In this document: positions 1-33,718 of the stretch, in pieces
How positions within the stretch are numbered: the first letter of the stretch is position 1
How the letters are laid out: each line of letters opens with the position of its first letter
Assembly (NCBI GenBank): GCA_015232315.1
Contig: JADFZZ010000040.1
Coordinates: forward strand, 1 to 33,718
Source: SAR324 cluster bacterium
GTDB lineage: Bacteria; SAR324; NAC60-12
DNA length: 33,718 nt
Direction of reading: 5' to 3'
Position numbers and translations under genes: made by a program
The notes under the pieces: model-generated
Database searches by the model: none
Seen by the model: only the letters and a program-made list of their open reading frames with translations
Told to the model about the DNA's origin: nothing

Positions 1-520
1 CGAAGTTGTCATATTCATCAATCAGGATATACAGCGGTAAATTCAGCGATGCGGCGGCCTTGAATAATGAGGAAAGTTTGAGACTGACAGTCGCTTCCCC
101 GACAATGGATTTTTTTGTCTGTTCAGGAATCAGGGATGCGTATGTGTCCAGAAACGCGTGAATCTGGATGCGGCCATAACCTTCAAAACTTGATTGTACA
201 TGCTCCACATCGGCCCGGACCGCGGAAAAATTGAAAGGCAGGATCAAATAGGAATTGCGTTCCGGGGTAGGATGATCCCCAATCCAGAGTCCCTTGAAAA
301 ACCGCTCAAATTTATCTTTCTTGGCGATGTCGTAATAGGTTTCCAGAATCGAGACCCACAGCGACTTGCCAAACCGTCGGGGACGGATGAAAAACAGATA
401 GCGGTTTTCTTCCAGCACCGGAATGAAGCGGGTTTTGTCAACATAGTAATCATTTTTCTGGCGAATGTCCTCAAAGTCGGACGCGCCATAAGCGATATTG
501 CGAACACCGGGTTTGAGCAT
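1..520 (-). CDS. AAA-ATPase-like protein, PF09820 type, cut by window edge
   Basis: The reading frame opens at an ATG at 520 and stays open to the window edge (173 codons seen). AGGAGG lies 6 bases upstream of the ATG, so the start is well supported. The first residues, MLKPGVRNIAYGASDFEDIR, and the following DKTRFIPVLEENRYLFFIRP are typical of the AAA-ATPase-like family PF09820. A Walker A-like RPRRFGKSL sits near residue 45 and a Walker B-like LYILIDEYDNF at the cut end. Family members usually carry a PD-(D/E)XK nuclease-like domain (PF08011) at the C-terminus, which would lie outside the window. They are often expanded in accessory DNA and their role is not established. Family call is firm, function unknown. 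Confidence 0.85.
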   Translation of the reverse strand, partial: MLKPGVRNIAYGASDFEDIRQKNDYYVDKTRFIPVLEENRYLFFIRPRRFGKSLWVSILETYYDIAKKDKFERFFKGLWIGDHPTPERNSYLILPFNFSAVRADVEHVQSSFEGYGRIQIHAFLDTYASLIPEQTKKSIVGEATVSLKLSSLFKAAASLNLPLYILIDEYDNF

Positions 521-830
521 GGGAAACCTCCTGCGGATGATGGAATAGATGATGTTTGATGTTGTAAACCAAAATCCCTCCGGGCGCAAGAAGCCATAAC
601 ATCTCACCACAAAATTCGCCGTGAATTGGAAAAAATCGCGCTGATCCAACAATGCCACACCGGAACAGTGGCATATGGTACCAGCAAGGATAAAACTCAC
701 AGGTCATCAAAACGACCCAATGGCTAAAAAGTTTCAGAATTTCCCTGATTTTTCTTTTCATTCCAGTTTTGCTTTGTTAAGTCTCAAACGTAACTATTCA
801 TTATTTGGTTAATTTTTCAGGGGAGGCACC
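521..830. other. Intergenic region with a small inverted repeat
   Basis: This lies between two divergently transcribed genes, and no reading frame in it looks coding. A 7-bp inverted repeat, ATGCCAC at 652-658 and GTGGCAT at 668-674, could be a regulatory palindrome. It has no T-run and I cannot assign it. The segment should contain both promoters, but I see no convincing -35/-10 pair. Confidence 0.4.
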
Positions 831-2066
831 ATGAACAGAGCAGACGGCAGACGGCAGACGGCAGACGGCAGACGGCAGACGGCAGACGGCAGACGGCAGA
901 CGGCAGACGGCAGACGGCAGACGGCAGGGCAGAACTTTCAGCATGAAAAGTCCAGTCATTGCCGCCCAGGGCTTGGAAGAACGGAATCAGGGCTTGGTCA
1001 ATTTTTCAGACTATTGCTGGTGGCGGGTCTCTGGCTGACGTTGTGCGGGTTTGGCGTAGGCGACCAAACGCCCACTGAAAAAGCGCGGGGATTGAGTTTT
1101 ATGGATACGGACCCGATCAAGGGATTTATTGGCGGCTCCCTCATCATCCGGAAAGCTAAATCCGAAAGAACACTCGACACCTATTACGTTTATTGGGGAA
1201 ACAACGCAGATCAGGAGATTGCTGAACTTGGCCGATTTTACAAAACAGGCGGAGATATTCAACGAACCCTTTCCAGCGGAATCACGATTCCACAAGGCGC
1301 GACGCGTCTGATCGTTAAAACCGGAAAAAATGACTATATCATGGATGACGGCATCAATATCCCTTTGGTGGATCTTTCCGAAAAAAGCTATCCCGTTCAT
1401 ACGGCCCGTGGCCTGGATGTCCGCCAACTGGTCATTGATATGGGACAGGTCAGCGGCAGTGTCACCATCGAGCGGTCGGAAGATGAAAGCGACATCACCC
1501 GGTATTATCTCTATTGGGCTGACAGCCCTGAAAATCCTGTGAGCAATATCATGTACGCTCCCATGGAAATGCTGAAACCCGGTGAAAACATCACCTTCAT
1601 CTTTCAAGCGAAAATACCATTACCATCCTACGCGACACATTTGCTGGTGCTCACGGCCAACGACACGGGCATGATGAAAAATGGAATTTCCATTTCTCTC
1701 CGGGAACCTGTGCCGACACAGCTTCCTCGTGAAATCATGTTCCAGGATCTCTATAGTGAGAGTGGGATCATTGGTGGTGACATCGGCATTTTTCCACCGC
1801 GAGAACCTCACAATATTCGTCATTATCATATTTATTTGGGGATAGATGCCAACACTCGTGTGACACAAAACACCTTTGTCGCTAGCGTTCCCGTAAATTC
1901 ATCCTACTTTATACATCCTACCGCATTGCCCGCGGGAACAACACATTTACTGGTTTATCCCGCCAATCGGGGTGGTGAATCCTCTATGCACGCCAGTGTC
2001 CCCCTTGTGGACATCACACCAGAAGTAGCCAATTCCATCCAATTGGGGCCTTTCATCAATTGTTAA
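831..2066 (+). CDS. Predicted exported protein with three internal repeats and a heptamer-encoded N-terminus
   Basis: 411 residues, family not recognised. The ATG follows GGGAGG at 4-5 bases, so the start is well placed. Residues 4-31 are four copies of ADGRRQT, encoded by the heptanucleotide tract at 841-924. A hydrophobic segment (FFRLLLVAGLWLTLCGFG, about residues 61-78) looks like a signal peptide core or anchor, which makes the n-region oddly long and arginine-rich. The rest is three related units of about 105 residues (about 85-190, 190-298 and 298-411). Each has a G.IGG or G.VSG start, a YYVYWG / YYLYWA / YHIYLG motif, then IP.GATRL.V / LP.YATHLLV / LPAGTTHLLV. Ig-like beta modules are likely but this is inference. 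Frame depends on repeat copy number, so ON/OFF switching is plausible. Its 3' end overlaps the recombinase remnant tail to tail. Confidence 0.75.
   Translation: MNRADGRRQTADGRRQTADGRRQTADGRRQTAGQNFQHEKSSHCRPGLGRTESGLGQFFRLLLVAGLWLTLCGFGVGDQTPTEKARGLSFMDTDPIKGFIGGSLIIRKAKSERTLDTYYVYWGNNADQEIAELGRFYKTGGDIQRTLSSGITIPQGATRLIVKTGKNDYIMDDGINIPLVDLSEKSYPVHTARGLDVRQLVIDMGQVSGSVTIERSEDESDITRYYLYWADSPENPVSNIMYAPMEMLKPGENITFIFQAKIPLPSYATHLLVLTANDTGMMKNGISISLREPVPTQLPREIMFQDLYSESGIIGGDIGIFPPREPHNIRHYHIYLGIDANTRVTQNTFVASVPVNSSYFIHPTALPAGTTHLLVYPANRGGESSMHASVPLVDITPEVANSIQLGPFINC
841..924 (+). repeat. Tandem heptanucleotide repeat, (CAGACGG)x12
   Basis: Twelve perfect copies of CAGACGG plus a partial CAG sit ten bases after the start codon of the 831-2066 gene. 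Seven is not a multiple of three, so gain or loss of one copy shifts the frame. Gain of one copy brings the TGA at 944 into frame. Loss of one copy joins a frame that ends near 1036. Twelve copies give the open 411-residue frame. Slipped-strand mispairing at such tracts is the known basis of phase variation in other bacteria. Confidence 0.95.
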
Positions 2067-2256
2067 TGCTTATTAATATGTCCTTCTCAAGAAATTCATA
2101 TTCAGCGGTTAATGCCCTGTCGAGTTTGTAGGATTCACGGTAAATACCATTATTCAGCGTCAACTGAACAAAGTTTTTCCCATACAAATTTTTTAATGAT
2201 TTGGAAAGACGAATGCGGAAATGATAAGAAGAACTGGAAGGATACTTGATAAGCAT
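2056..2256 (-). pseudogene. Remnant of a tyrosine recombinase N-terminus
   Basis: A 66-residue frame beginning MLIKYPSSSSYHFRIRLSKS. The pattern of Y.FR.RLSKSL, then a K and a QL.LNNG..RES...L..AL, resembles the N-terminal DUF6538-like region of phage-type integrases. The core-binding and catalytic domains (R..R..Y) are absent, and the frame stops just inside the tail of the neighbouring plus-strand gene. It lies about 120 bp beyond the 3' end of tRNA-Pro on the same strand, the usual place for an integrase gene of a tRNA-targeting element. A G-rich stretch precedes the ATG with poor spacing. Alternative: a small unrelated protein. Homology is by eye only. Confidence 0.4.
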
Positions 2257-2375
2257 AGTCCCCCAAAATAGTGCAAAGTGTTACTACTTTTGTTACTACT
2301 TTGGATAAGAACTATAAAAACACCAAAAAATATGTTTTGTAAGTCATTTATATTATTATAAGTTTTTTATTGATT

Positions 2376-2453
2376 TGGTCGGGGTAGCAGGATTTGAACC
2401 TGCGACATCCTGCTCCCAAAGCAGGCGCGCTAGCCGGACTGCGCTATACCCCG
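2376..2453 (-). tRNA. tRNA-Pro (anticodon UGG)
   Basis: A full cloverleaf on the minus strand. The acceptor CGGGGTA pairs with TACCCCG, the anticodon stem CCTGC/GCAGG encloses TTTGGGA (anticodon TGG), and the T-arm is GCAGG-TTCAAAT-CCTGC. CCA is encoded (2376-2378). The 3' end faces the recombinase remnant, which suggests a past attachment site. Confidence 0.95.
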
Positions 2454-2534
2454 ATTCACTAAGACGGCGAAATCTATCAGCTTCGTTTTAAAAAACAAGA
2501 AGAATTTTCAACAGTGGTTGAAAGTTCATGTTTA

Positions 2535-2957
2535 TCAGATATGTCCAAGGCTGATACCGAAGCGATGTCGTATCAACACGAGCAAATGCTGATCATTTTC
2601 CAAGCCGGCAAACCTGATTTCTGTACGGATTTTTTCCTGAATGATCCGCAACTCCTGTTCCGTGGAACTCATGTCAATGTCACCTTCCAGATGCATGCGA
2701 TTGAGATTTTTGATCACATTCAACCTCAGTCGTTGTTTCACTTTGGACAGGGACTCTATATTGACATAACTCAGGGCTGATTCAATTTCAGACTGGCTAT
2801 AGCCAATCAATGATAACTTGACCCACACCGAAAACAGGTTTTCTTCACGCTCCCCCCCTCCCTGAGAGGTGGGCGCAGCTTGTCCCCAAGCCGTTGAACT
2901 CCCCATGAGTACTACTATTCCTGACAATATCAGAAACTTTTTGATCTTGCTCTGCAT
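2535..2957 (-). CDS. Small predicted exported protein of unknown function
   Basis: 140 residues from the ATG at 2957, chosen because AAAGGAGG precedes it with 4-5 bases spacing and a signal peptide follows at once: MQSKIKKFLILSGIVVLMGS, with a likely cleavage after TAWGQA near residue 26. The same frame can be extended upstream to 3050, but that would bury the signal peptide. The mature part starts with a short low-complexity stretch (TSQGGGERE), then is mostly helical and charged (ALSYVNIESLSKVKQRLRLN, TEQELRIIQEKIRTEIRF). A periplasmic helical protein is likely. No domain recognised and no operon partner: tRNA-Pro lies downstream and a 4-kb repeat field upstream. Confidence 0.7.
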   Translation of the reverse strand: MQSKIKKFLILSGIVVLMGSSTAWGQAAPTSQGGGEREENLFSVWVKLSLIGYSQSEIESALSYVNIESLSKVKQRLRLNVIKNLNRMHLEGDIDMSSTEQELRIIQEKIRTEIRFAGLENDQHLLVLIRHRFGISLGHI

Positions 2958-3045
2958 ATGACCTCCTTTAATTGAGTTAACATAAATAAAAACAAATCGC
3001 CACATGTGAAAATGATCATAAACCTCGTGAATCAATTGGATTAAT

Positions 3046-3198
3046 GGCACCTTTCAAAAAGACTGAATTTTAGTTTACAGTTTGCCCTTCAATGTCATAC
3101 CTGCGAAGGCAGGTATCCAGTCCGTTGCCCGGGAGATGGACTGGATTCCCGCCTGCGCGGGAACGACAGTAAAGTGTCAACTACTTTTGAAAGGTGCC
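3046..3198. mobile_element. MITE-like element, family A copy 1, with 8-bp target duplication
   Basis: The 153-bp element has perfect 14-bp terminal inverted repeats, GGCACCTTTCAAAA and TTTTGAAAGGTGCC. It is flanked by a perfect direct repeat GGATTAAT (3038-3045 and 3199-3206), as expected of a transposition target duplication. The interior carries a palindrome around GGTATCCAGTCC / GGACTGGATTCC. No open frame of note. Non-autonomous; the transposase family is unknown. An 8-bp duplication would fit ISL3-like or several other families. Confidence 0.85.
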
Positions 3199-3836
3199 GG
3201 ATTAATAAATAGAGATGTACAAAACACCCCAATATGAAACTGTAATAAATATATTGTTTTTCAAACAAATTATCCGACAGGACAGCCTCATACAGAATTT
3301 TCTGTGACAATATTAAACAGACGACTTCATCTCCGTAAATATGAATCGGAATACGCCAACAATAGTTCAAAACCTGGAACAGTTTTAATACTTGACTGCC
3401 AGCCCAGAGTGACCGGAAACAACCCAACGGTTACCTGAAAATACCCAGCAATCGTATATGTCTTTTGTTATGCGTTGTTGCAAAAATGTTTTTTATTCAT
3501 CCTGAACGAATATGATGAATCTTATTGAATCATGCGTTGAGTTTGTGTCTTCGACAACAGGATAAATCTTAAGGCTTTGAGCATTGAAAGATCCCTCCCG
3601 ACGTAGAGATACACGAAACGAGTGCTGAAACGAAGTGATGGATCTCTTGCCACTATTAAAGATTCTTCGCAGTTCAGAATGACGGATTCTATGCGTTTTA
3701 AGATTATTGATTTCACAATACCCAAGGTTTCTTACCCCTTGGTCCAGAGAGCACTTTTTTCTGAATTACATGACAGAGATTCGTTAGTCGCTATCGCATA
3801 ATTCATTTTTGGTGTCATCCCAAACGGCTATCAACG

Positions 3837-3974
3837 TAAGCCGATACAGTTTTGTATTCAGTAACTTAGCTCTTCACTTTTTAGGACGTCCTCAAAATGT
3901 GCTGATACATGTGGTTTTTCTGTAAGAGCATTCCTTGTGAGTGCTCAGTCATACCAGATAACTGTATCGGCTTA
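3837..3974. repeat. Inverted-repeat element, 15-bp ends
   Basis: TAAGCCGATACAGTT (3837-3851) and its exact complement AACTGTATCGGCTTA (3960-3974) bound a 138-bp stretch. No clear direct repeat flanks it. Size and end structure match the neighbouring insertion elements, but a large regulatory palindrome cannot be excluded. Confidence 0.6.
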
Positions 3975-4022
3975 AATTGGTAGCTGTCGAGATGGCACCA
4001 CTTCCAATTTAATCGACAGCAA

Positions 4023-4181
4023 GGGGTTGGTTACATTTTCGGCCACACATTGTAGGGGCAAACCTGTGTGTTCGCCATGATCCCGGGCAGATACACAGGT
4101 CTGCCCCAGGGGAAAAAAACAAAACAGGTGGTAAATCAAAGATCGTTTTTTTAACACATGGGCGAAAATGTGACCAACCCC
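4023..4181 (-). mobile_element. Inverted-repeat element, family D copy 1 (inverted orientation)
   Basis: The 159-bp unit begins GGGGTTGGTTACATTTTCGG and ends with the near-complement ATGTGACCAACCCC. The interior carries GCAGACCTGTG / CACAGGTCTGC palindromic segments shared with the copies at 5369-5921, in the opposite orientation. Flanks GACAGCAA (4015-4022) and GACAGCGA (4182-4189) match at 7 of 8 bases and look like an aged target duplication. Confidence 0.65.
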
Positions 4182-4693
4182 GACAGCGACTAGTTAGTAT
4201 CCTTTTATTTTGGCCTGTTTCGGAACAGGGAATGGTGTCATATCGACCAATGGAGTCCCATATCTTCCACAGGCGTTCGGGATGACACGGATACCTGAAT
4301 AGCCGAAATATGGAACCATGCCGATATTTTTTATTATTGTCATTCACTGCTTGTCCCGGAATCCAGGGGCATGCGGCGATTTGCGTTTAGATGACACCAC
4401 TTCCAAATCGCGCGACCACGACTAATTATGTGATGTATCATCATTCTGAGCATTGGTCGAAGAGTCTCAATAGCCTAAACAGCAAACCCGTGGCAGTGAA
4501 CTACAAGAATTAATAAATAATCATGACATGTGACTTAATCTAAAAAAAACTGGAATGCTAATTTTGAAAATAGCTATTTCCCTGCAGGTAATTCCTAAAG
4601 TTTATGACATTGCCCCCAACCCCTTCCTTATTTCAAGGAGATGAGCAGGAGATTGGTGGTGAAAATGCTTGAAACTTGGTGAATACTTACTTC

Positions 4694-4849
4694 CTCGAGT
4701 GTTGTGTTTGGGATAGCACATTGAAATTATTGTGGTTATTTGAAAACCGGTAATTTTATTGAATCTAATAAAATCAGTTGCATACCGTTTTTACAACATC
4801 AAAGGTACTTCTTTCCAAGCCTGAAGGAAGGCAAAACACAACACTCGAG
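4694..4849. mobile_element. MITE-like element, family E, with 7-bp target duplication
   Basis: Perfect 16-bp inverted ends, CTCGAGTGTTGTGTTT (4694-4709) and its complement (4834-4849), enclose 124 bp with a further internal inverted pair around AAAACCGGTAATTTTATT. TTACTTC occurs directly outside both ends (4687-4693 and 4850-4856), as expected of a target duplication. Only one copy is seen in the window. Confidence 0.7.
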
Positions 4850-4990
4850 TTACTTCACAAACACCATTCCGGAGACAACTACATGTTCTCCGCATTAAAA
4901 AAATGGTGTTCCTGTAGTTAATCAACCGAATTCTAGCCATCTCACACCAGCAAAATCTTATAAACCCGCCACCTCATCACAATAAATTTT

Positions 4991-5133
4991 GGCACTTTTC
5001 ATTTACCAAGACAGTTTATCACCTCTACGAAGGAGAGATCTTATTCACCATGCGTTAAGATCCTTCGTCGCTTGTACCTATCTCGGTCAGGATGACACAT
5101 TCAAACTGTCAACTACCAGTAGTACAACATGCC
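4991..5133. repeat. Degenerate family A-like element
   Basis: It starts GGCACTTTTC, resembling the family A end, and carries the interior ACGAAGGAGAGATCTTA and CATTCAAACTGTCAACTAC that recurs at 5951-6091. The right end is decayed (CATGCC near 5133), so the boundaries are approximate. Confidence 0.45.
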
Positions 5134-5368
5134 TCTGTTTACAGGTGTTAGTCGTATCCTGTGATTTGCTCATGTTTGTGATGCCATGACTTGTGATTTC
5201 AGTTTCTTGTCATACCGGACTTGAGCCGGAATCCAGATTCCACAAACCGTTGCGTGCCTCTGGATTTCGGATCTTCGCCAGGAATGACAAAAAAGAAAAT
5301 CACAGGATACTAAATAAATAACCCAAACTTATGCCAGATCACCAAAAGCTTTTGAATCAAACAAAGTA

Positions 5369-5633
5369 TTTGATTTGTTTACAGATTTTGATTTTGCTCC
5401 GTAGGAGCAGACCTGTGTGTCTATCCAGGATCAGGGCGAACAAAGGTTCGCTGACACCTGTCAACAAAACTGAATTTTAGTTTACAGTTTGCCCTTCCAT
5501 GTCATACCTGTGAAGGCAGTAATTCAGTCCGTTGCCTGTGAGATGGACTGGATTCCCACCTGCGCGGGAACGACAGCAACGTCTCAACTACTTTTGAAAG
5601 GTGCCGGTTCGCTCCTATATTTTCGGGCATGTG
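5369..5633 (+). repeat. Family D copy 2, split by a family A insertion
   Basis: The left part (about 5369-5452) reads like family D (CCGTAGGAGCAGACCTGTG, then CAGGGCGAAC..AGGTTCGCT). It resumes at 5606 with GGTTCGCTCCTA and ends near 5633. The break is exactly the family A copy at 5453-5605, so D was resident before A landed. A nearby repeat at 5211-5289 (CCGGAATCCAG..CTGGATTTCGG) recurs in decayed form at 6096-6195. Confidence 0.6.
5453..5605. mobile_element. MITE-like element, family A copy 2, nested in family D
   Basis: 153 bp, the same length as copy 1. The right end TTTTGAAAGGTGCC is perfect. The left end GACACCTGTCAACAAAACTG has a few changes. A perfect direct repeat GGTTCGCT flanks it (5445-5452 and 5606-5613). 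The interior shares the GTTTGCCCTTC..TGTCATACCTG and CTGCGCGGGAACGACAG segments with copy 1. Confidence 0.85.
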
Positions 5634-5921
5634 TCAAAAAATCTTTGATTTACCACTGGTTTGGGTTTTGTCCCGTAGGGGCAGACCTGTGTGTCTGCCC
5701 GGGATTAGGGCGAACACAGGTTCGCTCCTACGTTTTGTGGCCGAAAATATGACACCCCCCCGAATGGGCTTGGTCACATTTTCGGCCATGTCAAAAAACG
5801 GTCTTTGATTTACCACTAGTTTAGGTTTTGTCCCGTAGGGGCAGACCTGTGTGTCTGCCCGGGATCAGGGCGAACACACAGGTTCGCCCCTACGTTTTGT
5901 GGCCCAAATATGACCAACCCC
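5634..5921 (+). repeat. Two tandem family D units
   Basis: Units at about 5634-5759 and 5766-5921 share CTTTGATTTACCACT, GTTTTGTCCCGTAGGGGCAG and the CTGCCCGGGAT.AGGGCGAAC segment in the same order. The second is complete, with inverted ends GGGCTTGGTCACATTTTCGG and ATATGACCAACCCC. Tandem duplication or two adjacent insertions are both possible. Confidence 0.65.
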
Positions 5922-5950
5922 ATCGCCCTGTTTTCAAATAGCTGAAATCA

Positions 5951-6091
5951 CAGAATAAAAATATTGTTAATAGTTTGCCATCTCGACGAAGGAGAGATCT
6001 TATACACCAGATCCCTCGTCGATCGTGCCTCACTCTGTCGGAATGACATATTCAAACTGTCAACTACTTTTAACGGTTTCTGAAAGGTGCC
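5951..6091. repeat. Degenerate family A-like element, copy 3
   Basis: The right end TTTCTGAAAGGTGCC is intact and the left end has decayed. The interior (CGACGAAGGAGAGATCTTA, then AATGACATATTCAAACTGTC) matches the element near 4991-5133. Boundaries are approximate. Confidence 0.5.
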
Positions 6092-6255
6092 TTTTCTATC
6101 TGGTATCCAATAGCCCCAAATTGTCTTGCACCTCTGGATTTCGTGTCACGCACGGAATGACGATAACATAAAATCACACCATACTAAGTACCCGACCATA
6201 AATCTTTAACCATTTTTTTCTGGTTCCTTACCTCTGGTACATGTCTGTTAAGAGC

Positions 6256-6327
6256 GGCAAACTTTCTGGTTACGAACGGGACGTTCGTAACCAGAAAGTT
6301 TGCCATGTTATTTTTTGAATGTTCCTA
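6256..6327 (-). repeat. Perfect 23-bp-arm hairpin with GGA triloop, hairpin family copy 1
   Basis: Arms 6256-6278 (GGCAAACTTTCTGGTTACGA then ACG) and 6282-6304 are exact complements around GGA. On the minus strand the hairpin plus its flank (to 6327, TTCAAAAAATAACAT and TAGGAAC) aligns with 22751-22810. The plus-strand continuation is not a clean T-run, so a simple terminator is unlikely. A REP-like or IS200/IS605-end-like element is a candidate. Confidence 0.8.
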
Positions 6328-6333
6328 AGTTAA

Positions 6334-6474
6334 GTTAAGTTAAGAAATTACCTGCTAGAAAATTCTCCTTTTCAAAAGGGGGCATGGAGGATTTAACGCT
6401 CAGAATAACATCCCCCTAACCCCCTTAAACCAAGGGTGAATTGGTACCAGTACCGTCAGAGTGCTTAACTTAAC
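6334..6474. repeat. Inverted-repeat element with GTTAAGTTAAG ends
   Basis: GTTAAGTTAAG (6334-6344) and CTTAACTTAAC (6464-6474) bound a 141-bp unit whose interior is a long imperfect palindrome (CTCCTTTTCAAAAGGGGG facing CCCCCTTAAACCAAGGG). The left end runs into three and a half copies of TAAGT (6326-6344). Palindromes of this CCCCCTAACCCCC type are common dispersed repeats in bacteria. Confidence 0.55.
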
Positions 6475-6697
6475 AGTCTTGTACCTCTTCTGTTGGGGAA
6501 CCTTCCTTCCCCCATCTCCGGTGGTTTGCCAAAAGCCGTGGCCTTATTCTACGTCACCTCGAAAGGTCTCTCGGACAATCCGGGAACAGCGCACGTCAAC
6601 AGCAGGAATAGATAACGATTCATCGCGGATACCTTACGTATTTCCCGAACATAACAAAAAATCCATTGTGACCAACGCCCAGACAAAATACGGACTA

Positions 6698-6846
6698 AAT
6701 AGTTGCTGTCGCTTCATTCAAAATTGGTGTCATCCCGACCAATGGGCGAGATCTTGAGTTATGTCAAATCAGTATCTTAATAAATATAAGATCCCTCAAA
6801 TGCATTCGAGATAACACAAAACATAAGGACGCGACAGCGACTAATT
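6698..6846. repeat. Inverted-repeat element with GCGACAGC ends
   Basis: AATAGTTGCTGTCGC (6698-6712) faces GCGACAGCGACTAATT (6831-6846), with 12 of 13 paired positions matching. Parts recur at 4182-4250 and 4391-4430 (GACAGCGACTA, GGTGTCAT..CGACCAATGG, ACACCACTTCCAA), so a family with decayed members is likely. No target duplication seen. Confidence 0.45.
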
Positions 6847-7018
6847 ATGCTTGATCTTTGTTCTTGAGTTATTATGGTGACCCCAATTTTCAGAACCCAT
6901 GTTCTGTATCCTGTTAGTCTATCGTATTTTTCTTATCGGCATCTTCTCCTTATCCTTTAATTTTTTCCTGAAGATTGCAGAGATTATTTTAATTTTTCGA
7001 TGAAAGAATCTTTATCTT

Positions 7019-7579
7019 ATGTTGTATCTGATATTTCTTGCAGGCATTGGATGGTTGAAATGGAATGAAATCCAGTTGTATGAACAATATCAAAAACTTG
7101 CTTTAGGTTCTGTGACATTCATGTCTGAAGATTTGTCAATGAAAGCGGCGTATTTGTTGTGGATGGCAGGTTGTGTGCTGGAAGTTTTTTATCTGAAGCG
7201 TCCGTATTATCCCGGATTAGGCGGCTTTATGCTGTTGGTGTGGTTTTTTGCTTTTTTTATCAGAATCAGAGTGATGGATACGTTGAAACAAGCGGCCAAC
7301 GCCATTCAAGACAACGGTCATGTGCCGCTGAATCAGGGACCCTACCGGTTTATCCGTTATCCACATCATGTTTGCCTGATTCTGGAAATATTCTGTGTCC
7401 CATTGCTTCACTCAGCCTGGATCACTGCGTTTCTGGGGACTGTAATCATGGGACGACTGATCTGGAAAAATGTTGTTGAACTTGAAGAGTCCGGAATTTC
7501 TGCACATGCCGAAAATCCATCTTCAGAGTCCTTGCCAAGGTTTATTCCAAGAATCAGAAAGTTCTCAATGTTTTCATGA
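7019..7579 (+). CDS. Isoprenylcysteine carboxyl methyltransferase-like membrane protein
   Basis: 186 residues. The C-terminal half contains the ICMT-type signature GPYRFIRYPHHVCLILEIF (about residues 107-125), followed by hydrophobic segments, as in the PF04140/PEMT-like membrane methyltransferases. Hydrophobic stretches at about 1-12, 43-58, 70-84, 116-130 and 133-147 predict a multi-spanning inner-membrane protein. In bacteria these proteins methylate small lipophilic or prenylated substrates; the substrate here cannot be told. The charged tail (about 150-186) is not family-typical. The ATG at 7019 lacks a clear ribosome site, so the start is uncertain. It converges on the deaminase gene with a 6-bp overlap at the stop codons. 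Confidence 0.7.
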   Translation: MLYLIFLAGIGWLKWNEIQLYEQYQKLALGSVTFMSEDLSMKAAYLLWMAGCVLEVFYLKRPYYPGLGGFMLLVWFFAFFIRIRVMDTLKQAANAIQDNGHVPLNQGPYRFIRYPHHVCLILEIFCVPLLHSAWITAFLGTVIMGRLIWKNVVELEESGISAHAENPSSESLPRFIPRIRKFSMFS

Positions 7580-8047
7580 TTTTTCTGGAACAACCGCATA
7601 TCCCTCAAGCCAGTCTGACAAATATTCAGAGACTTCCCGGTGGCAAACCCCTTCCACCACTTCGATTCCGGCATTGTGTAGCATGTCAACCCCCATCCCA
7701 TTGACTTTGGGATGAGGGTCTCTGATGCCGATAATAACCCTGCCTACCTGTTTTTCAATGAGCAGACTGGCACAAGGCGGTGTCCTTCCATAAAAAGAGC
7801 AGGGTTCAACCGTCGTGTAAACAGTGCTGTTTTTTAAAGAATAACCATGATTTTCAGCATCCCTGACCGCCATCACTTCAGCATGGGCCTGTCCGGGGGG
7901 TTGTGTTCTCCCCCTTCCGATGATGATGCCATCTCTGACAATCACGCACCCGACAAATGGATTGTCTCCAGTGGAGCCTTGAGCCATGAGCCCTTGGCAA
8001 ATTGCTTCCTTCATGAAAAAAACATCCTCCTGTTTCATGAGGCCCAT
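7574..8047 (-). CDS. Stand-alone RibD-type deaminase domain protein
   Basis: 157 residues of the CMP/dCMP deaminase zinc-binding fold. GDNPFVGCVIVRDG (about 27-40), the zinc ligand and catalytic glutamate in HAEVM (about 55), and PCSFYGRTPPCASLL with the two zinc cysteines (about 82-96) are all present. The NP.VG.VIV and PPC spacing is that of RibD, the riboflavin-pathway enzyme deaminating diamino-hydroxyphosphoribosylaminopyrimidine. The C-terminal reductase domain of bifunctional RibD (about 360 residues) is missing. The start shares its A with the stop of the upstream gene (TGATG), so translation is coupled. A second ATG nine bases on is possible. It is last in the fliN-GT9-DUF4254 operon with no other riboflavin gene nearby, so a role in riboflavin synthesis is not assured. 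Confidence 0.8.
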   Translation of the reverse strand: MGLMKQEDVFFMKEAICQGLMAQGSTGDNPFVGCVIVRDGIIIGRGRTQPPGQAHAEVMAVRDAENHGYSLKNSTVYTTVEPCSFYGRTPPCASLLIEKQVGRVIIGIRDPHPKVNGMGVDMLHNAGIEVVEGVCHREVSEYLSDWLEGYAVVPEKS

Positions 8048-8655
8048 CAGGTTCCGGATGTGTTCTTTTTTGAGTAAAGAACAGGATTCAGCGTTGCGTC
8101 ATTATACATCTTCATCTGTCGGTACACTTTCAGATATCTGGTACCTTTCATCAAATCCTCAAGCAACTCCCGAAAACATTGTCCCAGATCTTTTCGCTGC
8201 TCTGTCAGCAACAGTACTCGATCCTGACATTTTTCACGATGTTCTCTGGTTGCGTCCTTCCGTTGAACCTGCTCTTCCATGTGAAAAATTTTCAAAGCAT
8301 TGATAAACAGTCGATCCACCACACTTCCCGGCGTCTCGCTATTCAGTCTGGCCGTTGGAATCCGGGAAATCTGCAACTGCTTCAGTTGCTCAAGCATCCA
8401 TTCGTCGATCCGTTCAATCAAATCATTGCGTTGCTGGTTCAGTCGGTCAATGTTGCGTTTTACCTGCGCGATCTGTGGGTCAGTGGCATCAGGATCGCGT
8501 GCCAGATCTTCCTGATGCCACAACTGAAAATTAGTGTAATGCTGGGCTGAAGCCAGAGTCAGCCAGTCCGTGACCGTAGCTTCCGCATACGGACTTTGAT
8601 GCCAGTGGACCACCTGATCCATTTGAAGTTGAAGAAACTGTGAAATATCAATCAT
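8047..8655 (-). CDS. DUF4254 family protein
   Basis: 202 residues from the ATG at 8655, chosen because it follows the stop of the upstream glycosyltransferase gene by seven bases; a longer frame to 8700 would overlap that gene. The family signature is clear: [19 protein letters not shown] (about 36-54), [20 protein letters not shown] (about 64-83), then an all-helical C-terminal half rich in E, K and R. DUF4254 proteins are helical and of unknown function, and are often encoded beside glycosyltransferases, as here. A role in the cell envelope is inference from context. The stop codon overlaps the start of the deaminase gene. Confidence 0.85.
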
Positions 8656-8662
8656 AAAACTC

Positions 8663-9703
8663 TCAAGAAAGTGAATGACGTAAAGCCTGGATTTCAGCAA
8701 TCACCTGTTGTGGTGAAATACCAGTTAAACATTCCAGTCCGCAAGCAGGGTACACACAATTCTGTTTACAGCCGGGATCAAATTCTACAGCCCGATGTTG
8801 GGGACTGTCCGGTGGTGTCCAGTTCACTGCTTTGGGGCGTCCGAACACAGTCACTGTTGGTGTCCGGGCCGCAATGGCGAAATGACAAGGGCCATTGTCA
8901 TTGCCGACATGCAAGCGGACTTTTTCAAAGATCGCTCTGGTTTGAGACAGGGTGGGCACAGCATAATCAGGCAAGGCCTTTTGTTTCATGGATTGGCGAA
9001 CATCATCCACAAAGCTCTGCTCACCCGGACCATAAATGAAGAGGATTTTCGCATTCATTGTTTCTGTCAGCCAGTCGGCGACTTCAGCAAAATTTTTTGC
9101 GGGCCAGACCTTGTAAGGTTGACGTGACACAGGCGAAAGCGAAACCACAAAATCATTTTCTGCCAAACCCAGTTGTTCAAAAAGTTGATCAGCATAATGC
9201 CGGTCTTGTTCGTCAACTTCGAAAAAAAGGGGAAACTCCGACAAGGTGAGGCCTAAGGGTTCCAGGAGCTGTGCTTTGTGTTTTGCGGCATATTGTCCAT
9301 TTTTGCTCATTGTCACACGGTGTGTATAAAACAGGCCCCGGCCCCGAAAATTGAATCCGATCCTGAAAAATGCCCCTGTGATCCAGCTCATAGCCGCACT
9401 TCTGGGGTTTCCAAAAAAATCAATCACCAGATCAAACCGCCTCTGCCGGAGCGACCACAAAAATTTCAATTCACTCCAGAATGAATTCTTTTTGTACAGG
9501 AGGACTTCATTCACATGGGCACTGGCCTTAAACAACTGATCAGAGGGGCGTTCTGTCAGGAAGGTGATGTGCGCCTCAGGAAACTGACTGCGGAGTGCCG
9601 CCACAGAAGGCGTGGTCATCAGAACATCGCCAATTCGCCGCAATTGAATCAACAGTATTTTTTGGGGAACAAGCATGAGGGAATTATTCGGAAGCGAGTT
9701 CAT
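8663..9703 (-). CDS. Family 9 glycosyltransferase, heptosyltransferase-like
   Basis: 346 residues from the ATG at 9703; a further ATG at 9676 is possible. The first Rossmann domain starts [19 protein letters not shown], followed by [20 protein letters not shown] and [14 protein letters not shown]. The second domain has [20 protein letters not shown] (nucleotide-sugar side), then [20 protein letters not shown] and [13 protein letters not shown]. These are hallmarks of WaaC/WaaF/RfaQ-type enzymes (GT9, PF01075), which add heptose to lipopolysaccharide core at the cytoplasmic face of the inner membrane. A cysteine-rich tail ([14 protein letters not shown]) is also seen in some family members. 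The start overlaps the end of fliN by 20 bases. gmhB, elsewhere in the window, would make its donor. Confidence 0.88.
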
Positions 9704-9989
9704 TGATTCTTTTTTCAGGAGTTCCAATCTCGGTAATGCGCGCGCCAAATCTTTCATTGACCACCACGGTTTCAGCCTTGGCCAGATGGCGGTCATTGAC
9801 CCACAGTTCAAAGGGTTGGTCAGCCCAGTTTTCCAGCTCAAGAATGGATCCTTGTCCCAGATTTAGAATATCGCCGATTTCCATGGTACATTCGCCCAAA
9901 ATAAAGCGTACTGTAAAATCCATGTCCAGCAACTGCTCAAACTGGGCAATTTGTTTGGCTGTTAGCGCGGATTGTTCTTTATCTTTCAT
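9684..9989 (-). CDS. fliN: FliN/SpoA C-ring family protein
   Basis: 101 residues. The start is the ATG at 9989 (MKDKEQSALTAKQ), preceded by GGAAGGA at about seven bases. The SpoA domain covers nearly the whole protein: MDFTVRFILGECTMEIGDIL, LGQGSILELENWADQPFELW, VNDRHLAKAETVVVNERFG, then ARITEIG. This is the dimerising domain of FliN/FliY in the flagellar switch and of SctQ in type III secretion. At 101 residues it is a minimal FliN. No other flagellar or secretion gene is in the window, and it leads an operon with a glycosyltransferase, so whether it serves the flagellar motor is not settled. Symbol given by family only. Confidence 0.8.
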   Translation of the reverse strand: MKDKEQSALTAKQIAQFEQLLDMDFTVRFILGECTMEIGDILNLGQGSILELENWADQPFELWVNDRHLAKAETVVVNERFGARITEIGTPEKRINELASE

Positions 9990-10033
9990 CAATGTTTCCT
10001 TCCATGATAAAATTTGAACTGGCAAACGGTTTT

Positions 10034-10059
10034 AAACTTTGCTAGAAAGTTTGTTTTTT
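10034..10059 (+). terminator. AT-rich hairpin with T-run, possible leader terminator
   Basis: AAACTTT-GCTAG-AAAGTTT followed by G and six Ts. It stands 37 bases before the 48-residue gene and is oriented to act on plus-strand transcription entering from the divergent intergenic region. The stem has no strong GC core, so activity is doubtful. Confidence 0.35.
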
Positions 10060-10095
10060 CCTTGATGACTCATAATTTTCCCATTGGAGAGCACC

Positions 10096-10242
10096 ATGTC
10101 ACCTAAAAAAAGAACAGAAATGATCCGAATTAATAAAGATAAACCCAACAAGGCAAACCTGCAAAAATGCCGTAAACGACTCCAGAAAAATGTTGACGTT
10201 CTTGTTCAACTTGCTCAATTGGCAGACGCTCAGGACGCCTGA
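10096..10242 (+). CDS. 48-residue basic protein coupled to exonuclease III gene
   Basis: The frame opens at the ATG at 10096 after GGAGAG (about 4 bases spacing) and closes at TGA 10240-10242. The A of that TGA is the first base of the next ATG, so the two genes are translationally coupled. The protein begins MSPKKRTEMIRINKDKPNKA and ends LVQLAQLADAQDA, with about thirteen lysines and arginines in the first 31 residues followed by a short amphipathic helix. A nucleic-acid-binding or partner role for the nuclease is suggested by charge and context, not by homology. Good ribosome site and coupling favour a real gene. Confidence 0.65.
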   Translation: MSPKKRTEMIRINKDKPNKANLQKCRKRLQKNVDVLVQLAQLADAQDA

Positions 10243-11255
10243 TGAAGGATCTCCTCCATCCACTGAAAGAAGGCCTGACTCTTGAGGAGCTCAGGCATCT
10301 TTCAGGTTCCCGTTTTCAGGACTCTGTCCCCTGGCTCTATGATCAATGGCGCTCAGGCAATCTGAAGGTCCTGCGTTTTTCAGAAAACTCCAGTTCCCGC
10401 AACCCTGTTCCCTATTCCAACCGTGCTTTTTTTCTGCCTGATGACCAGGTTCAGTTTATTCTCCCCGCAGAGTCCTCACATCAGACGGTGGCCACCTGGA
10501 ATGTCAATTCGATCCGCATCCGTTTACCGTTACTTCTGGAATGGTTGCAAGACAAAGCTCCTGATATCGTCTGTCTTCAGGAAACAAAAGTAGAGGATCA
10601 CCAATTTCCTGTGCTGGATCTGCAATCCGCAGGTTACCACAGTGTATATTGCGGACAGAAAAGCTATAACGGTGTCGCAATCCTTTCCCGATTGCCCATC
10701 GACGAAGTGCATTACGGATTTCGGGATGGCTTCGATGCTTCTGAAAAACGCATGATCCGGGTAAAAATCGGCAAACTCCATGTGATCAATCTGTATGTGC
10801 CACAAGGACAGACACCGGATTCCCCCAAATTTGCCTACAAACAGGAATTTCTGAATCACGTTCTGGATGAAATTCAGCAGAATTATTCTCCCGAGGCATC
10901 ATTGTTAGTTGCCGGGGATTACAATATCGCACCAGATCATCGAGATCTTACCTTTGCCGATCAACGTCAGGGCATGGTCAGTTTTCATCCGGTGGAACAC
11001 GCCTGGCTGAAAAAACTGGAATCATGGGGACTCAAGGATCTGTTCAGAAAACATCATGCCGAGTCAGGACTTTATTCCTGGTGGGATTTCAGAACCCGGG
11101 GATTTGAAAAAAACGATGGGATGCGCATTGACCATCTCTGGGGAACCGCTTCTGTTTTAAATGGCTGTGAATCTTCAGTGATTGATGTGGATGTCCGCCA
11201 TAAGCCCCAGCCGTCAGATCATGCACCCGTGCTGTGCACTTTGAGTCTGCCCTAA
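10242..11255 (+). CDS. xth: Exodeoxyribonuclease III with an N-terminal extension
   Basis: 337 residues against about 255-270 for the usual enzyme. Residues about 82-337 are a full endonuclease/exonuclease/phosphatase domain: TVATWNVNSIRIRLPLLLEW, DIVCLQETKVED (metal-binding Glu), YNGVAILSR, INLYVPQGQ, LLVAGDYNIAP (Asp and Asn), then DGMRIDHLWGT and PSDHAPVLCTL (catalytic Asp-His). XthA cleaves abasic sites and trims 3' ends in base excision repair. Residues 1-80 are extra and hold a helical part (EGLTLEELRHLSGSRFQDSV) then WRSGNLKVLRF and YSNRAFFLP, which could form a winged helix-turn-helix. That fold is inference. The start is coupled to the preceding small gene. The 3' end overlaps the cyclase gene by 4 bases, tail to tail. 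Confidence 0.88.
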   Translation: MKDLLHPLKEGLTLEELRHLSGSRFQDSVPWLYDQWRSGNLKVLRFSENSSSRNPVPYSNRAFFLPDDQVQFILPAESSHQTVATWNVNSIRIRLPLLLEWLQDKAPDIVCLQETKVEDHQFPVLDLQSAGYHSVYCGQKSYNGVAILSRLPIDEVHYGFRDGFDASEKRMIRVKIGKLHVINLYVPQGQTPDSPKFAYKQEFLNHVLDEIQQNYSPEASLLVAGDYNIAPDHRDLTFADQRQGMVSFHPVEHAWLKKLESWGLKDLFRKHHAESGLYSWWDFRTRGFEKNDGMRIDHLWGTASVLNGCESSVIDVDVRHKPQPSDHAPVLCTLSLP

Positions 11256-13360
11256 TACAGTAGCCTTTTCATTTCCTCACACCGTTCAATATACACTTCC
11301 ACAGCCCGATCATCCGGACTGCGCATCAAACATTCATGAAACATTGGCAGGGCTTCGCGGTACATTCGGTCGTGATACAGGGTGATGGCTTCTGCAAAAG
11401 TTTTTTCGATGGCAAATTTATTGTCCCTGACCTCTGTCGGTTCGCCATCCAGCACTTCCCAGACCGTGATCCGTTCTTTTTTTCCTTTCACGGTGACCTG
11501 ATCAATCATGCGGATTGTGTAGTCATGTGGATGTCTGAGTTGAAAAAACGTATGGTCACTGATCAACAGGGATGCCCCATAAATTTTGGTCATGGATTCC
11601 ATCCGGGATGCCAGATTCACTGAATCACTGATCACAGTGCCTTCCATCCGGTGTTCCTCACCTACGGTACCGAGCATCAGGGGACCCGTGTTGAGGCCAA
11701 TTCCGATCTTGATCGAATCACGTCCGGGTCTACCGCGTGTGTGATTGAAATCAGGAAGTTTCCTCAACATGGCAATACCGGCTTTCAGTGCGTCATCCGC
11801 ATCCTGATCAAACAGGGCCATGATCGCATCACCGATATATTTGTCGATAAACCCCTTATGTTCCCTGATGACAGGCCCCATCAGATTGAGATAGGAATTG
11901 ATGAAATGAAAATTTTCATCAGGTGTCATATTTTCGGACATGGAAGTGAAAGAACGGATGTCGGCAAACAGAATCGTCATATTTTTTTCGACATGGTCAC
12001 CAAGCTCCACATCCATGATGCTGTCCTTATTGAGCAATTGAAGGAATTCATGGGGAATGAACCGGTCTGAGGCTTCATGCATCACCTCCAGTTGATGATG
12101 GATTCTGGAAAAATGATTTTCGAGCATCATTCCCAGTGTGATGATGAATCCGGACATCCCCCAGGGAAACCATTCCTTCCATTCTCCCGGCAGGATTCGG
12201 AGTTCAATCAGTGAATCTCTGGCAAAAGTGAAGGTCAGCAGGATGAGGCCCAGCATAAAAATTTTGGCATCCGTATCGCCTCTAAACGCATAAACCAGCG
12301 CAATAATCATGGGAATTCCCAGTCCAATCAGGATACAAATTTCGAACAGGGAAACAATGAGTTGTGGAGACAGGATATCAAAGCCAACCAAGGTCATTGA
12401 GACAGCATAATTGAGCAATCCAACCTGCCAGATTCTACGCATCAATTTAAAAATTCCCGCTCCGAAAATCTGTTCGAAAAAAGCACACAATGCTAATGGC
12501 CCCAGCAACAGCACACTCAACCACAAATATTTCCAATACCAGGGATCATACAAAAACAGCTTACTGATTTTTCCATTCAGAAAAATCCAGATTCCTCCGC
12601 ACAAAATGAAACTCCCCAAGGCAAAATGTGCCGAGCCTTCATTCCGGTGAATCACAATTGAAAGTTGAATCACCCCCACCAGAATCAGAAATGATCCCAA
12701 CATAAAATGATCAGCGTTGTTTCTAAGTAGCAGGAGCAGGTTATCGGCCCTTGAATTCCATGAGACACTGCGAATTGCAGGAGGAGGCATGCTTTTAACA
12801 TCGGAAATCAGTAATTTGCTTCTGATCTGTTCCTGCAACAGAAAACTGGTCAGATCCATCCGGATCAGAAGATCCTTGCCTAAAGCTGTTTCATCCAGCA
12901 CCATTAAACCCAATTTCTGAAAATCATGATGCAGGCAATCTTCTTTCTGGCAGGACCATAAAAACTGATGGCCCACATAAAAGGAAATGGCATTGGCTCG
13001 AAAATCACCTTCAATGTAAAGGCTCGGTTCTTTCCAGGGATGATCAGGAATGGTGGTCCGCAACCACAGGATTGAAGTATTGATTCCCTTGGTCAGGTGG
13101 CCTGGAATTGAAAACAGTTCCCAATCTGACAGATCTGGTTGTAACGTCCAGGCAGGCTGCCCCTGTGCGTTGACAGGCGACTCTCCCCAACGATAATACC
13201 AGGGATTTCCACTGGAATCCGAAAGATCGACTATGACATCAGACAGGGAAAGACTTGCGGAAGACAGCATAATTACTGTCAGCAAGAAGACCGACACCAG
13301 ATATCTGAAAGTTCTGGAAAGGGTCGCTGTGACATGACCTTGGGGAAGAGATGAAGCCAT
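11252..13360 (-). CDS. Seven-TM class III adenylate cyclase with periplasmic sensor domain
   Basis: 702 residues. A first membrane segment (about 19-40) is followed by a periplasmic region to about residue 215 (WYYRWGESPV, TSILWLRTTIPD, LYIEGDFRANAISFYVG) resembling the 7TMR-DISM jelly-roll sensor. Seven hydrophobic segments (about 219-425) then lead to a class III cyclase domain (about 455-650). Metal-binding aspartates are in NMTILFADIRSFTSM and KYIGDAIMALF. The substrate-selecting pair is Lys in FIDKYIGD and Asp in ISDSVNLASR, the adenylate-type choice, and the catalytic Asn and Arg are in the same NLASR segment. The C-terminal 60 residues are TPR-like. Likely product is cAMP in response to an external ligand. 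Four bases after the kinase gene; last of a four-gene operon. Confidence 0.88.
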   Translation of the reverse strand: MASSLPQGHVTATLSRTFRYLVSVFLLTVIMLSSASLSLSDVIVDLSDSSGNPWYYRWGESPVNAQGQPAWTLQPDLSDWELFSIPGHLTKGINTSILWLRTTIPDHPWKEPSLYIEGDFRANAISFYVGHQFLWSCQKEDCLHHDFQKLGLMVLDETALGKDLLIRMDLTSFLLQEQIRSKLLISDVKSMPPPAIRSVSWNSRADNLLLLLRNNADHFMLGSFLILVGVIQLSIVIHRNEGSAHFALGSFILCGGIWIFLNGKISKLFLYDPWYWKYLWLSVLLLGPLALCAFFEQIFGAGIFKLMRRIWQVGLLNYAVSMTLVGFDILSPQLIVSLFEICILIGLGIPMIIALVYAFRGDTDAKIFMLGLILLTFTFARDSLIELRILPGEWKEWFPWGMSGFIITLGMMLENHFSRIHHQLEVMHEASDRFIPHEFLQLLNKDSIMDVELGDHVEKNMTILFADIRSFTSMSENMTPDENFHFINSYLNLMGPVIREHKGFIDKYIGDAIMALFDQDADDALKAGIAMLRKLPDFNHTRGRPGRDSIKIGIGLNTGPLMLGTVGEEHRMEGTVISDSVNLASRMESMTKIYGASLLISDHTFFQLRHPHDYTIRMIDQVTVKGKKERITVWEVLDGEPTEVRDNKFAIEKTFAEAITLYHDRMYREALPMFHECLMRSPDDRAVEVYIERCEEMKRLLY

Positions 13361-13364
13361 GTTA

Positions 13365-14642
13365 TCAAGAGATTGAGGTTGATTCCGTTGGTTCCCTAAG
13401 GGGGATCGTAATGGTGAAGGTAGTTCCCTGATTCAGTTGGCTTTCGCACCAGATCCGGCCATTGTTTTTTTCCACCATCTCCTTGCAGATGATCAGGCCC
13501 AGTCCTGTGCCTTTTTCACCGTCTGTCCCATTTCGAAAGTATTTTGCGTCAATTTTAAATAGCTTTTTTAAATCCTCCTCTGAAATACCAATTCCAGAAT
13601 CAGAAACAGAAACCTCCGCATGATTGGCAATGGTTGTCGCATTGATGATGATGCTACCTTGTCTTGGCGTAAATTTGGTGGCATTTGAAATCAGGTTTTG
13701 AAGCACAGAATGGATCATGGTCTGGTCTGCGTACACCCTTAGATTTTCGGGAATATTCACAGCCACATTCAATTCCTTGTTTTCCGTATTTCCACGGAGA
13801 GATTCCAGAATATCAGACACAATCTGTTTCAAGGAAATTACCCGGGGTAACGGCACAATCCGGTTGGATTGCACCATCGCCCAGTTGAGCAGATTGTTGA
13901 GCAGATCGCTCAAATTCAATACAGAATTATTGATCAGATTCAGAATTTCCGTCATATCCTGACGATTGAGAGTGTCACTATTTTTCAGCGCCACCTGAGC
14001 CAGATTGATGATGCTTCCCAAGGGACTTCGCAAATCATGTGAGATGATGGAGAAAAATTTGTCTTTGCTGGAATTCATCTCCTGAAGTTTTTCAGCGTAT
14101 TTGCGGGATTTTTCCTCGGCTTGACGGTATCGCAACGCATTATTGAAGCGATCAATGGAAAACAGCAGGGAACGAACCAGTCCCCTGGAGGTGACTTCAT
14201 TGATGACCACAAATTCCTGAGCTCCATAGGTCAGCACCTGTGTCGCAAGAATCGGATCATCCACCGGACTGCAAACCAGAAGCGGTGTTTCAAAAAACAA
14301 AAGACTGTCTTCTGAAAAGATCTGGAGAATTTCAGTTTCAGGAAGAGCTATAGACAATAGCACCGCATCATAATGTTCCAGAAACATTTTTTCCAATCCA
14401 TCCAGCAGATTGGTAACGTGAGTGATGCTGAAACTGCGCTGAATCATGAGCGTGTACACCTGCTCCACGACCATGTCAGGAGGACTCCAGAATTCCGTGT
14501 GATTCCTTTGCCAATGCACATTGGGCGTGATATCCATCGGCAACACAATATTGGCCGCGGACGCATCACCCAACAGTGCGCGGATCCTTCCGGCATTGTC
14601 AAAGTTGTCATCAATGATCAGAATATTATAGTGCTTTTTCAT
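13365..14642 (-). CDS. Histidine kinase with a degenerate N-terminal receiver
   Basis: 425 residues, no membrane segment. Residues about 5-165 have the shape of a receiver: LIIDDNFDNAG with the acidic pair, but with an insertion (about 30-72). The phosphoacceptor site reads YDAVLLSIALPE, so Ser replaces Asp, and the switch lysine is missing (FVVINEV). It should not be phosphorylated. Then a coiled coil (NALRYRQAEEKSRKYAEKL), a HisKA domain with SHDLRSPLGSIINLAQ (His about 202) and a full HATPase domain: LQNLISNATKFTP (N box), VSDSGIGIS (G1), GTGLGLIICKEMV (G2). The kinase core looks intact. Partner response regulator unknown. The cyclase gene begins four bases downstream, which suggests joint signalling. 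Confidence 0.88.
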   Translation of the reverse strand: MKKHYNILIIDDNFDNAGRIRALLGDASAANIVLPMDITPNVHWQRNHTEFWSPPDMVVEQVYTLMIQRSFSITHVTNLLDGLEKMFLEHYDAVLLSIALPETEILQIFSEDSLLFFETPLLVCSPVDDPILATQVLTYGAQEFVVINEVTSRGLVRSLLFSIDRFNNALRYRQAEEKSRKYAEKLQEMNSSKDKFFSIISHDLRSPLGSIINLAQVALKNSDTLNRQDMTEILNLINNSVLNLSDLLNNLLNWAMVQSNRIVPLPRVISLKQIVSDILESLRGNTENKELNVAVNIPENLRVYADQTMIHSVLQNLISNATKFTPRQGSIIINATTIANHAEVSVSDSGIGISEEDLKKLFKIDAKYFRNGTDGEKGTGLGLIICKEMVEKNNGRIWCESQLNQGTTFTITIPLREPTESTSIS

Positions 14643-14677
14643 TCAGCCACAGCTCACAATACTTTTGTTGATTAAAA

Positions 14678-16243
14678 TCAATCAATCCGTTCCAGTTCAA
14701 AAGGTATTTTTGGATTCAATTCATATAAATCCGGACGACGGTCAAACCAGGGACGAACAGACCCGATTTCACGCTGCAATGACAAACTGTTCAAATCCAG
14801 TTCGGCAATGACGACCGTTTCAATGTTAGGATTCGCTTCGCCTTCTATCGCGTTCAACGGAAACGCGAAATCACTGGGTGTCAGCACAGCCGCCTGCCCA
14901 TAATTCAACAGGTAGGACTTGACGTTCGGAAGATTGCCGACATTCCCCGCAATCACCACATAGATGTAGTTCTCCACGGCTCTGGCATGTGCGGTGATTC
15001 GCACCCGGTTATAGGATTTTCTTTCATCAGTACTGAATGGAACAAAAATCACTTCAACACCGGACAGGCACAATAACCGGGAGAGTTCAGGAAACTCAAT
15101 GTCATAGCAAACCAAAATCGCGATTTTCCCAAAGGGTGTGTCAAAAATTTTCACACTTTTCCCCGGATGAATATCCCAGAATTTTCTCTCCGCCGGTGTG
15201 ATGTGCAGTTTATCCTGCGTATAGACATTTCCGTTGGGAGTGAACAAATGAGCAACGTTGTAAATCTTGCCGTCACGTATCACAGGCTGTGAGCCGCCAA
15301 TGATATACAACCGGTGTTCTTTGGCTTTTTCTATAAACATCTGGGTATATCGGTCCGTCATCTCTGCCAGCCTGCGCATGGCGGCCGGTCCATCCATTTC
15401 AGGAGGAAACATGCTGAAGAGCTGGGCTGTGAACAGTTCGGGGAACATCAAAAAATGACAATTGTAGCAATCTGCGGTGTCCACAAAAAATTCCACGTTT
15501 TGTTCAAAATCCTCCCAACTGTTCACTTTGCGCATCATATACTGAGCGGCACAGACACGGATCTTGCGTACCGGATGTTTCAATGGTGCACCGGAAATCT
15601 TCCGTTTTTCAGGCCGGAAATCTGTGTTCAGGTGTTCTATCCATGTCGAATAGTTCGCACTTGACGCATCCTGAAAAAAATCAGGGAGAATTTTTTTGAC
15701 CTTGTATCCAGCCTTGAGGTGGGCATTGAGTGCCAGATCCTTGATATTTCCGGCAACGACTTCTTCCACATATTCTTCCGGAGAATATTCACCCGCATGT
15801 TTGCGGTATCCCGGAATACGACCATAAGCCACCATGCGCATTAAGTTATAACGCTTCATCAGTTTTTTTCGTTGCACATAGAGCATCCCGGCGATTCCAT
15901 GCCCCCGGTAATCAGGATTAACACCGATATCCGCACCATACAGCGTGTCACCGGATGGATTATGGGTGCTGAAGGAAGCGCCGCCGGTCAATTCGTTATA
16001 AGTATAGGGATGCTCATCATCCAGTTGGACAATAATGCTGGCCGCATACCCAATCACTTTCCCCTCCAGTTCTGCCAGAAACTGACCTTCTGGAAACGCA
16101 TTGAACTGCAACTGGAATGTTCTTGCATTGGACAGAGAACCTTCAGGAAAATCACGGTAAACCGCTTTATGACATTCCACAATGCTTGGAATATCGTTCT
16201 CTTGCCAGCGGCGAACCTTGATGTTTTTTTTATTAAAAGCCAT
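14678..16243 (-). CDS. GNAT acetyltransferase fused to carbon-nitrogen hydrolase
   Basis: 521 residues. Residues about 8-190 are a GNAT domain, with the acetyl-CoA loop in GADIGVNPDYRGHGIAGMLY. Residues about 228-505 are a nitrilase-superfamily domain with its triad: Glu in FLMFPELFTAQLF, Lys in DKLHITPAERKFW and Cys in ILVCYDIEFPELSRLL. The fusion is a known bifunctional family, and the hydrolase half acts on linear amides or nitriles in relatives. Substrate unknown. AAGGAAATTT before the ATG supports the start. It lies 8 bases after the DHH gene and 35 before the kinase gene, in one operon. Confidence 0.92.
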   Translation of the reverse strand: MAFNKKNIKVRRWQENDIPSIVECHKAVYRDFPEGSLSNARTFQLQFNAFPEGQFLAELEGKVIGYAASIIVQLDDEHPYTYNELTGGASFSTHNPSGDTLYGADIGVNPDYRGHGIAGMLYVQRKKLMKRYNLMRMVAYGRIPGYRKHAGEYSPEEYVEEVVAGNIKDLALNAHLKAGYKVKKILPDFFQDASSANYSTWIEHLNTDFRPEKRKISGAPLKHPVRKIRVCAAQYMMRKVNSWEDFEQNVEFFVDTADCYNCHFLMFPELFTAQLFSMFPPEMDGPAAMRRLAEMTDRYTQMFIEKAKEHRLYIIGGSQPVIRDGKIYNVAHLFTPNGNVYTQDKLHITPAERKFWDIHPGKSVKIFDTPFGKIAILVCYDIEFPELSRLLCLSGVEVIFVPFSTDERKSYNRVRITAHARAVENYIYVVIAGNVGNLPNVKSYLLNYGQAAVLTPSDFAFPLNAIEGEANPNIETVVIAELDLNSLSLQREIGSVRPWFDRRPDLYELNPKIPFELERID

Positions 16244-16251
16244 AAATTTCC

Positions 16252-17190
16252 TTAGCCATTGGCTGTGATTTGTTGAATCAGTTCTTTCAGGGATTTTTCC
16301 GCCTGATCATTGGCCACCTGACAGGTTCCGGCATTCACATGCCCGCCACCGCCATATTTCAAAGCCAATGCCCCGATATCAGTTTTTGAATCTCGCTTGA
16401 TAATTGAGTTACCAATGGCAAAAACAGTGTTCTGCTGTTTCAAACCCCACATGACATGGATAGAAATATTGGTTTCCGGATACAGGGCGTAAATCATGAA
16501 CCGGTTTCCGGTATAAATGGTTTCTTCATTTCGAAGATCTAGGACCACCAGATTGCCATGTACCGTGGAACAGCGCTGGATTTGCTCCTTGGATTTTTCA
16601 GCATGTTCAAAATACAGTTCGATGCGTTCAGCGACATCCGGCAGATTCAGAATCTGATCAATGGAATGCTCACGACAATAGTCGATCAGTTGCATCATGA
16701 GTTCGTAGTTGGAAATACGGAAATCCCGAAACCGTCCCAGGCCTGTGCGGGCATCCATCAGATAGTTGAGCAGCACCCAACCTGTCGGATCAAGTATTTC
16801 TTCTTTGGAAAATTGTGCGGCATCGCCTTTATCCACCGCGGCCATCATTTCGTTGTATTTGGGTGTGAATGTTTTTTCACCGCCATAATAATCATAAACA
16901 ACCCGGGCCGCGGATTGGGCATCGGGATCAATGATGTGATTTTCAGGCTGTTTTCCTCCACGTCGGATGATTTCACTGTGATGATGATCAAAACACAGGA
17001 AACAGCCTTCCACATAGGGCAGATTGGTCACGATGTCCTTGTTCGTGATGGCTATTTTCTGATCCTGCATGTCTTTGGGATGAACAAACAGAATATCTGA
17101 AACCAGCTTCTGTTCTTTCAGTAAAACAGCGCACACCAAACCGTCAAAATCACTTCGGGTTACTAATCGATAGGATTGATTGTCTGACAC
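16252..17190 (-). CDS. DHH family phosphoesterase (exopolyphosphatase-like)
   Basis: 312 residues from a GTG start at 17190, with GAGG four bases upstream. The DHH domain shows RSDFDGLVCAVLL (metal-binding Asp), CFDHHHSEI (DHH motif), DPDAQSAARVVYDY and AVDKGDAA (further metal ligands). The C-terminal DHHA1-like part ends with LALKYGGGGHVNAGTCQV, the substrate-binding GGGH. Relatives hydrolyse polyphosphate, short oligonucleotides or cyclic dinucleotide products. Without the fuller NrnA or GdpP signature I cannot choose. First gene of the DHH, GNAT-nitrilase, kinase, cyclase operon. A phosphodiester-cleaving enzyme beside a nucleotide cyclase may be functionally linked (inference). Confidence 0.85.
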   Translation of the reverse strand: MSDNQSYRLVTRSDFDGLVCAVLLKEQKLVSDILFVHPKDMQDQKIAITNKDIVTNLPYVEGCFLCFDHHHSEIIRRGGKQPENHIIDPDAQSAARVVYDYYGGEKTFTPKYNEMMAAVDKGDAAQFSKEEILDPTGWVLLNYLMDARTGLGRFRDFRISNYELMMQLIDYCREHSIDQILNLPDVAERIELYFEHAEKSKEQIQRCSTVHGNLVVLDLRNEETIYTGNRFMIYALYPETNISIHVMWGLKQQNTVFAIGNSIIKRDSKTDIGALALKYGGGGHVNAGTCQVANDQAEKSLKELIQQITANG

Positions 17191-17294
17191 AATACCTCTT
17201 TTTGAATAAGGTTAAGGTTGGGGCCGTTGAATTTAAGGCCTGTTTTGATCATTCATGGCGTTCCGGTGTTCGTTCTGAACATATCGGACCTGCG

Positions 17295-17323
17295 TTGACA
17301 TTTTGATTTCCGCGACATAAAAA
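17295..17323 (+). promoter_or_regulatory. Candidate sigma70-type promoter for the receiver-kinase gene
   Basis: TTGACA at 17295-17300, a 17-base spacer, then TAAAAA at 17318-17323 (4 of 6 against TATAAT). It lies in the 292-bp divergent intergenic region, 160 bases before the ATG at 17483. Position and spacing fit; the -10 is weak. Confidence 0.35.
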
Positions 17324-17482
17324 GTTCACAGAACTTGATAGTGATATATCAGAAGAGAAAGTTTTTGAGCAATCCCGAATTCTGTTTTTTTAATAAAATA
17401 TTCACAGTATCGGGCTTTTTCCTATCTCCGCAGTGGCAAATGCGCCAGTGTAAACTCCACTCAATCCATTTCAGGCTGATTT

Positions 17483-18604
17483 ATGGACAAAAAACCGGGA
17501 ATTCTCATTGTGGATGACCAGGAAAACAACCGACTGGTCATTGAAGACATCCTGCGAAAACTCAAATGCACCATCAAGGGGGCATCTTCCGGGGAAGAGG
17601 CTCTGGAAATATTACAAGTCTGGCCGGCGGATCTGATTCTCATGGATCAGATGATGCCGGGACTCAGTGGCATTGAAACCGTCAAACGCATCAAAGCCCA
17701 AAAACAGTTTGAACAGCTTCCCATCCTGATGGTTACAGCCAAAGACGAAACCGCCACCTTGAAAGAAGCGTTTGAAGTCGGCGCCATGGATTATATCCTC
17801 AAACCTGTGGAACGGGTGACATTGCTGGCCAGAGTTGGTTCAGCCCTCAGGACCAAACAGGCGTTTGACGAGATCAAACAGTTGACAGAAACCCTCACCC
17901 GGCAAACCGAAGAACTGACCCATTTCACTCACATGGTCAGCCATGATCTGAAATCGCCTGCGGCCAGTGCGGCCAGTCTGTTTGAATTTTTTCTGTTTCG
18001 CCTGAAAGAAGATTATGCCGATGTCTGGAATAATCAGGATTTTCAGGAAATCCTGGTACGGATACCCCGTTTGTTCAGAAAAATGCTGGGCTTTGTGGAT
18101 ACCATGCTGAATTATGCGTCATCGGGAAAAATTGTGGGTGAGTTGGTGCTGGTCGGAATGAATTCTGTGATTGAAGAAGTCCTTCCTCATTTTGACCCGC
18201 AACGTGAGGAAGGAATCGTTGAATTCAAAATAGCTCCCAATTTGCCTCAAGTGGAATGTGATCCTTTAAAAATGGGGCAGGTCTGGCAAAATCTTCTGGG
18301 GAATGCGATCAAATACCGGGGAGAAACCAATCCGGTTGAAATTAACATTGGATGCGAAGACCATGGAAATGGTTACAGATTCTGGATTCACGACAATGGT
18401 CCGGGAATTGATCCAGAAGATCAGGAATCCATTTTTCAGCCATTTACCAGGGCTAATGATACCGTAGAAGGCAGCGGCATCGGTCTGGCTACGGTCACCC
18501 GGATCATTCAGGCCCATCATGGAAAAATCTATGTAGATTCTCAAAACCGGACAGGCGCGAAATTCATGATCGAACTCCCTCGTCCGGGCCAGGCCACTTC
18601 CTGA
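17483..18604 (+). CDS. Hybrid response regulator-histidine kinase, cytoplasmic
   Basis: 373 residues, no membrane segments. Residues 5-120 are an intact receiver: ILIVDDQENN (acidic pocket), LILMDQMMPG (phosphoacceptor Asp 55), LPILMVTAKDE (Thr) and AMDYILKPVE (Lys). After a short coiled coil comes HisKA with FTHMVSHDLKSPAASAASLF (His about 154), then HATPase with MGQVWQNLLGNAIKY (N box), IHDNGPGIDPED (G1) and VEGSGIGLATVTRII (G2). Receiver-first kinases of this kind are usually phosphorylated by another kinase and pass the signal on. No partner is adjacent. It converges with gmhB and the 3' ends overlap by 41 bases. Confidence 0.92.
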   Translation: MDKKPGILIVDDQENNRLVIEDILRKLKCTIKGASSGEEALEILQVWPADLILMDQMMPGLSGIETVKRIKAQKQFEQLPILMVTAKDETATLKEAFEVGAMDYILKPVERVTLLARVGSALRTKQAFDEIKQLTETLTRQTEELTHFTHMVSHDLKSPAASAASLFEFFLFRLKEDYADVWNNQDFQEILVRIPRLFRKMLGFVDTMLNYASSGKIVGELVLVGMNSVIEEVLPHFDPQREEGIVEFKIAPNLPQVECDPLKMGQVWQNLLGNAIKYRGETNPVEINIGCEDHGNGYRFWIHDNGPGIDPEDQESIFQPFTRANDTVEGSGIGLATVTRIIQAHHGKIYVDSQNRTGAKFMIELPRPGQATS

Positions 18605-19151
18605 TAATCATAGTCACAGCCTCATAAAGATCATCCACCCATGCAAACGGCTCCCGGTCACATTTGCGGTCATCTCCCGCGTGACCGGTTCTGACGCCAA
18701 TAACCGGCATTCCCCAGCGATAAGCCGCTTCAAAGTCAGTGGTGGTGTCTCCGATAAACACACAATCCTTTGGCAATATGCCATGTTTCCGGGCCGCCTG
18801 GTCAAACATCATAGTTCCCGGTTTACGGCATTCGCAATCCACACACAGTTCTTTGACCCCATCCTTCAGCGGTTTCGGATAATGCGGACAATAAAACAGA
18901 TCGTCAATATGGGCGCCGACCTTGGCAAACCCCTGATTCATTTTATCACAAATTGCCTGAAATTGTTCCATAGACAGCGTTCCACGGGCAAAACCGGATT
19001 GGTTACTGACCACAATACAGCGCCATGATTGCTCATTGATTTTTTTGATCGCCTCTGCGCTTCGAGGAATCCAGATGAATTGTTCCGGTGTCAGAATAGG
19101 GCCTGGCTCCTGATTGATCACGCCATCCCGGTCAACAAATACGGTTCGCAT
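18564..19151 (-). CDS. gmhB: D-glycero-D-manno-heptose 1,7-bisphosphate 7-phosphatase
   Basis: 195 residues from the ATG at 19151; the frame could open at a TTG four codons earlier. HAD motifs are VFVDRDGVIN (nucleophile and acid aspartates), CIVVSNQSGFARG (motif II with Ser/Asn), CRKPGTMMFDQA (Lys) and FIGDTTTDFEAA (motif IV). The GmhB zinc site is visible: CPHYPKPL then CVDCECRKP. The enzyme removes the 7-phosphate during ADP-heptose synthesis for lipopolysaccharide core, in the cytoplasm. It would supply donor to the GT9 enzyme encoded at 8663-9703. It follows the small unknown gene by about 42 bases and may be co-transcribed with it. Confidence 0.93.
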   Translation of the reverse strand: MRTVFVDRDGVINQEPGPILTPEQFIWIPRSAEAIKKINEQSWRCIVVSNQSGFARGTLSMEQFQAICDKMNQGFAKVGAHIDDLFYCPHYPKPLKDGVKELCVDCECRKPGTMMFDQAARKHGILPKDCVFIGDTTTDFEAAYRWGMPVIGVRTGHAGDDRKCDREPFAWVDDLYEAVTMIIRKWPGPDEGVRS

Positions 19152-19193
19152 TGGACTTTTCAAATTGAAGGTTAAAAGAAGACATCCATTCGA

Positions 19194-19523
19194 TTATCGA
19201 TCACCTCTGTTTCTTCGATCAATGTATCCCTGTTCCATGCCGCTGCCCATTTCAGGAAACCTGAAAATTGCAGGCTTTTCTGACTCTGTCACAATCGTCA
19301 GATACGAGGTGGTCTTTCGGGTGTTTACAAAATGCTTGAGTTCTTCATGCAGATTAGTATCCGAATCTTCGTCAAGAGTGATCATCAATGAAATATTTTC
19401 TGCAAAATTTTGATGATCCCTCAAATAAAACAACAGCATCTGATACAGGTTATGCAGAGAATCCATCGAATTGATCGAAATTTCCCATTTAAACAGATTC
19501 TTCTTCTTTTTTTCCTCAGTCAT
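19194..19523 (-). CDS. Small protein of unknown function upstream of gmhB
   Basis: 109 residues from the ATG at 19523, chosen because AGGAGG lies five bases before it; a GTG two codons earlier is less likely. The start is lysine-rich (MTEEKKKKNLFKWEIS). The middle reads as alternating strand and helix (SLHNLYQMLLFYLRDHQNF, NISLMITLDEDSDTNLHEEL, TTSYLTIVTES). The tail GYIDRRNRGDR is basic. A compact alpha/beta fold is likely. I recognise no family. The strong ribosome site and same-strand position ahead of gmhB argue that it is expressed. Confidence 0.7.
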   Translation of the reverse strand: MTEEKKKKNLFKWEISINSMDSLHNLYQMLLFYLRDHQNFAENISLMITLDEDSDTNLHEELKHFVNTRKTTSYLTIVTESEKPAIFRFPEMGSGMEQGYIDRRNRGDR

Positions 19524-19763
19524 CAGCACCTCCTCATATATTCGTTGAAAAAAATTTTGTGAAACTGTTAGAAAAGCCCAGGTTGGACATCTCTATGTGT
19601 CATTCTGTCATATCATCACCTCCATGTGATTCGCTTTTGAAACACAGGCATTTTTTTACTCTGTCTCACGTTGAATGATGCCTTTCAGATTCATATTTTG
19701 CAAGGTTGGATTCAGAACAAGTACAGATTGAAGAAATCTGTGTATCAGGGCATAATTATGGCT

Positions 19764-19839
19764 TGGTGCTCCCGCCGGGACTCGAACCCAGAGTTGTGGT
19801 TTAGGAAACCACCGTTTTATCCGCTTGAACTACAGGAGC
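19764..19839 (-). tRNA. tRNA-Arg (anticodon CCU)
   Basis: A cloverleaf on the minus strand. The acceptor GCTCCTG pairs with CGGGAGC (one G-U), the anticodon stem GTGGT/ACCAC encloses TTCCTAA (anticodon CCT), and the T-loop is GTTCGAGTC. CCA is encoded at 19764-19766. It reads the AGG codon. Confidence 0.93.
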
Positions 19840-20029
19840 GTCTGTGTGAAAGGGGCCGCATAGTCCTATGAATGATCCGCAAATTCAAGGTTTTTTCCAA
19901 GAGATCCTCTTCACCTTTTCAAAGGGCAAAAGTCCAGTATATTCTACGGGATAAGGAATGGGATAAATAAAATTTTGAGGATGATTTTTTTGAGATATTG
20001 AAGGAACTTCCAGACTTGGCTTTTTATGA

Positions 20030-20085
20030 TATGAACCGGATTTGAACGAAATGCCTTCGGGTTATGACCCAAACCCAGCCCGTTC
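20030..20085 (-). pseudogene. tRNA-Met-like fragment (CAT loop)
   Basis: The minus strand reads GGGTCATAACCCGAAGG and then CGTTCAAATCC, close to the anticodon and T-loop of elongator tRNA-Met. Stem pairing is broken in both arms, and no D-arm or acceptor partner is visible. A decayed tRNA or an old attachment-site remnant is possible; chance similarity is not excluded. Confidence 0.3.
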
Positions 20086-20307
20086 AAGGTGATCCCAGTC
20101 ATGGACTTTTAGGAGCGAGTAACCTGCTTGTTGCCACATGTGGGTGGTCTCTGAAAACTGGTGGAGGTAGCTCAAATTAAGTACTTTTGCCCCTCGCCAG
20201 TCCTTGATTTTGCAGGAACTTGAGTTCAAAACTGGTCTTTCTAAGTCACTGAAGTCATTCACCTCCACCATTTTGCAGGGACGACCCGTTTCGAGGATCT
20301 CGCATAA

Positions 20308-20364
20308 CGTGCCCCACGGGACGTAGGGCACGAGCAAACTTTTACAACTTATTCTTTTGCCATT
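20308..20364 (+). repeat. Hairpin family copy 2 and left 26-bp direct repeat
   Basis: CGTGCCC and GGGCACG form the arms around C-ACG-GGA-CGT-A. The inner ACG-GGA-CGT is the same as in the hairpin at 6256-6304, although the outer stem is different. Directly after it, 20339-20364 is identical to 22818-22843 (starting CTTTTACAACTTATTC). Confidence 0.65.
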
Positions 20365-20384
20365 CCTTAGTTCAACAACAGGAT

Positions 20385-22460
20385 TCAGGAGGGATTGGAA
20401 ACCACCAGTTCGGTGGAGGTTGGTTTCCAGGGTTTTTCAGGAGGTTTCGCTTGAGCATGTTCCGTGGTCGGAGCAACTTCTTCTTCAAAAATAAAGGAAA
20501 ACGGCATGGTTTGCTTGATCTGTTCCCTCAACTGTTTTCTTCTGACTTCAAAGCGGTCCTTCATTAAATTCAGTGGGAAATGACTGATCGCCTTCAGCAG
20601 ATCCGTCACCATCAGATGTTTGGGTTGCTTGACATACAGATTGGCGTAAGACCCTGTCATCGCTGAAACCGAACGCGATAAATGCAGATATTCACTCCGA
20701 ATCACCAAGCCAAGTTGCTGTGTGTTGGACATCATCTGCATGGTGGTTTGAAAACGCTTATGAAGCCCTTCAATGCCTTCCGCCAACAGTTCCTGCGCGA
20801 AATTTTTCCCCAACGGCTTTATATTTTTCTTTTTAAGTGTTTCTTCCAGAGTGCTTCTGATTTCGTCCCGTCTGATCCGGTTTTCTTCAGGAAGTGTGCT
20901 CAAACTGATCAGCGAATCTGTCAGCTTATCCACATCCGCGGAAAGTGCTCCTGAAACATATTCCAGCACAGGTTTCCATTTTCCAGTCATGTTCACGGTG
21001 TTGCCCCAATCAATCAGGTAGAGTTCACCGGCTTCGTTCACCATGATATTTCCAGGATGCAGATCCCCATGAAACTCATTGTAAACCACCATATGCATCA
21101 TGACGGTATATAAAAACCTTTCTGAGATTGCGCGCGCGAATTTGGGACTTTTACCACCAAAAGTCTGCATGGCACGATTGATACTGACGGCACCTTCCAG
21201 ATATTCCATTTCCATAATCCGGTGCGTCGCATGATACACCTGAGGCACCTTCCACATGGTGGTTTGCTTGCTTCTTTCCGCAAACCTGCGTTGAATGATG
21301 GCTTCATCCTCAAAATTCAATTCCTGCTGGAAGCCTTCAACAAATTCATCCACCTGATCTCTAAGTGCTTCCAGAAATGGCGCCAGTTTGGAATGTGGCG
21401 CCCAGAACTGACTGCTGAGCAACGCCAGGCCGATCACCGTTTTTCCCATCAGAAATTCACGGTCCAGATTATGTCGGCCAATTTTAATCACCACCGGCAT
21501 CAGCACTTCTTTTCCATCCACCACACAGGGTTTTTTGGCCAGATACACAGAACCGATTGAGCCTGATTTGATGGGACGTTCAGTATCAAAGCCGAAATAA
21601 CATTCGTAGGGACTTTTGCCGTAGCATTCCTCAAAGGCATCCAGAACTTCACGAGCGCTCATTGGCGGCACATCTTCCTGAAAAACCAGCAGTTCCTGAG
21701 CGATTTCCTGAGGCAGAAAGTCTGAATTGGCCGCTGCGACCTGTGCCATTTTGATAAAGAATGGTCCAAACTCCCGCACCATTCGGGCTACGATCTGGGC
21801 CTGCGTGTGAAAATCTCTGGGATCTGCCTGAAAGAACGGCTTGATATAGCGTAAGGCCTTGATCTGCCTGCGGATAATATGAATATCGCCCCGAATTACC
21901 TGAACCCGGGTGATGAGTTCATTGATCTTGGCCTGATTGATCCGTCTGGTTTCCTTGAGGAGATTGATCAATTCCACAAGCAACGGCTCATAGGTTTTCA
22001 ATACCAGACGCACAATATCCAGGTTGAGTTCCATGAGTCCACGGAGTTCCGGCGCACTGAACAACTCGTGAAAAAAACTCCAGAATTCATTGATAATTGC
22101 TTCCGGAACCGGAACTGGACTGCGGGCAATGGTCTGATTGAGGACATACCGGATAAGGTTTTCCGTTGTTTCCTCATTGGGCAGAATACTTTGTTGCCTC
22201 AGATAGGATGTCATTTTCCGGGTTTGATGGGTCAATGGATGCGCGTAAAGCACCGCAAAGACTTTGTCAAGGACACCAGACAACTGTTGCTGACTGATGT
22301 TGTCTTCCTTGCCCAGAAGCTGGGTTAACGGAATAAACGCTTGAGGAACCTGAAAGGTTTTGTAGGTGATATTTCCGGCTTCTTTAATGATTTTACCGGT
22401 ACGTTCCCTGAGAACAGGAATATTGAACAACTTTTTTTTACTGTCTTGCCGCGGATTCAT
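20385..22460 (-). CDS. ABC1/UbiB-like atypical kinase with altered signature motifs
   Basis: 691 residues from the ATG at 22460; GGAGAAG lies seven bases upstream. About 210 residues of helical N-terminal extension precede the ABC1 domain. The KxGQ helix reads FGPFFIKMAQVAAANSDFLP, so Ala replaces Gly. The nucleotide loop reads KSGSIGSVYLAKK, where the family has an Ala-rich AAAS. VVIKIGR has the binding Lys, EFHGDLHPGNIMV is the catalytic loop and LIDWGNT the metal-binding site. UbiB/COQ8 proteins support ubiquinone synthesis or lipid homeostasis at membranes. The C-terminus (about 620-691) is basic, then proline-rich. No ubiquinone gene is nearby and the gene stands alone between repeats, so a role cannot be assigned. 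Confidence 0.88.
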   Translation of the reverse strand: MNPRQDSKKKLFNIPVLRERTGKIIKEAGNITYKTFQVPQAFIPLTQLLGKEDNISQQQLSGVLDKVFAVLYAHPLTHQTRKMTSYLRQQSILPNEETTENLIRYVLNQTIARSPVPVPEAIINEFWSFFHELFSAPELRGLMELNLDIVRLVLKTYEPLLVELINLLKETRRINQAKINELITRVQVIRGDIHIIRRQIKALRYIKPFFQADPRDFHTQAQIVARMVREFGPFFIKMAQVAAANSDFLPQEIAQELLVFQEDVPPMSAREVLDAFEECYGKSPYECYFGFDTERPIKSGSIGSVYLAKKPCVVDGKEVLMPVVIKIGRHNLDREFLMGKTVIGLALLSSQFWAPHSKLAPFLEALRDQVDEFVEGFQQELNFEDEAIIQRRFAERSKQTTMWKVPQVYHATHRIMEMEYLEGAVSINRAMQTFGGKSPKFARAISERFLYTVMMHMVVYNEFHGDLHPGNIMVNEAGELYLIDWGNTVNMTGKWKPVLEYVSGALSADVDKLTDSLISLSTLPEENRIRRDEIRSTLEETLKKKNIKPLGKNFAQELLAEGIEGLHKRFQTTMQMMSNTQQLGLVIRSEYLHLSRSVSAMTGSYANLYVKQPKHLMVTDLLKAISHFPLNLMKDRFEVRRKQLREQIKQTMPFSFIFEEEVAPTTEHAQAKPPEKPWKPTSTELVVSNPS

Positions 22461-23020
22461 AAACACACTTCTCCATGCTTTGGCGTATCCTGCCCTGATA
22501 ATAAGTCACAGTACATCCTGTGCTATGCCTCCCCGTTATTATCATCAAGCATCCTGCTGTATTGAGAGTGCTTCATTAATAATGATTTTCTCGGAAGTCG
22601 TCAATTTCTTTCTGAACAAAAATAATGTAAAAGGAACAGATCAACGGTTTTGTCATGCCATCTTTAAATGGTATGGGCTTGTTTTCATGCGCTATTAACT
22701 GCTTATAAAGAGCAGACCCTGTCCTCTCACGATCACAAATCAATTTTATTTAGGAACGCTCAAAAAATTACAGGGAAAACTTTCTGGTTACGAACGTCCC
22801 GTTTGTAACCGTTCCATCTTTTACAACTTATTCTTTTGCCATTTCTAAGGGGCTTGTCACTTGACAAAAAAATGAATCACCAACAGACGAAGCTTACGAA
22901 TTTTGACATTTGAATGAAAACATTTTAAGAGGTTTGAAAAGGGGTATAATACGCTGTATGAACCTGAAATATTCTGTTGCCATAGAGAGGATCTCACCGT
23001 TTATTTGACAAGGAGAATTT
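22461..23020. other. Intergenic region with hairpin repeat and a possible -10 element
   Basis: No coding frame is convincing. It holds hairpin family copy 3 (22751-22843). A TATAAT at 22945-22950 lies 71 bases before the GTG of the next gene, but nothing like TTGACA lies 16-18 bases ahead of it, so a promoter is only possible. Confidence 0.45.
22751..22843 (+). repeat. Hairpin family copy 3 and right 26-bp direct repeat
   Basis: The hairpin GGTTACGAACG-TCC-CGTTTGTAACC (22786-22810, one G-T pair) and its left flank from 22751 align with the minus strand of 6256-6327 over about 60 bases with a handful of differences. The right flank, 22818-22843, is identical to 20339-20364. The unit thus links the other two copies. 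Confidence 0.7.
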
Positions 23021-24043
23021 GTGACCGCAAAAACCCGGAAAATCATGGAAGCCCATGTAAGGCATCTTCTCAATCAATGGCGTGGAGATGCCCTGGAACA
23101 ATGGCTTCATGATGAATTCACCATCTGGCTCGACTGGCTTTGGGAACAACCACTGAACAAGGTTCTGTCGGAGCCGCAGGTACTGGACATAATGAAACGT
23201 TATGTGGTGGAACTGGATATTGCCGGAGGCGTTATGGATATTGCCGGTGAGATGAGCCGAACGGTTCTTACCGCACCTGTCAGCACCGAAACCACGCTGG
23301 AAGACATTTTTCCCAGGCACCTCTGGGAAATGATTATTGAATTTGCCATTCACCTCAAAGGGAACTTGATGGCTCCCATTGAAAAGAAAGTTCTTACTTC
23401 CGGCTATTCCCGGCTGGTTTCCGGTTTGCTGTTTCATGGAATCAAGGAATATCTGCTTTCAGACAATATTCTGATGCAAAAAGTGCCCGGACTTTCTGGT
23501 TTTGTCAAAAAAACAGGGGCTAGACTGGGAAAAAATTTTCTGCAGATGGAAACCGCTCTGGAAGTGCATATCCGCGATTTTGTAGAGAAGAATCTCAATC
23601 GAATCATTCAACTCAGTGAAAAATATTTGGAAGACGCGCTGGGAAAAGAATTTATCATGGATCAGGGACGTGAAATTTTTGATGATGTGTTCAAGGAAAA
23701 ACTCTCAACTTATTACGGGCAGATCTCCTGTGAAGACCTGGAGGATTTTCTGGTATTTGGTTATGAATTCTGGCTCAATTTCAGGGAAACCCACTATTTT
23801 TACAAAACTTACTCAAAAATTATTGAGTTTCTGTATTACAAATATGGAGACAAACCTGCCGCAGTGTTGCTCGAAGATGTTTCGATAACCCGTGACTTGT
23901 TGCTGGACGCAGTATTACTGCTGGTGGTTCCCCTCATTCAGGAAGCCGACCGGCAAGGCTTTCTCGAACAGCGAATCCGCCGACACTTGAGCGAATTTTA
24001 TACATCGGATACATTTCAATCGATTCTTTCAGAACAGGAGTAA
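23021..24043 (+). CDS. Unknown helical protein paired with a FabR-like regulator
   Basis: 340 residues from a GTG at 23021, preceded by AAGGAG at about five bases. No family recognised. The protein looks almost all helical. The N-terminal third has repeated Trp-Leu helices (ALEQWLHDEFTIWLDWLWEQ) and the middle an amphipathic or glycine-containing stretch (VPGLSGFVKKTGARLGKNFL). The C-terminal part has SCEDLEDFLVFGYEFWLNF and a hydrophobic helix (LLLDAVLLLVVPLIQEA, about 295-311). A peripheral membrane or lipid-binding protein is possible, but that is guesswork. The stop lies five bases before the ATG of the FabR-like gene, so the two are certainly co-transcribed and probably act in the same process. 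Confidence 0.75.
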   Translation: MTAKTRKIMEAHVRHLLNQWRGDALEQWLHDEFTIWLDWLWEQPLNKVLSEPQVLDIMKRYVVELDIAGGVMDIAGEMSRTVLTAPVSTETTLEDIFPRHLWEMIIEFAIHLKGNLMAPIEKKVLTSGYSRLVSGLLFHGIKEYLLSDNILMQKVPGLSGFVKKTGARLGKNFLQMETALEVHIRDFVEKNLNRIIQLSEKYLEDALGKEFIMDQGREIFDDVFKEKLSTYYGQISCEDLEDFLVFGYEFWLNFRETHYFYKTYSKIIEFLYYKYGDKPAAVLLEDVSITRDLLLDAVLLLVVPLIQEADRQGFLEQRIRRHLSEFYTSDTFQSILSEQE

Positions 24044-24048
24044 CAGCT

Positions 24049-24714
24049 ATGCCATCCAAAAAAGAAGTCCGGGAGCAAAAAGATAAAACAAAAAAAATGC
24101 TCATGGATGCCGCACTGCAACTGATTGCAGACGAAGGTTTTGCCAATTTGAGCCTTCGTTCTGTTGCCAGAGCCGGAGGAATTGCGCCAACGTCATTTTA
24201 CCGGTTTTTCCGGGATGTTGATGAACTTGGACTGGAATTGATTGAAGAAGTGGAAGTCTCATTGCGCGAGTATCTGACCATTGTCCGGGAACGGGCAGAC
24301 CATAATCGGGATCAAACCAAACAGGAGACTTTGATCGAAATTCTGAATCGATTGGCACGCACAGAAATCAGCGCTTTTATGGACTATCTGCATGAACATG
24401 AAACACTGTTTCGACTGTTTCTTCAGGAAAGAACCGGTAGTAACGAAATCCTTCGTAAAGCTATTTCTAAAAAAACGCAGCGATTCATTGATTTTATTGT
24501 TCATGAACTGGAATTTATTTGTCAAAAAAAGAATTTTCCCATGAATGACATCCCGCTCGTTGCGGAAATGGTTGTGCTCAATGTCATGCATGACGGCATC
24601 GCGGCACTGGATCTCCCTGAAGAAGACAAAAAATATGAAATTGAACGCATGATCAAAAAGGTCCGTCTGATTCTTGCTGGTGCCTATGCTCTGGGAAAAG
24701 ATATTCTTGGTTAA
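24049..24714 (+). CDS. TetR-family regulator, FabR-like
   Basis: 221 residues. The N-terminal helix-turn-helix (about 12-58) contains LSLRSVARAGGIAPTSFYRF followed by FRDVDELGLELIEEV. This is nearly the FabR signature (IAPTSFYRHFRDVDELGL) of the Escherichia coli repressor of unsaturated fatty acid genes. The middle keeps FRLFLQERTGSNEILRKAIS, like the FRLLLRERSGTS of FabR. The C-terminal helices form the ligand pocket, and FabR senses acyl-ACP or acyl-CoA composition. The gene is second in an operon with the unknown helical protein, which may be its target or partner. No fab gene is in the window. Confidence 0.87.
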   Translation: MPSKKEVREQKDKTKKMLMDAALQLIADEGFANLSLRSVARAGGIAPTSFYRFFRDVDELGLELIEEVEVSLREYLTIVRERADHNRDQTKQETLIEILNRLARTEISAFMDYLHEHETLFRLFLQERTGSNEILRKAISKKTQRFIDFIVHELEFICQKKNFPMNDIPLVAEMVVLNVMHDGIAALDLPEEDKKYEIERMIKKVRLILAGAYALGKDILG

Positions 24715-24925
24715 TGTCTGGCGGCAGGCAAGCGCTTCCCCTTGACTTTCCTCTTGCCCTTCACCTGAAAATCATGGCATACCCTTACCCTCAATCGCGT
24801 TTTTGAAGGTGAATCATGAAATTCAATTTCTATCAAAAATGCTTCCTGCGGAATATTCCCCGATAGCGAATGACGGTAAACCTCCAGGCCTGCTCAGTGA
24901 GCTGTGCCGCATGACAAGGAAAATA

Positions 24926-25513
24926 ATGAAACGAGAGGCTGAAATCTTGCGCGAAACCCGTGAAACACGGGTGGAACTTCGCATAGACCTGGATGGTGAA
25001 GGTAAAACAAAACTGGAAACGCCCATCGGCTTTCTCAATCACATGCTGGATCAACTGGGATTTCACGGAGGTTTTGATCTGACGGTCAAAGCCACTGGAG
25101 ATACCCACATTGATTGCCATCATACGGTTGAGGATATCGGCATTTCTCTGGGACAGGCATTGTTACAGGCATTGGGAGACAGAAAAGGAATCCGGCGTTA
25201 TGCTCATGCTTATGTTCCCATGGATGAAACACTGGCGCGTGCGGTGATTGACCTGTCAGGACGTCCGGATTTTGTGTTTGACGGACAATTTTCCACACCA
25301 GCCCTGGGCGAATTGCAAACCCAGATGATTCCTCATTTTTTTAAATCATTTGCCATTGCGTCGAAAAGCACCCTGCACATGAGTATTCTTTACGGACAGA
25401 ATGACCATCACAAATGTGAGGCACTGTTCAAGGCACTGGCCCGATCGTTGAGAGATGCCGTTGCCCGGAGCGATTCGGGGAGTGTGGCTTCCACCAAAGG
25501 GTGGATGGATTAG
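24926..25513 (+). CDS. hisB: Imidazoleglycerol-phosphate dehydratase
   Basis: 195 residues from the ATG at 24926, chosen because AAGGA lies six bases before it and the length matches monofunctional HisB; frames extending to 24803 or 24911 lack this. Manganese-binding histidine motifs are GFLNHMLDQLGFHGGFDL, DCHHTVEDIGISLGQAL and YGQNDHHKCEALFKALARSL. MDETLARAVIDLSGRP and the terminal STKGWMD are also conserved. The enzyme makes imidazole acetol phosphate in histidine synthesis. The histidinol phosphatase domain of some HisB proteins is absent. hisH follows after 19 bases. Confidence 0.95.
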   Translation: MKREAEILRETRETRVELRIDLDGEGKTKLETPIGFLNHMLDQLGFHGGFDLTVKATGDTHIDCHHTVEDIGISLGQALLQALGDRKGIRRYAHAYVPMDETLARAVIDLSGRPDFVFDGQFSTPALGELQTQMIPHFFKSFAIASKSTLHMSILYGQNDHHKCEALFKALARSLRDAVARSDSGSVASTKGWMD

Positions 25514-25532
25514 AAATTTTGAGGATACCTGT

Positions 25533-26135
25533 ATGAATGTCATTATTGATTACAAAGCTGGAAATCTGCTGAATCTGAAAAATGCCCTTGATTTCCTGGA
25601 CATCCCCAACGACATCGTGACAGATCCGGAATCTGTTCGAAAAGCCGACCGGATTTTATTTCCAGGCGTTGGTGCCTTTGGCGCGGCAAGGAACAATCTG
25701 AAACAGTCCGGAATGCTTGAGGCGATCAGGGAAAGCGTTGCTGCCGGCAAACCTTTTCTGGGAATCTGTGTGGGTGCGCAGTTGCTGTTTGAAGAAAGTG
25801 AGGAAGATGGAATTCACGAAGGGCTGGGACTATTGAAAGGCAAAGTGGTCCGTTTCCGTCATGAACTCAAAATCCCACAAATGGGCTGGAACCAGGTACA
25901 CCGTGTCAAACCGGATCTTTTGTTTCAGGATATTCCTGACCACAGCTATTTTTATTTTGTTCACTCCTATCATTTTTTGCCGGAAAACGAAGCCAATGTT
26001 CTGGCGCATACAGACTATGGCGTACAGTTTTCATCAGTGGTCCGGCAGGATAATGTGTGGGGCGTGCAGTTTCATCCTGAAAAGAGCCAGGATGCAGGAT
26101 TGCGGTTATTGAAAAATTTCTGCGATCTGACCTGA
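25533..26135 (+). CDS. hisH: Imidazole glycerol phosphate synthase, glutaminase subunit
   Basis: 200 residues from the ATG at 25533, with GAGGA seven bases upstream; an upstream extension would overlap hisB. Class I glutamine amidotransferase motifs: YKAGNLLNLKNAL, FPGVGAFGAAR (oxyanion strand), FLGICVGAQLLFEES (nucleophile Cys), QMGWNQVH, FVHSYHF and GVQFHPEKSQ (catalytic His and Glu). HisH feeds ammonia to HisF, which is not in the window, so the his genes are split. A terminator overlaps its stop codon. Confidence 0.95.
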   Translation: MNVIIDYKAGNLLNLKNALDFLDIPNDIVTDPESVRKADRILFPGVGAFGAARNNLKQSGMLEAIRESVAAGKPFLGICVGAQLLFEESEEDGIHEGLGLLKGKVVRFRHELKIPQMGWNQVHRVKPDLLFQDIPDHSYFYFVHSYHFLPENEANVLAHTDYGVQFSSVVRQDNVWGVQFHPEKSQDAGLRLLKNFCDLT

Positions 26136-26175
26136 GAATCAGGACAATCGTCCTGTTCTCTCAGGGGAGTTTTTT
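26131..26175 (+). terminator. Rho-independent-like terminator after hisH
   Basis: CCTGAGA (26131-26137) pairs with TCTCAGG (26159-26165), and inner CAGGAC (26140-26145) pairs with GTCCTG (26150-26155) around AATC. A run of six Ts follows at 26170-26175 after GGAG. The hisH stop codon lies in the left arm. Confidence 0.7.
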
Positions 26176-26215
26176 ATCAATTTAACAATGCTTAACCTTT
26201 ATTTTGAGGAAAACC

Positions 26216-26647
26216 ATGGCAATTGAACAAACATTATCCATTATCAAGCCGGATGGAGTCGCACGCAACCTGATTGGTGAAATTGTGAAACGTTTTGAAG
26301 CAAACGGCTTAAGAATCGCCGCAATGAAAATGATTCATATGTCCCTGAAACAGGCAGAAGGATTTTACGCGGTACACAAGGCACGGCCTTTTTTTCAGGA
26401 ACTCACTGAAATGATGTCTGCCGCGCCTGTAGTGGTGATGATCCTGGAAGGTGAAAACGCCATTGCGAAAAATCGGGAATTGATGGGTGCCACCAACCCC
26501 GCAAATGCGGCCCCAGGAACCATCCGGAAAGATTTCGCACTCAGTCTGGGAGAAAATACCGTACACGGTTCAGATGCTCCGGAAACAGCAAAAGTTGAAA
26601 TTGCTCACTTTTTTGCTCAAGCCGAAATACCTAATTCAAAACTGTAA
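26216..26647 (+). CDS. ndk: Nucleoside diphosphate kinase
   Basis: 143 residues from the ATG at 26216, with GAGGAAAA just before it; an in-frame TTG at 26204 is a poorer start. Family motifs: [67 protein letters not shown], and the phosphohistidine in [16 protein letters not shown]. The serine after HGSD is alanine here. Ndk balances nucleoside triphosphates in the cytoplasm. It stands alone after a terminator and converges on engB. Confidence 0.97.
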
Positions 26648-26655
26648 TACATTGG

Positions 26656-27258
26656 TCAACTCAGGTCGGGATCATTGTCCGGCCTGAGCCATTTGGAAAG
26701 ATGGGACCAGATTTCTTTTTTTCCGATATTTTCCAGTGAAGAATGTGGAATGGGTAATTCCGGCAACTGCATATCCTGCTGGATTTGTTTCAAATGTTTG
26801 ACACGCTGACCTGACTTGAGCTTGTCAATTTTGTTTGCCACCACCAGCACAGGTCGCTGATAATGGTCGAGCCAGTGTTTCATCTGCAAGTCCAGTTCAG
26901 TGGGACCATGACGCACATCAATGATCAACACAATCCCGCGTAACGGAACCCGTGTTGAAAGATAGATTTCAATCAGTGCCTGCCACTGTTTTTTGACCGA
27001 TGCCGGAACCTTTGCGAAGCCATAGCCTGGCAGATCCACAAACACATGTGCCTGATTGATCAGAAAGAAGTTGATCTGCTGGGTCTTTCCCGGAGTCGAA
27101 CTGGTTTTTACGAGGTTTTTCCGGTTCAGCAATGAATTGATCAGTGTGGATTTACCTACGTTTGATTTCCCGGCAAACGCGATTTCATGAAACCGGTTGA
27201 CAGGGAACTGAGAGGCGTTTGCTGCCCCTTGCAACAATTCAGCGGAAATGATTTTCAT
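26656..27258 (-). CDS. engB: Ribosome-biogenesis GTPase EngB/YsxC/YihA
   Basis: 200 residues, the family's usual length. G motifs: FAGKSNVGKSTLINSLLNRK (G1), TSSTPGKTQQINFF (G2), VFVDLPGYGFAKV (G3), VVANKIDKLKSGQ (G4; many relatives have TK.DK) and PIPHSSLENIGKKEI (G5 area). EngB assists large-subunit assembly and is often essential. The membrane-protein gene ends 12 bases upstream of its ATG, so they may be co-transcribed. Ends 8 bases from ndk, tail to tail. Confidence 0.95.
   Translation of the reverse strand: MKIISAELLQGAANASQFPVNRFHEIAFAGKSNVGKSTLINSLLNRKNLVKTSSTPGKTQQINFFLINQAHVFVDLPGYGFAKVPASVKKQWQALIEIYLSTRVPLRGIVLIIDVRHGPTELDLQMKHWLDHYQRPVLVVANKIDKLKSGQRVKHLKQIQQDMQLPELPIPHSSLENIGKKEIWSHLSKWLRPDNDPDLS
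26660..26688. terminator. Hairpin at the ndk/engB convergence
   Basis: CTCAGG-T-CGG and CCG-G-CCTGAG form a ten-pair stem around a 9-base loop, lying over the last codons of engB and just past ndk. There is no T-run on either side, so bidirectional termination is only possible. Confidence 0.35.
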
Positions 27259-27270
27259 AATTTTTTTTGC

Positions 27271-28146
27271 TCAGGATTGTTCAGAATTGTCACTGGCGGA
27301 TTCCTGTGACGCGTCAGGAGATTCAGGCGGCAGGTCAAGGCCCTGGAGAAACGTACCAATCCTGATAAAACGCTCCATGTTTAGCTGTCCTTGAATATTC
27401 AACAGATTCAGACAAAGCAAACTGAACACGATGGCGGAGAAGGGCGCAAGAAACAAAGATGTGGTATATTGAGACAAGCGGATGCTCCAGAGCACGTCAG
27501 GATTCTGTAAAAATTCTGTGAGCGCTTTCATCATTTCGTCGGGGTTTTCCGCAACAGGTATCGCGTTTTCAGGCAATAGAATCAGCGTCATGAGTGTGGG
27601 CAACACCACCTGCAAAAATTTGATCACCATGACAATTAAAAAAACACGGGCAAACAATGGGCGAATGATTTGAAGACTGCGGTTCAGTGCCTGAAAACTC
27701 CGTAGTCCTTCTGTGATAAAGATGGGTTGCGCCAGCGAAAAAAATATAATACTGCTGATCCAGAGAGTCACAATAACCACATTAATCGGGAATGAACTCA
27801 CAAACAGCCCCATCATTCCGGTGGCGAAAATCAGATACTGAATAATCGCAATGTGCATGGAACTGAAAAACAGGGAGCTTTTCATCGTTTGAAACAACCG
27901 GGTTACAGGGAAAACCGGTCGAAGACCCAGGGCGATTATGCCCAATGTCATGACGGCTTCGATCATGCGTTCTGATAAAAAAAACACAATCATTTCAGGA
28001 CCGAAAAATCCTGAAACGCCAAGGATGATGCATGGAGCCAGCATCAGGGCCGTCATGAGTGTGACAGGAACGAAATGAGTGACATAAATACGCAGGCTCA
28101 GTCGGAACAGATCCCAGATGGTGACAACCTGAAAAGCAAAATTCAT
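27271..28146 (-). CDS. Multi-spanning membrane protein of unknown function
   Basis: 291 residues from the ATG at 28146, with AAAGGA close upstream; a TTG start 12 codons earlier is possible. Hydrophobic segments at about 22-45, 49-72, 92-113, 115-134, 160-185 and 219-250 suggest about six spans, with a short N-terminal cytosolic helix (TIWDLFRLSLRIYVTHFVPV) and a polar C-terminus rich in Ser, Glu and Asp. The layout, with a leading amphipathic helix and the segment ITEGLRSFQALNRSLQIIRP before a later span, resembles the membrane domain family around DUF7544 and GDPD membrane domains. This is a weak match. Probably co-transcribed with engB. Confidence 0.65.
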   Translation of the reverse strand: MNFAFQVVTIWDLFRLSLRIYVTHFVPVTLMTALMLAPCIILGVSGFFGPEMIVFFLSERMIEAVMTLGIIALGLRPVFPVTRLFQTMKSSLFFSSMHIAIIQYLIFATGMMGLFVSSFPINVVIVTLWISSIIFFSLAQPIFITEGLRSFQALNRSLQIIRPLFARVFLIVMVIKFLQVVLPTLMTLILLPENAIPVAENPDEMMKALTEFLQNPDVLWSIRLSQYTTSLFLAPFSAIVFSLLCLNLLNIQGQLNMERFIRIGTFLQGLDLPPESPDASQESASDNSEQS

Positions 28147-28204
28147 AAATCCTTTGTGGCAATAATGTCTTTCTGGATTCAAGACACTATGGATATTTAA
28201 GCAT

Positions 28205-29167
28205 ATGACCGAAAAAACTATAACAACTTCTACCCTCGCATTACAAGTTGAAGCATCAGAAAAGTCACTGCCCGATGAATCGGATCAGATTATCAATGAC
28301 CTGGAGCAGCAACTTGCGGCCTTGAGACGCCAACTTTCCCAACATGAAGCCTCTCCCAAAACACAAATTCATAAAATTGAAGCATCCGACAATTCGCCGG
28401 ATCAGGAACAGCAGATGGTTCAATTGCAAATCAAACGGGAGCAGATCGCTAAACTTCAGGAACAACAAGTGGAGTTGCAACATCGGGCCAGTCTGGTTTC
28501 ACATATAACAGAAAAACTGGAAAGCCCCTTTTCCACCATCAACAACAATCTGGAACAATTAATCAATCGGGTGAAAGACCCTGAAGTGGCAAAAGCGTTG
28601 CAACAATGCAAAAATCTGGCGTTTTCCATGATGAAGAATGTTCAGTCCATCCATACGCAGTCCAATCAACTGGACCAGAATCTGACTCCGGTTAAAAAAA
28701 GGGTGGAAATTCTGCCGTTTTTCCGGGCGTTGGCCAAATCACTCGGCGAGCGGGGGAAAACGGTAAAACTGTTTGCGTCCCCCCATTTTGCGCCGGCATC
28801 GGATCTGGACCAGGAATTATTTCAGAATGCGATCATGGTGTTGTTGCGCGAGTTTTCACGCATGAGTCAGGAAGAAACCATCAAAATCATCATCCGGCAA
28901 AATCACAACCAGACCTATAATATCCCTCACGAAACACTGGGGGTCGCTCTGGTGGGCGACACCGACTGGCAACTTCCAGACGATGAGGAAATGCAGGCAT
29001 TCCTGAAACGTGCCATGACATCCTCTGAAGAATACGGACTGGATTTGCTGTATGCCAAAAAAATTATTGAAACACACCGGGGGGCACTGGCCTTTTATCG
29101 GGAAAATGGAAAAGTTGTTGGCTTTGATATTTCCCTGCCGCTGACCCAGAATCAGGACGCTCCCTAA
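28205..29167 (+). CDS. Degenerate histidine-kinase-like coiled-coil protein
   Basis: 320 residues, soluble. Residues about 28-100 are long coiled coil rich in Gln and Glu (EQQLAALRRQLSQHE, KREQIAKLQEQQVELQHRAS). Next is VSHITEKLESPFSTINNNLE, which aligns with the HisKA H-box if Glu occupies the phospho-histidine place; the His of SHITEKL lies four residues earlier. The C-terminal part (about 165-315) resembles an ATPase fold, with YGLDLLYAKKIIETHRGALA like the end of the G2 region and the Asn box lost (QNAIMVLLREFSRMS). G1 is unrecognisable. A catalytically dead kinase acting as a scaffold or dimerisation partner is the best reading. Divergent from the membrane-protein gene. Ribosome site weak. 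Confidence 0.65.
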   Translation: MTEKTITTSTLALQVEASEKSLPDESDQIINDLEQQLAALRRQLSQHEASPKTQIHKIEASDNSPDQEQQMVQLQIKREQIAKLQEQQVELQHRASLVSHITEKLESPFSTINNNLEQLINRVKDPEVAKALQQCKNLAFSMMKNVQSIHTQSNQLDQNLTPVKKRVEILPFFRALAKSLGERGKTVKLFASPHFAPASDLDQELFQNAIMVLLREFSRMSQEETIKIIIRQNHNQTYNIPHETLGVALVGDTDWQLPDDEEMQAFLKRAMTSSEEYGLDLLYAKKIIETHRGALAFYRENGKVVGFDISLPLTQNQDAP

Positions 29168-29230
29168 AAAGACTTGCAATCCCGAAACCCCTCGGCTAAA
29201 TATACCCCTCTTTTGCAGAAACAGATTGAG

Positions 29231-29318
29231 GGAAAGGTGTCCGAGTGGTTTAAGGAGCACGCCTGGAAAGCGTGTGTATGTAACAATACCGGGGGTTCGA
29301 ATCCCCCCCTTTCCGCCA
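29231..29318 (+). tRNA. tRNA-Ser (anticodon GGA)
   Basis: Class II tRNA of 88 bases. The acceptor GGAAAGG pairs with CCTTTCC, the anticodon stem CACGC/GCGTG encloses CTGGAAA (anticodon GGA), there is a long variable arm, and the T-loop is GGTTCGAATCC. CCA is encoded. The order tRNA-Ser, SRP RNA, dnaX is common in bacteria. Confidence 0.95.
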
Positions 29319-29357
29319 ACCCTGTCGTCTGTTCAGACCTCGTTGTCATGACTATTG

Positions 29358-29455
29358 ATGGCCGGGTTTTGCGCAATTGAAAATTTCGAACCGTGTCAGG
29401 TCCTAGCGGAAGCAGCACTAAGGAATCGTAGATGTGCCGTGAAACCTGGTCTCCC
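29358..29455 (+). ncRNA. ffs: Signal recognition particle RNA, small bacterial type
   Basis: The conserved domain IV is clear: GTGTCAGGTCC, tetraloop TAGC, GGAAGCAGCAC, then TAAGG. The arms close at the ends, where GGCCGGGTTT (29360-29369) pairs with AAACCTGGTC (29442-29451) using two G-U pairs. Length about 95 bases, like 4.5S RNA. It binds Ffh to target nascent membrane proteins. The loop is UAGC, not the GGAA of Escherichia coli. Placement between tRNA-Ser and dnaX supports the call. End points are approximate. Confidence 0.9.
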
Positions 29456-29483
29456 ATGATCCTCCCAACCAGCAAAGCCTCTC

Positions 29484-31430
29484 ATGTCTTACGTTGTTCT
29501 GGCCCGCAAATTGCGACCTACCCGGTTTGATGATCTGACAGGACAGGAAACCATTGCCCGAATTTTAAAGAACGCCATTGCCGCGGATCGGGTGGCCCAT
29601 GCCTTTTTATTTTCAGGTTCCCGTGGTGTTGGAAAAACCAGTTGCGCCCGAATCCTGGCCAAAGCGCTGAATTGCCTTTCTCCTCAAGGTTCAGACCCCT
29701 GCAATCAATGCAACAATTGTGTGGATATCCACAACAACGCGTCTCCTGACGTGTATGAAATTGACGCGGCCTCCAACCGGCGGATTGATGAAATCCGGGA
29801 ACTCCGGGAAAATGTCAAATACGCACCAGCCCATTGCCGATACAAAATTTACATTATCGATGAAGCTCACATGCTGACCATGGAGTCTTTCAACGCCTTG
29901 CTCAAAACGCTTGAAGAACCTCCGCCCCATGTGAAATTCATTCTGGCCACCACGGATCCTCACAAAATTCCGCAAACGGTCCTTTCACGTTGCCAGCGCT
30001 ATGATTTTATCAGAATTCCCCTGAAAAAAATGGCGGATTATCTGGCGCAGGTCTGTGAACAGGAAGGAATCCAGCTTTCACGCCATGCGCTGGAAATGAT
30101 TTCCCGGCAATCCATCGGCGGTATGCGGGATGCCCTGACCGCACTGGATCAGGTGATCGGCTATGCTGGAGGAACGGCCAGTGATGAAGAAGTGGCCCGT
30201 TTGCTGGGAATGATTGACAATGAATCCCGCATGAAACTGCTGGAAACATTGCTGAGGAAACAATCCACTGAAGCGATGGAGGGCTTTTATGGATTGCAGG
30301 AACACGGAAACCATTTGCAGGATGTTCTAACGGATCTTCTTGTCGCGGTCAAAAATATTTCCTTGATTCAGAGCCTGGGACTTCCCCCCACCCTGTTTCA
30401 GGATCTGACTGATTCTGAAAAACAGCGGTATCAGGAACTGGGAAAACTGGTCAAGCCCGATGAGCTTCAGCAAATATTTCACATCCTGCTGGAACTTGAA
30501 GAAACCATGAGGCAGAGCAGTCATGCCCAGATATGCTTTGAAATGGCGATCCTGAAAATCACCAGTGTACAATCTCTGGTGGGGATCCGTGAACTGCTGG
30601 AACAGGTGCAAACCCTCACCGCGTCTGGATCCATTCCTCAAAAATCCGCGGCAAACAATACTCCAACGCCTTCTCATTCACAGCCCTCACGCCCTGCGGA
30701 AACATTTGTTCCACCACCAAGAGAAGTACCTCCTCTACCGGAACCGCCCAGAGAGTCCTCTGTCAGAACCACTGAGACAGCCGCCTCCGCAGCCTCAATC
30801 AAGGCCTTCCTTCAGCAGGGAAAAACGTCGGGGCCACCGCCTCCGCAAACAGCCCCTGTTCGTTATTCCTCAGGAAATACCGGTTCTCCGGCAAATTCCA
30901 TTGAGGTTGATAAAAAAAAAAGTGAACTGAAGTCTGATTTGACCAAATCGGAGACTGTTTCTGCCCGGATTTCGACGCCTGCCGAATCTTTTTCTGACGT
31001 TGTCGCCGAACCGGAAGCAGAGCCGGAAATGCCTCCGGAAGAGTGGATCAAACTGGTGAATGCTCTGCAACAGACCTCACACTCTCTGGGCGCATTTCTC
31101 AAAAGTACGGTGCTTGTTACCATGTCTGAAATGGAAGTCGTGTATGGTTTCAAAGAAAAATATGCCGCACAGATCCCCATGTTTTCCAAAGAACACCAGT
31201 TTCAGGTCGCACGCCTCATTCAGAATTTTCTGAAACGCGATGTGAAGGTTCATTTGACTGAAAAGCCCCTCAAATCGAGTGTCTTGACCGTTAAAGAAGC
31301 ACAGGATTATCATTACCAGAAAAATATTCTGAAAATGAACCAGGAGGCGGAATCTTCGGAACAAGTTCAGAATATTCTGAAAGCCTTCCCCGGTAGCACA
31401 ATCATTTCGACCAAACACACTGGAAGTTGA
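29484..31430 (+). CDS. dnaX: DNA polymerase III tau subunit (and probable gamma by frameshift)
   Basis: 648 residues. The AAA+ clamp-loader core occupies about 1-220: FDDLTGQETIARILKNAI, Walker A FSGSRGVGKTSCARILAK, a four-cysteine zinc module (CLSPQGSDPCNQCNNC), Walker B KIYIIDEAHML, and sensor/arginine-finger LATTDPHKIPQTVLSRCQR. Domain III follows to about 370, then a Pro/Ser-rich linker (about 385-475). The C-terminal part (about 510-648) would contact the polymerase and helicase. A run of ten As at 30912-30921, with a hairpin behind it, offers a -1 stop and a gamma-like product of about 480 residues. Unlike many bacteria, ybaB and recR do not follow; a murG homologue does, after 24 bases. 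Confidence 0.96.
   Translation: MSYVVLARKLRPTRFDDLTGQETIARILKNAIAADRVAHAFLFSGSRGVGKTSCARILAKALNCLSPQGSDPCNQCNNCVDIHNNASPDVYEIDAASNRRIDEIRELRENVKYAPAHCRYKIYIIDEAHMLTMESFNALLKTLEEPPPHVKFILATTDPHKIPQTVLSRCQRYDFIRIPLKKMADYLAQVCEQEGIQLSRHALEMISRQSIGGMRDALTALDQVIGYAGGTASDEEVARLLGMIDNESRMKLLETLLRKQSTEAMEGFYGLQEHGNHLQDVLTDLLVAVKNISLIQSLGLPPTLFQDLTDSEKQRYQELGKLVKPDELQQIFHILLELEETMRQSSHAQICFEMAILKITSVQSLVGIRELLEQVQTLTASGSIPQKSAANNTPTPSHSQPSRPAETFVPPPREVPPLPEPPRESSVRTTETAASAASIKAFLQQGKTSGPPPPQTAPVRYSSGNTGSPANSIEVDKKKSELKSDLTKSETVSARISTPAESFSDVVAEPEAEPEMPPEEWIKLVNALQQTSHSLGAFLKSTVLVTMSEMEVVYGFKEKYAAQIPMFSKEHQFQVARLIQNFLKRDVKVHLTEKPLKSSVLTVKEAQDYHYQKNILKMNQEAESSEQVQNILKAFPGSTIISTKHTGS
30903..30956 (+). 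promoter_or_regulatory. Candidate programmed -1 frameshift site in dnaX
   Basis: Three parts line up: GAGG at 30903-30906, ten As at 30912-30921, and a hairpin at 30931-30956 (AGTCT-GATTT / AAATC-GG-AGACT, loop GACC). In frame the ribosome reads GAT AAA AAA AAA AGT. One base back it reads AAG and then TGA at 30923-30925. One base forward it meets TGA at 30928-30930. RNA polymerase slippage on the A-run would give the same products. Confidence 0.75.
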
Positions 31431-31454
31431 AACCTTTTCCAACATTGAGGAATT

Positions 31455-32528
31455 ATGTCTGAATTTCGTATTTTATTGACAGGCGGCGGGTCAGGTGGTC
31501 CGACAACTCCATTATTGGCAGTGTATGCTTCGCTTCAGGAAAGTCCGGGCACCTCAATCCGGGGACTGTTTTTTGGCAGTCATGACGGACCTGAACGTGC
31601 CATGGTAGAAAAAGCCTGCATTCCGTTTCAGGCGTTGCCGTCCGGCAAACTCCGACGTTACTGGAGCGTGCAGAACTTTATTGATCCATTCAAAATCCTG
31701 GGAGCCTTTTTTCTCAGCTTCAAACTACTCTGGCAATTCAAACCCCATGTGGTTATTTCCGCAGGAAGTTTCGTGAGTGTCCCTGTGGCTTATGCGGCAT
31801 GGGTTCTCAGAATTCCGCATGTTATTTTTCAAATGGATGTCAAACCTGGGCTGGCCAATCGTTTGATGGCGCCTGTGAGTCAGGTGCTGACCTATTTGTT
31901 TGATGTCTCTGCCGGACATTTCAACATCAGGCATAAAATTAAAATTGGTCCGGTTGTCCGGAAGGAAATTGTGGAGGCCAATGCGGATCGTGCCAATATA
32001 CAGTTCGGGTTGAAACCCGACAAACCGGTTCTGCTGATCACGGGCGGAGGATTGGGTGCGTTGAAACTCAACCAGGCTACCGAACGATTGCTTTCTTTCT
32101 GGTTGAAAACATTTCAGGTGGTGCATCTGACAGGCTCTCTTTACAAACCCACGTTCCAGCATGAAGATTATCATCCCCTGTCCTTTGTCCATGAGGGGAT
32201 GGGCGACCTCATTGCCCGAAGCGATCTGGTCATCACTCGTGCCGGACTTGGAATTATCGGCGAACTGGCACAACTTTCCAAAGACGCCATTCTGATTCCC
32301 ATGCCGGGAACTCACCAGGAACAGAATGCCGGGATCGTTGCGGACCATGGCGGCTGTTACTACTGGAAACAGCAACACTATATTGATCTTGAAGAATCAG
32401 GCTGGATTGAATTTATGGAACAACACCAGGCTGGAACCAAAGGCCGGAAGTTGAATGAACTTCTGCCCTCCGGAGGCGCAGAACAACTGGCGGAAATACT
32501 CAAGAAATACAGTACTTTTTCAAAGTGA
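31455..32528 (+). CDS. murG: MurG-like N-acetylglucosaminyltransferase
   Basis: 357 residues, family 28 glycosyltransferase with two Rossmann domains. RILLTGGGSGGPTTPLLAVY is the first glycine-rich loop; the usual sequence there is GGTGGH, so Pro stands where the conserved His should be. HVVISAGSFVSVPVAYAAWV and IPHVIFQMDVKPGLANRLMA follow, typical of the lipid I side. The second domain has VLLITGGGLGALKLNQAT, VHEGMGDLIARSDLVITRAG and PMPGTHQEQNAGIVADHGG, the donor-binding part. MurG adds GlcNAc to lipid I at the inner face of the membrane. No other mur or fts genes are nearby, so this could be a paralogue. It lies 24 bases after dnaX. Confidence 0.82.
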   Translation: MSEFRILLTGGGSGGPTTPLLAVYASLQESPGTSIRGLFFGSHDGPERAMVEKACIPFQALPSGKLRRYWSVQNFIDPFKILGAFFLSFKLLWQFKPHVVISAGSFVSVPVAYAAWVLRIPHVIFQMDVKPGLANRLMAPVSQVLTYLFDVSAGHFNIRHKIKIGPVVRKEIVEANADRANIQFGLKPDKPVLLITGGGLGALKLNQATERLLSFWLKTFQVVHLTGSLYKPTFQHEDYHPLSFVHEGMGDLIARSDLVITRAGLGIIGELAQLSKDAILIPMPGTHQEQNAGIVADHGGCYYWKQQHYIDLEESGWIEFMEQHQAGTKGRKLNELLPSGGAEQLAEILKKYSTFSK

Positions 32529-32567
32529 TTTTTCAAAAAGCCAGCATTTATAATTCAGGAGTCATGA

Positions 32568-33718
32568 ATGGATAATGACAATCACACCCCGATGATGCGT
32601 CAGTTTTATTCCATCAAAAAAGAGCATCAGGATAAAATTCTGTTTTATCGTATGGGTGATTTTTATGAGATGTTCGGCGAAGACGCGGTCGTCGCGGCGA
32701 AAGTGCTTCAGATCGCGCTCACCTCACGCAACAAGAACAGTGCCAATTCTGTTCCCATGTGCGGGGTGCCATATCATGCCTATGAACAATATCTCAACAA
32801 GCTTTCAGCCGCGGGATACAAAGTCGCAATCTGGAACAAACAGAAGATCCTGCCCTGGCCAAGGGGCTTGTATCCCGTGAAGTGGTTCGGATTGTTACAC
32901 CGGGTACCACCGTTTCTCCCCAGTTGCTTCCACCGGACCAGAATCATTATTTGCTGGCCTTGAGGGTTGTCCTTCCCAGAAAAATCGTTGGAATGGCCTT
33001 TGTGGACGTCTCCACTGGTGAATTTGAAGTTGCTGAATTTTCTCTGGATAATCTCCTTCAGGTGTATGATTTTTTATATCAGTTGCATCCTCAGGAAATT
33101 CTGCTTCCACACAGCCGTTCCGAACAGGAATCCCGGTTTTTTGAACAACTTCAGGAACGTGTACAAAGTTTGTCCTTCCGCAATGGTTCGTCCCATCTGT
33201 TCAGTTTTCTGGAACCGTTTTATTTTGACGCGGAATCAGGAATGTCCCTGTTGAAAGACCAGTTTCAGACGCTGAATCTGGCTGGCTTCGGCGTAGAGTC
33301 ACTGGACATCGCGCTGACTGCCGCAGGCGCGTTGGTTCGTTATCTTGGCGAAACCCAGAAATGCGGTTTGTCACACATCATGACAATCCGGCAACATACC
33401 TTTGACGAGGCCATGTTTCTGGATGAAATTACCATTTCCAATCTGGAACTGTTTGACAGCAATACCGGAGAAAAACGGCATACCCTGTATCATGTGCTGA
33501 ATCATACACAAACCGCAATGGGTGCCAGACTCCTGCGGCAGTGGCTACGGACTCCCCTGCTGGAAATGGAAGCGATCACACAGCGTTACGATGCCATTGA
33601 CGAATTTCAGGACAATTTTATTCTGTGTGAAGATCTGCGAACTTTGCTGAAGCAGATTCAGGATCTGCTCCGGATTCTTGGACGCATTACCCTGCCTGTG
33701 GCTGGAATTGCCGATTTT
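32568..33718 (+). pseudogene. mutS: DNA mismatch repair protein MutS, frameshifted and cut by window edge
   Basis: The first 89 codons give a clear MutS start: [20 protein letters not shown] then [12 protein letters not shown] (with the mismatch-reading F.E), and [20 protein letters not shown]. At 32834/32835 the frame breaks. ATC TG-GAA should read ATC TGC GAA for the conserved ICEQ, so one base is missing. In the shifted frame (32835 on) MutS resumes: [71 protein letters not shown], open to the window end. Read as is, the first frame stops at 32963 after 131 residues. Either a real lesion or a sequencing error. Starts 39 bases after murG. Confidence 0.9.

Follow-up and report, generated by a model that had tools for sequence, protein, structure and literature searches.

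A ten-adenine run in dnaX of a SAR324-cluster bacterium is predicted to yield both tau and a gamma-like protein, probably by transcriptional slippage

A run of ten adenines (A10) within dnaX, found in a 33,718-nucleotide stretch of SAR324-cluster DNA (the window), probably causes this gene to give two proteins, mainly through slippage of RNA polymerase. The layout of the site, the scarcity of such runs inside genes and their recurrence in relatives can be read directly from the genomes; the mechanism that we infer would involve slippage at some level and a use for the short product. In this mechanism, transcripts carrying 10+3n adenines would be translated into tau (648 aa plus n lysines), and transcripts with any other number of adenines would meet a TGA a few codons past the run and yield a gamma-like product of ~480-481 aa, which would still contain the AAA+ core and domain III, without the tau tail. 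The same 480-aa product would also result from a minor ribosomal -1 contribution at A_AAA_AAA.

The window belongs to a SAR324-cluster MAG (G000; 5.25 Mb, 95% complete), in which the only full-length dnaX is the one at 29484..31430. Its features are as follows.

29484..31430, + strand: dnaX, DNA polymerase III tau, 648 aa in the genomic frame (TIGR02397, E=4.5e-133)
29541..30605, + strand: clamp-loader core, with AAA+ (PF13177), lid (PF22608) and domain III (PF12169), ending at aa 374 (Pfam)
30606..31031, + strand: Pro/Ser-rich, poorly conserved linker that contains the A-run (alignment with relatives)
30903..30906, + strand: Shine-Dalgarno-like GAGG, probably incidental (sequence; spacing inconsistent at other SAR324 sites)
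30912..30921, + strand: A10, the predicted slippage run, codons 477-479 plus one base (sequence; one of ~7 in-gene A10+ runs in the genome)
30923..30925, + strand: TGA in the -1 frame, which a ribosomal -1 shift or an mRNA with one extra A would reach; predicted product 480 aa (sequence)
30928..30930, + strand: TGA in the +1 frame, which an mRNA lacking one A would reach; predicted product 481 aa (sequence)
30931..30956, + strand: possible hairpin, stability not above that of shuffled sequence (folding)
31032..31427, + strand: conserved tau C-terminal region, missing from the predicted short product (alignment)

The gene encodes tau in a single ORF, with the tail in frame with the core, and A10 begins at the first position of codon 477 of the 648-codon ORF (AAA AAA AAA AGT). 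An earlier sequence-only reading had located GAGG, the run and the two stops between 30903 and 30930, positions that we confirmed, and its prediction of a gamma-length product of ~480 of 648 residues with an intact core agrees with the domain boundaries: domain III ends at aa 374, so both short products would retain the clamp-loader core without the tau tail. It had also argued that transcriptional slippage would end translation at the same place, in agreement with a TGA in each shifted frame, that of the -1 frame lying 1 nt past the run (the intervening nucleotide being G) and that of the +1 frame 6 nt past it.

To gauge whether this arrangement exceeds chance we counted long A-runs across the genome. 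There are 13 runs of A10 or longer in 5.25 Mb on both strands, of which approximately seven, dnaX included, are sense-coding inside genes as delimited by crude longest-ORF calls, which underlie all of these run statistics. In an unbiased 400-kb sample compared with synonymous-codon shuffles, sense-coding runs of at least ten adenines numbered 0 against 5.2 expected, and runs of at least nine numbered 4 against 12.0 expected. Long A-runs are avoided in the genes of this genome, which makes an A10 in dnaX notable; the number expected there by chance is ~0.003. As for the stops, 1.6% of coding positions have both off-frames closed within 6 nt (chance ~0.016). These chance figures presuppose dnaX as a gene of interest in advance, a fair assumption in view of E. 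coli and Thermus, and the stop-distance cut-offs were picked after the site had been seen; with looser cut-offs (at least nine adenines, both stops within 15 nt) the fraction rises to 7% of positions, and the case is weaker but stands.

These figures bear on the reading that a Lys-rich disordered linker simply happens to read A10, that the short product is unselected and that there is slight slippage noise at most. AAA makes up ~78% of Lys codons, and a KKKS stretch with such AAA-rich codon use could drift to this run where the linker is disordered; A10 also occurs, without a recognised function, in about six other genes, GAGG motifs and hairpins are commonplace, and the run is missing from the sister genera. 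Against chance stand the low expectations for the run in dnaX (~0.003) and for the pair of stops (0.016), the depletion of runs of at least ten adenines elsewhere in genes, and the recurrence of this layout in other members of the class, and we regard a fortuitous origin as quite unlikely. Other genes of the genome with an in-frame A10 include L076, L080, L081, L082 and L083, with products annotated as an NFACT protein, a TPR protein, a TerB-like protein, a phage-type integrase and a polyketide-synthase-like protein; the A10 of the TPR protein gene is likewise followed within 6 nt by stops in both off-frames.

The site had originally been described as a complete E. coli-type -1 cassette, in which GAGG and a hairpin stimulate a programmed ribosomal frameshift at A_AAA_AAA to give a 480-aa gamma. 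The resemblance to E. coli dnaX is real in outline: tau lies in frame, a -1 TGA lies just past the slippery site, a GAGG-like motif lies upstream and a stem, in the window only a possible one, lies downstream, all in the right order. The individual elements differ, however. The in-frame heptamer is A_AAA_AAA (30914-30920, within A10) rather than the A_AAA_AAG of E. coli, and the former is reported to be far less shift-prone in E. coli (PMC5009743). GAGG lies 5 nt from A10 and 7 nt from the heptamer, as against ~10 nt for the Shine-Dalgarno-like motif of E. coli, a shorter spacing that the sequence-only reading had itself pointed out. Its hairpin of ten pairs, 9 nt past the run, is possible as a pairing (30931-30940 with 30945-30956, with a 2-nt bulge), but the minimum-energy fold is a different one with an 8-pair stem, at -8.2 kcal/mol in all, and its stability is at the level of dinucleotide shuffles (z = -0.08 for 49 nt, -1.1 for 45 nt), while the strong stem of the E. 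coli K-12 dnaX control folds at -19.7 kcal/mol (z = -1.6). The window stem also starts ~10 nt past the heptamer, a longer spacer than the ~5 (5-6) nt of E. coli. We therefore rejected the hairpin as a stimulator on the basis of its shuffle-level stability. Comparison with the A-run sites of other SAR324 dnaX genes revealed no shared GAGG or hairpin, so that a role for either as an element common to SAR324 sites was likewise rejected, and an Rfam scan of dnaX returned nothing above chance. With a weak heptamer, a shuffle-level hairpin, both spacings off and elements unshared within SAR324, the description as a complete cassette does not hold, and the extra +1 stop would be superfluous for a -1 frameshift. 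We consider an E. coli-type frameshift rather unlikely as the main route.

The closer parallel is the dnaX gene of Thermus thermophilus, where a run of nine adenines with stops in the other frames supports transcriptional slippage (Larsen 2000, as cited in PMC1088944). As in Thermus, the window gene has tau in the genomic frame, a long A-run and near stops in both other frames, and its predicted short product, like Thermus gamma, keeps the clamp-loader core; the features of the Thermus type found at the window site are thus a run of at least nine adenines past domain III and close stops in both non-tau frames. The two differ in run length (A9 in Thermus, A10 in the window), their phyla are unrelated, and slippage in the window is predicted from sequence. 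The window dnaX would accordingly be expected to work like the Thermus type, of which it is a putative member. A further known arrangement is the two-ORF dnaX that Antonov et al. 2013 describe in 17 genes from 12 genera, nine of them with ten A's and others in Chlorobium and Chloroherpeton; in the account given there, transcriptional slippage was inferred by aligning the genes with the run of Thermus, and is also taken to be indicated where genes of the same function shift in opposite directions (PMC3711429). The window dnaX, whose tau is in frame, is unlike these two-ORF genes. SAR324 is not among the genera named in the main text of that paper (PMC3711429).

To place the site in its phylum we compared the linker region across SAR324 dnaX genes, searching 52 genomes. 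The genus of the window is represented by one genome. Genera g3, g4 and g5 are sister to its lineage, and no run of at least eight adenines was found in their dnaX linker regions. In genus g6 all six species carry an A9 at aa 464-466 with both off-frames stopped, 16 and 33 nt past the run; the g6 species are 86-97% identical, and the conservation of A9 among them is consequently weak evidence of constraint. Homology of the window run with that of g6 was rejected, as the two occupy different linker positions in the alignment, and the runs in g1 and g6 are apparently separate. Conservation in close relatives is to be expected of a selected site, although it does not strictly define the Thermus type. 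The earlier reading had named its absence as a refuting outcome, and in g3-g5 that outcome was observed, the run being absent there; the same layout nonetheless recurs in g6 and in family f4. The absence from the sister genera and the displaced position in g6 count against slippage at the window site; the former may mean that the site turns over and not that the phenomenon is absent. Three minor findings arose in this comparison. AT-rich genus g2 has runs of A8-A12 scattered through its dnaX region, which say little. A G8 in L057 (aa 379) was rejected as a slippage site, its off-frame stops not being near. The dnaX of L060 (genome G034, family f2) stops at 487 aa in its zero frame, with an odd C-terminus and without an A-run, and its tau tail has perhaps been lost or replaced.

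In family f4, runs of A9-A12 occur at aa 380-384, immediately past domain III, in eight of the ten dnaX genes, and the core identity among those with the run is 61-83%; the f4 background is low, with 3 runs of at least nine adenines per 270 kb of coding sequence against 16.6 expected in sampled f4 genes. In six of these genes (L062, L063, L064, L066, L069 and L070) the genomic frame closes at gamma length (386-396 aa) and a tau tail of 169-267 aa sits in the -1 frame after A9 or A10, the arrangement with gamma in frame and tau in -1 seen in the two-ORF genes of Antonov et al. These -1 frame tails are similar to tau tails that are read in frame (E down to 4e-38), the window tau tail resembles those of five of the six (E 1e-6 to 1e-10), and purifying selection is indicated over the last 110 codons of the L062/L064 pair (pN 0.18, pS 0.82, with synonymous sites saturated). 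Independent initiation of the tail was rejected, as no ATG, GTG or TTG occurs in its first 240 nt (L063, L066, L069). L061 has an A9 with tau in frame; L068, whose contig ends early, probably has tau in frame likewise, after an A12. In the seven run-bearing genes other than L068 both non-tau frames close within 36 nt past the run, while one of the two stays open for 98 nt in L068. Automatic annotation would probably report tau as absent or fragmented in the six two-ORF genes.

The occurrence of tau and gamma arrangements within one family fits the signs put forward by Antonov et al. and favours polymerase slippage, with the ribosomal route possibly a lesser contributor; at the window site the A10 expected so rarely in dnaX and the closure of both off-frames within 6 nt point the same way. 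We advance as a tentative wider view, held with somewhat less than even confidence, that SAR324 retains a two-product dnaX while the slippage site itself turns over, the selected trait being the tau/gamma mixture and not the sequence. A-runs would then arise repeatedly at differing linker positions (aa ~382 in f4, 465 in g6, 477 in the window), and flips of the genomic frame between tau and gamma would be of little consequence, since RNA-polymerase slippage samples all three frames.

Production of two dnaX proteins by A-run slippage and the inverted two-ORF form are already known (PMC5009743, PMC3711429, PMC1088944), and the window site likely adds a further predicted case. The modest novelty lies in the picture across the phylum, with a run conserved in f4 whose frame is inverted in most members and apparently separate runs in g1 and g6. 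Our literature search found no paper joining SAR324 and dnaX, and dnaX slippage is here extended, as a prediction, to a phylum for which we found no report of it. The need for a short gamma is still debated, and many bacteria seem to be tau-only (PMC3290774); SAR324 genera that variously have, lack or invert the device offer a natural comparison for the role of gamma, and some SAR324 members apparently make tau only via slippage.

We also considered whether the run length might be an assembly or base-calling error or might differ between cells. The contig's single mutS is split between two reading frames, which would fit single-base assembly errors or impaired mismatch repair. The assembled A10, however, leaves the tau frame open through the conserved tail, and several separate f4 assemblies have A9-A12 in dnaX, so that an erroneous or variable run length appears very improbable. 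The mutS gene (window 32568-33718) is the sole MutS_I match in the genome; its N-terminal part ends at 32963 and a conserved continuation runs from ~32840 in another frame, with no homopolymer at the frame junction. Either the assembly is wrong here or the mismatch-repair gene is broken, and in the latter case runs such as A10 would also be destabilised. Between dnaX and mutS, directly past dnaX, lies a gene for a MurG-like glycosyltransferase (window 31455-32528), the sole murG-type match of the genome, with a score under the curated cut-off.
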